Notes under the pieces: model-generated
Databases searched by the model: none
Told to the model about the DNA's origin: nothing
The model's input: the letters and a program-made list of their open reading frames with translations, nothing else
Assembly: GCA_014801525.1 (NCBI GenBank)
Contig: JAAVEB010000002.1
Coordinates: 17,621-81,620, forward strand
Length of the DNA: 64,000 nt
Reading direction: 5' to 3'
DNA from: Bacteroides sp.
Lineage (GTDB): Bacteria; Bacteroidota; Bacteroidia; Bacteroidales; Muribaculaceae
Translations under genes and position numbers: made by a program
Shown: in pieces, positions 1-64,000 of the stretch
How positions within the stretch are numbered: the first letter of the stretch is position 1
How the letters are laid out: the number at the start of each line of letters is the position of its first letter

Positions 1-418
1 GATCAAGAGCCTTGTACCTGACAAAGTTCGTATTCCCGCCTATATCGTGGTAATCGCTACGTTCGTGACCTTATTGCAGATGATCATGCAAGCCTATCTG
101 CCTGCTCTCAACGCAAGCTTAGGACTCTTCATACCTCTTATTGTGGTAAACTGTATCGTGCTCGGTCGCGCCGAGGCATTCGCTTCGCGCCACTCCGTTG
201 GCGATTCTCTTTTCGACGGTATCGGTATCGGCCTTGGATTCACCATCGCACTAACACTTCTTGGCGCGGTTCGTGAAATTCTCGGAACCGGCTGTGTGTT
301 TGGCGCCCAGATTTATCCCGAAACATTCGGTTCGCTCGTATTCGTGCTTGCGCCGGGAGCGTTCATCGCATTGGGATTTCTCGTGGCTTTGTTTAACTAC
401 ATCCGTAAACGCTCATAG
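1..418 (+). CDS. rnfE: Electron transport complex subunit RnfE/RsxE, 5' end truncated by window edge
   Basis: Frame open from base 2; multi-TM protein with LGLFIPLIVVNCIVLGRAEAFAS typical of RnfD/E family; followed directly by rnfA. Confidence 0.93.
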   Translation, partial: IKSLVPDKVRIPAYIVVIATFVTLLQMIMQAYLPALNASLGLFIPLIVVNCIVLGRAEAFASRHSVGDSLFDGIGIGLGFTIALTLLGAVREILGTGCVFGAQIYPETFGSLVFVLAPGAFIALGFLVALFNYIRKRS

Positions 419-420
419 TC

Positions 421-1002
421 ATGCTCGCATATCTTTCAATTATCATAACGGCGATATTTGTAAATAACATCGTCTTCGCGCAGTTCCTCGGAATATGCCC
501 GTTCCTTGGCGTGTCCAAGAAGTTGTCGTCGGCTACCGGTATGGGAGCAGCCGTGACTTTCGTGATGCTTCTCGCCACTCTGGTGACCTGGTTGCTTCAA
601 ATATATGTGCTGAATCCTCTGGGACTCGCCTATATGCAGACTATCGTCTTCATTCTTGTGATCGCAGCGCTCGTTCAGATGCTCGAAATCATCCTGAAGA
701 AAATCGCTCCCGCCCTTTATCAGGCGCTTGGAGTGTTCCTTCCGCTCATCACCACCAACTGCGCGGTGCTCGGTGTTGCCATTCTCGTTATCCAAAAAGG
801 ATTTAACCTCGGCGAGTCATTGGTGTATGCAGTCGCAACAGCGATAGGCTTCACCCTGGCGCTGGTTATCTTTGCCGGAATCCGCGAGAAACTTGCCATC
901 ACTGACGTTCCCGCTCCAATGCGCGGAGTGCCCATCGCGCTTATCTGCGCCGGCATGCTCGCACTCGCTTTCATGGGATTTGCCGGAATCACCATCGGCT
1001 AA
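421..1002 (+). CDS. rnfA: Electron transport complex subunit RnfA/RsxA
   Basis: Multi-TM protein with VNNIVFAQFLGICPFLGVSKK and LGVFLPLITTNCAVLGVA motifs. Confidence 0.95.
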   Translation: MLAYLSIIITAIFVNNIVFAQFLGICPFLGVSKKLSSATGMGAAVTFVMLLATLVTWLLQIYVLNPLGLAYMQTIVFILVIAALVQMLEIILKKIAPALYQALGVFLPLITTNCAVLGVAILVIQKGFNLGESLVYAVATAIGFTLALVIFAGIREKLAITDVPAPMRGVPIALICAGMLALAFMGFAGITIG

Positions 1003-1027
1003 ATCTTAACGATAGACATTTTTATCA

Positions 1028-1064
1028 GCATGAGCCTCGAATAATTGAGGCTCATGCTTTTTTT
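1028..1064 (+). terminator. Rho-independent terminator of the rnf operon
   Basis: GCATGAGCCTC (1028-1038) / GAGGCTCATGC (1047-1057) perfect stem followed by a T run. Confidence 0.85.
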
Positions 1065-1095
1065 CATTAAAAGATGTAAATATCAGCTTTTTAAA

Positions 1096-1125
1096 TTGAT
1101 TTTACGGGAAAAGTGATTATCTTTG
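1096..1125 (+). promoter_or_regulatory. Bacteroidetes-type promoter
   Basis: TTG (1096-1098) - 19 nt - TATCTTTG (1118-1125), matching TTTG/N17-23/TAnnTTTG, upstream of the ORF at 1191. Confidence 0.7.
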
Positions 1126-1190
1126 CAATTTATTGATAGCTAATTTGTAACATCTCTCTTTATAACAGTCCAATCATTTCAATTCCAATC

Positions 1191-1664
1191 ATGAAAAAAT
1201 TGATAATTTTGTTGTTTATCATCTGTTCTTCCTATTCATGCCTGCACACCTATGCGGCATCGGAATCGAACTGGATGATGCATACCGACACGCAACAGCG
1301 AATCGCAATGGAGAATGTGGAATGTCTCGTGGCAACGGATCATTCGGAACTCTTCTCGATATTGCTTAAGGATAATTCACTCATACCCGACGTGAAGGAA
1401 ATCACATTCAAGAAAGAATCTGTCGCGGGGATTCAGAACGCGGCTTCAACACGGGAGCCTCTTTTTGTCGCAGGAGCGTCGACACTGATCATTTCCAATA
1501 TTTCGGAACAAGCATTGAACATCGATATCTACAATTTGACCGGTCAGCGTCAGATTTCGGTTAAAGCCAATTCTGAAAAGACCGAGATAGACATAACCTC
1601 ACTTCCCGCGGGGGCTTATATAGTAGCCGTGGGGAATTCTTCATTTAAATTTCTAAAAAATTAA
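1191..1664 (+). CDS. Secreted hypothetical protein with C-terminal T9SS type A-like sorting domain
   Basis: Signal peptide; C-terminal IYNLTGQRQ...ITSLPAGAYIVAVGNSSFKFLKN resembles Por secretion tail. Confidence 0.7.
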   Translation: MKKLIILLFIICSSYSCLHTYAASESNWMMHTDTQQRIAMENVECLVATDHSELFSILLKDNSLIPDVKEITFKKESVAGIQNAASTREPLFVAGASTLIISNISEQALNIDIYNLTGQRQISVKANSEKTEIDITSLPAGAYIVAVGNSSFKFLKN

Positions 1665-1674
1665 TTTCTCTCCT

Positions 1675-3633
1675 ATGAAACGCACTGTAACAAGCATCAT
1701 TCTCGGCGCCGCAATAATCTTGCCCGCGATTGCGAATTTTGTAATCGAAACCAACGACGGAAAACGCCACGTTTCAAAAATGCCAAAATTTGAAAATGCC
1801 GGCAAGGTTGACGATATTGACATTGAAAATATTCTGCGCATAACCCACAACCCTCTGTCTTCGGCAGAAACCGCGCCTGAATTCAACGAGCGGAATCAAA
1901 ACAGGCTTGCCGTGCTCGACATGAATCAGCGTAACGGCGAAAACGAGAGCGGCTCGGAAAACAGCCGCAACGTGTATTCAGCCGAGTACATGGCTATGCT
2001 TGCAGGTATGCCCTCATTCACGACCCAAGACCTTCAGGAGGCGATGGATAAAGCCTCGATGATTCTGCTGTCGTCAAGAGTGAAACAATCTTCATTCACC
2101 ACCGATGAGTTGTCGGCTATCGAAAAGTGGGTGGCGAATGGCGGCGTAATCATCGCGCCCGCCATCGAATGCTCAAACAAGGGCGACCTGTATGAAATAT
2201 TCGGCTTGAGCGAGAGAGCATCGGGAAAAGCCTACACTACCCTCACGTGGGTCGACAGCGACTGCGAGGAGCTAAAATATTTTGACACTCCCGAGGAGAA
2301 AACCGTGGTGACAACCAATCTCAGCACTACCGCCTATGGAACGACCACCGGCGAAACGCTTGCCACGTTCAACGACGGAAAGAGCGCCGTGGTTAAAAAC
2401 ATACACGGGAAAGGGGCAGCCTACACCGTGGGGGTGCGGTGGCGCGACATGATACAGCGTTTCCACCTTAATAAGGACGGAAGCATACAGCGCTTGTCGA
2501 GCAATGCGTTTGAACCGTCGGGCGACGTATACTCTCTGTTCCTGCGTTCGGTCTATAATGCCCATAACCCTGTGAGCGTGTGGAAATACACTATTCCCGA
2601 CGGACAGCCGTCGCTGCTGGTGCCTACTCATGACTGCGACTCGCGCACTGCCTATGATTCGATGTACTATGTTTCAGACTATGAAAAAAGCCTCGGGCTA
2701 CGCGCCCACTACTTTCTGACAGTGCATTATTTCAGGGACGCGCCCTATCTGTCGGCATTTTATAATAGCGAAACCGTTGTCAAAGCCAAAGAGCTTCTCG
2801 CTGCCGGACACACCGTGGGCAGCCACTCCATCTGTCACTTCCCTGACTTCAACAAGACGGAACTATTCCCCATGGATATTGTCACCGAAGAAGAATATGC
2901 GGCGAGAGCCACCCACAAAACCGATACCACTGCAGGCGGATCGACCTGGGCTGAAGTGGTGCTGTCAAAGAATATTATCGAACGTGACCTCGGAAACAAT
3001 GTGCGTTCGTTCAGAAGCGGACACCTTTGCGTGAACAAGAATATGCCTGAAGCAAAAGTGGCAGGCAACTATAAATTCACGTCGTGCTATGCGGCAAGCG
3101 ACCTGCTCAGCAATTTCCCGTATTATATAAGACTTCAGAATGACTGGCCCGGCGAGCTCACCGACGTGCTGTCGATGCCTCTCCATATCTCGGACGTGTT
3201 CAGCAAGGACAAGATGGACGAGACCAATTGGGAAAGCAAAATCGACGTGTGGGTTCCGGTGTATGAAAAGTTGCGCGATAACCATGGCGCATGCATCCTG
3301 CTCATTCATCCTAACCGCAAGTGGAAGATGGAGGCTCAGAAATTACTTATCGAACGGCTTGGGCTTACGCCTCAGGAATTGTGCAATTTTGAAGAGTATG
3401 GCGAATTCTGGGTGAACAGGGCGAAGTTTGATTTCTCTTATGACTATGACGAGTCAACCGAGTCATTGATTATTAAAACTACGCGCGCAGAGATTGAAGC
3501 CAATCCCCGCCTCGGGCTGATGATCGAAGCCACCTCGCCCGTGAGCAACGCAACCGTAATTGACGAAACCGGAGCGATTCATCCTTCCAAGGTCAAACTC
3601 ACGCCTGATAACAAATATATCATATTGCTATAA
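1675..3633 (+). CDS. Secreted polysaccharide deacetylase (NodB/CE4-like) with N-terminal ThuA/GATase-like domain
   Basis: THDCD and HSICH resemble NodB motifs 1 and 2; N-terminal segment with IEKWVANGGVIIAP resembles ThuA-like folds. Confidence 0.6.
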   Translation: MKRTVTSIILGAAIILPAIANFVIETNDGKRHVSKMPKFENAGKVDDIDIENILRITHNPLSSAETAPEFNERNQNRLAVLDMNQRNGENESGSENSRNVYSAEYMAMLAGMPSFTTQDLQEAMDKASMILLSSRVKQSSFTTDELSAIEKWVANGGVIIAPAIECSNKGDLYEIFGLSERASGKAYTTLTWVDSDCEELKYFDTPEEKTVVTTNLSTTAYGTTTGETLATFNDGKSAVVKNIHGKGAAYTVGVRWRDMIQRFHLNKDGSIQRLSSNAFEPSGDVYSLFLRSVYNAHNPVSVWKYTIPDGQPSLLVPTHDCDSRTAYDSMYYVSDYEKSLGLRAHYFLTVHYFRDAPYLSAFYNSETVVKAKELLAAGHTVGSHSICHFPDFNKTELFPMDIVTEEEYAARATHKTDTTAGGSTWAEVVLSKNIIERDLGNNVRSFRSGHLCVNKNMPEAKVAGNYKFTSCYAASDLLSNFPYYIRLQNDWPGELTDVLSMPLHISDVFSKDKMDETNWESKIDVWVPVYEKLRDNHGACILLIHPNRKWKMEAQKLLIERLGLTPQELCNFEEYGEFWVNRAKFDFSYDYDESTESLIIKTTRAEIEANPRLGLMIEATSPVSNATVIDETGAIHPSKVKLTPDNKYIILL

Positions 3634-3639
3634 CCGATC

Positions 3640-5037
3640 ATGTTAAAAAATCTCGTAAAACTATCACTCGTTTCAGCGGCGGCAGTGTGCGCCCTTGCGT
3701 CGTGCTCGCCGAAGGAGGCGACTCCGTGGGATGAAATGGAGAATGTGCTCTCAAGAATCAAAGCGCCGTCATTTCCCGACAACACCTACACTATCTCGGA
3801 TTATTACACCGAGGGGGACTCGCTCTATACTAATGCAATCAACCTGGCGATAAAGACTTGCTCGGAAAACGGCGGAGGCACAGTGGTCATTCCCGACGGC
3901 ACATTCAAGACCGCCCCTATCAGACTGCTGTCAAACGTCAACCTGCATTTATCGGACAGCACCCTGCTGAAGTTCGTGACTGACGAAGAACTTTTTGACA
4001 CCGTGCTCACACGCATCGAAGGGATAGATTGCTACAACATCTCTCCCCTCATCTATGCCTACGAGGCGACAAATGTGGCTATCACCGGCAAGGGGGTTAT
4101 GGACGGATGCGCCGACACCACCAATTGGTTTACCCCGGCGCGTCTTAAAGGAGTTGTGAACGAGAACGGCGACAAAGTGAACGAGAAGACGCTGCTTTAC
4201 CAGATGAAGGAGGACTCGCTACCGGTGGAACAGCGCGTGTTTATCGGCAAGGAGGGAATACGCCCTCAGTTCATCAACCTGTATAAGTGCAAGAATGTTC
4301 TGCTCGAAGGCTTCACGCTCCACAACTCGCCTTTCTGGCTTATTCATCCTCTCATGTGTGAGAATGTGACGGTCAAAGGGGTGACCATGCAGAGCCATGG
4401 CACCAATAATGACGGATGTGACCCGGAGTCATGCCGTGACGTGCTTATCGACAGTTGCCGATTTGACACGGGCGATGACTGTATAGCAATTAAATCAGGT
4501 CGAGATCAGGACGGCAGGCGTTGGAATATGCCTTGCGAAAACGTAATCGTGAGAAACTGCTCGATGAAAGACGGACATGCAGGCGTGGCAATGGGCAGCG
4601 AGATAACCGGCGGAGTCAGCAACGTGTGGGTTGAAGACTGCGTGATGGACAGTCCGAACCTTGACCGCATAATCAGAATAAAATCCAATGCGGAAAGAGG
4701 GGGTGAAGTGCAAAACATATTTGCGCGCAACATCACCGTCGGCGAGTGCCGCCAGTCGATTCTGGGCTTCGAGCTCCAATACTGGTATGTGTATGACGGT
4801 CCTTATCTCCCCTATTTCCACAATATCCACCTCGAAAACATAACCAGCAAGAAGAGCCAGTATGTGCTCAACCTTGAAGGATTTGAGGATAAGGTTCAGG
4901 CACGCGACATCGTGATAAAGAATTGCACGTTTGACGGCGTTACCTCTCCCGAAATAAACCATATAGTGGGCGTTGAGGACATCACATTTGAAAATGTGGT
5001 AGTAAACGGCAAACCTTATACCTATAACGGGAATTAA
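3640..5037 (+). CDS. Glycoside hydrolase family 28 (polygalacturonase-like) lipoprotein
   Basis: Lipobox-like CALASCS; GH28 signatures NNDGCDPES, DTGDDCIAIKSG, GHAGVAMGSE, RIIRIKS. Confidence 0.9.
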   Translation: MLKNLVKLSLVSAAAVCALASCSPKEATPWDEMENVLSRIKAPSFPDNTYTISDYYTEGDSLYTNAINLAIKTCSENGGGTVVIPDGTFKTAPIRLLSNVNLHLSDSTLLKFVTDEELFDTVLTRIEGIDCYNISPLIYAYEATNVAITGKGVMDGCADTTNWFTPARLKGVVNENGDKVNEKTLLYQMKEDSLPVEQRVFIGKEGIRPQFINLYKCKNVLLEGFTLHNSPFWLIHPLMCENVTVKGVTMQSHGTNNDGCDPESCRDVLIDSCRFDTGDDCIAIKSGRDQDGRRWNMPCENVIVRNCSMKDGHAGVAMGSEITGGVSNVWVEDCVMDSPNLDRIIRIKSNAERGGEVQNIFARNITVGECRQSILGFELQYWYVYDGPYLPYFHNIHLENITSKKSQYVLNLEGFEDKVQARDIVIKNCTFDGVTSPEINHIVGVEDITFENVVVNGKPYTYNGN

Positions 5038-5067
5038 ACCCGACACAAATTCAATCAAACGCTTTCA

Positions 5068-5117
5068 ATATCCGCAGGATATCCCGGTCATCGGGAAATC
5101 CTGCGGATATATTTTCT
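5068..5117 (+). terminator. Rho-independent terminator after GH28 gene
   Basis: ATATCCGCAGGAT (5068-5080) / ATCCTGCGGATAT (5098-5110), inner CCCG/CGGG stem, then ATTTTC. Confidence 0.75.
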
Positions 5118-5202
5118 CACCTATCCAGCATTTTTATCGCACGGAGACTTCACGGAAGTAAATAAAATTGGTCATGGCGGCTGAAATCTAACTGTTTTTA
5201 TG

Positions 5203-5210
5203 TACCTTTG
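5203..5210 (+). promoter_or_regulatory. -7 promoter box for alaS
   Basis: TACCTTTG upstream of the ATG at 5249. Confidence 0.55.
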
Positions 5211-5248
5211 CACTCTAATTGAACGAAATAACTACAACATACATCGAA

Positions 5249-7879
5249 ATGCTCACAGCAAAGGAAATCAGAGAGTCTTTCAAAGACTTCTTCCGCGGAA
5301 AAGGACACCAGATTGTTCCTTCCGCTCCAATGGTTATCAAGGATGATCCCACACTGATGTTCACCAATGCGGGAATGAATCAGTTTAAAGACATAATTCT
5401 CGGCAATGCAGCGGCGAAGCACAAACGTGTAGCCGATTCACAAAAATGTCTGCGAGTAAGCGGCAAGCATAATGACCTTGAAGAGGTGGGGATGGACACC
5501 TATCACCACACTATGTTTGAGATGCTCGGCAACTGGTCATTTGGCGACTATTTCAAGAAAGAAGCCATTGACTGGGCATGGGAATATCTTGTAGACGTGC
5601 TGAAACTGAATCCTGAAAATCTCTATGCAACGGTATTTGAAGGATCGGAATCAGAGGGTTTGAGCCGCGATGACGAAGCTGCGTCATTCTGGGAAAAACA
5701 TCTTCCCGCCGATCATATCATAAACGGAAACAAGCATGACAATTTCTGGGAAATGGGCGACACGGGTCCCTGCGGTCCCTGCTCGGAAATACATATCGAC
5801 CTTCGCAGCGAAGAGGAAAAGAAGCAGATTCCCGGCCGAGACCTCGTGAACCACGACCATCCCCAGGTGATCGAGATATGGAATCTCGTGTTCATGCAGT
5901 ATAACCGCAAGGCTGACGGCTCGCTCGAACCGCTTCCAGCCAAAGTGATTGACACCGGAATGGGTTTTGAACGTCTTTGCATGGCTCTTCAGGGCAAAAA
6001 ATCCAACTATGACACTGACGTGTTCACTCCCCTCATCAATAAGATTGCGGAACTTTCGGGCAAACGCTATGGCGACGATAAGAAAGTTGACATCGCAATG
6101 CGAGTCATCGCCGACCATGTGCGCACAATCTCGTTCTCAATAGCCGACTCGCAGTTGCCCGGCAACGCAAAAGCGGGATATGTGATACGCCGTATCCTGC
6201 GCCGCGCAGTGCGCTATGCTTACACGTTCCTCGATCAGAAACAGGCGTTCATGTATCGACTCGTCGACACTCTTATCGAAAGCATGGGTGAAGCTTATCC
6301 CGAACTTCCTCAGCAGCGCGAACTGATCATGCGCGTCATCAAGGAGGAGGAAGACGCTTTCCTTCGCACTCTTGACAACGGTATACGCCTTCTCGACAAC
6401 GCTATCGCAACAGCCAAGGCTCAGGGTAAAAATCAGATTTCAGGAAAAGAGGCGTTTGTGCTCTATGACACCTACGGATTCCCTCTCGACTTGACTGAGC
6501 TGATTCTGAAAGAAAACGGCATGAGTCTCGACAATGCCGAATTTGAGCAGGAAATGGCAGCTCAGAAAGCACGCGCCCGTAACGCTGCCGCCGTAGAGAC
6601 AGGTGACTGGATTCAGCTACGCGACGGCGAATCAGAATTCGTGGGATATGACACATTGTCGGCTCCCGGCAACATTCTGAAATATCGTCAGGTGAAGCAA
6701 AAGGGCAAGGAATTTTTCCAGCTGATACTCGACCGCACTCCGTTCTATGCTGAAATGGGCGGTCAGGTAGGCGACAGCGGAACCCTCACCTTCCCCGACG
6801 GAGAAGTAATTGAAATCTTCGACACAAAACGAGAAAACGGAGTTGCAGTTCATCTGACCAAGAAACTCCCCTCGGAAAACAATATCGACAAGACTTTCAC
6901 TTCACAGGTGAATGAAGAGGCGCGCGTCGCAACTTCATGCAACCACACCGCCACCCACCTTCTTCACGAAGCCCTACGCGAAGTGCTTGGAAGCCATGTT
7001 GAACAGCGCGGTTCGTTTGTTTCGCCCGACGTTTTGCGCTTTGACTTCTCTCATTTCCAAAAACTGACCCCCGAGGAGATCAAGAAGGTGGAGCATCTTG
7101 CCAACGAGCGTGTGCGCCGCGCCATCGCGCGTGACGAAGCTCGCAATGTTCCCATCGAAAAAGCTCGTGAAATGGGAGCAATGGCACTCTTCGGCGAAAA
7201 ATATGGCGACGAAGTGCGCGTGATACGCTACGGCAGCTCGGTGGAACTGTGTGGAGGAACTCACGTTGATAACACCGGTAATATCGGAATCATCAAAATC
7301 GTTTCGGAAAGCAGTATCGCTGCCGGAATACGACGCATCGAAGCCATCACAGGAAAGCAGGTGGAACTCGCCATTGAACGCATGCAGGACACTTTGCAGG
7401 AGATAGGCAGCATGTTTAACAACTCGCCTAATCTTGTCCAGGCTCTGCGCAAGTCAATCGAAGAGAACGCTGAATTAAAACGCCAGGCTGAGGAGTTCTT
7501 CCAGGAAAGAGCCAATAATCTTGCCAACAATCTTCTCAGCAAAGCCCGTGACGTGAACGGCATCAAAGTTGTGGAACACACCGGTATCGCCCTTCCCGAA
7601 GTGGTCAAGAGCGTGGCATTCCTTGTCAGAGCCAAATCGCCCGAGCACACAGTGTTCATCGGAGCTACTCATGACGCATCGAGCAAGCCGCTCCTAACCC
7701 TCATGATTACAGAAGACCTTACCAAAGAGGGCATGAACGCATCGACGGCAGTGCGCAACGCAGCTAAACTGATAAAAGGCGGCGGCGGGGGTCAGCCAGG
7801 ATTCGCTCAAGCCGGAGGCAAGGACAAAGAAGGCCTTGTCCAAGCCCATGAGAACATTAAGGAGACTCTGGGGTTATAA
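5249..7879 (+). CDS. alaS: Alanine--tRNA ligase
   Basis: [20 protein letters not shown]..., [16 protein letters not shown] and [13 protein letters not shown] motifs; ATG at 5249 preferred to the TTG at 5219 used in the ORF track. Confidence 0.97.
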
Positions 7880-7883
7880 TTAT

Positions 7884-8930
7884 ATGAACCGAATATTTAT
7901 ACAGATAATTGCAATGGTCGGCACGATAGCGCCGACCATTGTGTCATGTAGCGAGTCCTCTCAAGTCCAAGCGCCCGATTATGCAACCACATGGCAACCC
8001 GACACACTCGGCGACGGCTATGAGATGCGTTATGTGAGACAAAATGACGATTACAGCGGCGCCGTGAGGTCGACAATCATCAGGAAGCAAAGCCCGTGTG
8101 GAAGCGATCGAGGCATTCTCTATGTACACGGATTCAATGATTATTTCTTCCAGAAAGAGATGGGCGACCGCTTCGTTGACTCTTGTTACAGTTTTTATGC
8201 CGTAGACTTGCGCAAGTACGGACGCTCGATTATTCCCGGTCAAAAATTGTTTCAGGTTCGCGACATGAAAGAATATTTTCCCGATATCGACTCAGCGCTG
8301 GTTCAGATGCGCCATGACGGCATAACCGAAATTATACTCATGGGGCATTCTACCGGAGGACTCACGACATCATTGTTCATGAACTATGAGCCTGACCCGG
8401 GGATAAAGGGATTGATACTCAACAGCCCCTTTCTTGACTGGAATTTAAGTCCATTTCTTGAAAAAGCGGCGGTGCCGGCAGTCGATATAGCCGGAGCCTT
8501 ATTTCCGAACATAAAGATTTCACAAGACAAGAGTCGCCTATACAGCGAAAGCCTCTTGAAAAAATATGGGGGCGAATGGGACTACAACACGTCATGGAAA
8601 CTGGAGGAATCGCCCGATGTGGATGCCGGCTGGATAAGAGCAATAGAGGAGGCTCAGGAGAAACTGCACAAGGATTCCCACATCACCGTTCCCATCCTGT
8701 TGCTTCATTCCGATTCTTCCTATGCAGATGGCGACTCGCTCCAAAAAGCGAAGAGATCGGACGCTGTGCTCGATGTCGCTGACATATCAAAATATGGGAA
8801 ACTCTTAGGCGACAGCGTGACCGAAATAACCATAAAAGGCGGACTACACGACCTTGCCCTGTCACGGAAGGCGGCAAGAGATTCAATGTTCACAGTGATT
8901 TTTGAGTGGCTCAAAGCCAATCGAATCTAA
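7884..8930 (+). CDS. Alpha/beta hydrolase lipoprotein (serine aminopeptidase S33-like)
   Basis: Signal with IVSCSES; VHGFNDYFFQ, GHSTGG nucleophile elbow, C-terminal GGLHDL; start at ATG 7884. Confidence 0.8.
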   Translation: MNRIFIQIIAMVGTIAPTIVSCSESSQVQAPDYATTWQPDTLGDGYEMRYVRQNDDYSGAVRSTIIRKQSPCGSDRGILYVHGFNDYFFQKEMGDRFVDSCYSFYAVDLRKYGRSIIPGQKLFQVRDMKEYFPDIDSALVQMRHDGITEIILMGHSTGGLTTSLFMNYEPDPGIKGLILNSPFLDWNLSPFLEKAAVPAVDIAGALFPNIKISQDKSRLYSESLLKKYGGEWDYNTSWKLEESPDVDAGWIRAIEEAQEKLHKDSHITVPILLLHSDSSYADGDSLQKAKRSDAVLDVADISKYGKLLGDSVTEITIKGGLHDLALSRKAARDSMFTVIFEWLKANRI

Positions 8931-8950
8931 ACAATATCTTCTTATTATTT

Positions 8951-8998
8951 GTTAAACCATCGGCAGCAAGGGAAAAAGCTGTCGATGGTTTAACTTTT
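8951..8998 (+). terminator. Terminator hairpin between hydrolase and PepSY-like lipoprotein
   Basis: GTTAAACCATCGGCAGC / GCTGTCGATGGTTTAAC, 17-nt arms with one mismatch, followed by TTTT. Confidence 0.6.
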
Positions 8999-9019
8999 AA
9001 GAGAAAAATTTAATGCGTT

Positions 9020-9442
9020 ATGCTTAGGATAAAGGAATTAGCAACAGTGACAATTTTATTGCTTTTAATTGCTTGCAGCAACAGCCTGTGGGATGAACTG
9101 CCCTCATCTATTTCCACATTCATATCAACCTATTATCCGATGTCGGGCATAAGCAAATATGAGGAGGCGAATGGCAATTATTATGTCACAGTCAAAAACG
9201 GCGCGTCGCTCGTGTTTGATTCAAACTATGAGTGGAAGAGCATCAACGGCAACGGAACGACATTGCCCGAAATTTTCGTGACCGACAAACTGCCTGAAAA
9301 GTTAGTAAGATATCTTACTGAACTTGAAGAAACCAATGCCGTATACGCCGCCGAAAATCAGCCGCGCGTGATAATCCTGTCAATGCTTAATTATAAAATC
9401 ACTTACACGAAAGAGACTGAAGAGGTCACTCAGGAAGAATAG
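9020..9442 (+). CDS. PepSY-like lipoprotein of unknown function
   Basis: Lipobox LLLIACS; repeats of the type IPEFI..YYP...YV..KNG..V.FD..YEW. Confidence 0.55.
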   Translation: MLRIKELATVTILLLLIACSNSLWDELPSSISTFISTYYPMSGISKYEEANGNYYVTVKNGASLVFDSNYEWKSINGNGTTLPEIFVTDKLPEKLVRYLTELEETNAVYAAENQPRVIILSMLNYKITYTKETEEVTQEE

Positions 9443-10415
9443 ATTTCGTGTTGCGATAGAAGCGAATGCTGCTTTTGTGAATGGGGAATGACAGTGAAAG
9501 TATTCCCTCGCCGTCAAGCGTGGCGCTGCACTCGTCATCAACCTCATGCATCATTGCATCATACCATTTCAAGTCAAAGTGCCCGACGAAAGGGGTTGGC
9601 TGCAATTCGCCTTTTATCATCATACGGTTCCATTTCTCTGAGTTAACTTTCGCGCCTGAATGATACAGGACCAGATAGCGGTCTCCGTCCTTCACAATCC
9701 ACAGATTATACATTCCGCCAAGACGTGCCCGATTATCATCGGTTACACGGTCAAGATAGGTCCAAAGTCCTTCTATACCTTCCATGCGTCTCGGCAAGGA
9801 TGAAAGCTGATCAAGCGTATATGGCGACTGAAGACGTGTGAACAAATCCTCTTCTCGCTCGATTACTACGCTTTTCAATTTAAGGTTACCGGTAGAGAAC
9901 ACACGGCATTCCGGCACTGCAGGCGGCGTCGCTGCGACATCAAGCGACGGAGCAAGAATTTTCTCACCTGAAAAGACCTTCATCACCCCATCAATCCACT
10001 CCACGGCAAGAGTGTTCTCTCCCCCATTGAGATTATGAGAAGCTTCAACGGTGGCACACGCAATCACAGAATCAATTCCGTTGCAGTGATGTCCATACTC
10101 GACGTCGGCGGCGCGAGTATCTGTTATCGTTCCGAAATCAGTGTTTTTAAGCCTCAACGCCACATAGTCAAATTCAGAATAGTCTCCGTTGCAATTCCAT
10201 GCTATTCCCCAATAAGCTGAAGAGCGTCCCTGACGATTGCGTCCAAAATCGAAAGCGGCACGCGCCTCGATTGCCAGTTCATCAGAGGGTACATTCACCT
10301 TGAAACCGTAATAATCGACAATGCTGTCGACAGGGATATATTTACGCTCTCCGCCACAGAGGGCTGACGCGCAACTCAGGATGATTGCCAAGCATAGAAT
10401 CCTCATAACAATCAA
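9426..10415 (-). CDS. Secreted protein of unknown function
   Basis: Signal peptide MRILCLAIILSCASALCGG; 4-nt overlap with miaA suggests one operon. Confidence 0.75.
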   Translation of the reverse strand: MIVMRILCLAIILSCASALCGGERKYIPVDSIVDYYGFKVNVPSDELAIEARAAFDFGRNRQGRSSAYWGIAWNCNGDYSEFDYVALRLKNTDFGTITDTRAADVEYGHHCNGIDSVIACATVEASHNLNGGENTLAVEWIDGVMKVFSGEKILAPSLDVAATPPAVPECRVFSTGNLKLKSVVIEREEDLFTRLQSPYTLDQLSSLPRRMEGIEGLWTYLDRVTDDNRARLGGMYNLWIVKDGDRYLVLYHSGAKVNSEKWNRMMIKGELQPTPFVGHFDLKWYDAMMHEVDDECSATLDGEGILSLSFPIHKSSIRFYRNTKSILPE

Positions 10416-11332
10416 TCGGCAATAAGAGCCTTCACCCGCTCCACAAATTCCTCCTGTGACAGGTCATAAGGCAACCATGTGATAGGGATGCCGCGGCGTT
10501 CCATACCACGGAACCATGTCATCTGACGCTTGGCGAATTGATGAATGGCTATTTCAAGTTCCTCGACCATTTGAGAATAGGTCATTTTTCCGGTCACATA
10601 AAGAGTGAGGTACTTATATTCAAGACCATAGTAAATGAGATTCTCGGAATCAACTCCTGACTCAATCAAACCACGAACTTCATCGACCATTCCTGAATCA
10701 AGACGCTTGCGCAAACGCTCGGAAATGCGTCGGCGGCGATTTTCTCGATTAATGTCCACGCCAACCACCAGAAAAGAGCGACGACCGGGAGAATCATTGC
10801 CACCCTGTGACGGGGCTTCGTCGGGATGCTCCTTATAGTAGGTCTGTATCTCGATAGCCCTTATCGCTCGTTTTTCAGTATCAATATCGGTAACATTGTG
10901 GAGAGTCTTCATCGATGCGAGAATCTGAGCAAGCTCCTCAAGGGTCTTTCCTTTTAAAGACTCTCGCAACTCCTTGTTTTCAGGCACCTCAGGCAATCTC
11001 ATTCCGGTCAGCGCGCTTTCAACATACATTCCCGTGCCACCGCACAAAATAGGGAGTTTCTTACGCATTTCAATCTCCGCCACCGCTTTCTCATAGTCAC
11101 GCAGATATCCGTAGAGATTGTATTTTTCTCCGGCGGGAAGTATGTCAATCAGATGATAGGGCACATCGCCATATTCTTCAAGATCCTTTCCTGTGCCTAA
11201 ATCCATGCCGACATATACCTGCCTGGAGTCTCCGCTTATGATTTCTCCATCAAAAGCATGAGCCAAGTCCACCGCCCTACCCGTTTTCCCGGAAGCCGTG
11301 GGACCGACAATGGCAAGGATATCATATTTCAT
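10412..11332 (-). CDS. miaA: tRNA dimethylallyltransferase
   Basis: GPTASGKTGRAVDLA P-loop, ISGDSRQVYVGMDLGTGK, FAKRQMTWFRG. Confidence 0.97.
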   Translation of the reverse strand: MKYDILAIVGPTASGKTGRAVDLAHAFDGEIISGDSRQVYVGMDLGTGKDLEEYGDVPYHLIDILPAGEKYNLYGYLRDYEKAVAEIEMRKKLPILCGGTGMYVESALTGMRLPEVPENKELRESLKGKTLEELAQILASMKTLHNVTDIDTEKRAIRAIEIQTYYKEHPDEAPSQGGNDSPGRRSFLVVGVDINRENRRRRISERLRKRLDSGMVDEVRGLIESGVDSENLIYYGLEYKYLTLYVTGKMTYSQMVEELEIAIHQFAKRQMTWFRGMERRGIPITWLPYDLSQEEFVERVKALIAD

Positions 11333-12653
11333 ATCCTTTAAAATATTTCTTGATGAATCTTCTCAACTTGAAGAACGGACGATCCTCGTTATCCTTAGCG
11401 ACAAGCAGCCAGTCAGGGTCATTGTAATCGACATCGAGCGCAATCAAGTCCTTAAGTTTAAAGGATGGAGTGTAATGTTTCACTTTATACAGGCGATGAC
11501 CGGTCTTGTCGTAGGTTTTACGAGCCATTGCCACAGTGTAGACGCGGTTTATCTCACCTCGCAACAACTGGCTCAACATTCCGGCGTCATATAATCCTCT
11601 GACCTGATAAACCGTGAGCCACTCGCCTTTCAATTTCGTGCCATTAATCGCGGCATGATTTTCAAGGCGACAGAGATAGTGGAATATATTAGAGTTCATG
11701 TCACGATCCACATTCTCATAAAGATAGCGCACATCCACAGCCGTAGCGCTTATGTCGGCGGCACGACAAAAATATTTTTTAACTTCAAAATCAGAGATTT
11801 TTTCAGTGTGATGCAATTTCACCGAAACGGGAGTGTCGACTTTTAATGAATCGGGGTCAGTGTCAGGGCTGCGCATCAGAATGCGGTCATCACAAATGAT
11901 CAGGAATCGCAACAATGTTATGTTTCTCTCATAGTTGAGGTCGCCAATCACATTGTCGCGGTAAAAGGCGAAAATTTTCAGGTAGCGCCTTCCGAGAAAT
12001 ATAATCGACAGAATAATCAAGCTGACAGGGATATACAGATAGAAAACCATATCAGCCTGATTAAGATTCACATTAGAGTAGTGAACCATATAATACCAGA
12101 AAGTATAAATCGTGGTGAACCCGAAAATATAGAACAGGATTCTAAGCTGGTAACGACTCTCGGTGCGGAACATTCGTCCGAGGAAACCACGTTCAGACGG
12201 ATCGCCGTATTGGCTGCGGCACATTCGGCAAATGCTCAATCGATTGCGTACGAAATAAGCCCATATAACCATGATACACACAACCGGTCCCATCACCAAG
12301 ATTGTGATGTAAGGGATGCGCCTGTTGGCAGTTCCGTTAAGAAATTCATTGGGATCAATAAATTTCATGTAGTACAAATTTATCGCCACCATCACCAGCG
12401 TCATCATCAACAGGATGCGTGTGGTAAGATATAGCAGTATATTGCAATTGCCATTATTAGCAGCACGCTCCTTGCTGAGTTGTGTCAACAGCAGAAACTC
12501 GAGCACTAAAACTACGGCAGGCAACCACAGTTTGTCAACAAACAAGGATGCAATCAGGATGAGCGCCAACGACCCAACCGACATTATCCATGACGACAGC
12601 AGAGTGCTTATACCGTAATAGTAGTATGTGCCATGATCATTATTACCTGACAT
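11322..12653 (-). CDS. Multi-TM membrane protein with conserved-looking soluble C-terminal domain, unknown function
   Basis: About six hydrophobic segments, CRMC pair, C-terminal GEINRVYTVAMARKTYDKTGHRLYKVKHYTP...ALDVDYNDPDWL. Confidence 0.75.
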   Translation of the reverse strand: MSGNNDHGTYYYYGISTLLSSWIMSVGSLALILIASLFVDKLWLPAVVLVLEFLLLTQLSKERAANNGNCNILLYLTTRILLMMTLVMVAINLYYMKFIDPNEFLNGTANRRIPYITILVMGPVVCIMVIWAYFVRNRLSICRMCRSQYGDPSERGFLGRMFRTESRYQLRILFYIFGFTTIYTFWYYMVHYSNVNLNQADMVFYLYIPVSLIILSIIFLGRRYLKIFAFYRDNVIGDLNYERNITLLRFLIICDDRILMRSPDTDPDSLKVDTPVSVKLHHTEKISDFEVKKYFCRAADISATAVDVRYLYENVDRDMNSNIFHYLCRLENHAAINGTKLKGEWLTVYQVRGLYDAGMLSQLLRGEINRVYTVAMARKTYDKTGHRLYKVKHYTPSFKLKDLIALDVDYNDPDWLLVAKDNEDRPFFKLRRFIKKYFKGYEI

Positions 12654-12655
12654 CG

Positions 12656-14845
12656 CTATTTCAATTTTGAGTCAAAAAATTCAAGCATGCGCTTGTATAC
12701 TAATTCTCGCGCTCCGCAACCGTAGATTGAATGGTTCTTATTGGGGAAAAGGAGCATATCGCAAGTCTTGCCGTGGGACTGCAACGATGAAACATATTGC
12801 AGCGTGTTCATCAGATGCACATTATCGTCGGCAGTGCCATGCATAATCAACAACGGAGTGGTTATTTTATCGGTATATGAGATTGGAGCTCCTTCATCAT
12901 ATCCATCAACGTTTTCATTTGGAGTGAGCATATAGCGCTCGGTGTAAACCGTGTCATAGTAACGCCATGAAGTCACGGGAGCTACCGCCACCGCGGCGTC
13001 ATAACCATAAGCCGAGGCAGCCATCAAGGACTCATAACCGCCATAGCTCCAGCCATAGATGCCGACCTTTGACACATAGGGCAACGATTTGGCATATTTC
13101 GCAGCGGCAACCTGGTCGATTGTCTCAAAATGTCCCAGGCGACGATATACGCTGTGCTTGAATTCAGCGCCCCGTCCACCGGTGCCTCTGCCATCCACAC
13201 TCATCACGATATACCCTTGGGTCACGTAATAATAATCCCAATCGAGATGCCAGCGGTTCAGGACTTCCTGCGAACCGGGACCGCTATATTGCGACATAAT
13301 CACAGGATAGCTTTTAGACGGATTAAAATCAGCAGGCTTCAGAACCGATCCGTTAAGAACATTGCCATCAGAGTTAATCGTAAAGAACTCCTTAACGGGA
13401 TAGTATGCGCAGCGACTCCTCAACTCGGCATTATCTTCAAGCACTCTAATCTCTTTTCCGGTTGCCGCACACAATGAATAGACCGGAGGCGTGGTCACAT
13501 CGCTATAAGACATTGTCAAATATGCCATGTCGGGAGAGAAGGATGCGCCTGATGTTCCTTTATCTTTTCCGACAACAACGGTCTTGCCCTTTGCATCGAC
13601 CGACGCAATCACTCGATCCAGAGGACCCGACTGAGTCGTCTGGCAATAGTGAAGATTTTTAGCCGCGTCGTAACCGTAATAAGCCATCACGTCATAATCT
13701 CCCGAAGTGATCTGACGCATCTGAGCGCCGGAATAACTGTATTGATAAAGATGGTTGAATCCTGATTTTTCAGAGCTAATCACAAAAAAATCGGGATAGA
13801 ATCGAGTATTTTCCCATGCCGAAGGATCGATCCAGCCATTGACAGCCTCGTCGACATAGAGCGACTTCGCCACAGTGGACTTAGGATTGACAGCATAAAG
13901 TTCAATGCGGGTCTGAGCGCGATTCAAGGTCGTCACGACCAGGCGGTCGGGCGAACCGGCATACTCGATGCGCGGAATATACTCGATGTTATTGTCGGAG
14001 AATGAAATCTCTTTTATCTTTCGGGTGTCGACATCATAACTGAACACTGACACCTTCGAATTGGGTTCTCCGGCAACAGGATATTTATAGGAATAGCTTC
14101 CGGGGTAGAGACTGTATTGATCAAGAGGGTTGCATGTGCCCTGATATAGGGGGAACGAGTACATCGGGACCGCAGTCTCATCATAGCGGATGTAGCACAG
14201 CGCCATGTTGTCGGGAGCCCACGCCATAGAGACTGTCGTGTCAAACTCCTCTTCATATACCCAATCAGGCACTCCGTTGATAATCTTGTTCACTTCACCG
14301 TCTTTTGTCACAGCCACCTCAGTGTTATAATCAAGTTTATGGATGAAGATATTATTATCGGCAACAAAAGCGATCATTCTACCGTCGGGCGACCACACCG
14401 GGGCACGTTGAACAGCGTGTTCCACGCTGAGCGGTTTCATCACATCGTGTCTCACCTCATATATATAATAGGAGGCTTTGAAGGAGCGGCGGTAGATGGG
14501 CTCTGATTTCTCATACACCAAAATATGCGATTCATCGGGGCTAAAGCGGAATGACCTTATTGACTTCAACTTACAGTCTCGTGCAGTGTTGACATCGAGA
14601 ATAACGCCTGTTTCCTCTCCGCTTTTTATATCATATTTAATTATCTTGGTAGCATCGTCAGACAAAGCGGCGAAGCTCTTGCCATCTGCCATATAAGTCA
14701 TCGACGAGGGAGCTTTTGCCGAGTTTCCAGGGGAAACATATGCCGACAGTCCGTTATCGGCGACAGCAGCTGTCGCCGGAATCGCAACGGCTGCCGAACA
14801 AATCAAGGCAGCACCCAAATAAACTGATTTTATATTCATGAGCAT
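12656..14845 (-). CDS. Dipeptidyl peptidase IV family S9 serine peptidase
   Basis: DPPIV N-terminal propeller (GVPDWVYEEEF), GWSYGGYESLMA, HGTADDNVH, NKNHSIYG. Confidence 0.95.
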   Translation of the reverse strand: MLMNIKSVYLGAALICSAAVAIPATAAVADNGLSAYVSPGNSAKAPSSMTYMADGKSFAALSDDATKIIKYDIKSGEETGVILDVNTARDCKLKSIRSFRFSPDESHILVYEKSEPIYRRSFKASYYIYEVRHDVMKPLSVEHAVQRAPVWSPDGRMIAFVADNNIFIHKLDYNTEVAVTKDGEVNKIINGVPDWVYEEEFDTTVSMAWAPDNMALCYIRYDETAVPMYSFPLYQGTCNPLDQYSLYPGSYSYKYPVAGEPNSKVSVFSYDVDTRKIKEISFSDNNIEYIPRIEYAGSPDRLVVTTLNRAQTRIELYAVNPKSTVAKSLYVDEAVNGWIDPSAWENTRFYPDFFVISSEKSGFNHLYQYSYSGAQMRQITSGDYDVMAYYGYDAAKNLHYCQTTQSGPLDRVIASVDAKGKTVVVGKDKGTSGASFSPDMAYLTMSYSDVTTPPVYSLCAATGKEIRVLEDNAELRSRCAYYPVKEFFTINSDGNVLNGSVLKPADFNPSKSYPVIMSQYSGPGSQEVLNRWHLDWDYYYVTQGYIVMSVDGRGTGGRGAEFKHSVYRRLGHFETIDQVAAAKYAKSLPYVSKVGIYGWSYGGYESLMAASAYGYDAAVAVAPVTSWRYYDTVYTERYMLTPNENVDGYDEGAPISYTDKITTPLLIMHGTADDNVHLMNTLQYVSSLQSHGKTCDMLLFPNKNHSIYGCGARELVYKRMLEFFDSKLK

Positions 14846-14861
14846 AAACTGTGATTCTTAA

Positions 14862-16208
14862 TTAAAACAAAGACATCTGCGCATCGTTCGCAGGATGTGA
14901 TTTTTTTGGAGGCTCCTGATAACCAAATTCGGAATCAGTGGAGCCTTGACTGAGTTTCGGAGCATTATCGGGAGGAGTCGCCACCAGCCACTCAGTGCTA
15001 TCGAGCGTCTCGTCTATTGCTGAAATTTTAGGAGTGGTCTTGCGCTTGCGACGCGGTTTTTCGGGAGCCAGTGTCTTTTTTGATAGCTCCTCTATTGTAG
15101 ATTTCATCTCGTTTTCAGCCACAGCCCTATCCATTATGTTTGATTCCAAATCTGCCGCCAAGCGTTTGTTGTCAGCTTCAAGGCTTTCCTTCTTGGCTAT
15201 CAAATCAGCATTTTCATCTTTAAGCGCTTTGATTTTCTCGTCACGCTTTTTAAGAACGGATTCAAATTGCTCCATCTGCTTCATCACCTCTTCGGCAGTT
15301 CCAAGCGTGGCACGCGCTTCAGCAAGCTCAGCGTTGAGCTTGTCGATGGTCGCTGCCGCCTCTTCACATTTTTTCTGAAGCGCGGCAGTCTCCACTCTAT
15401 TCTCTTCAAGCTCTTTCGATGAATTGCGATTGTTGTTCCTGATATCTGACAACATTTTATCGCTCATCGCCATTCTCGACTTATATAGTTCTGAGGTTTC
15501 AGTGAGTTCTTTCTTCAATTTTTCGACCTCCTGACGCAGCTGTTCGGCAACAAAATTGGATTGGCTCAACTTGGTTTTCAGCTCTGAATTTTCCGTTGCC
15601 GACCCGTTTTGCTCCGCGCCATCGCCGGGATTAGAGCCGCCGACAGCCTCAAGTTTACTCAGCAAACTGCTTATTTCGAGTTTGTGCTGCTCCTTCTCGG
15701 CATCCAATTGCTGTTCAAGCGTTCTGATCTTATCAGACAAAGCTCGTTTTTGACGATTATCGCTGAGGCGTTGGTCATTAAGCTCAGTTTCATGTCCTTC
15801 AGCCTTTTCAAGGGTTTCTTTAAGCTTTGCGATTTCCTCTATAAGCGAATCACGCTCAGCCGCCACTTTAGTAATGACTTCCTTTTCTATCTGGTCACGG
15901 CTTTGGTCGATACACTTCTTGAACGACTCTCCAAACAGACCGTACAAATAACGACGCTGCGCGTCACGATCAATACATTCTCTTATAAATTCGGGCTGAG
16001 AATTATTGAACACCTCAAGCACGCTGTCAAAAAGTTCCACCGGAAAATCGGCAGCTATCTCTATATCCTTTGCGCTCTGTGACAATGAGCTGACCGGCTC
16101 AGACGATTGAACGGAATCGTCAGAGGAGACAAACAAATCATTCTCCTCGACAATTTCTTCATCATTGCCAAAGCCAAACGCATGAGCCAAGGATTTGAAA
16201 AAAGACAT
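14862..16208 (-). CDS. Long coiled-coil protein of unknown function ending in QMSLF
   Basis: Glu/Lys-rich heptads throughout; C-terminus DAQMSLF-stop read directly from 14862-14882. Confidence 0.8.
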   Translation of the reverse strand: MSFFKSLAHAFGFGNDEEIVEENDLFVSSDDSVQSSEPVSSLSQSAKDIEIAADFPVELFDSVLEVFNNSQPEFIRECIDRDAQRRYLYGLFGESFKKCIDQSRDQIEKEVITKVAAERDSLIEEIAKLKETLEKAEGHETELNDQRLSDNRQKRALSDKIRTLEQQLDAEKEQHKLEISSLLSKLEAVGGSNPGDGAEQNGSATENSELKTKLSQSNFVAEQLRQEVEKLKKELTETSELYKSRMAMSDKMLSDIRNNNRNSSKELEENRVETAALQKKCEEAAATIDKLNAELAEARATLGTAEEVMKQMEQFESVLKKRDEKIKALKDENADLIAKKESLEADNKRLAADLESNIMDRAVAENEMKSTIEELSKKTLAPEKPRRKRKTTPKISAIDETLDSTEWLVATPPDNAPKLSQGSTDSEFGYQEPPKKSHPANDAQMSLF

Positions 16209-16225
16209 ATTCTTAATTTTTCTTT

Positions 16226-19198
16226 TTAATTTTCTACTACATCAGGTTTCACCACGACTCCCATGCCCTTGCGACCGTTTATTCCAATGACAAGCGGAGT
16301 GCCGAATTTCACGATACGCAAGAAATCACTCTCATAAACCGCCGGCTGTGAATTCAGAAATTCCACATCATAGATACCGTTATTCGACGAGGTGTCTATC
16401 GTGAAATATCCCACCCCAAACGAAGTCAGGTTCTGAAAGAAATGAGTGCCCTGACTCGGTTCTATCCTGTAATTGCTCAACGAGGACTCGACAATAAGAC
16501 GAGCCGATGAAATATGAGGCCATTTTACCGGAATTCCGAGCGCGGTGTCACTTGAACCCCAGCGTCCGGGACCGATAAGCACGTAGCCTTCGTTACGCTC
16601 CGTAAAGTTACGATTTATTTTCTCAATTTCACGAGCAATCAGCGAATTATTTGACGAAGAGAAGTTTTCAGGACGCACATAGACCACGGTATCTACATTT
16701 TCAATGTTTCCATGACCCAAAGCGGTATTACTTCTAAGGAGCATCTTTTCATCGGGGAGCTCAAGAATGCTGTCGTCGACGATATCTTTTTTCTCGACGA
16801 TGGGGCGTATCTGCAACCAGTATATAGTGCCTTTTCCTCGGTCGTTGATGTTCAGCATTCCGGCAAATTCGATTTCTACCGGTCGCCCCATCTCCTCCTG
16901 CCCTTTCGTGAGCATGAAATCGGTGATTTTCGCCAACGGGAACACATCGTGCTGAAGGATATTGGCAAAGGTCACGACTCTACGTCCCTCTCCCTCATCA
17001 CAATCTCTAATCACTTGATCACGGAAATCGTAGGTAGAAACCATGTAGCGCAGGGCTCCAGTCTGAGCCACGTCCTGAATGCGCAACTTGGCAATATTGA
17101 ATCCGTCGTCAACCTTAAACGTGGTCTCATCCTCATTTTTCATAGCAAGCGCATAGAAACGAGTTTGAGTGTCGCGGAGCGCCAAGTCAAGGGTTGACGT
17201 CTGCAACACCTTGTCGGCGTGCTTGGGCGAGAACCGCAGGCTCAATCCTCCGTCCACGATATATTTTCCGAGCCCCACGGCAGTCTCTACAACTCCGTCT
17301 TCAGGGATTTCGTCATTAATAGGATAATAATTAAGAGACCTTCCCACTCCTGAAAAAGAGGGGAAATAGTAGTCTCCAACACTCTCTCCGACAACCTCCT
17401 GGATGATGACCGCCATCTTCTCCTGATCAATCACATTGCTGGTCGCAGTCATGTAAGCCTTACTGTCGGCATAGAACACGGAGGCATACACGCTTTTGAT
17501 GGCATCACTCAGCAGCGCAAGCATCTCATACTTATCCTCGACATGAGGAATCATGTAGGTCGAATAGATGCCGGCAAAAGGCTGGTAGTGGCTGTCTTCG
17601 AGCAAACTTGAACTGCGTATAGCCAACGGGCGGTCGACCACTTCAAACAGCGCGAAGAAATCCTCGATGAGTTTTTCGGGCAAACGAGCCTGAAGGAAGT
17701 ATTTAAGGATGGTTTCGTCGCTCTGGTCAGACAGCGCTATCGGGTAGAGATTGTTAGTCTCCATGAACTCGTCGAAGATATCAGTGCATATCACCACCGT
17801 TCTCGGTATTGTCAGAGTGACCCCGTCAAAATTGTCGCAGATAGGATTTTTTTTGATAATCGAATCAATGAATGCAAGACCGCGGCCTTTACCTCCGAGC
17901 GATCCCTGCCCTATTCGAGCGAAATTACTGTAATGGTCAAAGCGGTCTTTTCGGAATATGGCGACGACACCGCGATTTTTCATCTTGCGGTATTTAACTA
18001 TCAGGTCAAAAAAGAGCTGCCTTACAGCCGGAGCCTCGTCGATATTGTTGAATCGATGCATCTTCACGACTTCGGCTATCGGGAACAGAGCGCGCGAATA
18101 AAGCCAACGCGATATGTCGTTGTAGGACGCGTGATAGAAGAGAGATTTCGCAGGGATGTCAAAAATGTGACGCTGAAGATCTTTCAAGTCATGAATGCGA
18201 AGCAACTCCTCTCCGGTTTCGGGATCACGAATCACAAAATCGCCGAATCCGAAGTCGCGCATAATCGCATTTCCCAGGTCAACAGGGAATTTCTTGCTGT
18301 TTTTATCAATCCACCCTACTCCAAGCTCCTTTACTTTAGACTCATTCTCAACTTCCGAAGACTCGAGAATCACCGGGAGGTAGGGATCCTGCTCACGCAG
18401 ATATTTGGCAAGCTTCAAACCCGCCGTTTTGTCTTTTTCTCCGTCTTTCTTGAACGAGATGTCACTTATGACACCGAGCATATTTTTGCCATAGCGTTCA
18501 TAAAGTTCGACAGCTTCCTCATAGTCACGAGCAAGCATCACTTTAGGGCGACCTCTCATTCGAAGCATCTGTTCATGCTCATTAAGCGCTTCGGTAGAGA
18601 ATATGAGCGACTGCTTGAGAAGGAATTTATAGAGCGTGGGGAGCACTGAAGAATAAAATCTCACGGAATCCTCCACAAGCATGATTGCCTGCACACCAAC
18701 CTCGTTTATATCGGCATCGGCATTCATCTTGTCCTCAAGCAATTTTATGATGGCAAGCAGCAAGTCAACATTGCCGAGCCAGCTGAAAACGTAGTCGACC
18801 GACGAGAAATCCTCCTTAGCCAGACGCCTCGACACCTCCTTGGAAAAAGGCGTAAGCACAACGATAGGCGTCAACGGAGCGATCTCTTTGATAAGTTTAG
18901 CGCCTGAGAAAGTCTCGCTGACATCAACTCCGGGCATCATGATGATAAGGTCAAACGCTTTCCGATGAAGTTCGGCAAGAGCTTCTGCCGTGTTTGAAAC
19001 TCGTGTCACTCGCGGAGGCGAGCTAAGATTAAGAGCCACATATTCAAAATAAAGTTGCTCTTCTACACGACCGTCCTCTTCCATCATGAAAGCGTCATAG
19101 GGGGAAGCGACAAGCAGGACATTAAAAATGCGGCGTTGCATCAGATTTTGAAACGCCGTGTCTTTCAAATATAATTGACTTAAACTGTCTTCGTTCAT
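16226..19198 (-). CDS. PEP/pyruvate-binding domain protein with two N-terminal receiver-like domains
   Basis: IGQGSLGGKGRGLAFIDSII, RSSSLLEDSHYQPFAGIYSTY and EIEFAGMLN...GTIYWLQIRP as in the PPDK/PpsA N-terminal domain; two receiver-like segments ahead of it. ATG at 19198 preferred to GTG at 19228 because a -7 box overlaps the GTG. Confidence 0.85.
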   Translation of the reverse strand: MNEDSLSQLYLKDTAFQNLMQRRIFNVLLVASPYDAFMMEEDGRVEEQLYFEYVALNLSSPPRVTRVSNTAEALAELHRKAFDLIIMMPGVDVSETFSGAKLIKEIAPLTPIVVLTPFSKEVSRRLAKEDFSSVDYVFSWLGNVDLLLAIIKLLEDKMNADADINEVGVQAIMLVEDSVRFYSSVLPTLYKFLLKQSLIFSTEALNEHEQMLRMRGRPKVMLARDYEEAVELYERYGKNMLGVISDISFKKDGEKDKTAGLKLAKYLREQDPYLPVILESSEVENESKVKELGVGWIDKNSKKFPVDLGNAIMRDFGFGDFVIRDPETGEELLRIHDLKDLQRHIFDIPAKSLFYHASYNDISRWLYSRALFPIAEVVKMHRFNNIDEAPAVRQLFFDLIVKYRKMKNRGVVAIFRKDRFDHYSNFARIGQGSLGGKGRGLAFIDSIIKKNPICDNFDGVTLTIPRTVVICTDIFDEFMETNNLYPIALSDQSDETILKYFLQARLPEKLIEDFFALFEVVDRPLAIRSSSLLEDSHYQPFAGIYSTYMIPHVEDKYEMLALLSDAIKSVYASVFYADSKAYMTATSNVIDQEKMAVIIQEVVGESVGDYYFPSFSGVGRSLNYYPINDEIPEDGVVETAVGLGKYIVDGGLSLRFSPKHADKVLQTSTLDLALRDTQTRFYALAMKNEDETTFKVDDGFNIAKLRIQDVAQTGALRYMVSTYDFRDQVIRDCDEGEGRRVVTFANILQHDVFPLAKITDFMLTKGQEEMGRPVEIEFAGMLNINDRGKGTIYWLQIRPIVEKKDIVDDSILELPDEKMLLRSNTALGHGNIENVDTVVYVRPENFSSSNNSLIAREIEKINRNFTERNEGYVLIGPGRWGSSDTALGIPVKWPHISSARLIVESSLSNYRIEPSQGTHFFQNLTSFGVGYFTIDTSSNNGIYDVEFLNSQPAVYESDFLRIVKFGTPLVIGINGRKGMGVVVKPDVVEN

Positions 19199-19227
19199 GG
19201 AGCCCGGGCTATTGATTTGATTCTCCA

Positions 19228-19235
19228 CAAATTTA
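19228..19235 (-). promoter_or_regulatory. -7 promoter box for the PEP-binding protein operon
   Basis: TAAATTTG on the minus strand (CAAATTTA on plus). Confidence 0.55.
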
Positions 19236-19296
19236 CGACATTTTTCCGTCTTATCTATGATTTCAACAGCAAATTCTCATTCAGACCCATTATTTA

Positions 19297-20727
19297 TCAG
19301 CTTTGCGACAATCCGTGCTTAAGCCATGAACCTTTTATGAGACGGAACAGGAATATCGACCCTCGGAAACAAAGCTCAATGCACATTGCGAGCCACACTC
19401 CGTTAAGACCCATAGACGGCGCGAGCAATGCCGCAATGGGGAGCCGCACCAGCCAGATGCTTGAGAAATTCATAATCGCCGGCACAAGAGTGTCTCCTAC
19501 TCCGACCATAACTCCATATGCAACTATCGACGCCGCAAACATCGGCTCAGCCCACGCCTCTATCCTTAGAGCCGACACACCAAGAGCCTGAATATCCTTG
19601 ACGGGCGACAACAGCTCCATGACCGCAGGAGCTCCGAACCATAAGATGACTCCCATGAGCGTCATCACAGCCATGCCGAGCCCCACAGTGAGATATCCGA
19701 ATTGCCGAGCCAAATCTTTGCGCTTAGCCCCATAGCTCTGTCCAACAAGCGTGGTAGCCGCATCGGAGATTCCATAGCCGGGCATATAGCACAACGCCTC
19801 AGCCGTAACCGCAAAAGCGTTTGCCGCAATCGCCATCACTCCCAACGGAGCCACAATAACAGTCACCATTATCTGAGCGCCGCATATGACCGCATGCTCA
19901 AGCGTCATCGGCGCCGACACCTTCAGGGCATTGACAAGCACACCGCGCGAAGGCACGAATCCTTTCAAACCACGGCACCCGTCATCTTCGGCACGTTTTC
20001 CAAAGATGGCAATGCTTTTCTGCCTGAAGCAAGCATACCAGAGCATGAATCCCGCCGTGACAACTTCAGCGGCGACAGTCCCTAACGCAGCGCCAAGCAC
20101 ACCAAGTCCGGCACCGGGGACGAAGATATCGCATCCGGCGATGTGGAGCTCGCGTGATGGAAAAATCAAAATAAAATTGAACACCACGTCAAGAAGGCAC
20201 ATCATCACATTAAGCCCCCCGGGAACTTTCATGTTGCCTGACGCCCTGAGCATCGCCGCACCGACATAATTTAATGTCAGTGCCGGCAACGCGCTGACAA
20301 AGACCAGAAAATAAAGCGTAGCCTTCCCATTGACAGGCTCGGATCCTCCGAGCCATCCCGGAAGAGGTGAAGATATCGCAATTCCGATAACACCCATAAT
20401 CACGCCAAAAAGGAAAGACGCAGTAATTCCCTGACGCAATATCTTCCTGGCGCTGGCATAGTCAGCAGCGCCAATGCGGTGAGCCACCTGCACGGAGAAG
20501 CCGACAGTGGCAGCCGAGCATATTCCCCAAAAGAGCCAAAGGCTGGTCGACACCAGCCCCACCGCCGCGCTGTCGTCAGCACCAAGACGTCCCACCATGG
20601 CAGCATCGATATACTGCATGAGGATGCTCGACAACTGAGCCATAATCGCCGGCCATGACAACTGGGCGGTAAGCGCGAGCCGCTGTTTGAAAGAAAGCGG
20701 TTTCCCCGATTGGATCAGCTCAAGCAT
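19297..20727 (-). CDS. MATE family efflux transporter
   Basis: 12-TM protein; WPAIMAQLSSILMQYIDAAMVGRLG, AANAFAVTAEALCYMPGYGISDAATTLVGQSYGAKR. Confidence 0.95.
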   Translation of the reverse strand: MLELIQSGKPLSFKQRLALTAQLSWPAIMAQLSSILMQYIDAAMVGRLGADDSAAVGLVSTSLWLFWGICSAATVGFSVQVAHRIGAADYASARKILRQGITASFLFGVIMGVIGIAISSPLPGWLGGSEPVNGKATLYFLVFVSALPALTLNYVGAAMLRASGNMKVPGGLNVMMCLLDVVFNFILIFPSRELHIAGCDIFVPGAGLGVLGAALGTVAAEVVTAGFMLWYACFRQKSIAIFGKRAEDDGCRGLKGFVPSRGVLVNALKVSAPMTLEHAVICGAQIMVTVIVAPLGVMAIAANAFAVTAEALCYMPGYGISDAATTLVGQSYGAKRKDLARQFGYLTVGLGMAVMTLMGVILWFGAPAVMELLSPVKDIQALGVSALRIEAWAEPMFAASIVAYGVMVGVGDTLVPAIMNFSSIWLVRLPIAALLAPSMGLNGVWLAMCIELCFRGSIFLFRLIKGSWLKHGLSQS

Positions 20728-20742
20728 ACTCTTCTATTCCGG

Positions 20743-21915
20743 TTATTTACGACGCTCCAGTTTAGAGACAAACTTCACAATGCGTTCAAGCCCCTCGGCG
20801 AGCAATTGACGCGGACATGCGATGTTGAGACGTATATAACCGCCCACGCCATACATTTCGCCGCAGTTTACCCAAACTTTCGCCTCGGTTTTCAGCATCT
20901 CCTCAAGCTCCTCGGCAGGAATGCCAAGAGCTGAAACATCAAGCCACGGGAGATAGGTCGCCTCAAGGCGCGCCATCGGACAATCGGGAAGATGCTCAGC
21001 CAGGAAGCTGCGGGTGAAGATATAGTTTTGCCATAAGTAAGACCGCAATTCGTCAAGCCATTCAGCTCCCGCATCAGTGTATGCCGCCTTAAGCGCCGCA
21101 ACTCCGAATGGATTGACATCGCAAACCTCATTTATATTTATGGCACGGTCCACCAAGGCGCGTATTTCCGAATCAGGACACACGATATTGGCGATTTGAA
21201 GCCCGGCGATATTGAAGCCTTTAGACGGAGACACGCACACTGTGGCGTCGGCGTCAACTGTTCCGTAAGGCACATAAGCATATCCCGGCATGGTCAATTC
21301 GCAATGGATTTCATCACTGACCACTTTCACTCCGTTTCGGCGGCATATCTCGCTAACTTTCACAAGCTCGTCACGAGTCCATGCCCTTCCGGCCGGATTA
21401 TGGGGGTTGCACAAAAGCAATACTTTTACATCATCGCGCGACGCAACCTCTTGCAATCCGTCAAAATCCATTTCATAAGTAAACTCGCTTGACGAAATGG
21501 CGACGCGCTTCAACGGATTCTCAACAATGACACAGCCATTATTGCGTATCGACGAAAAAAAGCAATTATACACGGGAGTCTGCACAATCACTCCGTCGCC
21601 GGGCTTGGTCAGCCCCTTCAAAATAGCGGAAATCGCCGGCACGACACCCGACGTATAGATCACGCCTTCACGCTTAATATCATAACCGTGACGTTTTTTA
21701 AACCAACCGGTCAACGCCTTATAATAGTCATCTCCGACAAGAGTGTAGCCAAACACTCCATGCTTCACCCGGCGGCGCAACGCGCTGAGAATAACGGGCG
21801 CGGCTCGAAAATCCATATCCGCAACCCAAAGAGGGACAATATCGGCATCAGCTGAAGAATCCCATTTATATGACCCTGTTCCTCGACGCGGAACTATCTC
21901 GTCAAATATCGACAT
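20743..21915 (-). CDS. MalY/PatB family PLP-dependent aminotransferase (putative C-S lyase)
   Basis: PLWVADMDF, NPHNPAGRAW, SDEIHCEL, SPSKGFNIAGLQ motifs. Confidence 0.93.
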   Translation of the reverse strand: MSIFDEIVPRRGTGSYKWDSSADADIVPLWVADMDFRAAPVILSALRRRVKHGVFGYTLVGDDYYKALTGWFKKRHGYDIKREGVIYTSGVVPAISAILKGLTKPGDGVIVQTPVYNCFFSSIRNNGCVIVENPLKRVAISSSEFTYEMDFDGLQEVASRDDVKVLLLCNPHNPAGRAWTRDELVKVSEICRRNGVKVVSDEIHCELTMPGYAYVPYGTVDADATVCVSPSKGFNIAGLQIANIVCPDSEIRALVDRAININEVCDVNPFGVAALKAAYTDAGAEWLDELRSYLWQNYIFTRSFLAEHLPDCPMARLEATYLPWLDVSALGIPAEELEEMLKTEAKVWVNCGEMYGVGGYIRLNIACPRQLLAEGLERIVKFVSKLERRK

Positions 21916-21930
21916 ATCGCTTCCAAATTA

Positions 21931-22776
21931 TTATTCAATGACCTCTATCCTGCAATCGGCAGGAGCCTTTATATTTTCATCTATTATTATCTCGCCATAA
22001 CCCTTTGCACGGATGACTCCCGTAGTGGGATTCTTGACGCTTCGTATCACGCTGTTCACTTCGGCGTTAAGTTCGCTCTCCTCAAAGGCAAGATCACAGT
22101 CTTCAGCCATAACGCAGTTTTCCATGACAAGATTGCGGGCATAGCACAACGGCTGGGTTCCTGATATGCGGCAATTGACAAGGCGTAAATTCACTGAATG
22201 CCATCCCAGATATTCACCGTTCAGCTCCGAATCATAGACAGTCACATTCTCAGTGTTCCAAAACGCATCTTTCGAGTTTATGACCGCATTGCGGATTTCC
22301 ACATTCCGGCAATACTGAAACGAGTAGTTTCCGTCCTGACGATAGTTGTCAATCTTTATATTGTCACTGTGCATGAAAAGGTAGTCGGCATTAGCCACCT
22401 CCACATTCTTAATCTTAACATTCCGACAGTGCCATAGAGTTTCCTGCGCGTCAGGTATCTTCACGTTTTCCAGTTCGATTCCGTCCATTTCCCTGAACAT
22501 CTTGGGCGCCTCGACCATTGTGTCGGTCATCAACAGACCTTTCGAATACCATAGAGCCGCTCTCGCTCCCTCGGTGAAAAGACAATTTTTTATAGTAAAG
22601 CCATCAACATGCCAAAACGGATACTTGCCTTCAAAGCGGCAATTGACAGCCTCCACATTGCTGCACTCTTTCAGAGCCGACTCTCCGGCATGAATGGTTA
22701 CATTATCAAGTTTAATATCGTGAGCGGCAAAAAGCGGACGCTCTCCTTCGAATTCCTTGTCTTTTATAAGTTCCAT
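21931..22776 (-). CDS. DUF3737-like right-handed beta-helix protein
   Basis: Repetitive short coils (VEAVNCRFEGKYPFWHVDGFTIKNCLFTEGARAALWYSKGLLMTDTMVEAPKMFREMDGIELENV). Confidence 0.8.
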   Translation of the reverse strand: MELIKDKEFEGERPLFAAHDIKLDNVTIHAGESALKECSNVEAVNCRFEGKYPFWHVDGFTIKNCLFTEGARAALWYSKGLLMTDTMVEAPKMFREMDGIELENVKIPDAQETLWHCRNVKIKNVEVANADYLFMHSDNIKIDNYRQDGNYSFQYCRNVEIRNAVINSKDAFWNTENVTVYDSELNGEYLGWHSVNLRLVNCRISGTQPLCYARNLVMENCVMAEDCDLAFEESELNAEVNSVIRSVKNPTTGVIRAKGYGEIIIDENIKAPADCRIEVIE

Positions 22777-22797
22777 ACGCTTATTTCAATTTCGTTA

Positions 22798-22805
22798 CAA
22801 ATTTA
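22798..22805 (-). promoter_or_regulatory. -7 promoter box for DUF3737/MalY/MATE operon
   Basis: TAAATTTG on the minus strand (CAAATTTA on plus). Confidence 0.5.
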
Positions 22806-22954
22806 ATAATTTTTCAATTGTCTGAAAATATCTCAGTTTACAAAAATAACAGATTTCAGAGGGAAATTCCATACCCGTATCCCCGACATGCCAACCATTT
22901 TTCCGACAGGGAATAAATCGGGGAAATTATTACGGTGTGTCGGAATAATTATAG

Positions 22955-22962
22955 TAACTTTG
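22955..22962 (+). promoter_or_regulatory. -7 promoter box for EamA transporter
   Basis: TAACTTTG ending 5 nt before ATG 22968. Confidence 0.6.
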
Positions 22963-22967
22963 CGCCC

Positions 22968-23894
22968 ATGTCAAAACAACGAACCCGAGGATATATAGCA
23001 GGAGCCACTGCATCGTGCAGCTACGGATTGAATCCGCTCATGGCTGTGCCACTGTTTGCCATGGGCATGACATCCTATTCCATGCTTTTCTACCGCTATG
23101 TCTTTGCGGCACTCATTCTCGGCATCATAATGCTTGCGGCAGGGAAAAGCCTCCATCTAAAACGCAAGCTTATCCCTCAGATGCTGTTTTACGGACTGCT
23201 GTTTTCTTGCTCGTCGCTACTATTGTTTGAAAGTTACCGGTACATTGACGTCGGCATAGCCTCTACATTATTATTTATGTATCCCGTCATAGTGTCGCTC
23301 ATCAACCGCATTTTTTTCAAAGAATACCTGTCGGTTGTAACCATTGTTTCAATATTGCTCGCGCTCGGCGGAGTGACACTACTCTATTTCGGAGGGGGCG
23401 AAGAAGGAGGAACGCTAAACATCACCGGAGTCCTGTATGTCGTGGCAAGTTCGCTTTCTTATGCCATATATATGGTAGCCGTGAACAGAAGCGCGATAAA
23501 AGACTTGCCGTCATCGACATTGACATTTTATTCAATTTCATTCGGGCTGATTCTATATCTTTTTTTCATCGTAAGGGATGGAGAATTGTATCCGCTTGAC
23601 AATGTCACGGCTTGGGCATGCGCCATAGGACTGGCTCTGTTTCCCACAATTCTGTCAATCCTCACAATGGCTGTAGCGATACATGACATCGGCTCGACGG
23701 CAACCGCGATTCTCGGCGCGCTCGAGCCACTTACCGGACTGTTGATCGGAATTGCGGTTTTCAACGAGCGCATCACAATACTTACCGCCGTCGGCATAAT
23801 CATGATTCTCGGCGCCGTCCTGCTTTTAATTCTTGCCGCTCCCGCGATAAGAATATTGAGACAGTTTATCGTCTCCAGGAGCCATGGCAAATGA
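22968..23894 (+). CDS. DMT (EamA) family transporter
   Basis: 10-TM protein with duplicated EamA architecture; GALEPLTGLLIGIAVFNERIT; start ATG 22968. Confidence 0.93.
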   Translation: MSKQRTRGYIAGATASCSYGLNPLMAVPLFAMGMTSYSMLFYRYVFAALILGIIMLAAGKSLHLKRKLIPQMLFYGLLFSCSSLLLFESYRYIDVGIASTLLFMYPVIVSLINRIFFKEYLSVVTIVSILLALGGVTLLYFGGGEEGGTLNITGVLYVVASSLSYAIYMVAVNRSAIKDLPSSTLTFYSISFGLILYLFFIVRDGELYPLDNVTAWACAIGLALFPTILSILTMAVAIHDIGSTATAILGALEPLTGLLIGIAVFNERITILTAVGIIMILGAVLLLILAAPAIRILRQFIVSRSHGK

Positions 23895-23963
23895 AATTTT
23901 TCCAATTTTAAGTTAATTCATCATTTATTTTATTTTCCGTCTCAAATTACGGAAATTTTTCAT

Positions 23964-23971
23964 TAATTTTG
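23964..23971 (+). promoter_or_regulatory. -7 promoter box for mdh
   Basis: TAATTTTG upstream of ATG 24015. Confidence 0.55.
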
Positions 23972-24014
23972 CAGCGGATAAAAAATAAGATTTTAGGTTT
24001 TTAATATTACAATT

Positions 24015-24950
24015 ATGTCAAAGGTTACAGTTGTAGGAGCAGGAAATGTAGGAGCAACCTGCGCTAACGTATTGGTTACAAACAATGTTGCTGACGAAGT
24101 AGTTCTTATTGATATCAAAGAGGGTCTCGCTGAAGGAAAGACCATGGATATCATGCAGACCGCCAATCTTCTCACAATAAACACTCGCATGGTGGGTGTC
24201 ACCAACGATTACGAAAAGACCGCAAACTCTGACGTCGTAGTCATCACTTCAGGTATTCCTCGCAAGCCCGGCATGACTCGCGAAGAACTCATCGGAGTAA
24301 ATGCAGGCATCGTTAAGTCAGTAACAGACAACATTCTGAAATACTCACCTAACGCTATCATCGTTTGTGTATCCAACCCGATGGACACCATGACCTACCT
24401 CATCCACAAGACCGCAGGTATCGCCAAGAACCGCATCATCGGTATGGGCGGAGCGCTCGATAGCTCTCGTTTCAAATATTTCCTTAGCGTAGCCCTCAAC
24501 GCCAACCCCAACGAGGTTGACGGCATGGTTATCGGCGGACACGGTGACACTACCATGATTCCGTTGACCCGCTACGCAGTTTACCGCGGCATCCCCGTGA
24601 GCGAGCTTCTTGACAAGGAAACTCTTGACAAAGTCGCTGCCGACACAATGGTGGGAGGCGCAACCCTCACTAAACTTCTCGGAACTTCAGCATGGTATGC
24701 TCCCGGAGCAGCATCGGCAGCAGTTGTTGCAGCGGTGCTTCACGACCAGAAGCGCGTAATCCCCTGCTCTGCTCTTGTTGAAGGCGAATATGGCGAGTCA
24801 GACCTCTGCATCGGTGTTCCTTGCTTGCTCGGCAAAAACGGTATCGAAGCAATCATCGACATCAAGCTCAATGACGAAGAAAAAGAACTCTTTGCAAAGA
24901 GCGCGGCAGCTGTTCGCAAAACAAATGACGCTCTTGCTTCTTGCCTCTAA
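24015..24950 (+). CDS. mdh: Malate dehydrogenase
   Basis: VVGAGNVGATCANVL, SGIPRKPGMTREELI, NPMDTMTYL, GHGDTTMIP. Confidence 0.96.
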   Translation: MSKVTVVGAGNVGATCANVLVTNNVADEVVLIDIKEGLAEGKTMDIMQTANLLTINTRMVGVTNDYEKTANSDVVVITSGIPRKPGMTREELIGVNAGIVKSVTDNILKYSPNAIIVCVSNPMDTMTYLIHKTAGIAKNRIIGMGGALDSSRFKYFLSVALNANPNEVDGMVIGGHGDTTMIPLTRYAVYRGIPVSELLDKETLDKVAADTMVGGATLTKLLGTSAWYAPGAASAAVVAAVLHDQKRVIPCSALVEGEYGESDLCIGVPCLLGKNGIEAIIDIKLNDEEKELFAKSAAAVRKTNDALASCL

Positions 24951-24980
24951 TAAGCAAAAAACAGGTGAACCAATAGGTCA

Positions 24981-25020
24981 AACAAGGTGTTTTCCTTTAA
25001 GGAAACACCTTGTTATTTTT
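24981..25020 (+). terminator. Rho-independent terminator after mdh
   Basis: AACAAGGTGTTTTCC / GGAAACACCTTGTT (one-nt bulge) followed by ATTTTT. Confidence 0.85.
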
Positions 25021-25053
25021 TAACCTCAACCAAAATACAAATAGATTAAGATT

Positions 25054-25503
25054 ATGAGAAAACTAATTTCATTCCTGGCAATCGTGGCAATGGTTTCTTT
25101 TATCGGCTGCAACTCAACATCGACCAAGCAGAGCGCCGAACAATCAGCATGGGAAGAAGCATTCGCGCAAGGAGAGCCCATAGTGCTCGCTCCTAACGAC
25201 ACTATCGAATTCGGAGTTCCGCAACCCGAACCCATAGTGGTTGATTTTTGGGCGGAATGGTGCCCGCCATGTCGTGAATTTTCACCGATATTTCATAAGG
25301 TAGCCAAGCAATACAAAGGCGCGGTTCGATTCATCTCGATAAATGTTGATTCGTGCCCGGGCATAGCAAAAGAATATGGCGTGGGGTCAATTCCGACCGT
25401 GCTTATCGTGAGCAAGGAAGGCACCATCAACCGCAATGTGGGATTCATGACCGAGAATCAGCTTGTTGAATCAATCGAAGCCGTGATGCCTGAGAAAAAA
25501 TAA
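25054..25503 (+). CDS. Thioredoxin-fold lipoprotein
   Basis: Lipobox SFIGCNS; VVDFWAEWCPPCREFSPIF active site; GSIPTVLIV. Confidence 0.92.
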   Translation: MRKLISFLAIVAMVSFIGCNSTSTKQSAEQSAWEEAFAQGEPIVLAPNDTIEFGVPQPEPIVVDFWAEWCPPCREFSPIFHKVAKQYKGAVRFISINVDSCPGIAKEYGVGSIPTVLIVSKEGTINRNVGFMTENQLVESIEAVMPEKK

Positions 25504-25511
25504 CCGGTAGA

Positions 25512-26561
25512 TTATTTCAAATCTGAACCGCCAAGGCTTTTATGGCGGAACAATTCATTATAATGCCGCAAGCGGGAGACATTTATATAATGGCTTCCGC
25601 TTCCGCGTTTAATGGAAAACACTTCAGCCTTGCGGCGATTGACCTCATCGCAAAATTCACTCCGCCAAGTTTTTGAGTCAGGTTGCATATCAGCCGGAAC
25701 AGAGTTGACAGTGACTTCCCTCGTGTAAGAACATGGAGGATAGCCCAGCGCGGTCCACATCACCGGCTTGCCATCGGCGTCATAACCGATAGCAACCGAC
25801 GCGCTCGTTGACCGTCGGGGAATAAAATCCTGGTCGATGATCCACTCTCCCCCATCCTCAAGCATATCCTTGCCGAGAAGCGAATGATAGAAACTGCGCG
25901 ACAACCCGTCGGTAAAGACATATGGTGTGATTTTCTCGCCCGATTCAAGATAAGGCATCAGCAACTGTCGCGCCGTTTCCTCTCTTATATATCCGAATCC
26001 GGCATCGGCTTCGCCTGAATAAGAATAGTTAGTGCGAAGGATTATCCCGCCACTTTCGTGGGCAAGATCATATTTTTTCCATGTATAATCGTCAGTTTCA
26101 AAATAAGCTCCGGCTCCGGCGGCATCAATAACTCCAAAATTAGCCTGGACCCCGAGAGGCTTAGGCAAATCTGACAACAGTTGTTCAAAATCAGCCACTG
26201 TATGACACCGCCGTAAAGCTTCCGACATAACCGCCCCTTCGCGGTCTTTGTACACAGCAGTATCAGGAGCGAGATTATAAGAAGCGGTGTTCATTATGGC
26301 AAATCCCGCTTCATTCACCCCTATCCACGCATCGGCAAGCAACGAATCACCGGCATTAAACAGCGCCACATATTCAATATCTCCCGGATTCGACGGCTTA
26401 ACCGTCGCAACGAAATTGTCCTCGAAATCAGTATCACGGTTTTTCCACAATATAGGAGTCCCGCTCTTTGTCAGCCTGCCGCTGACGATTGCAGAAGTAC
26501 AGGCGTCGACAGCAATAATCCCCGCCAAAAACGTCAATATGACAAACACAATTTTTTTCAT
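25512..26561 (-). CDS. C45-like autoproteolytic acyltransferase/hydrolase (Ntn-hydrolase), secreted
   Basis: Signal peptide then CTSAIVSGRLTKSGTPILWKNRDTDF, candidate Cys nucleophile; GVNEAGFAIMNT. Confidence 0.75.
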   Translation of the reverse strand: MKKIVFVILTFLAGIIAVDACTSAIVSGRLTKSGTPILWKNRDTDFEDNFVATVKPSNPGDIEYVALFNAGDSLLADAWIGVNEAGFAIMNTASYNLAPDTAVYKDREGAVMSEALRRCHTVADFEQLLSDLPKPLGVQANFGVIDAAGAGAYFETDDYTWKKYDLAHESGGIILRTNYSYSGEADAGFGYIREETARQLLMPYLESGEKITPYVFTDGLSRSFYHSLLGKDMLEDGGEWIIDQDFIPRRSTSASVAIGYDADGKPVMWTALGYPPCSYTREVTVNSVPADMQPDSKTWRSEFCDEVNRRKAEVFSIKRGSGSHYINVSRLRHYNELFRHKSLGGSDLK

Positions 26562-26566
26562 ACTTG

Positions 26567-26574
26567 CAAATATA
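26567..26574 (-). promoter_or_regulatory. -7 promoter box for C45-like hydrolase
   Basis: TATATTTG on the minus strand, 5 nt upstream of the ATG. Confidence 0.55.
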
Positions 26575-26691
26575 GCATATTAGTGCAACATCACGAACAG
26601 TTCATCAACCAAAATTATCTCGGTTCTTTGGCATAACACATCCTATCGTCTTTGAATTGCAACTTTTTAGGACTCATACGGAACTTTTTAG

Positions 26692-26699
26692 TATCTTTG
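26692..26699 (+). promoter_or_regulatory. -7 promoter box for prmA
   Basis: TATCTTTG upstream of ATG 26727. Confidence 0.6.
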
Positions 26700-26726
26700 T
26701 GCGACTAATAGAAAAAAGAAAAATCA

Positions 26727-27575
26727 ATGAATGACTATATCGAAGCGCGTTTTACGGTAACGCCATGTGATGAAACCGCCACTGACGTGCTTGCCGCATT
26801 ACTTTGCGAAAAAGGATATGAGAGTTTTGTGCCCGACGAAACAGGACTGACGGCATACGTGAAAAAGGAACTTTTCGACGCCGACATATTCAAAGAGGTT
26901 GTCAATGACTTCCCGATGGAGAGTGTCATCGATGTCAAGTGGACTACTGTCGAGGGGCGCGACTGGAACTCGGAGTGGGAGAAGAATTATTTCCAACCCA
27001 TTATCGTGGATAATCTTTGCGTGATTCACAGTTCATTCCACAAGGATATTCCGGAAATGCCCTATGATATCGTTATCGATCCAAAGATGGCTTTCGGAAC
27101 AGGTCATCACCAAACTACGTCACTCATCATTCGTCAGCTCCTGAAAATGCCGCTTGAGGGGAAATCTGTGATCGACATGGGCACCGGCACCGGCATTCTC
27201 GCCATCCTTTCAGCCATGCGCGGAGCAACTCCGGTCAACGCTATTGAAATCGACGCATTCGCCCATGTGAACGCCGTGGAAAATGTGAAAATCAACCGCC
27301 ATCCGGAAATAAACGTCATCCTTGGCGACGCTTCAGCCCTTGAATCGCTTCAGCCCGCCGATGTGTTCATCGCCAACATAAACCGCAACATAATTACCGC
27401 CGACATCAAATTCTATTCATCAAAACTCCGAAAGGGGGGCTTGATGTTGCTGAGCGGATTTTACGAGCATGACATTCCGGTAGTGGCCGCCGAAGCGGCA
27501 AAACACGGACTCGTAGAAACAGCCCACACGACGTGTGACAACTGGACCTGTCTTCAGTTGATAAAAGAATCTTAA
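26727..27575 (+). CDS. prmA: Ribosomal protein L11 methyltransferase
   Basis: DPKMAFGTGHHQTT, VIDMGTGTGILAILSAMRGA, ANINRNI. Confidence 0.96.
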   Translation: MNDYIEARFTVTPCDETATDVLAALLCEKGYESFVPDETGLTAYVKKELFDADIFKEVVNDFPMESVIDVKWTTVEGRDWNSEWEKNYFQPIIVDNLCVIHSSFHKDIPEMPYDIVIDPKMAFGTGHHQTTSLIIRQLLKMPLEGKSVIDMGTGTGILAILSAMRGATPVNAIEIDAFAHVNAVENVKINRHPEINVILGDASALESLQPADVFIANINRNIITADIKFYSSKLRKGGLMLLSGFYEHDIPVVAAEAAKHGLVETAHTTCDNWTCLQLIKES

Positions 27576-27597
27576 TCCCATTAACTTTTTACTGAGA

Positions 27598-28512
27598 ATG
27601 GAAATAATAACTGTAAATGACGTGGTAAAGGATTATTCGGGACACCGACCCCTTGACCACGTGAATTTGAATATCGACGAAGGGTGCGTCTACGGGCTCC
27701 TGGGTCCCAACGGAGCCGGGAAAACATCCCTTATCCGCATACTCAACCAAATCACTCGCCCCGACTCGGGAGAAGTGCTCCTCAACGGGAAACCGATGAC
27801 TCAGGAAGATGTCATGCACATAGGTTATCTTCCCGAAGAACGCGGACTTTACAAGAAAATGAAAGTGCTCGACCACATAATGTTTCTGGGCAGACTGAAA
27901 GGGATGTCAAAAAACGACGCGCGCAAAGCAGCCGAAGAGTGGCTTGAACGCATGGATCTGTCGGAATGGAGCAACAAAAAAATCGAGGCGTTGTCAAAAG
28001 GTATGGCTCAGAAAGTCCAGTTTATTTCTACCGTTGTCCACAATCCTAAACTTCTTATATTCGACGAGCCATTCTCCGGATTCGACCCGGTCAACACCGA
28101 GCAATTAAAAAAAGAGATTCTTCGACTTAATCAAAACGGCTCGACAATCCTGTTCTCGACCCACAACATGGCGTCGGTCGAAGAGGTGTGTGACAAGTTC
28201 TCGCTTATAAACAATTCCAAAGTCGTCCTTCAAGGAAATGTCAACGAAATACGCCGCAAATTTGCGAAGCATCTTTACCGCATACATATCGCCGAACCGG
28301 TTTTAGCTCCCGACGACTCGCTGTTTACAATCGAGTCAGTGAAACCTCACCAGCTTGGCGGCTGCAACGCCACTATCAAACTCAATCCGGGCGTTGAAAT
28401 AAGACATGCCATCGAATCGCTCAACAGGACCTATAATCTCATGGGCTTTGAAGAGATTCTCCCATCAATGCACGAAATATTCATCGAAACAGTTACAGGC
28501 AAAAATGAATAA
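27598..28512 (+). CDS. ABC transporter ATP-binding protein (NatA-like)
   Basis: GPNGAGKTSLIRIL, LSKGMAQKVQFISTVVHNPKLLIFDEP. Confidence 0.95.
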   Translation: MEIITVNDVVKDYSGHRPLDHVNLNIDEGCVYGLLGPNGAGKTSLIRILNQITRPDSGEVLLNGKPMTQEDVMHIGYLPEERGLYKKMKVLDHIMFLGRLKGMSKNDARKAAEEWLERMDLSEWSNKKIEALSKGMAQKVQFISTVVHNPKLLIFDEPFSGFDPVNTEQLKKEILRLNQNGSTILFSTHNMASVEEVCDKFSLINNSKVVLQGNVNEIRRKFAKHLYRIHIAEPVLAPDDSLFTIESVKPHQLGGCNATIKLNPGVEIRHAIESLNRTYNLMGFEEILPSMHEIFIETVTGKNE

Positions 28513-29809
28513 AGACAGATTATTTATCATCATACAGCGTGAATACAAGGCGATTGTAGCTAAAAAATCATTCATCATCGTCACGCTTCTCGCTCCGGTT
28601 CTTATGATAGGACTCATGTGCATTCCGGCATTGCTGATGAACATAAACAGTTCCGACGCGCGCCAAATCGCTATTGTCGACCTGTCGGGAAAATACGGAA
28701 AGGAATTCAAGAACACTGACGAGTACAGTTTCAGCATCCTTGAAAATGTTCCCACCGAAAAAATAAAGCAGGAATACAAAGATTCCGACGGCGGAATATA
28801 CGCTATCCTGGTTATCCCGGCAAATGTCGAAACGACGAAACAGGTCAACATCTACTCGGACAATCCCGTGAAGATTTCCCTTAATGAAGAGATTGAAGAT
28901 GTGCTCAACAAAAGTCTTTCCGAAGCAAAAATAAGTTCCTACGATATCCCCGGGCTTTCAGAAATAATTGAAAACAGCCGCATATCGGTGTCAGTAAAGA
29001 GCCACACCTGGGACGATGACGGAGAGAACGTGTCATCAAGCACACTGTCGATGATTATAGGGATGGGGCTTGCCATGCTCACCTATATGTTCGTCCTCAT
29101 ATATGGCGCTATGATCATGAGTTCGGTTGTGGAAGACAAGACCAACCGCATTGTCGAGGTTATCGTCAGTTCATGCCGCCCGTTGGAACTTATGCTTGGA
29201 AAAATCATCAGCATAGCTCTGGTGGGGCTGACCCAAATCGCTGTGTGGGCTGTATTTACCGGCATAGGACTGTTTGCCATATCGGCGCTGGGAATCGCAT
29301 CCACATCTCCTGATGCCGCCGCACAGCTTCAGGGCGACATGTCGCAACTTCCCCTCTCGGAAGGTGAAGAAATAGTCCAGGCAATTCTTGGAGTAGACTG
29401 GATAAAGATTCTTGCAATATTTGTCCTCTATTTTATCGGCGGCTATCTTCTATATGCAGCCCTGTTTGCCGGCTTCGGATCGGCAGTTGACCAGCAAAGC
29501 GACGCCAATCAATTCATGACCCCGGTAATGATGATCATTATTCTGGCGCTCCTCATCGGCGAAGGCTGCATGCAGGACCCCGACGGCACTCTCGGAGTAG
29601 TCTGCTCATTCATTCCCTTTACTTCGCCAATTGTAATGATGATAAGACTCCCGTATGAGGTTCCTGCGTGGGAGATCGCAGTAAGCATTCTGCTCCTTTA
29701 CGGAACGGCGCTGCTGTTGACATTCTTCGCTTCCCGCATCTATCGCACAGGCATCCTGATGTATGGGCGGAAAGTTACATTCAAAGAACTACTAAAATGG
29801 GCTCGTTAA
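28505..29809 (+). CDS. ABC transporter permease (NatB/ABC-2 type)
   Basis: MNKDRLFIIIQREYKAIVAKKSFIIVTLLAPV; six TM; VVEDKTNRIVEVIVSSCRPLELMLGKI; start ATG 28505 overlapping the previous gene. Confidence 0.93.
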   Translation: MNKDRLFIIIQREYKAIVAKKSFIIVTLLAPVLMIGLMCIPALLMNINSSDARQIAIVDLSGKYGKEFKNTDEYSFSILENVPTEKIKQEYKDSDGGIYAILVIPANVETTKQVNIYSDNPVKISLNEEIEDVLNKSLSEAKISSYDIPGLSEIIENSRISVSVKSHTWDDDGENVSSSTLSMIIGMGLAMLTYMFVLIYGAMIMSSVVEDKTNRIVEVIVSSCRPLELMLGKIISIALVGLTQIAVWAVFTGIGLFAISALGIASTSPDAAAQLQGDMSQLPLSEGEEIVQAILGVDWIKILAIFVLYFIGGYLLYAALFAGFGSAVDQQSDANQFMTPVMMIIILALLIGEGCMQDPDGTLGVVCSFIPFTSPIVMMIRLPYEVPAWEIAVSILLLYGTALLLTFFASRIYRTGILMYGRKVTFKELLKWAR

Positions 29810-29826
29810 TCGAGCCCATTTTTTTA
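29794..29826 (+). terminator. Rho-independent terminator after ABC permease, enclosing its stop codon
   Basis: AAATGGGCTCG / CGAGCCCATTT, 5-nt loop TTAAT, then T run. Confidence 0.85.
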
Positions 29827-29843
29827 TCGCCGCCGGCAATCTT

Positions 29844-31733
29844 TTACCGTCCACCCGAAACCACTATGTTTCGAATAACGGCTTGAGCGGGACGATTTAC
29901 ATCCTTCAGCCTCAATGTAAGCAGATGGGGAAAGTCACCGTCAAGTTCATCTTCAAGAATATGAAGCCACGGGATATAGAGGTTGTGGCTCCATGCCGTA
30001 TAAGTGTCTATCGATTTCCACTGCCCGTCGTCAATTTTATATTCAAGAATTCCTGACCGCGGACCGCAAGCCATGAACAAACCGATAGCCTTACCCGTGA
30101 ACGGCACGGTCAGAGTCGCTCCCGGTTGAGTAGTGTGAAGCATCGGCACGTTGACAAATCCGGGGCGTGTCTTAGCCTCGTCATCAGGCTGCCATAACTC
30201 CGAGACAGTCCACCCTGATTTTATGTCCACCTTGTTCATGTCAAGATATTTTCCGTCGACATAGCTGAAGGGATCAAGCGCTCGGGGCATTTCATGGGCA
30301 GTCAGGACTTCCTCCTCTCCAATCATCATATTGTCAAAAAGCTTATTTATCGCCGCTGCATAAAACTTATGACCAAACCATGAAGGATGAATCCCGCCAA
30401 ATGTTTCCCATGAAAATTGACCGGAATTGATTCTACCGGCAACTTCGGCCGCGCAATCTATCGACGGAATAAGATAATGATTTGCCACTCGTTCATGATT
30501 CATTATCACGTCGGGCTCCTGCCCCTTGGCAAACATATTGATGAAATCATTGTGAATGAAATGCAGCATCACGATGTCCATGAGGCTGTCGGATTCAAGA
30601 GCGTGACGCACCACGCCCTCCATGCCTCTCACCTGCTTTTCCGCATTGAAACCGTTTCCATGATCATTGACAGCAGCCTCGACAAACATCAAGTCAATCG
30701 GTCCGGCGGAAAGAACGTCGTCCACAATGCGAAACGCATGAGGAGTCGTCCCTGCCGAAGGCAATCCCTGCTCCACAAATTCAAATTCAGTATAGGGGAA
30801 CCGCTGCTGCAATTGCTCTTTAATCATATCACGCCAACCTTTCATGTGGGTGATAGATCCACCGAAAAAAGCGACGCGCCCTTTCTTTTCCTTTTCAAAC
30901 TTCACAAACGAGTTATGAAGCGAACCACGCAGATTATATTTCTGAAACGATTCGAATTCAGGAGTGTGACTGACAACGAAATCAACTATCGCCTCAGGGT
31001 TTTCAAGCCCGTGGGGATGATGGTCAGCACCCGGTTTGATTATGATTCTCACCGGTCCTCCCAGTTTCACATATTCATCTCGCAGCAACTTCATGTTATT
31101 GTCAAAAGGCACCACTCTGTCAGAGTCGCCACACACTGCAAGAATAGGCACTTTATGCTCGGCAAGCCCTGAAAGGTTTCTTATCGGATTGCCAGTAAAA
31201 GACTCGGGCGACGCATCTTCAATATTCCACAGCGAAAGAAAATCAGCCCACTCCTTTTTCCTGTCTTTGCCCGGCCAGCTGAATATGTCGCAAACAGGAT
31301 TGTCAAGATAGAGCGAAGCCACCTTGTCGGGATTTTCAGCAGCCCATCGCAACGCATAGTATCCGCCTCGGCTCAATCCCTCAAGCGTAACCTTGGGAGA
31401 AAAACCGAATGTCGACACCATGTGATTATAAAAATCGGTACCCGCCTTTATTGATGCCGGACTTCCATAGTCGTGAGTAAGGTCATAAAACACCACATGA
31501 AAACCTTCTTTCAACAATGCCTCGTCGGCATTGGCAAACGCTCCGAAAAATGCCGGACGCCATATCCACGGTTTTCCGTCGAGAGCCTTTTCAGGAGCAA
31601 CGACTGTTGCCTTGCGCCCATTATAATTGAAATCACGTCGATCATAGCCGTTCCACTCGCTTCGTGTTTCCGAATAAGCCGGATTAAATGTCCACAGCAG
31701 ACAAAACAATAAGAATAATTTCAGTACTTTCAT
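29844..31733 (-). CDS. Fused alpha/beta hydrolase plus SGNH/GDSL hydrolase, secreted
   Basis: N-terminal LEGLSRGGYYALRWAAENPDKV nucleophile elbow; C-terminal FGGSITHMKGW, VEAAVNDHG, GGIHPSWFGH SGNH blocks. Confidence 0.85.
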   Translation of the reverse strand: MKVLKLFLLFCLLWTFNPAYSETRSEWNGYDRRDFNYNGRKATVVAPEKALDGKPWIWRPAFFGAFANADEALLKEGFHVVFYDLTHDYGSPASIKAGTDFYNHMVSTFGFSPKVTLEGLSRGGYYALRWAAENPDKVASLYLDNPVCDIFSWPGKDRKKEWADFLSLWNIEDASPESFTGNPIRNLSGLAEHKVPILAVCGDSDRVVPFDNNMKLLRDEYVKLGGPVRIIIKPGADHHPHGLENPEAIVDFVVSHTPEFESFQKYNLRGSLHNSFVKFEKEKKGRVAFFGGSITHMKGWRDMIKEQLQQRFPYTEFEFVEQGLPSAGTTPHAFRIVDDVLSAGPIDLMFVEAAVNDHGNGFNAEKQVRGMEGVVRHALESDSLMDIVMLHFIHNDFINMFAKGQEPDVIMNHERVANHYLIPSIDCAAEVAGRINSGQFSWETFGGIHPSWFGHKFYAAAINKLFDNMMIGEEEVLTAHEMPRALDPFSYVDGKYLDMNKVDIKSGWTVSELWQPDDEAKTRPGFVNVPMLHTTQPGATLTVPFTGKAIGLFMACGPRSGILEYKIDDGQWKSIDTYTAWSHNLYIPWLHILEDELDGDFPHLLTLRLKDVNRPAQAVIRNIVVSGGR

Positions 31734-31758
31734 GTAGCAGTAGTCAATTTTAGTTTCT

Positions 31759-31766
31759 CAAAATTA
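31759..31766 (-). promoter_or_regulatory. -7 promoter box for esterase fusion gene
   Basis: TAATTTTG on the minus strand (CAAAATTA on plus). Confidence 0.5.
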
Positions 31767-31990
31767 ATACTCTAATTTTCCAATCAATTTCAATCCCATC
31801 CCAATTCTTATGAATTATGTACAGGGAAGGCATATTATGGCGGAAATAGCGTCGATTTTATCAAGCAAAGTTGACAACATTACGACTAAACGCATATTTT
31901 GAATTTCAATTTCACGACTTTTCCCGCTTCATTAATTACGAAATATTACAATTAAACCTCAATTCGCTTGATTATGTCGTCAAATCGTAG

Positions 31991-31998
31991 TAATTTTG
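31991..31998 (+). promoter_or_regulatory. -7 promoter box for leu operon
   Basis: TAATTTTG upstream of ATG 32035. Confidence 0.6.
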
Positions 31999-32034
31999 CA
32001 GCCTATTCTGAAAATAAGAAAACATTCACATAAT

Positions 32035-33531
32035 ATGAGCGACAGATTATACATTTTTGACACCACTTTACGCGATGGCGAGCAGGTGCCCGGATGCCAG
32101 CTCAACACCGTTGAAAAGATTGAGGTTGCCAAAGCTCTGGAAGAATTGGGAGTCGACGTGATCGAAGCCGGATTTCCGGTTTCAAGCCCCGGAGACTTCA
32201 ACTCGGTAGTTGAAATATCAAAAGCCGTCACCTGGCCTACTATATGCGCGCTGACCCGTGCCGTAGAAAACGATATCCGCGTAGCCGCCGACGCGCTTAA
32301 ATACGCAAAACGGAAACGCATCCACACCGGAATCGGAACTTCAGACTATCATATAAAATATAAGTTCAACTCCTCGCGCGAGGAGATTCTCGAACGCGCG
32401 ATCGCATGTGTCAAATATGCCAAGCGCTTTGTCGAGGATGTCCAGTTCTATGCCGAGGATGCGGGAAGAACCGACAACGAGTATCTTGCCCGAGTGGTCG
32501 AGGCGGTTGTAAAAGCGGGAGCCACGGTGGTGAATATCCCTGACACGACCGGCTACTGCCTGCCCTCGGAATTTGGCGAGAAGATCAAATATCTGATGGA
32601 GCATGTGGACGGAATCCATAACGTGACCATAGCAACCCACTGTCATAACGACCTCGGAATGGCTACGGCAAACACCATGTCGGGAGTCATGAACGGCGCC
32701 CGCCAGGCTGAAGTGACAATCAACGGTATAGGCGAACGCGCCGGCAACACTTCTCTTGAAGAGGTGGCGATGATATGCAAATCCCATCGGGAGCTTGACA
32801 TCACGACCAATATAAACACCACCAAGATATATGGCATAAGCCGCATGGTGTCAAGCCTCATGAATATGCCGGTGCAGCCTAATAAAGCGATTGTGGGCCG
32901 AAATGCATTCGCCCATAGTTCAGGCATACACCAGGACGGAGTGCTTAAGAACCGTGAAAGTTATGAAATCATCGACCCGAAAGATGTGGGCGTCGACGAG
33001 AACTCGATTGTGCTCACCGCCCGCTCGGGACGCGCGGCGCTCAAGCATCGCCTCCACGTGCTTGGTATTGACCTCTCGAAAGAGGCGCTTGATAAAGCTT
33101 ACGAAGGGTTCCTTCGCCTTGCCGACAAAAAGAAAGAGATCAACGACGACGATGTGCTGCTGCTCGCAGGAGAACACCACAAGGCTTCCCACCGACTCAA
33201 GCTGGACTTCCTTCAGGTCACAGCCGGCGTCGGCATCCAGTCAGTCGCATCAGTGGGTCTCGACATTGCCGGCGAAAAATTTGAAGCGTGTGCCTCGGGC
33301 AACGGACCTGTCGATGCCGCAATCTCGGCAATCAAGCAAATCATTCGCAGAAAGATGCAGGTTAAGGAATTCCTTATCCAGGCAATAAACAAGGGTAGCA
33401 ACGACATCGGTAAAGTTCACATGACGGTAGAACACGACGGCGTAAGCTACTATGGCTTCTCGGCAAATACCGATATCGTCGCAGCAAGCGCGGAAGCCTA
33501 TATTGACGCAATCAACAAATTTGTCCACTAA
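32035..33531 (+). CDS. leuA: 2-isopropylmalate synthase
   Basis: [63 protein letters not shown]. Confidence 0.96.
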
Positions 33532-33546
33532 TCAAATCGAACCATA

Positions 33547-34941
33547 ATGGCAAATACATTATTTGACAAAATCTGGGACTCACACGTGGTAAATCTCATC
33601 GAAGGAGGACCCTCTCAATTATATATCGATCGCCACTACTGTCATGAAGTGACAAGTCCGCAAGCATTTGACGGACTCCGCCAGAGAGGACTGCAAGTGT
33701 TCCGCAAGGATAAAACCATCTGTTCTCCCGACCACAATATCCCCACCAAGAACCAGGAATTGCCGATAGCTGACCCGGTGTCAAGAAATCAAGTAGAGAC
33801 ATTGACGCGCAACGCCAACGAGTTCGGGCTCACTCTCTTCGGTCTCGGGCATAAAAAGAACGGAATCATCCATGTGATCGGTCCGGAAAACGGATTGACA
33901 TTACCGGGACAGACAATCGTGTGTGGCGACAGCCACACATCAACCCACGGAGCGTTTGGAGCAGTGGCTTTCGGAATCGGAACTTCGGAAGTTGAGATGG
34001 TGCTTGCATCGCAATGCATCCTTCAGCCCAAGCCCAAGACGATGAGAATAAACGTCAACGGCAAACTGCGCCCCGGAGTGACAGCAAAAGACATCGCCCT
34101 TTACATCATTGCTAAAATGACTACCGGCGGCGCCACAGGATATTTTGTGGAATATGCCGGCGACACCATACGCAACCTTTCGATGGAAGAGCGCATGACC
34201 GTGTGCAACCTCTCAATCGAAATGGGAGCGCGCGGAGGCATGATAGCTCCCGATGAAACTACTTTTGCTTATGTGGAAGGTCGCGAATATGCGCCCAAAG
34301 GCGCGGAATGGGACAAAGCGCTTGCTTATTGGAAAACGCTGAAAAGCGACGATGACGCAGTATTTGACAAAGAAATAAACTTTGACGCTGCCGATATCGA
34401 ACCGCGCATCACATTCGGAACCAATCCCGGAATGGGAATAGGCATCAGCGAAGCGATTCCAGCTCCCGACCCCAACGACGAAGCAGGCAAAATTTCTTAC
34501 AACAAGTCGCTTGAATACATGGGATTCTCAGTAGGTGAAAAACTCGAAGGTCATCCCATCGACTACGTTTTCCTTGGAAGCTGCACCAATGGCAGAATCG
34601 AGGATTTCCGAGCATTCGCATCTATAGTGAAGGGAAAGAAGAAAGCCGACAATGTAACCGCATGGCTCGTTCCGGGCTCATGGATGGTAGATGAGCAAAT
34701 CAAGGCTGAGGGCATTGACAAGATTCTCGCCGACGCAGGATTTGAGCTTCGCCAACCGGGATGTTCGGCTTGTCTTGCCATGAATGAAGACAAGATTCCC
34801 GCCGGCAAACTTGCCGTGTCGACCTCCAACCGCAATTTCGAGGGACGACAGGGTCCCGGAGCACGCACCATTCTTGCCGGTCCGCTCGTTGCAGCAGCAT
34901 CGGCAATCACCGGCAAACTTACCGACCCGAGAAAGCTGTAA
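33547..34941 (+). CDS. leuC: 3-isopropylmalate dehydratase large subunit
   Basis: [48 protein letters not shown]. Confidence 0.97.
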
Positions 34942-34969
34942 AATTCCGTAATGTAAAAACGAATCCACG

Positions 34970-35557
34970 ATGAAAGAAAAATTCACCACTATAACATCTA
35001 CTTGTGTTCCGCTTCCAATGGAAAACGTGGACACTGACCAGATAATCCCCGCACGATTTCTCAAAGCTACCTCTCGCGAAGGTTTCGGCGAAAATCTATT
35101 CCGCGACTGGCGTTATGATAAAGAGGGCAACCCAATCAAAGATTTCGTATTGAACGACCCCACCTATTCAGGATGCGTTCTTGTCGCAGGAAAGAATTTC
35201 GGTTCAGGCTCAAGCCGCGAGCATGCCGCATGGGCTATCGCCGACTATGGCTTCCGTGTAGTAGTGTCAAGCTTCTTCGCCGATATTCACAAAAACAATG
35301 AGCTCAACAATTTTGTGCTTCCTGTCGTAGTGTCGGAGGAATTTCTTGCCGAACTGTTTGACTCTATCGCAGCCGATCCTAAAACCGAAGTCAAAGTTGA
35401 CCTGCCTTCGCAGACAATAACAAACCTCGCCACCGGCAAAAGCGAAAATTTCGAAATAAACCCGTATAAGAAACATTGTCTCGCCGAAGGTCTTGACGAT
35501 ATTGAATTCCTTTTGTCAAAAAAAGCTGATATCGAAGCCTACGAAGCTGCTAAATGA
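34970..35557 (+). CDS. leuD: 3-isopropylmalate dehydratase small subunit
   Basis: [31 protein letters not shown]. Confidence 0.97.
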
Positions 35558-37071
35558 CAACAAAAATAGAAATAATGGACACCACCCTCAGGGATGGTGA
35601 ACAAACCTCAGGCGTGTCATTTTCCGCCTCTGAAAAATTGTCGATTGCGCGATTGCTGCTCGAAGAACTCAAAGTTCATCGGGTGGAAATCGCTTCGGCA
35701 CGCGTGTCAGACGGCGAACGCGATTCGGTGAGGGCTTTATGTGACTGGGCGCGCTCCACAGGCAATCTTGACAAACTTGAAGTGCTCGGCTTTCTTGACA
35801 ACGGAAAGTCAATAGAGTGGATTAAAGATGTCGGGGCGAAAGTGGTGAACATCCTGTCGAAAGGGTCGGAAAAACATTGCCGCCTGCAATTGAAGCAAAC
35901 TCCCGAGGAACACGTTCAAAACATCAGAACCGAAGTGATGAGGGCGATTGACGCCGGGCTCGACGTGAATCTATATCTCGAAGATTGGTCAAACGGGATG
36001 AAAAACTCGCCCGCCTACGTGTTCAATATGATGGATGCCATAAAGGACCTGCCAATAAAACGATTTCTACTCCCTGACACTCTGGGAATATTAAATCCCT
36101 ATGACACCTTGGCGTTCATGCACAAGATGACGACACGCTTTCCCGACCTTCATTTTGATTTCCATGCCCATAACGACTATGACCTCGCGACGTCAAATGT
36201 TTACGCCGCCATCAAAGGTGGAGCGAAGGGAATCCACGTCACAATCAACGGGCTCGGAGAGCGCGCCGGAAACGCAACCCTGTCAAGCGCGCTCGCTGTC
36301 ATCCATGACCAGCTTCAATGCGAAACCGGCGTGGACGAAAGCAAGGTGAACAAAGCAAGCCGTATCGTAGCTTCATTTTCAGGTATAACAATACCGCCAA
36401 ATAAACCTATTATCGGCGAAAGCGTATTCACCCAATGCGCCGGCGTGCATGCCGACGGCGACAATAAAAACAATCTTTATTATAACGACCTGCTTCCTGA
36501 ACGATTCGGGCGTGAGCGCGAGTATGCGCTCGGCAAGACATCGGGCAAAGCCAACATCAAGAAGAATCTTGAGGCTCTTGGCATAGTTCTTTCCGATAAA
36601 GATATCCAGAAAGTGACACGCCGCATCATAGAACTCGGCGACAAAAAGGAACTGGTGACGCAGGAAGACCTGCCATTCATTGTAGCCGACGTGATAAAGC
36701 ACGTGGAGCAACAAGACAAAGTCAGGGTGATAAATTATGCGCTGAATCTGTCGCAAGGACTGCGCCCTACCGCGACGGTAAAACTGTCGATAAACGGTAC
36801 CGAATATCAAATGAGCGCTGCCGGCGACGGACAGTATGACGCATTTGTAAAAGCGGTGAGAAATATCTATACCGAACTTGGCAAAGAATTTCCCATCCTT
36901 ACCAACTATGCAGTCAACATTCCGCCGGGAGGAAGAACCGACGCATTGGTTCACACCACCATTTCCTGGGATTACAAAGGTCATTCGATGAAAACCAGGG
37001 GACTTGACGCCGACCAGACAGAAGCGGCAATACAAGCCACACTCAAAATGCTAAATATTATAGAGAATTAG
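35554..37071 (+). CDS. Second LeuA-like synthase (2-isopropylmalate or citramalate synthase)
   Basis: [44 protein letters not shown]-terminal LeuA dimer-type domain; ATGA overlap with leuD. Confidence 0.9.
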
Positions 37072-37114
37072 CGCCAACGAAAAATAAGTAAACAACAATA
37101 AAATAAAGACAATT

Positions 37115-38176
37115 ATGAATTTTAAGATTGCTGTGTTGCCCGGCGACGGCATCGGTCCTGAAATATCGGTTCAGGGAGTCGACGTTATGGCAGCCGTTTG
37201 TGAGCGTTTCGGCCATACTGTAGAATTCAAATATGGCATTGTAGGAGCTTCGGCGATCGACGCTGTCGGCGATCCGTTTCCCAAAGAGACACTTGAACTT
37301 TGCAAGGAGAGCGACGCTGTGCTTTTCTCGGCTGTCGGCGACCCGAAGTTTGACAACGACCCGACAGCGAAAGTGCGTCCCGAGCAAGGGCTTCTCGCCA
37401 TGCGCAAGCAGCTCGGTCTATTCGCCAACATCCGTCCGGTAGAGACTTTCAAGTGTCTTATCGACAAATCGCCCCTAAAGCGCGAGATTGTCGACGGAGC
37501 TAATTTCATCTGCATCCGCGAACTTACCGGAGGTATGTATTTCGGTAAAAAATTCGAATCAGACGACGTGGCTTACGACACCAACCACTACACCCGCAAG
37601 GAGATTGAACGCATCCTGCGTGTGGGATTTGAATACGCGCGTAAACGCAACAAGCATCTCACTGTTGTCGATAAAGCTAATGTCCTTGCCTCGTCGCGCC
37701 TGTGGCGTAAAGTGGCTCAGGAAATGGAGCCGCAATTCCCCGATGTCAAGACCGACTATATGTTTGTCGACAACGCTGCAATGAAGATGATTCTCGACCC
37801 CCGCTTTTTCGACGTCATGGTCACTGAAAACACATTCGGCGACATCCTCACCGATGAAGGGTCGGTCATTTCAGGCTCAATGGGATTGCTCCCTTCGGCA
37901 TCAACCGGAGAAAGCACCCCTGTTTTCGAACCTATCCACGGTTCATGGCCTCAGGCTAAGGGCTTGAACATCGCCAATCCGCTCGCCCAGATTCTCTCTG
38001 TCGCAATGCTGTTTGAATATTTCGGTCTCGCCGAAGAGGGCAAGCTTATCCGAGAAGCTGTCGATGCATCTCTTGATGCCGGAGTCAGCACTCCCGACAT
38101 CACCGGAAATAAGGGCACTCAATACGGCACCCGCGAAGTGGGCGCCTGGATTGTGGAATATATACGTAAGAAATAA
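37115..38176 (+). CDS. leuB: 3-isopropylmalate dehydrogenase
   Basis: [43 protein letters not shown]. Confidence 0.97.
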
Positions 38177-38193
38177 TAATTCTCCAATATCGC

Positions 38194-38239
38194 ATCAAGA
38201 CTGCCGCCACGCTGAAACGTGGCGGCAGTCTTGATTTTA
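38194..38239 (+). terminator. Strong Rho-independent terminator of the leu operon
   Basis: ATCAAGACTGCCGCCACG (38194-38211) / CGTGGCGGCAGTCTTGAT (38218-38235), perfect 18-bp stem, 6-nt loop, then TTTT. Confidence 0.92.
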
Positions 38240-38288
38240 TACCTAATGAATATCCCTTATGTATCCACGATAATTACACATTTATTCC

Positions 38289-38296
38289 TATCTTTG
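38289..38296 (+). promoter_or_regulatory. -7 promoter box upstream of candidate structured leader/sRNA
   Basis: TATCTTTG; no clear -33 element seen. Confidence 0.5.
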
Positions 38297-38455
38297 CAGT
38301 GTCAAAGGGGAATCCAATCCTGCGACAGACATATATCAGGAAGCGTTTCGCTTCATTCCGCTTGATGAATCTGGACAATTCACCACTGAGTAAGGAATGC
38401 AGTCAGATGCTCCCTCTTGGTTGCTGCGTATATGCATTTATACATAAAAGCCAAG

Positions 38456-38535
38456 AGTGTGAGCCGGCATATTCTCATCTTTACTCATGGCTGTCCAGAG
38501 CCTATCAAGCTGATGACGCTATATCGGCTCACACT
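38456..38535 (+). repeat. Long imperfect hairpin within candidate leader RNA/sRNA
   Basis: AGTGTGAGCCG(GC)ATAT (38456-38472) / ATATCGGCTCACACT (38521-38535), with nested TCATC/GATGA and GGCT/AGCC stems, followed by TTCTTTAT. Confidence 0.6.
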
Positions 38536-38604
38536 TTCTTTATATGCCTGCTTGTTTTTCATCATTATATCGTCTTCAGTGCCGAGAAGCGTCCTTACCA
38601 TCCT

Positions 38605-38868
38605 ATGACTACACGAACATCGAGCCGTCTATACGCACTGTCGCGCAGGTATTGCGGCGCCGCCAGCCCGCTCACGACCTATATCCTCGGACGGATCATA
38701 GGCATATCCATGCGTAAAGCCGGGCTCGGCATCACACAAATCAACACAGAGCATTTGCTCGGCAACAGTTATTACGGAGTCGCTAATGCCAATGGAAAGC
38801 AGATTCACCTGTCAATAAACGCCGACACGGCAGGAAACATAACCTGTCGAACGGCGTCATTGAAATAA
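38605..38868 (+). CDS. Small hypothetical protein (87 aa)
   Basis: C-terminal part of the 189-aa open frame; codon use resembles neighbours from about ATG 38605; no recognised family. Confidence 0.4.
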   Translation: MTTRTSSRLYALSRRYCGAASPLTTYILGRIIGISMRKAGLGITQINTEHLLGNSYYGVANANGKQIHLSINADTAGNITCRTASLK

Positions 38869-38878
38869 TACCTCAGTG

Positions 38879-39535
38879 TTATTTTATCAAACCGAGCAAT
38901 TCAGGAAGAGCGTCGATGACAGCTGTAGCTCCGGCAGCTTCCAGGTCTTTGCGAGAGGAGTTCCCGTAGGTCACCCCGACAGTCTCACAGCCGGCTCCGC
39001 TCCCCATCGCGATATCAACCGGCATGTCGCCAACCACAATCGCATCGGCAGGAGACACGTTCAGCGTTTCAAGCGTTTTCAGGACCGGCTCGGGATTAGG
39101 TTTGGCATGGGTCACGTCGTCAGCGCCAATAATCAACTTGAAAAAAGACGATATATTATTCTCATCACAGAATTCGAGCAAAGACCAACGGGAACGTGAC
39201 GAAGCCACCGACATTTCAATCCCCATGCCATGCAACTTCTCAAGAGTCGCCATCACACCGGGATATAGCTTCGGGATCAGTTTTGACTTATTGATAATAA
39301 AAATTCGGCGATATGCGTCTACACATTTTGCGATCTCATCGTCAGAATAACCGGGATATAATTGGCGAAAACCCTCTTCCTGCGGCACTCCGATGGTGGC
39401 TTGACATTCGGACTCAGAACGCGGCTCCGCGCCCACTTCTTTTATAGTCGCCTGATATGTGGCAATAATTGTTGCCGTGGTATCGGCAAGAGTTCCGTCA
39501 AAATCAAATATAATCAGTTTCGGATTCATACTCAT
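38879..39535 (-). CDS. HAD family hydrolase (phosphoglycolate phosphatase-like)
   Basis: IFDFDGTLADTTATI, VASSRSRW, KPNPEPVLKTL, VVGDMPVDIAMGSGAGC. Confidence 0.92.
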   Translation of the reverse strand: MSMNPKLIIFDFDGTLADTTATIIATYQATIKEVGAEPRSESECQATIGVPQEEGFRQLYPGYSDDEIAKCVDAYRRIFIINKSKLIPKLYPGVMATLEKLHGMGIEMSVASSRSRWSLLEFCDENNISSFFKLIIGADDVTHAKPNPEPVLKTLETLNVSPADAIVVGDMPVDIAMGSGAGCETVGVTYGNSSRKDLEAAGATAVIDALPELLGLIK

Positions 39536-39583
39536 TTCTTTTTATTCTCTATAACAAATTCCACCCACAAAGGATTGATTGCG

Positions 39584-39591
39584 CAAAATTA
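39584..39591 (-). promoter_or_regulatory. -7 promoter box for HAD hydrolase
   Basis: TAATTTTG on the minus strand (CAAAATTA on plus). Confidence 0.5.
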
Positions 39592-39640
39592 CAAAATAAA
39601 GCAGGAATCGGGAAAGATATTCCATCAATCCCGATTCCTG
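39592..39640 (-). terminator. Terminator of the ECF sigma operon
   Basis: CAGGAATCGGGA (39602-39613) / TCCCGATTCCTG (39629-39640), with a T-rich tract downstream on the minus strand. Confidence 0.7.
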
Positions 39641-39683
39641 AAATCATAACTATTTCTTGTTTATGCAGCCTTTAGTATTATTT

Positions 39684-40148
39684 CTATTTCCTGTCACGCT
39701 TCCATAGCTTATTCTTATTATAATAAGTCTTGTCCAAATCTATAAATTCATCGTCGCCATAATAAATTGTAGAAGATCCTTCTCCCGGAGTAAAAGGACA
39801 TGAAACCCTTGACCGACGTCCGTTGGACGAAACAAACGACACTTCAACTCTAAACGCGTCGCTGCCGTTTACCGGTTTAGTCACAACCAACACGTCAGAG
39901 ACTCCTTCCGAGGTTATTCCATCGGCGTTCACATGCAGCCCTTTTCGGGGTTTCTCCATTTTAAGAAAGAATCGACTTCCCTCTCCGTTAACATCCTCTA
40001 CAAGCACCTCAGCGCTGTTCAATGTAAAATACACGTCAATTATATGCGCATTAGAAGCCTTTAAAAGAGTGTCAGGAGCTGTAATCTCCACACAATGGGC
40101 TATTTGAAAGGCGAAAGCCATTATTGCAATAATAAATAACTTTTTCAT
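39684..40148 (-). CDS. Secreted hypothetical protein in ECF sigma operon
   Basis: Signal peptide MKKLFIIAIMAFAFQIAHC; no recognised domain. Confidence 0.7.
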   Translation of the reverse strand: MKKLFIIAIMAFAFQIAHCVEITAPDTLLKASNAHIIDVYFTLNSAEVLVEDVNGEGSRFFLKMEKPRKGLHVNADGITSEGVSDVLVVTKPVNGSDAFRVEVSFVSSNGRRSRVSCPFTPGEGSSTIYYGDDEFIDLDKTYYNKNKLWKRDRK

Positions 40149-40158
40149 ATACCTAAAA

Positions 40159-40605
40159 TTACATTGATTTAAACAATCGGTTAGCCGCCTGCGCCGAAAT
40201 ATAGCCCTCCATATACAGAAGCATCACACTGCTCAAGGCGTTCTTAGGTCCGTCAAGATAACATATATAGCGATTTATCCTACGACCTTTAACCACTTTC
40301 GGCGGCAGCGTGTAGAACGCATAATGAAGTTTCCCGTTTTCATAAGTTACCTTTTTACCGGTCGCCTGCTCCCCGTCCAATTTCAGCAACGGAGTGATTT
40401 TAGAAGCATATTTATCAGCCGGGCCTTTAAATAACTGCATTAATGTAACTCCCTTGTTAGGGAGATCGCCACTCATTATCATCAACTCAACTTTTGGATC
40501 TTTTTCATATCCTCCCTCAAAAATCTTATCGATATTGAGTCCTGTTTTGGCGTGTAGCGTCACTGCAAGCACCGCAAGAAACGCTAATAATGTAATTCTT
40601 TTCAT
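40159..40605 (-). CDS. Secreted hypothetical protein (possibly DUF6108-like)
   Basis: Signal peptide; NIDKIFEG... and RRINRYICYLDG; family call is tentative. Confidence 0.7.
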   Translation of the reverse strand: MKRITLLAFLAVLAVTLHAKTGLNIDKIFEGGYEKDPKVELMIMSGDLPNKGVTLMQLFKGPADKYASKITPLLKLDGEQATGKKVTYENGKLHYAFYTLPPKVVKGRRINRYICYLDGPKNALSSVMLLYMEGYISAQAANRLFKSM

Positions 40606-40631
40606 ATTCCTGTCATGTTGTAGTTATCAAG

Positions 40632-41081
40632 TCATTCGGCTCCGACCATCTTGTCAAACCGACTGTCCATCTCCTCTATACCATCGCTCATTATTGACAG
40701 ATTGGCATTGAAAAGCCTCATCACCTCATCCTCATCAGTCACTTTCACTCCGTTGACATAAGCTATCGACTTATTCTCCAATGATGACTCGGAGAAGTAT
40801 CGAGATATTCCTATACCGCCCGCAATCAGCAATGCCACCGAGGCGGCGATGCTAATCTGACGCAGCACTTTACGCGACACAATCACGCGCTCGGCTGGCT
40901 TCCGGAGCCCCATCACGGCTCTCGCCTCATCAATAGCAGGATGACTGACCCGGGTAACAGCAATCGCGCGGCGCAATCGTCGCTCCTCCTCATCGCTCAG
41001 CCGGCAATCAAAATAAAGTTCGATTGCTACAAGCATCGCTTCAAGAGAGTTTAATGATATTTGCCTATCTTCATTTTTCAT
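40632..41081 (-). CDS. Single-pass membrane protein, putative anti-sigma factor
   Basis: Cytoplasmic N-terminus, one TM (ISIAASVALLIAGGIGI), overlaps the ECF sigma gene by 4 nt. Confidence 0.65.
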   Translation of the reverse strand: MKNEDRQISLNSLEAMLVAIELYFDCRLSDEEERRLRRAIAVTRVSHPAIDEARAVMGLRKPAERVIVSRKVLRQISIAASVALLIAGGIGISRYFSESSLENKSIAYVNGVKVTDEDEVMRLFNANLSIMSDGIEEMDSRFDKMVGAE

Positions 41082-41614
41082 AACTGTTGTCGGTATAATT
41101 CTCTAATAATTTTACGGGCACGGCTGAGCGTCATCCTTACATTTTCCTGTGTCATGCCAAGAGATTCGGCAACCTCCGCATACCCGATATTCTCCAGGTC
41201 GTGAAGCCGGAAGACAGCAAGCTGCTTCTCATTAAGACTTTTCTCAGCAAGCGCCACAACAGCCTCATAGATTCCATCACGGGATGAAGACTCTTCCTCT
41301 ATCCCGATATCGCCGGTTAACTCAACCCTTTTCCCCCCGTGAGTTTTGAGGCGACGTGTGCGATCAATGGCGGTGTTGTAGACAAGAGCGTAAGAAAGCC
41401 TGCGGGCGTCAGTCTCGCTGTCAATATTCTTATAAGATGTCCATAGACGGCAAAATGCGTCATGAAGAGCATCCTCAGCCTCATTATCATCGCCAAGTAT
41501 TGAACCGGCGAGATGCTGAAGCTTGCATCGCAATTGCTGAAATGTCTTTGTAAGAATATTATCTTCCACTGCTTCTTTTTGACCTTTTACCCCTATAACG
41601 CAGTGAAGATTCAT
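41078..41614 (-). CDS. ECF-type RNA polymerase sigma factor
   Basis: DDNEAEDALHDAFCRLWTSYKN (sigma2) and LNEKQLAVFRLHDLENIGYAEVAESLGMTQENVRMTLSRARKIIREL (sigma4). Confidence 0.93.
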   Translation of the reverse strand: MNLHCVIGVKGQKEAVEDNILTKTFQQLRCKLQHLAGSILGDDNEAEDALHDAFCRLWTSYKNIDSETDARRLSYALVYNTAIDRTRRLKTHGGKRVELTGDIGIEEESSSRDGIYEAVVALAEKSLNEKQLAVFRLHDLENIGYAEVAESLGMTQENVRMTLSRARKIIRELYRQQL

Positions 41615-41664
41615 TTGTAACAGCGGCTTCTACATTTTTTCAAATTTAATTAAAAAAATGCTCG

Positions 41665-43470
41665 TCAATCTTCCGAATAGTGTCGCAACACCCGTCGATA
41701 AGAATTGAAAATCTTGGACTTTGACACGAATCCCACATATTTGCCCTGTTCAACAACCGGCAGATTCCACGCCCCTGTTCGGTCGAATGTTTTCATCACG
41801 TTTTCCATGGTATCGCCGATCTCAATCTTTGCAGGGGGAGCGGTCATGAATTTATGGACAAACATCCTTTTATAAAGATCTGGGCGGAACATTATATTTC
41901 GGATATCGTCAAGCAACACCACACCGGTGAGCATTCCCTCGCTGTCGACAACGGGAAATAGGTTGCGGTTGGACTGCGAAATAACATCAACCATCTGTTT
42001 CAGGCTCATGTCGGGCGTCACCTTCATAAAGTCATCCTCTATCACGCTATTGATTTTCAACAGTCTCAGCACTGACTTGTCCTTATGATGGGTAAGGAGC
42101 TCTCCGCGCTTTGCAAGACGGATGGCATAAATACTGTAGGGCTCAAATATTTTTATCGTTCCGTAAGAAATAATCGAAACTATCAGCAACGGAAGAAACA
42201 GATTGTAGCCGCCGGTCAATTCTGCCGTGAGGAAGATAGCCATCAAAGGAGCGTGCATGACTCCCGACATCACTCCACCCATTCCTAGCAGAGCGAAATT
42301 CTTAACCGACAACTCTATTCCGAATCCGAGGTGATTAAACAGATAGGAGAAAAAGAACCCGAGCATGCAGCCCAGATACAGCGACGGGGCGAAAGTTCCG
42401 CCAACACCTCCGGCTCCATTGGTAGAAGATGTCGCAAAAGCCTTTGTCAGACACAATCCCCCAACATAAAGAATGATGAACCATGCGTTATTTCTATCGC
42501 CATAGAAGATAGAGCCGTCCACCGCCGCTCCGGGGTCGCCATTAAGCATAGCCGTTATCACCTCATAGCCCTCTCCGTAAAGCGGGGGAAAAAAGAAGAT
42601 CAAGCCCGCAAGAATCGCGCCTCCGATAGAAGCCTTGATCCATGTATTCTTGATTTTCGAATAGAATCCCTCCATGAAGTTTATAACCCGGATAAAATAG
42701 AGCGACACAAATCCACACAAAACACCAAGAGCTATCACATAAGGAATGCGTCCGGTAAGAAAAACATCGCTTTGAGCAAAAAAGAACTGGGTTTCATATC
42801 CGGTGAAAACATAGGCAACCGTGGCTGCTGAAATCGACGCTATCAGCAGCGGCATGACCGAAACCGTCGTGAGGTCAAGCATCAGAACTTCAAGAGTGAA
42901 CAGGGCTCCCGCAAGCGGAGCCTTGAAGATTCCGGCAATACCGGCGGCGGCTCCACATCCCACCAAAATCATCAGCAATCGCGGCGACAGCCTGAACGCC
43001 TGCCCCAGATTGGAACCTATAGCGGCGCCGGTAGCGACAATAGGTCCCTCGGCTCCTACCGACCCGCCAAAACCGATGGTTATCGACGAGGCAACAACGC
43101 TGGTATAGCAGTTATGAGGTTTCAACCGGCTCTTATTCTGAGAAATCGCATAAAGCACCCTTGTCACGCCATGAGAGATATTGTCCTTAACTACATATTT
43201 CACATAAAGACTGACAATCACGATGCCGATGAGCGGATAGAGCAAGTAAAGGTAGTTCCCGCTTGTTATGTCGATATTGAGCAGCAACGTGCTTGCGATG
43301 AAGTGAATCATCCACTTGAAAGCCAACGCTGCGAAACCACAGATAATGCCGGTTATAAGAGCAAGTATAAGTATGAGGTTTTTCTCCTTAATGTGCTTTT
43401 CACGCCATGCGAGCATGGCGTAAAACCATTTGGAGGTGTATAATTTCACTTTACCCAATTTCGTCATCAT
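41665..43470 (-). CDS. ClC family chloride channel/transporter with C-terminal CBS pair
   Basis: GFGGSVGAEGPIVATGAAIGS, GGVGGTFAPSLYLGCMLG; tandem CBS domains. Confidence 0.95.
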   Translation of the reverse strand: MMTKLGKVKLYTSKWFYAMLAWREKHIKEKNLILILALITGIICGFAALAFKWMIHFIASTLLLNIDITSGNYLYLLYPLIGIVIVSLYVKYVVKDNISHGVTRVLYAISQNKSRLKPHNCYTSVVASSITIGFGGSVGAEGPIVATGAAIGSNLGQAFRLSPRLLMILVGCGAAAGIAGIFKAPLAGALFTLEVLMLDLTTVSVMPLLIASISAATVAYVFTGYETQFFFAQSDVFLTGRIPYVIALGVLCGFVSLYFIRVINFMEGFYSKIKNTWIKASIGGAILAGLIFFFPPLYGEGYEVITAMLNGDPGAAVDGSIFYGDRNNAWFIILYVGGLCLTKAFATSSTNGAGGVGGTFAPSLYLGCMLGFFFSYLFNHLGFGIELSVKNFALLGMGGVMSGVMHAPLMAIFLTAELTGGYNLFLPLLIVSIISYGTIKIFEPYSIYAIRLAKRGELLTHHKDKSVLRLLKINSVIEDDFMKVTPDMSLKQMVDVISQSNRNLFPVVDSEGMLTGVVLLDDIRNIMFRPDLYKRMFVHKFMTAPPAKIEIGDTMENVMKTFDRTGAWNLPVVEQGKYVGFVSKSKIFNSYRRVLRHYSED

Positions 43471-44882
43471 ATTCCTTTACCGGTTAAGACGGTTTTTAAC
43501 GTGTATATCAGAATCTTAATATCAATTCCGATTGATACATTATCAAGATATATCAAGTCATATCGGAGACGCTCGATCATCTCGTCGACATTAGACGCAT
43601 AACCATATTTCACCATGCCCCACGACGTAAGCCCCGGCTTGACCTGCTGAATCAGGGAATAGGCGGGAATGCGCTCATAAAGCATCTTCACATAATGCTC
43701 TCGCTCGGGACGAGGACCCACAAACGACATGTCGCCGCGCAGCACATTCCAGAACTGAGGCAGCTCGTCGAGCCTGTATTTGCGCATGACCGAACCGATG
43801 CGAGTGACACGCGAATCATTCGCAACCGAGAGCGTAGGACCATTATTTTCAGCATCAGCCACCATCGAGCGAAGTTTATACATCATAAACGGTTTCTTGT
43901 GTCTACCCACCCTCTCTTGGCGGAAGATGACCGGTCCCGGCGAATCAAATTTTATACATATAGCCAAAATAGCGATAACCGGAGCTGATAAAACCAACCC
44001 CACAATCGAGAAGAACACGTCAAAAACGCGCTTGATATTCAATGTGCTCTCGGAAATGTTTGACGATGAAAGATCGACAAGCGGCTCCCCCGAGACATTT
44101 GAGGTGCGGATGCGAGTGGTCAGCATCTCGTAGGTGTCAGGCGAAATAAGAACAGAACAACCCGTAGGGAGCAATTTGTTGATGAGTCCGCGCATAACAT
44201 CGGGGCTTCTATTGTCCACTGCAACGACAAAAGCCTTTATATCATAATTGCGAATCACATCTTCCAGCTCGTCAAACCCGAATACCGGAATGTCGGCGCA
44301 TAAACTTTTTTCATCCTCGCCGGCATCAAGATAGCCCACCACGCGATATCCCATCACTTTACGGCTTTTCTCAATACGCGCGACCATATCACAAGCCGCC
44401 TTTCCGCAACCTACAACAAGAGTGTTGATAGCCCACATCCCTTTCTCTACGCGTTTTTTCCCTACATAAGACACAAATCTACGCACCGGATAAACGAAAA
44501 CGAAAAGAAAGCCAAACAGGGAACACATCAACAAATAAGACCTGACCCTGTCGGGCTGCAGGTCGTTGATCAAGGCTATGAAGAAAAACACAACAGTTCC
44601 AACAAAACAGTTGGAAATAGTGCGTTCAAGCTCCTGCAACCGCGATTTCATAAATACTTGGTTATAATAGCCCGACAGCCAATAGACGAAAAGCATTCCA
44701 AGAGGGAACAATATCTGTTCTTCCATCACGGGGCGATGCATCAGATAATTTTGCAAAGAGCCGAAATGAGTGCTTAATTCATCTATATAATATCGGACAA
44801 CCGCAAAAAGACACACTGCAACATTAGTCGACAAAAAATCGCCCACAATATACATAAATCGTTGTCTTGCAGTAAGTGTCAA
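43467..44882 (-). CDS. Undecaprenyl-phosphate sugar phosphotransferase (WcaJ/WbaP-type polyprenyl glycosylphosphotransferase)
   Basis: N-terminal TM and CoA-binding-like domain; KRVFDVFFSIVGL, FDSPGPVIFRQERVGRHKKPFMMYKLRSM, YRLDELPQFWNVLRGDMSFVGPRPE. Confidence 0.95.
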   Translation of the reverse strand: MTLTARQRFMYIVGDFLSTNVAVCLFAVVRYYIDELSTHFGSLQNYLMHRPVMEEQILFPLGMLFVYWLSGYYNQVFMKSRLQELERTISNCFVGTVVFFFIALINDLQPDRVRSYLLMCSLFGFLFVFVYPVRRFVSYVGKKRVEKGMWAINTLVVGCGKAACDMVARIEKSRKVMGYRVVGYLDAGEDEKSLCADIPVFGFDELEDVIRNYDIKAFVVAVDNRSPDVMRGLINKLLPTGCSVLISPDTYEMLTTRIRTSNVSGEPLVDLSSSNISESTLNIKRVFDVFFSIVGLVLSAPVIAILAICIKFDSPGPVIFRQERVGRHKKPFMMYKLRSMVADAENNGPTLSVANDSRVTRIGSVMRKYRLDELPQFWNVLRGDMSFVGPRPEREHYVKMLYERIPAYSLIQQVKPGLTSWGMVKYGYASNVDEMIERLRYDLIYLDNVSIGIDIKILIYTLKTVLTGKGI

Positions 44883-45442
44883 TCCCTTATAACTGTTATA
44901 GTGTTATCAGACTCAAGCCTGACAATGCGCGACGGTCTACATTCCTGCTTCTCATCACGCCCGGTAACGCAGACATAATCCACGCCACCGATGATTTCAT
45001 CTGAAATTTCATTAAAATTACGAGCCGCAGGCATTCCGCTCACATTAGCCGACGTCGAAACGACAGGACACCCCAACAACCTGCATATCCCCGCCGAGAA
45101 GCGCTCACGACTAAGCCGGAAGCCGACAGTCCCGTCCGACGCCACAATCGACGGAGCAAGCCCTTTTACATCGGGCAATATGACCGTTGTGGGGCGCTCT
45201 GAATTCTCCATCAGGTCAATAACCGTTTCCGGAATATCGCCTACATAACGCGACAGCATCTCGATTGAATCGACCAAAACAATCATTGACTTGGAATCAT
45301 CACGTCGCTTTAAAGCGTATATGCTTCTCGCCGCGTCATCATTTGTCGCATCACATCCTATACCCCACACCGTGTCGGTAGGATATAGAATTACTTTTCC
45401 GCGGCGCAGAAAATCTACTGCTTTCAATGAATCTTCAGTCAT
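44879..45442 (-). CDS. Threonylcarbamoyl-AMP synthase (Sua5/YrdC family)
   Basis: GKVILYPTDTVWGIGCDATND, KRRDDSKSMIVLVDS, PVVSTSANVSG; start 45442 supported by -7 box CAAAGATA (45463-45470). Confidence 0.93.
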   Translation of the reverse strand: MTEDSLKAVDFLRRGKVILYPTDTVWGIGCDATNDDAARSIYALKRRDDSKSMIVLVDSIEMLSRYVGDIPETVIDLMENSERPTTVILPDVKGLAPSIVASDGTVGFRLSRERFSAGICRLLGCPVVSTSANVSGMPAARNFNEISDEIIGGVDYVCVTGRDEKQECRPSRIVRLESDNTITVIRD

Positions 45443-45462
45443 TTTATAAATCGATTCTTTCA

Positions 45463-45470
45463 CAAAGATA
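45463..45470 (-). promoter_or_regulatory. -7 promoter box for YrdC gene
   Basis: TATCTTTG on the minus strand. Confidence 0.6.
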
Positions 45471-45532
45471 GAGAAAAAAATAGCCAAAACCAAAACCTCT
45501 GACGGAGCAAGCACAAAATAAAGTGGCGTTCA

Positions 45533-46903
45533 TCAGCCAAACAATGCTCTGAACGCCTCCTCCACTTTAGCCACTTCGGCTATCTCTATTTTCAATCGTG
45601 ACGAATCAAATCCCTTCAAATTGTTTTTCGGAATCAGTATTTTTGAAAAGCCAAGCTTCTCTGCTTCAAGCACACGCTGCTCTATGCGCGTGATAGGACG
45701 AATCTCGCCCGAAAGCCCCACCTCGCCCGACATGCACACATCATGAGCAATAGCCATGTCCACATTCGATGACAGAATGGCGCATATAACCGACAAATCC
45801 AAAGCCGGGTCATTGACCTTCAATCCGCCGGCGATATTTAAGAACACATCCTTCTGCGCAAGCTTAAAGCCCACCCGTTTTTCCAAAACGGCAAGGAGCA
45901 TATTCATCCTTTTCCCGTCAAATCCCGTCACCGATCGCTGAGGGGTGCCATAAGCGGCAGTCGACACCAGCGCCTGAACTTCGATAAGGAACGGACGTAT
46001 ACCCTCAAGGGTGACTCCGATGGCAACCCCTGAAAGATCTTCATCGCCATGTTGCGACAACAGGAGCTCCGACGGATTGCTCACTTCTCTTAAGCCCCGC
46101 TGAACCATCTCATATATGCCCAACTCCGAAGTAGAACCGAAGCGATTCTTTATCGACCTCAAAATCCTGTACATGTAATGCCCGTCGCCTTCAAACTGCA
46201 ACACGGCATCCACGATGTGCTCCAACACCTTCGGTCCGGCGATTGAGCCCTCCTTGTTTATATGCCCGATTAGAATGACAGGAGTGCCTGACGACTTGGC
46301 ATAACGCAACAACTGCGCCGAACACTCGCGCACCTGACTTACACTTCCCGCCGCCGACTCGATGCTGTCGGAAGCAATGGTTTGTATCGAGTCAACCACC
46401 ACAATCTCAGGCTTAACGTCACGGATATGGCCCATTATAGAATCCATCGACGTTTCGCAGACTATGAAGCAATTATCGCTGAGCCTCCCTATGCGGTCGG
46501 CACGCATCTTCAACTGGCTGGCGCTCTCCTCGCCCGACACATATAATATTCTCTTTGCTCTTATCGACAGAATGTTCTGCAACACCAGCGTCGACTTGCC
46601 AATACCCGGTTCTCCGCCAATCAACACGAGAGAGCCGGCGACAAGACCGCCGCCAAGCACACGGTTGAGTTCTTCGCTCGGCATGTGAATGCGCTGCTCG
46701 TCGCGGGTTTCAATTTGCGAAATGGGACGCACCACGCTCTCCTGACCTCGCAAAGGGGCGGAAACGCGGTCTTTACGAGTCCTCACTCTTTCCTCCACCA
46801 TGGTGTTCCATTCTCCGCATCCGGGACAACGCCCCACCCATTTGGCGGATTCGGTGCCGCAATTATTACAGAACCACACTGTTTTGTCAAGCTGCTTTGC
46901 CAT
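45533..46903 (-). CDS. radA: DNA repair protein RadA
   Basis: Zinc finger CNNCGTESAKWVGRCPGCGEWNTM; GGEPGIGKSTLVLQ; KNRFGSTSELGIYEM; ATG at 46903. Confidence 0.96.
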   Translation of the reverse strand: MAKQLDKTVWFCNNCGTESAKWVGRCPGCGEWNTMVEERVRTRKDRVSAPLRGQESVVRPISQIETRDEQRIHMPSEELNRVLGGGLVAGSLVLIGGEPGIGKSTLVLQNILSIRAKRILYVSGEESASQLKMRADRIGRLSDNCFIVCETSMDSIMGHIRDVKPEIVVVDSIQTIASDSIESAAGSVSQVRECSAQLLRYAKSSGTPVILIGHINKEGSIAGPKVLEHIVDAVLQFEGDGHYMYRILRSIKNRFGSTSELGIYEMVQRGLREVSNPSELLLSQHGDEDLSGVAIGVTLEGIRPFLIEVQALVSTAAYGTPQRSVTGFDGKRMNMLLAVLEKRVGFKLAQKDVFLNIAGGLKVNDPALDLSVICAILSSNVDMAIAHDVCMSGEVGLSGEIRPITRIEQRVLEAEKLGFSKILIPKNNLKGFDSSRLKIEIAEVAKVEEAFRALFG

Positions 46904-46928
46904 ATTTCTTGGGCGAATTTCGATTTTA

Positions 46929-47681
46929 TTAAAATTGGCGTCGGCGGAATTCAGCAACAATTATAGATGTAGCCATTCCCACGTTAAGAGACTCGCTGGT
47001 AGGTTCTCCGACAGGATAGGATGGAATGGTAAGACGCGATGAGACGCATTTTTCCACCTCGGGCGATATTCCCTGCCCCTCATTGCCCATGACAATGATT
47101 CCCGAAGAAGACAATGGCGAAGTGAACAGATTATCGCCGTCAAGAAAAGTGCCGTAAACGGGAACCTGAGACTTTGACAGAAATTCGGGAAGATCAACAT
47201 AGCGCACTCTCACTCGTGAAATGGCTCCCATGGTCGCCTGCACCACTTTTGGATTGTAGACGTCGGCAGTGCCCGCAGAACAGAAAATATCCTTGATTCC
47301 AAACCAGTCGGCAATGCGGATAATAGTCCCCAAATTACCGGGATCCTGAACCCGGTCGAGAGCCAGCTGCAATGATTCAGCAACCGGCGCCGACTTGATT
47401 TCAGGTATCCGATAGACCGCAATCACTTCAGGGGCTGTGGAAAAATGGCTCATCCGCTCAAGGTCTCCGCGTGTCACTTGACAGATTTTGTCCTCTCCAA
47501 GTTTAAGTGGATGCGCTCCAAGCCATTTAGCAGTCGCAAAAAGCCACACACAATCAAAATGACTTAAAGTGTCAAGCACACATTTAGTGCCCTCGGCGGC
47601 AAACATTCCTGTTTCCCGTCGAGCCTTGGCATCGTCAAGCGATGCCACAACTTTCCTCAGCCTGTTAGTGAGCTCAACCAT
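46929..47681 (-). CDS. TrmH/SpoU family RNA methyltransferase
   Basis: VQDPGNLGTIIRIADWFGI, IVMGNEGQGIS, LTIPSYPVGEPTSESLNVGMATSI. Confidence 0.95.
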   Translation of the reverse strand: MVELTNRLRKVVASLDDAKARRETGMFAAEGTKCVLDTLSHFDCVWLFATAKWLGAHPLKLGEDKICQVTRGDLERMSHFSTAPEVIAVYRIPEIKSAPVAESLQLALDRVQDPGNLGTIIRIADWFGIKDIFCSAGTADVYNPKVVQATMGAISRVRVRYVDLPEFLSKSQVPVYGTFLDGDNLFTSPLSSSGIIVMGNEGQGISPEVEKCVSSRLTIPSYPVGEPTSESLNVGMATSIIVAEFRRRQF

Positions 47682-47683
47682 TC

Positions 47684-49681
47684 CTACTTCTGATAGCCGT
47701 CAATTCCCTTTTCGAGGAACTGAGTGAACTTAGGAATATTCTCGTCATAAGAGAACGGACCCGATAAAAGTTCACCCTCGTTGTTAAGAATCACGTAGTA
47801 AGGCTGAGCGTTAGCCTGGAACTTGTAGCGTTGCAGATAGCTCCAACGGTCGCCATAGGTGTCGAGAACGACTTTCTTGCCATTCTCTATCACTTCCATA
47901 GGCTCGGGAAGAGCTTTCTTTTCATCTACCATAAGCTTTATGACCACAAAGTTGTTCTCAATCATGTTATGAACATTGGCTTCGTCAAGAACAGCGCCCT
48001 CCATTTTTCGGCAATTGACACACCCGTAACCCGAGAAGTCAATCAACACAGGCTTGCCTTCAGCCTTAGCGGCGCGCATACCCTCCTCATAGTCATTATA
48101 TTCTTTAAGCTCATTGCCATAAAGGTTGAAATCCTGAGTGAACAACGGCGGAACAAACGCGCTCACCCCTTTCAACGGCGCGCCCCAAAGACCCGGCACA
48201 AGATAAACCGTGAAGGAGAATGAAATCATCGCCAGGAAGAACCTCACCGTGCCTATGCTGCTGTCGGCGGGACCGTAATGAGAAAAATTGAACTTGCCCA
48301 ACAGATAGCATCCGAGGAGCGCAAAAATAACGATCCACAATGCAAGGAACGCCTCGCGGTCAAGAATGTGCCAGCCATAAGCAAGATCTGCCACCGACAG
48401 GAACTTCAATGACAGGGCAAGCTCAATAAAACCAAGAACCACTTTGACAGTGTTCATCCAGCCGCCAGAACGAGGAGCGCTCTGCAACCATGACGGGAAC
48501 ATGGCAAAGAGGCAGAACGGAATGGCAAGAGCCAATGAAAAGCCGAACATGCCAATCGCCGGTCCGAACTTATCGCCTGTACTTGCCGCCTCAACGAGCA
48601 GCGTTCCAATGATGGGACCTGTGCATGAGAATGAAACGAGCGTAAGTGTAAACGCCATGAAAAATATGCTGAGCAAACCGGTAGTCTTTTCAGCCGTGCT
48701 GTCCATCTTGTTAGCCCAAGATGACGGCAGTTTGATGTCAAATGCTCCGAAGAACGACACTGCAAACACCACCAGCAACAAGAAGAAGATAATGTTGCAC
48801 ACAGCGCTTGTCGACATAGCGTTCAACGAGCTTGCTCCAAAGATTGCCGTAATAAGCAATCCGAGCAACAGGTAAATCACAATTATCGACACACCGTATA
48901 TAAACGCATCGGCAACTGACTTAGCGCGCGACTTGCCTTTCTTCAAGAAGAAGCTGACAGTCAGCGGTATCATAGGCCATACACACGGAGTGAGCAATGC
49001 TACAAATCCTCCGATAAAGCAAGTTATGAATATATAAATCAAGGATGTCGTGTTTTCAGCGTCCGAGCTGTCGGCATCGGAGAAATCGACAGGAGCCCAT
49101 AGTTTGTCCGACGAAGAAACAGAGCCCTCAGCCTCTTTATCCACAACTGCCGCCACCAGACTGTCGACTGACGCAGTATCGGCAAGAGCCTCATCAGCCG
49201 CGTCACTTGACGCAGCGACATTAGCCGTGCCTGTCAAAGAGAAAGTCTCCTTAGTGGGAGGTATGCAATTTTCGTCATCACAAGCAGAATAGCGTATAGT
49301 GCCTTCAATAGCAAAATTCTTGGATGTAGCCGTAAAATCCTGAGAAACGGTGACGGTTCCCGTCCACCAGCTCAACTCGGCATTAAACATCGAGTCAAAC
49401 TGAACATGAGGTTTTTGATCGGATTTCAACCCGCCGTTCAATTCTACACCCTCAAGCTTATCCCATTTCACCTGTAACGGCGACGGACCTGCCGCAGGGT
49501 CAAGTTCGTGGCTGTACATGTGCCAGCCATTCTCAATTGAAGCCTTCATCAACACTGTTCCGTGAGAGTCATCTGTCATCTTCGACGACACCTCCCATGA
49601 CACAGGCTGCATAAACTGTCCGCTCGCCACATTTCCAAATGCGGCAAGCAAAATTAAAATAACCGAAAAAACACGGATCAT
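47684..49681 (-). CDS. dsbD: Protein-disulfide reductase DsbD family
   Basis: N-terminal DsbD-alpha-like domain, multi-TM core (LLTPCVWPMIPLTVSFFLKKGKSR), C-terminal FSGYGCVNCRKMEGAV thioredoxin domain. Confidence 0.95.
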   Translation of the reverse strand: MIRVFSVILILLAAFGNVASGQFMQPVSWEVSSKMTDDSHGTVLMKASIENGWHMYSHELDPAAGPSPLQVKWDKLEGVELNGGLKSDQKPHVQFDSMFNAELSWWTGTVTVSQDFTATSKNFAIEGTIRYSACDDENCIPPTKETFSLTGTANVAASSDAADEALADTASVDSLVAAVVDKEAEGSVSSSDKLWAPVDFSDADSSDAENTTSLIYIFITCFIGGFVALLTPCVWPMIPLTVSFFLKKGKSRAKSVADAFIYGVSIIVIYLLLGLLITAIFGASSLNAMSTSAVCNIIFFLLLVVFAVSFFGAFDIKLPSSWANKMDSTAEKTTGLLSIFFMAFTLTLVSFSCTGPIIGTLLVEAASTGDKFGPAIGMFGFSLALAIPFCLFAMFPSWLQSAPRSGGWMNTVKVVLGFIELALSLKFLSVADLAYGWHILDREAFLALWIVIFALLGCYLLGKFNFSHYGPADSSIGTVRFFLAMISFSFTVYLVPGLWGAPLKGVSAFVPPLFTQDFNLYGNELKEYNDYEEGMRAAKAEGKPVLIDFSGYGCVNCRKMEGAVLDEANVHNMIENNFVVIKLMVDEKKALPEPMEVIENGKKVVLDTYGDRWSYLQRYKFQANAQPYYVILNNEGELLSGPFSYDENIPKFTQFLEKGIDGYQK

Positions 49682-49725
49682 AGCAATTGCTTTTTATTTA
49701 TAGTAATTGTCATTATAATTGCCGA

Positions 49726-49733
49726 CAAAGATA
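49726..49733 (-). promoter_or_regulatory. -7 promoter box for dsbD
   Basis: TATCTTTG on the minus strand (CAAAGATA on plus). Confidence 0.6.
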
Positions 49734-49793
49734 CTGAATTTTTCATAATCTCGCCTATTCCTCCATCAGTTTCAACATACACCCTCATTCTTT

Positions 49794-49824
49794 TTTGAAA
49801 TTTAACAAAAAATACCTACATTTG
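49794..49824 (+). promoter_or_regulatory. Bacteroidetes-type promoter for glycosyltransferase operon
   Basis: TTTG (49794-49797) - 19 nt - TACATTTG (49817-49824). Confidence 0.7.
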
Positions 49825-49850
49825 CTATCTAATAGAACTGCACTTTTCAG

Positions 49851-50612
49851 ATGACACCATTATTCTCTATTATAACTGTCACCTACAATGCGCAGGAAAC
49901 CCTGCCCTCCACCTTAAAAAGCGTGGCAGAACAATCATGTCGCTTGTTCGAGTATATTATAATGGATGGCGATTCGTCAGACAAAACCCTGAAGATAGCA
50001 ATCGACGCCGCAATACCCGAGGCACGGGTCTACTCCAAGCCCGACAAAGGTATCTACGACGCCATGAACAAGGCGATGGCGGTTGCCAAAGGCGACTATC
50101 TCATATTCTTGAATGCCGGAGACTCATTCCACTCCTCCGACACGCTTGAAACAATAGCCCGAACGATAATCGACGCCGATTATCCAGGCATTGTCTACGG
50201 GCAAACCGATCTTGTCGACAGTTCAAGGCAATTCATCGCCCACCGCCACCTCACCGCTCCGGAGTCGCTTGACATAAAAAGTTTCGCCGAAGGGATGACA
50301 GTGTGCCATCAAGCGTTTATCGCCAACCGGAAACTCGCGCAGTTCTACAATCTTAAATACCGCTATTCCGCCGACTATGACTGGTGTATAAGATGTCTGC
50401 AACGCTCACGACGCAACTGCTATATCCCGGAAGTACTCATAGACTACCTTGTCGAAGGGGAAACAACCCGCCACCGCAGGCAGTCACTATGGGAAAGATT
50501 CAAGATAATGTCATATTATTACGGGCTGTTCCCCGCCATATGGCGTCATATAGGATTCATTCCCCGGTATTTAAAACACAAAAAAGAATTAGAATCAAAA
50601 CAAAAACAATAA
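49851..50612 (+). CDS. Glycosyltransferase family 2
   Basis: FSIITVTYNAQETLPSTLKSVAEQ, EYIIMDGDSSDKT, SKPDKGIYDAMNKAMAVAKGDYLIFLNAGD. Confidence 0.95.
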   Translation: MTPLFSIITVTYNAQETLPSTLKSVAEQSCRLFEYIIMDGDSSDKTLKIAIDAAIPEARVYSKPDKGIYDAMNKAMAVAKGDYLIFLNAGDSFHSSDTLETIARTIIDADYPGIVYGQTDLVDSSRQFIAHRHLTAPESLDIKSFAEGMTVCHQAFIANRKLAQFYNLKYRYSADYDWCIRCLQRSRRNCYIPEVLIDYLVEGETTRHRRQSLWERFKIMSYYYGLFPAIWRHIGFIPRYLKHKKELESKQKQ

Positions 50613-50615
50613 AAT

Positions 50616-51167
50616 ATGAGATTTTATATCGTCGAAAATCAGAAACCCGTAGGACCGTTTGAAATAGAACACCTCATCGCTCGCGGAATCAAAGGCTCTG
50701 ACCTCGTTTGGGCTGAAGGCATGAAAGATTGGACACCGGCTGAATCGGTAGATGAAATAAGGGAAGCATTGTACTCCAGCGCTCCCTCTTATTCAAACCC
50801 CACATCAGCCATTCCTCCCCAACCTCAGGCAGCCGCAGGTTACCCGGAGCCTCCGTGTCCCCCTGTAGCGCCGCAGTATGCACATGCCGCGCCCCAGCAA
50901 CCCAACTACACCAACGAAATTCCGCCAAAGACCTGGCTTGCCGAGTCAATCCTGGTCACACTGTTCTGCTGTCTGCCATTCGGAATCGTTGGCATTATAA
51001 AAGCGTCCAATGTAAGCAGCCTGTGGCAAGCCGGCAGATTTGAAGAATCACGCCTCGCTTCAGCTTCGGCAAAAAAATGGACAGTAATAGGCTTCTTTGT
51101 GGGTATTGCCGCATCAGTTCTGTATATCGCCGGGATAGTAATCACAGCCTTAATCGGAAACAACTGA
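50616..51167 (+). CDS. GYF_2 domain plus CD225/dispanin domain membrane protein
   Basis: MRFYIVENQKPVGPFEIEHL...VWAEGMKDWTPAE (GYF_2); PPKTWLAESILVTLFCCLPFGIVGIIKASNVSSLWQAG (CD225). Confidence 0.88.
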   Translation: MRFYIVENQKPVGPFEIEHLIARGIKGSDLVWAEGMKDWTPAESVDEIREALYSSAPSYSNPTSAIPPQPQAAAGYPEPPCPPVAPQYAHAAPQQPNYTNEIPPKTWLAESILVTLFCCLPFGIVGIIKASNVSSLWQAGRFEESRLASASAKKWTVIGFFVGIAASVLYIAGIVITALIGNN

Positions 51168-51466
51168 TGGTAGTCAACACCACCTTTTGTGTAGAGGAGC
51201 CCATCGTCAACGAGTTTATTGAATGGGCTAAAGGCGTGTATCTCGAAACAGCGTGCCGCGATTGCTCGATGCGCAACGAAATGATTATGCGAATATTGGC
51301 GCCTTCCGAGGACAACACCGTGAACTTCGCCGTTCAGTTTATATGCGACGACAACGACAGGCTTGTAGAGTGGATTGACACCTATCAGCCTGTCCTGCTC
51401 GATTCAGCCGCAAAAAAATGGGGTCAGAAAGCGCTGCATTTCACTACTTTGATGGAGGAAGTGTGA
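51167..51466 (+). CDS. DUF4286 family protein
   Basis: [31 protein letters not shown] overlap with the upstream gene; precedes ruvC. Confidence 0.8.
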
Positions 51467-52059
51467 CACCGGAAGATAAAATCGAACGAAATGAAGCCAT
51501 AAAAGGCTGGGACCGCATCATAATCGGAGTGGACCCGGGCACAAACGTAATGGGCTACGGCATACTCGGCATCAAACGCAACAAGCCGTCAATGATCGCA
51601 ATGGGAGTCATAAAGCTCAACCGCTTGGACTCCCACTACAAGCGCCTGGGACACATCTTCAGCCGCATTAGCGGAATTATCGGACAATATCTCCCTGACG
51701 AAATGGCGATCGAAGCTCCGTTCTTCGGGAAAAATGTCCAGTCCATGCTCAAGCTTGGAAGAGCACAAGGCGTCGCCATCGCAGCTGCGATAAGCAGAGA
51801 CATTCCAATAACGGAGTATGAACCGAGAAAAATCAAAATGGCGATAACAGGCAATGGAGCCGCCGCAAAAGAGCAAGTGCAGGAAATGTTGAAACGCATC
51901 CTCAATATTCCAAAAGAAAACATTTTGCCCGAACTTGACGCTACCGACGCGCTTGGCGCCGCCCTTTGCCATTTTTATGAATCTTCCAAGCCCGAAATCG
52001 CCAAGGGTCCGCGCTCCTGGAAAGAATTTATCGCCCAAAATCCGTCAAGAATCAAGTAG
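51463..52059 (+). CDS. ruvC: Crossover junction endodeoxyribonuclease RuvC
   Basis: [54 protein letters not shown] start overlapping DUF4286 stop (GTGA). Confidence 0.95.
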
Positions 52060-52149
52060 GTTTGTATGGGTCAACCACATGGATTTTTGACAAATTCCGA
52101 TTAAATTCATGATATTGCCACGTTACTCGTTATGTTTTTTTAATTATTT

Positions 52150-52181
52150 TTTGCGTTAGTCATTGGATTGTATTACTTTTG
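52150..52181 (+). promoter_or_regulatory. Bacteroidetes-type promoter for sppA operon
   Basis: TTTG (52150-52153) - 20 nt - TACTTTTG (52174-52181). Confidence 0.65.
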
Positions 52182-52252
52182 TGTTGCATAGAAGTTTTTA
52201 TAGCTGTACGTGCGCTTGACATAAACTTTACAACAACGATTAATATAAGACA

Positions 52253-54004
52253 ATGAGACAGTTTTTCACCTACGTTCTTGCAACCATAGCCGGTATATGG
52301 ATCACTGCGATAATCGCCATAATAGGGTCCATCCTCATGGCAATAATGATGATGGCGGCAGGCATGTCGTCAAATGAGCCGAGTATCTCTTCGCACTCGA
52401 TCCTACACTTAAATTTGAACGGAGCGATTGAAGAGCGCCTTGAAGGACGCAGCCTCATGGATCGCATCTATGGCGTAGGTGAAGATCAACTTTCCTTAAA
52501 AGATATTGTGAAATCGATTCGCAACGCAAAAGATGACTCTAAAATAGACGGAATATTCATCGACGCGAACGGTGGAGCCGGCGGAACGGCGAGCATCGCC
52601 TACATCCGCGAAGCGCTCATGGACTTCAAAGAATCGGGCAAATGGATTGTAGCCTACAGCGACGGATATTCACAGCCAGATTACTTTATCGCCACAGCTG
52701 CCGACAGCCTGTGGGTAAATCCGGTGGGTATGGTCGACATACACGGAGTCGGAGGATCCTTGACCTTCTTCAAGGGACTGCTTGACAAACTCAATGTCGA
52801 GGTTCAGGTAATCAAGGTGGGAACTTACAAAAGCGCTGTTGAGCCATTCATCCTTACAGAACCGAGCGAAGCCAACCGCGAACAGATCAAAAGCTACATC
52901 ACCCCCATCTGGGACTATATTTCAGAAAACATCGCCGCCTCTCGCAATGTGAGCCGCGACATCGTCAACTCATGGGCAGACTCCATCATCACCACCTATG
53001 ACCCGTCGCTGCTACCGGGCATGAAAGTCGCCACTTCGCTACGCTATCGCCACGAAGCTGAAGAGTGGATGAAGGAGCAAACCAACCGCAAAAAGGACGA
53101 AAAGCTCAAATTGGTGGAACCGTCGGAATATGCGGCTACCATAAAAGACAAAAAATCATCTACCAAAATAGCAGTCCTGTATGCGACAGGCGACATTGTC
53201 GACAATGGCAACGAAGGCATTGTCGGCAACAAGATGGCGCCTCTCATCCTTGACCTTGCAAATGACAAGAAAATCGACGCGCTTGTGTTGAGAGTGAATT
53301 CAGGCGGGGGAAGCGCCTTTGCATCCGAACAGATATGGGAAGCTCTTGAACAGTTCAAAGCTACGGGCAAACCATTCTACGTGTCAATGGGCGATGTTGC
53401 TGCATCGGGCGGATACTACATTTCATGTGGCGCCGATAAGATTTATTGCCAACCCGTCACTATCACAGGTTCTATCGGAATTTTCGGTCTTATTCCGTCA
53501 ATAAAGGGATTCCTCAATGATAAACTCGGCATCACCACCGCCGACATAATGACCAATCCAAATGCGAATATCGGAATTGTAAACCCGATGACACCGTTCC
53601 AACGCGCGGCAATGCAGAAAATGATCGACCGCGGATATGAAACATTCACTTCCCGATGCGCCGAAGGACGACATCTTTCAGTAGATTCAATAAAAGCTAT
53701 TGCTGAAGGACGAGTGTGGGACGGTGTGACAGCGAAACGCATAGGACTTGTCGACGAGCTTGGCAATCTTGACAAATGCATCGAAGACCTCGCTCTTGCC
53801 AACGGCTACCTGAAATATGAACTCGTCGAGTATCCGCGCAATGACAAAGAGTGGTGGGAAGAGCTGCTTGACGGAGGCGCCTCTATCAAGCAATCAATCG
53901 TCAAAAAAGAACTTGGCGCGGCAGCTCCTTACTATGATGCGATTAAGAAAATCAACGAAATGGAGCATGTACAGTGCCGCATGCCCGAAATAGTGATTGA
54001 ATAA
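52253..54004 (+). CDS. sppA: Signal peptide peptidase SppA, 67K type
   Basis: N-terminal TM; LRVNSGGGSAFASEQIWEAL, SMGDVAASGGYYISCGADKIYC, TGSIGIFG. Confidence 0.96.
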   Translation: MRQFFTYVLATIAGIWITAIIAIIGSILMAIMMMAAGMSSNEPSISSHSILHLNLNGAIEERLEGRSLMDRIYGVGEDQLSLKDIVKSIRNAKDDSKIDGIFIDANGGAGGTASIAYIREALMDFKESGKWIVAYSDGYSQPDYFIATAADSLWVNPVGMVDIHGVGGSLTFFKGLLDKLNVEVQVIKVGTYKSAVEPFILTEPSEANREQIKSYITPIWDYISENIAASRNVSRDIVNSWADSIITTYDPSLLPGMKVATSLRYRHEAEEWMKEQTNRKKDEKLKLVEPSEYAATIKDKKSSTKIAVLYATGDIVDNGNEGIVGNKMAPLILDLANDKKIDALVLRVNSGGGSAFASEQIWEALEQFKATGKPFYVSMGDVAASGGYYISCGADKIYCQPVTITGSIGIFGLIPSIKGFLNDKLGITTADIMTNPNANIGIVNPMTPFQRAAMQKMIDRGYETFTSRCAEGRHLSVDSIKAIAEGRVWDGVTAKRIGLVDELGNLDKCIEDLALANGYLKYELVEYPRNDKEWWEELLDGGASIKQSIVKKELGAAAPYYDAIKKINEMEHVQCRMPEIVIE

Positions 54005-54020
54005 TAAATTCAAAACAACG

Positions 54021-55127
54021 ATGCGTCACAACAAGATTCTGGACACGCTGCTATTAAAACCGTTATCTGTGATATACGGTTCGATCGTCTATTTACGCAA
54101 CCAGTTCTTCGAGTGGGGCATTCTGAAACAGCACTCATTCGACATTCCCGTTCTTGCGATAGGAAACCTGTCGGTTGGAGGCACCGGCAAAACGCCCCAC
54201 ACCGAATACATCGTCGAAACATTGAAAAACGAGTACCACATCGGCGTGTTGAGTCGCGGATACAGGCGTAAGACCAAGGGATTTATACTTGCATCCAAGA
54301 AATCGACACCTTGGGAAATAGGCGACGAACCTTATCAGATATTCCAAAAATTTGGCAACGATGTCCGTGTCGCCGTATGCGAAAAACGGGTGAAAGGCAT
54401 AAAAGAGCTGCTTCGCATGGATCCGAAGATCGACCTTATAGTTCTCGACGATGCTTTTCAGCACCGCTATGTCAAGCCGTCAACGTCGATAGTGCTGATG
54501 GAGTGGAATCGCCCCATCTACAACGACGAGCTCCTCCCGTTGGGCAGACTCCGCGAGCCGCAACGCTCAATTCTGCGCACCGACATGGTCATCGTAACTA
54601 AATGTCCCGATGAAGTGCGCCCTGTCGATGTGAGATTGATTTACGAACACCTGGGACTCTTCGCCTATCAAAAAGTGTTCTTCTCCCGTTATGCCTACGG
54701 AAATCTTGTCAGCGTTTTTCCCGGAGAAGTGTGCTATATGCCCAACATAGCTTCCATGACTCGCGACGACGCCGTGCTTGCAGTTACCGGAATCGCCAAT
54801 CCCTCTCCTTTGTTGCGCCACCTCAAGGCTCACAACATGAAAGTGGAAGAGCTTCGTTACCCCGACCATCATCAATTCTCAAAACGGGACTTTGAAGAAA
54901 TCAGGAAGAAGTTCAACAAGATGAGCGGAACGAACAAGTACATCATCACGACAGAAAAAGATTCGGTGAGACTCGCCAACAGCAAAAACTATCCCGCCGA
55001 ATTAAAGGCAGCTACATTCTATCTCCCCATAAAGGTTGATATTCTCCCTCACAAAATGCCGCTTGACTCCGACTCCTTCGACCGTGAGCTCAGGAAATTG
55101 CTCAAACGCCAGAACGACGAAATGTGA
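54021..55127 (+). CDS. lpxK: Tetraacyldisaccharide 4'-kinase
   Basis: VGGTGKTPHTEYI P-loop, SRGYRRKTKGF, LDDAFQHRYV; ATG 54021 preferred to TTG 53997. Confidence 0.95.
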   Translation: MRHNKILDTLLLKPLSVIYGSIVYLRNQFFEWGILKQHSFDIPVLAIGNLSVGGTGKTPHTEYIVETLKNEYHIGVLSRGYRRKTKGFILASKKSTPWEIGDEPYQIFQKFGNDVRVAVCEKRVKGIKELLRMDPKIDLIVLDDAFQHRYVKPSTSIVLMEWNRPIYNDELLPLGRLREPQRSILRTDMVIVTKCPDEVRPVDVRLIYEHLGLFAYQKVFFSRYAYGNLVSVFPGEVCYMPNIASMTRDDAVLAVTGIANPSPLLRHLKAHNMKVEELRYPDHHQFSKRDFEEIRKKFNKMSGTNKYIITTEKDSVRLANSKNYPAELKAATFYLPIKVDILPHKMPLDSDSFDRELRKLLKRQNDEM

Positions 55128-55183
55128 CAAAACAACTCGTAACCGAATATTGTTATTACCATAACAACTTAAATCAGTAACTT

Positions 55184-56002
55184 ATGATAGACAAAATCAA
55201 CCAAACAGCTGAGTATATACGTTCCAAAGTCGCCGAAATGCCCAAAACGGCAATCATCCTGGGCACCGGATTAGGAGCTCTCGTAGACCATATCGAAGAC
55301 AAGCAATACATCCCCTATTCTGAAATCCCCAATTTCCCCATCTCTACCGTAGAGGGACATTCAGGCAATCTTATTTTCGGAAAACTCGGCAACAAACGAG
55401 TAATGGCGATGCAGGGCAGATTCCATTTCTATGAGGGATATGACATGAAAACAGTCACCTTCCCGATACGCGTGATGAAAGCCCTCGGCATAAAAACACT
55501 TTTCGTCAGCAACGCAGCAGGAGGAATGAATCCTGAATTTGTAATCGGCGACATAATGATTATCACCGACCATATAAACCTCTTCCCCGAGCATCCGCTA
55601 AGAGGCAAGAACTACAACGAACTCGGACCGCGTTTCCCCGACATGAGCGAAGCTTACTCAAAGAGGCTCATCCGCCATGCCAACGAGATTGCGGCAGAAA
55701 AGGGCATCAGAGTGATGCACGGCGTTTACGTCGGAACTCAAGGACCCACTTTTGAGACACCCGCCGAATACAAATATTTCCACATAATCGGAGGAGACGC
55801 CGTTGGAATGTCGACTGTCCCCGAAGTCATCGTCGCGCGCCACAGCGGAATGGAAGTCTTCGGCGTGTCGGTAATCACCGACCTCGGTATCGAAGGCATC
55901 GTCGAGGAAGTGTCTCACGAAGAGGTGCAGAAAGCGGCGCAAAAAGCCCAGCCGCAAATGATGAAAATCATGACCGAACTCGTAAACCGTTTTGAGGAAT
56001 AA
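55184..56002 (+). CDS. Purine-nucleoside phosphorylase
   Basis: LGTGLGALVDHIED, GRFHFYEGYDM, VSNAAGGMNPEF, GTQGPTFETPAEYK, VGMSTVPEVIVARH. Confidence 0.96.
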   Translation: MIDKINQTAEYIRSKVAEMPKTAIILGTGLGALVDHIEDKQYIPYSEIPNFPISTVEGHSGNLIFGKLGNKRVMAMQGRFHFYEGYDMKTVTFPIRVMKALGIKTLFVSNAAGGMNPEFVIGDIMIITDHINLFPEHPLRGKNYNELGPRFPDMSEAYSKRLIRHANEIAAEKGIRVMHGVYVGTQGPTFETPAEYKYFHIIGGDAVGMSTVPEVIVARHSGMEVFGVSVITDLGIEGIVEEVSHEEVQKAAQKAQPQMMKIMTELVNRFEE

Positions 56003-56007
56003 TCATT

Positions 56008-57042
56008 ATGAATGAAGAAAAGCAAACCGAAATCTCCGAAATAGGCGAATTCGGATTAATCCACCGTCTAACCGACGGAATGACACCGGTCAATCCTCAG
56101 ACATTGAAAGGCGTCGGCGATGATGCCGCAGTTATCGACGCCGGCGACGAACAAGTGCTCGTCACCACCGACATGCTCCTTGAAGGCGTGCATTTTGACC
56201 TCACTTATGTTCCGTTGCAGCATCTCGGATATAAATCGGCGGTAGTCAATTTCAGCGATGTATATGCAATGAACGGAACACCCCGTCAAATCACCGTTTC
56301 GCTTGGAATCTCAAAACGCTTCACAGTCGAGCACATCGAAATGCTGTATGCCGGCATACGCCATGCGTGTCAAGTGTATGGCGTCGACCTCGTAGGAGGC
56401 GACACCACCGCATCGCGCCAAGGGCTCGTCATCTCAATCACCTGCATAGGAACCGCGCCAAAGGACAAAATCGTGTATCGCGACGGAGCCAAAGACACTG
56501 ACCTCATCTGTGTGAGCGGTGACCTCGGAGCCGCCTACATGGGACTTCAGTTGCTTGAGCGCGAAAAAGTAGCTTCAGTAGGCGTGAAAGATTTCCAACC
56601 AAAATTCGAGGGCAAGGAATATCTCGTAGAGCGCCAATTGAAACCCGAAGCGAGAAAGGACATTATCAAGGAGCTTGCCGACGCAGGGGTGAAACCGACA
56701 TCAATGATGGACGTGTCTGACGGGCTTTCAAGCGAACTGCTCCACATCTGCAAAGCCAGCCACACAGGTTGCCGCGTATATGAAGACCGCATTCCCATCG
56801 ACTACCAGACAGCGATAATGGCTGAAGAGCTCGGAATGAATCTTGTAACGGCTGCGATGAACGGAGGCGAAGACTACGAATTGCTGTTCACCGTTCCTCT
56901 GACGGATCATGACAAAGTCGAAAAAATGACCGGAGTAAAAGTGATCGGCTACATTACTAAAGAAGATTTGGGATGCGCGCTCGTGTCACGCGACGGAACC
57001 GAAATTCCTATTAAAGCCCAGGGATTCAATCATCTTGCCTGA
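56008..57042 (+). CDS. thiL: Thiamine-phosphate kinase
   Basis: GVGDDAAVIDAGDEQVLVTTDMLLEGVHFDL, VGGDTTAS, DVSDGLSSEL, NGGEDYELLF. Confidence 0.95.
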   Translation: MNEEKQTEISEIGEFGLIHRLTDGMTPVNPQTLKGVGDDAAVIDAGDEQVLVTTDMLLEGVHFDLTYVPLQHLGYKSAVVNFSDVYAMNGTPRQITVSLGISKRFTVEHIEMLYAGIRHACQVYGVDLVGGDTTASRQGLVISITCIGTAPKDKIVYRDGAKDTDLICVSGDLGAAYMGLQLLEREKVASVGVKDFQPKFEGKEYLVERQLKPEARKDIIKELADAGVKPTSMMDVSDGLSSELLHICKASHTGCRVYEDRIPIDYQTAIMAEELGMNLVTAAMNGGEDYELLFTVPLTDHDKVEKMTGVKVIGYITKEDLGCALVSRDGTEIPIKAQGFNHLA

Positions 57043-57092
57043 AACGTATAAAATAATTGTCTCTTTCAGGCGGTAGTTTGAGGCAAAATGGC

Positions 57093-57100
57093 TAACTTTG
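57093..57100 (+). promoter_or_regulatory. -7 promoter box for nusB
   Basis: TAACTTTG upstream of ATG 57127. Confidence 0.55.
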
Positions 57101-57126
57101 CACCTGAAATTTTAGAGCTTTGAATT

Positions 57127-58560
57127 ATGATAAACAGAATCCTGATAAGAATGAAAGTGGTGCAGATGCTATACTCCTATCTGCTCACCCGTAGTGACTT
57201 CAAGACTCTTCCCGAGCCCGAGTCACATTCTCGCGACAAGCGTTACGCCTACTCGCTGTATTGCGATTTGCTATTACTGCTAATCGATGCGTCAGGATAC
57301 CGTGTCGTAAACTTCGAAGGACGTCCCCGATTTGAATTCACCGGAACACGCGGAAAATATGACACAACGTCAATCGCAAAAGCGCTCGTCGAAGACGACG
57401 ACATGAAGGAGATTGCGTTGAAGCATAAATCGTTTTATGACGCATTGCGCCCCATCAGCGAACGTCTCCGCGCCGAAATCAAGGAATCGTCAATCTACAA
57501 AGAATATCAGCGAAAGAAAGAGGTTCCCGAAATTCAGGACGAAGTGGCAATGTGGAAAACCCTGCTTCACACTGTCCTGTTGAGAAACGAACAGCTTCAA
57601 ACGCTCATACACTCCAACCCCGAGTTCACTCACGTTGGGTATGACCTGGCGTTAACCATGCTCGATGACACTCTTAACGACTACTCGACGACCCGCAGCT
57701 CGCTGATTGACGCCAATCGCGGTCTTGCCGCTTCGCTCGACAAAAGCTATGAGCTCTACATGAGTCTGCTGCAGTTGATGATAGACCTCACCGACCTTCG
57801 TGCCCGCCAACTCGACGAAGCAAAGCACAAATATCTGCCGTCGCACGACGACATGAACCCCAACATGAAATTTGTCGAAAACAAGTTCATAGAACTGCTT
57901 CGCGAGAATCCGGGATTTGTAGCATATAAGAACGAGAACCCTGTCGACTGGACCGACAATGACGTAATGTTGCGCCGGTTGCTCGACAAAATCATGGAGA
58001 GTCCCGCCTACAACGAGTATATGGCTTCTAAAGACTCGTCGTTTGCCGCCGATTGTGAACTGTGGATACGCTTGTTCCGCAACGTGATTATCGACAGCGA
58101 CGAACTTGCCGAAGCGTTGGAATCGATGTCGGTTTACTGGAACGACGACTTGGCGATAATGGGATCATTCGCATTGAAAACCATTAAAACCTATGCCGCA
58201 GCCAACGGAACACAAGTGCGCCTTTCTCCAAAATACAAAGACGAGGAAGACCTTAGATTCGGACCCCGCCTGTTTGAAGCGGTAATCAGAAACCAATCTG
58301 AATACAGAGCGCTTATCGACGAGTGTCTCGTGGGAAGTTCCTGGGATCCCGACCGACTTGCGTTCATGGACATTGTCATTCTGGAGACCGCAATAGCCGA
58401 GTTGATAAAATTTGACTCAATACCGACATTGGTAACAGTCAACGAGTACACGGAGATAGCCAACTACTACTCCACCGCAAAGAGCGGCATGTTTATCACC
58501 GGAATGCTCTACAGCATCATATCCAAACTAAAAAACAGAAAGATTATAGTCAAAGATTAA
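57127..58560 (+). CDS. nusB: Transcription antitermination factor NusB-like, extended
   Basis: N-terminal MINRILIRMKVVQMLYSYL; C-terminal RLAFMDIVILETAIAELIKFDSIPTLVTVNEYTEIANYYSTAKSGMFITGML. Confidence 0.9.
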   Translation: MINRILIRMKVVQMLYSYLLTRSDFKTLPEPESHSRDKRYAYSLYCDLLLLLIDASGYRVVNFEGRPRFEFTGTRGKYDTTSIAKALVEDDDMKEIALKHKSFYDALRPISERLRAEIKESSIYKEYQRKKEVPEIQDEVAMWKTLLHTVLLRNEQLQTLIHSNPEFTHVGYDLALTMLDDTLNDYSTTRSSLIDANRGLAASLDKSYELYMSLLQLMIDLTDLRARQLDEAKHKYLPSHDDMNPNMKFVENKFIELLRENPGFVAYKNENPVDWTDNDVMLRRLLDKIMESPAYNEYMASKDSSFAADCELWIRLFRNVIIDSDELAEALESMSVYWNDDLAIMGSFALKTIKTYAAANGTQVRLSPKYKDEEDLRFGPRLFEAVIRNQSEYRALIDECLVGSSWDPDRLAFMDIVILETAIAELIKFDSIPTLVTVNEYTEIANYYSTAKSGMFITGMLYSIISKLKNRKIIVKD

Positions 58561-58571
58561 AATATCTTTCT

Positions 58572-58579
58572 TATATTTG
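58572..58579 (+). promoter_or_regulatory. -7 promoter box for yajC
   Basis: TATATTTG upstream of ATG 58610. Confidence 0.55.
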
Positions 58580-58609
58580 CAACAACATTAACGACTAACT
58601 GAAATTATT

Positions 58610-58942
58610 ATGGTATACAACCTTGTAGCATTACAGGATGCCGCCAACGGCGGAATAATGAATCTGGTGATGATTGTAGCTCTTATCGCAATCTTCTACT
58701 TCTTCATGATCCGTCCGCAACAGAAAAAGCAGAAAGAGATTAAAAAATTCCGTGAAGGTCTCGCAGTGGGCGACCGCGTGATCACCGCCGGCGGAATCCA
58801 TGGCAAAATAAGAGGCATCAAAGAAAACTCGTTTGTTCTTGAAATTGCCGACAATGTGCGCATCACCATCGACAAAGGCTCTGTTTTCCCAACCGCAGCC
58901 GACGCACAGGAATCAGCAAAACAGAACGAAGGCAACAACTAA
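58610..58942 (+). CDS. yajC: Preprotein translocase subunit YajC
   Basis: FYFFMIRPQQKKQKEIKKFREGLAVGDRVITAGGIHGKI. Confidence 0.95.
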   Translation: MVYNLVALQDAANGGIMNLVMIVALIAIFYFFMIRPQQKKQKEIKKFREGLAVGDRVITAGGIHGKIRGIKENSFVLEIADNVRITIDKGSVFPTAADAQESAKQNEGNN

Positions 58943-58965
58943 AAATCCTTTCTTTCAATAAGAGG

Positions 58966-59014
58966 CTCCGTGCAAATCCTGTCAAAGGGCTTCACGGAGT
59001 CTTTCTCATTTTTA
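58966..59014 (+). terminator. Probable terminator/attenuator between yajC and YbbR gene
   Basis: CTCCGTG (58966-58972) / CACGGAG (58993-58999) followed by TCTTTCTCATTTTT. Confidence 0.55.
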
Positions 59015-59039
59015 ACACTAACTCTCACTCCACCGGAAT

Positions 59040-60035
59040 ATGCCACAGAAAAGAAGTTGGGCAAGACTTATATCAAAAATCCACGATGCCGTCACCTCGG
59101 CGCGCGGCAAAGAGATATTGCTGTTTCTTCTTTTCCTGATGATATCCTATGTTTTCTGGCTGCTGCTCACTCTCAACAATGAGATGCAGGAGGATATCGA
59201 AGTGCCTGTCGAAATTGCAGGAATACCCGACAGCGTCACCGTAATATCAAATATTCCCGAATCATTGAAAATAAGCGTGCGCGACAAAGGCTCGGCGCTT
59301 ATGAAATATAAACTGGGTGGAATCAAACCCATGAAAATAAACTGGGCCGACTACTCGCAGGCTAAAAACAAATTCCTGCTGAACAAAGCTGACCTCGGAG
59401 CAAAAATCAGGGATTACATCAGTAGCAGCAGCCAGCTCGTGACCATGCTGCCTGACTCCATAAGCCTAAGCTACACCACCACGCCAGGAAGGCGTGTAGC
59501 AGTAAAAGTTCAGGCTGATCTAAAACCCATCTTCGGCAGTATAATCAACGGTCCCTTGACCACTAACACCGACTCGGTATGGCTGTTTTCGGTGGAAGAC
59601 CTCCCTCACAACCTGACCCATGTCGAGACACTCCCCATTGTCAGAAGCTCCCTTTCTGACACAACCGAGATAACCGTGGCGATTAAACCGCTGCCAGGCG
59701 TGAAAATCGTGCCCGAGGAGATTGTGGTGAAAGTTCCGGTCGAACCGCTCATTGCCCGACGGCAAATGGCAACCGTGATCGCTAAAAACATTCCCGACAA
59801 CATCAGCCTTCACACATTCCCGTCGCGCATCGAGATCGCCTATCTTGTGCCCATGAGCGAATACAATTCCGAGCCCTACGACATCAACGCCTATGTCGAC
59901 TATGCCGACATTGCCAACAATACTTCGGGTAAACTTCCGGTGACACTGTCACTCTATCCCGAATCCTACCACTCGGTCGAAGCGATTCCTGACAGCGTCG
60001 AATATATCACCGAACATAAAGTCATCTCACAATGA
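59040..60035 (+). CDS. YbbR-like (CdaR-type) domain protein
   Basis: One N-terminal TM, then repeated YbbR-like beta units (VPVEIAGIPDSVTVISNIPESLKISVRDKGSAL). Confidence 0.8.
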   Translation: MPQKRSWARLISKIHDAVTSARGKEILLFLLFLMISYVFWLLLTLNNEMQEDIEVPVEIAGIPDSVTVISNIPESLKISVRDKGSALMKYKLGGIKPMKINWADYSQAKNKFLLNKADLGAKIRDYISSSSQLVTMLPDSISLSYTTTPGRRVAVKVQADLKPIFGSIINGPLTTNTDSVWLFSVEDLPHNLTHVETLPIVRSSLSDTTEITVAIKPLPGVKIVPEEIVVKVPVEPLIARRQMATVIAKNIPDNISLHTFPSRIEIAYLVPMSEYNSEPYDINAYVDYADIANNTSGKLPVTLSLYPESYHSVEAIPDSVEYITEHKVISQ

Positions 60036-60607
60036 AGCAACTTATAGCCATCGCCGGAGGAATAGGCTGCGGGAAGTCGGTCGTGTCGCGAATTCTGACA
60101 TCGATGGGCAACATGGTATATGACAGCGACAGCCGCGCGAAGCAGCTCATGGACAACAGCAATGAAATAAAATCGGCAATAGCCAAAGAAATATGCGCCG
60201 ACGCAATCACCCCCGACAACCGCATTGACCGCCGAAAGCTCGCGTCGATAGTGTTCAGCGAAAAGGAAAAACTCGAAAAGCTGAATTCAATCGTCCATTC
60301 AGCCGTAAAAAAAGATATTCTGAAATGGCGAGAAAGCAACACTGCCGAAAAACTGTGGGTGGAAAGCGCGATTATATACGAAAGCGGAATAAGCGAGATG
60401 GTCGATGAAGTGTGGGACGTGATCGCCCCTGAAGAGCTACGAATCAGCCGTGTGGTCAACCGCAACGGAATATCCCCTGAAGAAGTGAAACAGCGCATCG
60501 ACGCGCAAAACATCACCGTCACAAATCCCCACAAGCGCACATTCACATTGCTGAACGACGGTGTGCAACCGCTCCTCCCCCAGATATTAAATCTGTTGAA
60601 AAAATAA
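60032..60607 (+). CDS. coaE: Dephospho-CoA kinase
   Basis: IAIAGGIGCGKSVVSRIL P-loop; WVESAIIYESG; ATGA-type overlap with upstream gene. Confidence 0.95.
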   Translation: MKQLIAIAGGIGCGKSVVSRILTSMGNMVYDSDSRAKQLMDNSNEIKSAIAKEICADAITPDNRIDRRKLASIVFSEKEKLEKLNSIVHSAVKKDILKWRESNTAEKLWVESAIIYESGISEMVDEVWDVIAPEELRISRVVNRNGISPEEVKQRIDAQNITVTNPHKRTFTLLNDGVQPLLPQILNLLKK

Positions 60608-60638
60608 TGGCGACACTTGCAAGCGCCGCCATGGTAAC

Positions 60639-62219
60639 TTAAAATTCGCTCGTGAAATGGAAGCGTATTTTAGGGAAATCGTTCTGCGCCATTTGCAACA
60701 CATAATTTGAATCGGCGAGAAACACGTCGCATCCATCACGGTCAACAGCCATAAACTGATGCTTGCGCTTCTTAAATGCCTCAAGCGCCTCGGCATCGTC
60801 ACTCTCAATCCAGCACGCTTTGTATAGAGAAATCGGCTCCCAACGCACTGTCGCTCCATATTCATGAAGCAATCGATACTGAATCACCTCAAACTGCAAT
60901 TGCCCCACAGTGCCGATAATCTTGCGCCCATTGAATTGATTTATGAACAACTGAGCCACGCCCTCGTCCATAAGCTGCTGAATTCCTTTCTCCAGCTGCT
61001 TCGACTTCATGGGGTCAGTGTTTTCTATGTACTTGAACATCTCGGGCGAGAAGCTCGGGAGCCCCTTATAATGAAGGTTTTCACCCGACGAGAGGGTGTC
61101 GCCTATCTTGAAATTGCCGGTATCGGGAATGCCTACTATATCGCCGGGATACGCCTCATCGACAATACTCTTTTTCTGAGCCATAAAAGCGGTTGGAGCC
61201 GCAAAACGCATCATCTTTCCGGAACGCACATGCTTATAATTGGCATTACGCTCAAATTTTCCGGAGCACACCTTCACGAAGGCGATGCATGAACGATGGT
61301 TAGGATCCATGTTGGCATGAATCTTAAACACGAATCCGGTGAACGGCTCCTCCTGAGGGAGCACTACACGCTCCTCGGCAGCCACCGGTCGAGGCGTAGG
61401 GGCAATCTTCACGAAACAATCAAGCAGCTCCTTAACTCCGAATGTGTTAAGAGCCGACCCAAAGAACACCGGTGCGACCTTGCCGTCAAGATAATCCTTT
61501 TCGTCAAATTCAGGATACACGCCCTCGATAAGCTCAAGATCCTCGCGCAATTTAGCCGCGTCCTTCTCGCCCACGGCTTCATCGATGCGCGGATCGTTCA
61601 CCGAGTCGATTTCCACTCGCTCAGTCACCTGCGTCTTGCTGGGGGTGAACAGGTCAAGCGAATTTTCATATATATTATAAACGCCTTTGAACTTGGCTCC
61701 GATATTTATAGGCCAGGAAAGCGGACGCACGGCAATCTTAAGCTCAGCCTCAAGCTCGTCAAGAATCTCAAACGGGTCACGCCCCTCACGGTCAAGCTTA
61801 TTGACAAATATTATGACCGGAGTGTTGCGCATGCGGCACACTTCCATCAGTTTGCGAGTCTGCTGCTCCACACCCTTGGCGACATCGACCACGATAATAA
61901 CGCTGTCGACCGCAGTGAGAGTGCGGTAAGTATCCTCGGCAAAATCCTGGTGACCGGGAGTGTCGAGAATATTTATCTTATAATCTCCGTAATTGAAACC
62001 CATCACCGAGGTAGCGACCGAAATGCCCCTCTGCTTCTCGATTTCCATCCAGTCGGAAGTGGCAGTCTTCTTAATCTTGTTTGACTTCACGGCGCCGGCT
62101 ACGTGAATCGCGCCTCCGAAAAGCAACAATTTTTCAGTAAGAGTGGTTTTACCGGCATCAGGGTGAGAGATAATTGCGAAAGTTCGTCTGCGGTTTATTT
62201 CATCATTAAGAGTAGCCAC
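60639..62219 (-). CDS. prfC: Peptide chain release factor 3
   Basis: [66 protein letters not shown]; start GTG 62219 or TTG 62231. Confidence 0.96.
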
Positions 62220-62301
62220 GTTTATATACAATTAAAATCAGTATGTAAATCAAATTGGGTCACGAATTGGAATAAATGCATCTTTTTACATTTTCCGCTT
62301 A

Positions 62302-62309
62302 CAAAATTA
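62302..62309 (-). promoter_or_regulatory. -7 promoter box for prfC
   Basis: TAATTTTG on the minus strand (CAAAATTA on plus). Confidence 0.5.
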
Positions 62310-62390
62310 CAAAAAATTATGTTATAAAACACGATTAAGGATTAATATCTCACTTAAGGCTTCAAAACATCTAAAAATCACTATCCAAAA

Positions 62391-62422
62391 TTTGGATTGT
62401 TAGAAATATAATAATAAATTTG
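62391..62422 (+). promoter_or_regulatory. Bacteroidetes-type promoter for exbB operon
   Basis: TTTG (62391-62394) - 20 nt - TAAATTTG (62415-62422). Confidence 0.7.
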
Positions 62423-62633
62423 CACAACCAAAGCCGTAAATTAACGGCTCGGAATGCTTGAAGATGGATCGAAGAGCCACCTCCGAGACAAGTAGCGCCA
62501 CTACTATTACCTTTATTTAGGGTGAAGCTGATTGTTGACAAGGACCATGTAAACTCACGAAACACAACACTTGCATAAACAGTAGAGATATAACACTTTA
62601 AAATAACTTTAATTCATTATCATTCAAAAAATT

Positions 62634-63476
62634 ATGGAAAATCAAAAGCCTAATGCTGGAGCCGCTCCGGCTAAAAAACAGCCTAAGAACGAAGGTTCTA
62701 ACGTACGCGGTATTAAGAATGCATTTCTTGTAATCATCGCATGTTTCATCGTAGCTCTTTGCTTGTTCATCTTCTGGTTCGGACATGACATGCACTTCGA
62801 CGAAGCAGGTCACCCGCAGGATCTTTGGGGAACCGTATACAAAGGTGGTTTCATCGTGCCTATCCTTCAAACTTTGTTCCTCACCGTTATCGTTCTCTCT
62901 GTTGAACGTTGGATCGCTCTTTCAAGCGCAAAAGGTAAAGGCAGCATCTCTAAGTTCGTTGCCGGTGTTAAAGATTGCTTGAAGAAAAATGACATCGCCG
63001 GAGCTCAGGCTCTCTGCTCTAAGCAGAAAGGTAGTGTTGCCGCTGTAGTTTCAGCTGCTCTCGTTCGCTACGAAGAAATGGACAAGAACACCACTCTTTC
63101 AAAGGAACAGAAAATCGCTACTCTTCAGAAGGAAGTTGAAGAAGCTACCGCTCTTGAGATGCCCGCTCTTCAGCAGAACCTCCCGATCGTTGCAACCCTC
63201 ACCACTCTCGGTACACTTGTCGGACTTCTCGGTACTGTGATGGGTATGATCAAATCATTCCAGGCTCTTGCTGCATCAGGTGCTCCTGACTCAACCGAAC
63301 TTTCTACCGGTATCTCTGAGGCACTTATCAACACCGCCTTCGGTATCGCAACCGGTGCATTCGCAGTTATCTCTTACAACTTCTACACCAACAAGATTGA
63401 CAACTTGACTAACTTGACTTACGCTATCGACGAAATCGGTTTCTCAATCGTGCAAACATTTGCTGCTACTCACTAA
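62634..63476 (+). CDS. exbB: MotA/TolQ/ExbB proton channel family protein
   Basis: LPIVATLTTLGTLVGLLGTVMGMIKSFQALAASG; LSTGISEALINTAFGIATGAFAVI. Confidence 0.94.
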   Translation: MENQKPNAGAAPAKKQPKNEGSNVRGIKNAFLVIIACFIVALCLFIFWFGHDMHFDEAGHPQDLWGTVYKGGFIVPILQTLFLTVIVLSVERWIALSSAKGKGSISKFVAGVKDCLKKNDIAGAQALCSKQKGSVAAVVSAALVRYEEMDKNTTLSKEQKIATLQKEVEEATALEMPALQQNLPIVATLTTLGTLVGLLGTVMGMIKSFQALAASGAPDSTELSTGISEALINTAFGIATGAFAVISYNFYTNKIDNLTNLTYAIDEIGFSIVQTFAATH

Positions 63477-63527
63477 TCCATTGTCTTTCAGATAATATTC
63501 GATTAAAAATCTATTAACAGAAAAACA

Positions 63528-64000
63528 ATGGGAAAAGTAAAAATTAAAAGAAAGAGTACCCTCATCGACATGACCGCGATGAGTGACGTGACTGTTCTTT
63601 TGCTTACTTTCTTCATGTTGACCTCGACCTTCTTGCAGAAGGAGCCGGTTACAGTGCTCACTCCGTCGTCAGTGTCGGAAATCAAAGTGCCTGTGACCAA
63701 CACCACCACTGTCCTCATTTCACCCGAGGGGAAGGTCTTTCTATCGGTTTCAGGTGACGCCGACTCTACCTATTCAAGCGAAAAAGTAAGAGCCGAACTT
63801 ATCAGAAGTGCCGTAGCCGAGTATAACAAGACTCATAGTAAACAAGTACAGCTCACTAACGAACAGGTTGCAAAGTTCTCTAAGATGAACATGTTCGGTA
63901 TAAAGATCGCTGATCTTCCCGCTTTCCTTGATCTTCCTCAAGCAAAGCAAGACGAAGTTCTTTCCGACATGTCAAATCCTTCGACAGGTATTCCTATCGA
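63528..64000 (+). CDS. exbD: ExbD/TolR biopolymer transporter, truncated by window end
   Basis: Own translation from ATG 63528: MGKVKIKRKSTLIDMTAMSDVTVLLLTFFMLTSTFLQKEPV...; open to end of window, so absent from the ORF track. Confidence 0.9.
   Translation, partial: MGKVKIKRKSTLIDMTAMSDVTVLLLTFFMLTSTFLQKEPVTVLTPSSVSEIKVPVTNTTTVLISPEGKVFLSVSGDADSTYSSEKVRAELIRSAVAEYNKTHSKQVQLTNEQVAKFSKMNMFGIKIADLPAFLDLPQAKQDEVLSDMSNPSTGIPI

Follow-up and report, generated by a model that had tools for sequence, protein, structure and literature searches.

A covarying structured RNA between leuB and a small gene of Bacteroides sp.: a putative cis-regulatory leader with many copies in Bacteroidales

The region downstream of leuB

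The window analysed in this study is a stretch of 64,000 nucleotides of Bacteroides sp. DNA, from a genome that is 66% complete and consists of 23 contigs. Positions 38289–38604 of this window lie between leuB (37115–38176), with its terminator hairpin, and an ORF of 87 amino acids (38605–38868), which is followed at its 3' side by a convergent HAD-type gene. All features described below are on the + strand. The region opens with the promoter −7 box TATCTTTG (38289–38296), which fits the consensus TAnnTTTG by sequence. Next comes P0 (38299–38327; start ~38299), a hairpin in the fold of the window copy that links the promoter to the core of a structured leader RNA (38328–38550). P0 is variable, and a hairpin of this type with at least 5 bp stands directly 5' of the core in 98 of 104 loci. 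The core was identified by its homologues and by its match to a covariance model of 222 positions, called R1 (188.8 bits, E 6.5e-49, with the window sequence being part of the training set). The whole folded RNA measures ~225 bases. The folding energy of 38300–38604 was below that of 100 out of 100 dinucleotide shuffles (z = −3.97).

A structured RNA had been suspected here in a sequence-only reading of the same region, and all sequences named in that reading are where it had placed them. They comprise the −7 box at 38289–38296, TCATC (38475–38479) with GATGA (38512–38516), GGCT with AGCC, AGTGTGAGCCGGCATAT with ATATCGGCTCACACT, and TTTCTTTAT at 38535–38543.

The 87-aa ORF looks like a real gene. 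It has no Pfam match, and its dN/dS of ~0.20 compared to genome G179 suggests that it evolves as a protein under purifying selection. Two close relatives carry the gene, in each case together with the RNA, and it was not found elsewhere. In the nearest relative, G172, the RNA part is identical to that of the window (306/306 nt) and the ORF has changed; the leader is more conserved than its gene. In a sister genome (L252), leuB is 97% identical and the HAD gene follows almost directly, with both the RNA and the ORF missing. Hence, RNA and gene seem to have been gained or lost as a unit. Neither boundaries nor a duplication were determined for the limits of this cassette, at 38240–38870 of the window in comparison with L252.

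In the window as well as in G172, a frame of 189 amino acids passes through the RNA without a stop, and could thus be taken for a single protein-coding gene. However, it contains two in-frame stops in G179, it has no Pfam match, and the region shows RNA-type covariation across 102 loci. Its first 100 amino acids are not conserved as protein, in line with the poor quality that the sequence-only reading had ascribed to the frame upstream of 38605. The stops and the covariation refute the 189-aa ORF as a protein, and we attach next to no probability to it.

Fold and covariation of the RNA

The alignment contained 127 copies, of which 104 were non-redundant and 102 were used in the tests. Covariation was assessed by a permutation test, in which pairing partners were shuffled among the loci (2000 permutations). 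This test ignores relatedness. Changes were also counted between nearest relatives that had been grouped into 63 disjoint pairs, and these independent-pair counts are largely free of the relatedness problem. Covariation among the homologous loci turned out to be extensive, which supports the proposal of a structured RNA.

The predicted topology, shown by comparison of the loci, consists of two hairpins with large loops that pair throughout with each other. One loop belongs to P3 (AUUCC at 38355–38359 with GGAAU at 38394–38398). It holds X (38360–38366), the hairpin P4 (UGAAU-CUGGACA-AUUCA, 38366–38382) and Y (38387–38393). The other loop belongs to P7 (UCAUC/GAUGA, 38475–38516), and encloses Y' (38480–38488), the hairpin P8 (38489–38502) and X' (38503–38511). 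X pairs with X' and Y with Y', while the loops of P4 and P8 kiss through CUGGAC (38371–38376) and GUCCAG (38493–38498).

The crossing helices gave the strongest signals (X:X' z 40.3, Y:Y' z 36.4), followed by P3 (z 14.8), the kissing loops (z 14.7), P7 (14.1), P8 (12.8), P5 (12.6), P6 (12.2) and P4 (11.7), with 0/2000 permutations in each case. Variants of the kissing loops covary as well, in the combinations CUCGAC/GUCGAG, UUCGAC/GUCGAA and CUAGGA/UCCUAG. Among the 63 independent pairs, the X helix had 79 double compensatory versus 22 disrupting changes, and P3 had 34 versus 15. P5, a stem with an inner hairpin (38414–38457; permutation z from 86 loci), had zero double compensatory changes in the independent pairs, and is missing from shorter relatives. 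A count of 52 base pairs, among them those of the kiss and of X:X', in 70 distinct sequences gave 89.3% paired cells, compared to 75% after shuffling and at most 45% when the structure was slid. Helix P1 has its 5' strands (GACATA, GGAAG) at 38328–38343 and their partners at 38534–38538 and 38543–38548; its outer part was paired in 66% and its inner part in 96% of the cells over the 70 sequences.

The hairpins that had been recognised by eye fared differently. The 80-nt multi-tier hairpin is conserved and corresponds to P6/P7/P8, but the nested fold to which it belonged missed the main architecture, that is, the kissing loop and the crossing helices X:X' and Y:Y'. Neither the existence of a multicopy family nor the platform hairpin described below had been recognised in that reading. 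The hairpin GAAGCG-TTT-CGCTTC is indeed present at 38340–38354, but this stem is not conserved. It is mostly confined to the window and sequences closely related to it, and its 3' half varies freely elsewhere. Possibly, GCGUUU is more likely to be paired ~57 nt downstream, as P2. This is suggestive only. P2 was weak in the permutation test (z 2.4) and shows a few compensatory variants. Pairing of segment 1 with segment 2 upstream of P5 was not significant in this test (z 1.4).

G.U pairs (224) were far more common than A.C mismatches (74), which indicates that the structure forms in RNA of the + strand. This bears on an alternative explanation, according to which the repeat acts as DNA: a recombination or insertion site, or a mobile repeat, recognised by an enzyme that uses its folded single strand or its inverted repeats. 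The many copies per genome, their patchy presence, the near-palindromic sequence with weak antisense matches to the model, and the sister genome that lacks both RNA and gene between leuB and the HAD gene would all be compatible with such an element. Yet, a DNA element does not account for the excess of G.U over A.C on one strand, for the strict orientation and spacing relative to the start codon, or for the presence of a promoter and a U-tract. Moreover, no exact-pattern match was found in viral contigs, where one strict pattern only was searched. We give this explanation very little weight.

Leader position, closing helix and platform hairpin

The RNA and the downstream gene share a strand in 97 of 102 loci, with a gap of usually 30–60 nt from the core; upstream genes are mixed, with 59 on the same and 34 on the opposite strand. 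TAnnTTTG occurs at −80 to −12 of the RNA in 87 of 101 loci, versus 15 of 101 in a control stretch further upstream. The same-strand gene, the short gap and the usual 5' promoter together imply that the RNA is a 5' leader.

The genes behind these leaders are diverse. Their products (87 proteins) match 79 Pfam families, the commonest being a zinc ribbon with 6 matches. No shared function emerged from Pfam, and PADLOC matches were scattered. A common signal for functionally unrelated genes is not excluded. Retron, ribozyme, omegaRNA and bridge-RNA readings were dropped without a search being run, given the diverse downstream genes and the lack of a recurrent effector gene. An association with transposases was also rejected, as only seven loci (L006, L011, L021, L037, L046, L054, L067) have an IS1595-like transposase gene close to the RNA, a name based on inspection of its sequence and not on a family search. 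By Pfam and PADLOC, some downstream genes (L114, L157, L136, L097) resemble parts of DNA-defence systems (DUF4007/SspB-like, FtsK/SspH-like, PLD-helicase).

The kissing-loop domain is closed by P6, whose 5' arm GUGUGAGCC (38457–38465; segment 2) pairs with its 3' arm UCGGCUCACAC (38524–38534; segment 3). P6 is paired in 96% of the cells, and is directly followed by a U-tract (38535–38543) that is conserved across the loci, with ~80% T at most of its first ten positions (102 loci). A GC-rich stem with a direct U-tract is the layout of an intrinsic-terminator attenuator, although termination itself is inferred. Because the U-tract after P6 is conserved, a terminated short RNA ending at ~38541 is possible as an attenuated product.

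Past the U-tract, the window and most other loci have a platform hairpin, CUUC-AGUGCCGA-GAAG (38574–38589). Its loop GCCGA (38581–38585; segment 4) is complementary to UCGGC at 38524–38528, in segment 3. Segment 3 and the platform loop covary (z 14.0, 0/2000 permutations), whereas two controls, taken from the following 45 nt and from 100 nt further downstream, gave no significant signal with segment 3. The reversed-sequence control yielded z 4.1, so that part of the 3:4 signal is compositional. The first five bases of P6 alone, which form the overlapping part, still covary with the platform loop (z 8.6). Since most of the same bases of segment 3 covary with the P6 5' arm too, the two pairings are mutually exclusive. 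In the window, the platform hairpin is weak (−4.1 kcal/mol, z −0.41) and the 3:4 pairing has 5 bp only.

Segment 4 ends at a median of 24 nt 5' of the start codon (IQR 20–28). It is transcribed after the U-tract, and hence can have no antiterminator role for that tract. It is more likely that the 3:4 pairing acts on translation or on the later fate of the RNA.

The sequence-only reading had left the choice between a regulatory 5' leader and a stand-alone sRNA. In the latter case, a trans-acting RNA would be made from its own promoter and end at the P6 U-tract, and the neighbouring gene would be incidental. The promoter in 87 of 101 loci and the U-tract after the closing helix fit this explanation, and multicopy regulatory sRNAs do exist in Bacteroides: FopS and GibS are such RNAs, and FopS acts in trans with a single-stranded 5' R1 seed (PMC11697453). 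The RNA described here resembles FopS and GibS as a multicopy family in Bacteroides. It differs from FopS in that it is the leader of a gene and folds compactly, as judged from position and fold and not from a direct sequence comparison. An incidental neighbour is also difficult to reconcile with same-strand genes in 97 of 102 loci at a near-fixed distance, and with a P6 strand that covaries with a hairpin past the U-tract, ~24 nt from the start codon. Even in the absence of transcript data, the leader reading is strongly favoured by the genomic evidence, both by the same-strand genes and by this element that links the RNA to the start-codon region; the stand-alone sRNA is disfavoured, and we consider it improbable.

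A subset of the leaders has an additional element. In ~24 loci, including L163, L169, L072, L074, L086, L103 and ~18 others, the DNA 26–30 nt upstream of the −7 box (segment 0) is complementary to the P6 5' arm and its 3' flank. In many of these loci the segment is also complementary to the strand before P5 (the mid or P2 strand), with up to 12+12 nt in L169. Just 5' of the segment, 14 of the 24 loci have a second TAnnTTTG, compared to 7 of the 60 other loci (Fisher p = 2.5e-5). The segment was also present in seven additional copies from P. faecis, B. xylanisolvens, B. stercorirosoris and O. lunatus, and inspection by eye revealed a second box in four of them. The copy in the window has neither segment 0 nor a second promoter.

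The first idea for this upstream segment was RNA-guided DNA targeting. The mid and segment 2 strands would then pair with DNA just upstream of the −33 box and control the RNA's own promoter, in the manner of TldR or a long-form tracrRNA. The two-part complementarity, which reaches 12+12 nt, its location 26–30 bp upstream of the −7 box and its locus-specific sequence agree with this idea. However, such loci tend to carry another TAnnTTTG upstream of the segment, so that pairing within a longer transcript is simpler than pairing with DNA, and the idea was lowered once this second promoter had been found. No effector protein is linked to the RNA, though none was sought. In addition, the window copy lacks the site, and one exact bipartite pattern for its guide-like strands had no match in its own genome, which is 66% complete. 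We now assign hardly any weight to RNA-guided control. The simplest reading of segment 0 is an antistructure at the 5' end of a longer transcript. Energies of the long and short isoforms could not be compared informatively by nested folding without pseudoknots.

Distribution, possible mode of action and related systems

At the DNA level, matches were obtained in 40 of the 297 genomes searched from the same family, and R1 was built from 19 of the matched sequences. Matches to R1 were found in 313 of 397 genomes of the family, 112 of 393 of the order and 13 of 396 of the phylum sample. These surveys scored five candidates per genome, and the copy numbers in them are lower bounds. Fuller scoring of eight named genomes gave 7–35 copies each, for example 9 in Bacteroides xylanisolvens XB1A, 14 in Parabacteroides faecis and 35 in the 2.6 Mb genome of Odoribacter lunatus (G787). 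Many of the copies in O. lunatus have an identical P6 5' arm, in a lineage-specific expansion. The window's own genome has two further, weaker copies (L034, L035), which share a variant kissing loop, AUCGCCA with UGGCGAU, with L096:6861-7100. In L014 (G197), the 3' half of the copy seems to be swapped for unrelated sequence, and this RNA gene has probably decayed or recombined.

Our preferred explanation, which we hold with reasonable though not full confidence, is that 38328–38550 together with P0 forms a structured 5' mRNA leader of the gene at 38605, and belongs to an order-wide, cis-regulatory family that is present in many copies and resembles attenuators and riboswitches. Comparison of homologous loci shows the strand, the promoter position, the pairings, the kiss, P6 with its U-tract and the platform covariation. 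Control of termination or translation, sensing and the sign of the effect are inferred, and there are no transcript data.

In the closed state of such a leader, P6 and the core would be formed, and expression would be off in a terminator-like or other manner. In the open state, the platform hairpin would capture segment 3 and thereby free segment 2. The kissing-loop domain within P6 would be the likely sensor that sets the balance between the two states. It would probably do so by binding a small molecule or a protein shared by many genes, for which we have no binding data. In about a quarter of the loci, not including the window, a longer transcript from the upstream promoter may carry segment 0, which would take the P6 5' arm and favour the open state.

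Several hallmarks of a riboswitch are present: the 5' position on the same strand as the gene, the covarying aptamer-like structure and, as far as pairing is concerned, the mutually exclusive platform. As a counterpoint, the functionally unrelated downstream genes would be unusual for a metabolite riboswitch. A more far-reaching interpretation is that these RNAs form a large and new class of riboswitch-like leaders in Bacteroidota, which senses one global signal on behalf of many unrelated accessory genes per genome, and that in a subset of loci the choice of promoter is built into the RNA. Transcripts starting at the upstream promoter would contain the bipartite segment and thereby unfold the switch, and those starting at the downstream promoter would lack it. 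This interpretation is tentative, and we regard it as possible rather than probable. A bolder form of it, with the mid and segment 2 strands paired to promoter DNA, is less likely but not excluded.

To our knowledge, few cis-regulatory RNAs have been described in Bacteroidales, a dominant order among gut bacteria. With up to 35 copies per genome before unrelated and mostly uncharacterised genes, the leader RNA points to an unknown common signal and offers a handle on when these genes are expressed. The kissing-loop fold and the competing pairings of the same strands make the mechanism accessible to point-mutation tests. The R1 model and the coordinates suffice to annotate the RNA.

The leader RNA appears to be new as a family, and its mode of action resembles that of known cis-regulatory RNAs. 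Attenuators of the trp type rely on alternating pairing of consecutive segments. The exclusive pairings 2:3 and 3:4, and 0:2 in some loci, are similar. However, no leader peptide was identified, and a conserved domain is located inside the 2:3 stem. The AdoCbl (cobalamin) riboswitch, of ~200 nt, has junctions that are stabilised by a loop-loop kiss. The leader RNA is of similar size and also has a loop-loop kiss, but it differs in its kissing arrangement and its lack of an Rfam match, and no cobalamin genes were seen downstream. The HMP-PP riboswitch (thiS motif) has its aptamer embedded in a terminator (PMC6478431). It shares with the leader RNA a domain inside a terminator-like closing stem, a position upstream of the gene on the same strand, and competing pairings. 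In contrast, the core of the leader RNA is much larger, with kissing loops and two long-range helices; it has no common gene function and no Rfam match, its terminator embedding is inferred, and ligand data are lacking.

No description of the leader RNA was found in the open-licence literature, and an account published in a subscription journal may have escaped this search. The motifs of Weinberg 2010 (PMC2864571) are largely in Rfam, and none of them match the leader RNA. Neither Bacteroides nor Prevotella nor Flavobacterium is mentioned in the surveys of 26 and 50 genomes (PMC8632094, PMC11109978). Thousands of microbiome motifs were reported by Fremin and Bhatt 2021 (PMC8040213); an uncharacterised, partial description of the leader RNA among them is possible, as the comparison did not extend to their sequences.

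Rfam 15 had no family that reached its gathering threshold over the RNA of the window, with nothing relevant at E up to 10, and no Rfam match was found over the RNA in 40 related loci. DUF805 RNA (RF03081) is likewise a cis-regulatory RNA, but it is a separate Rfam family of 68 positions, and the leader RNA does not match it. In two distant relatives, DUF805 RNA lies directly 3' of the leader RNA in the same orientation (L087:1714-1779, L092:1398-1466), which places two cis-regulatory RNAs in tandem.
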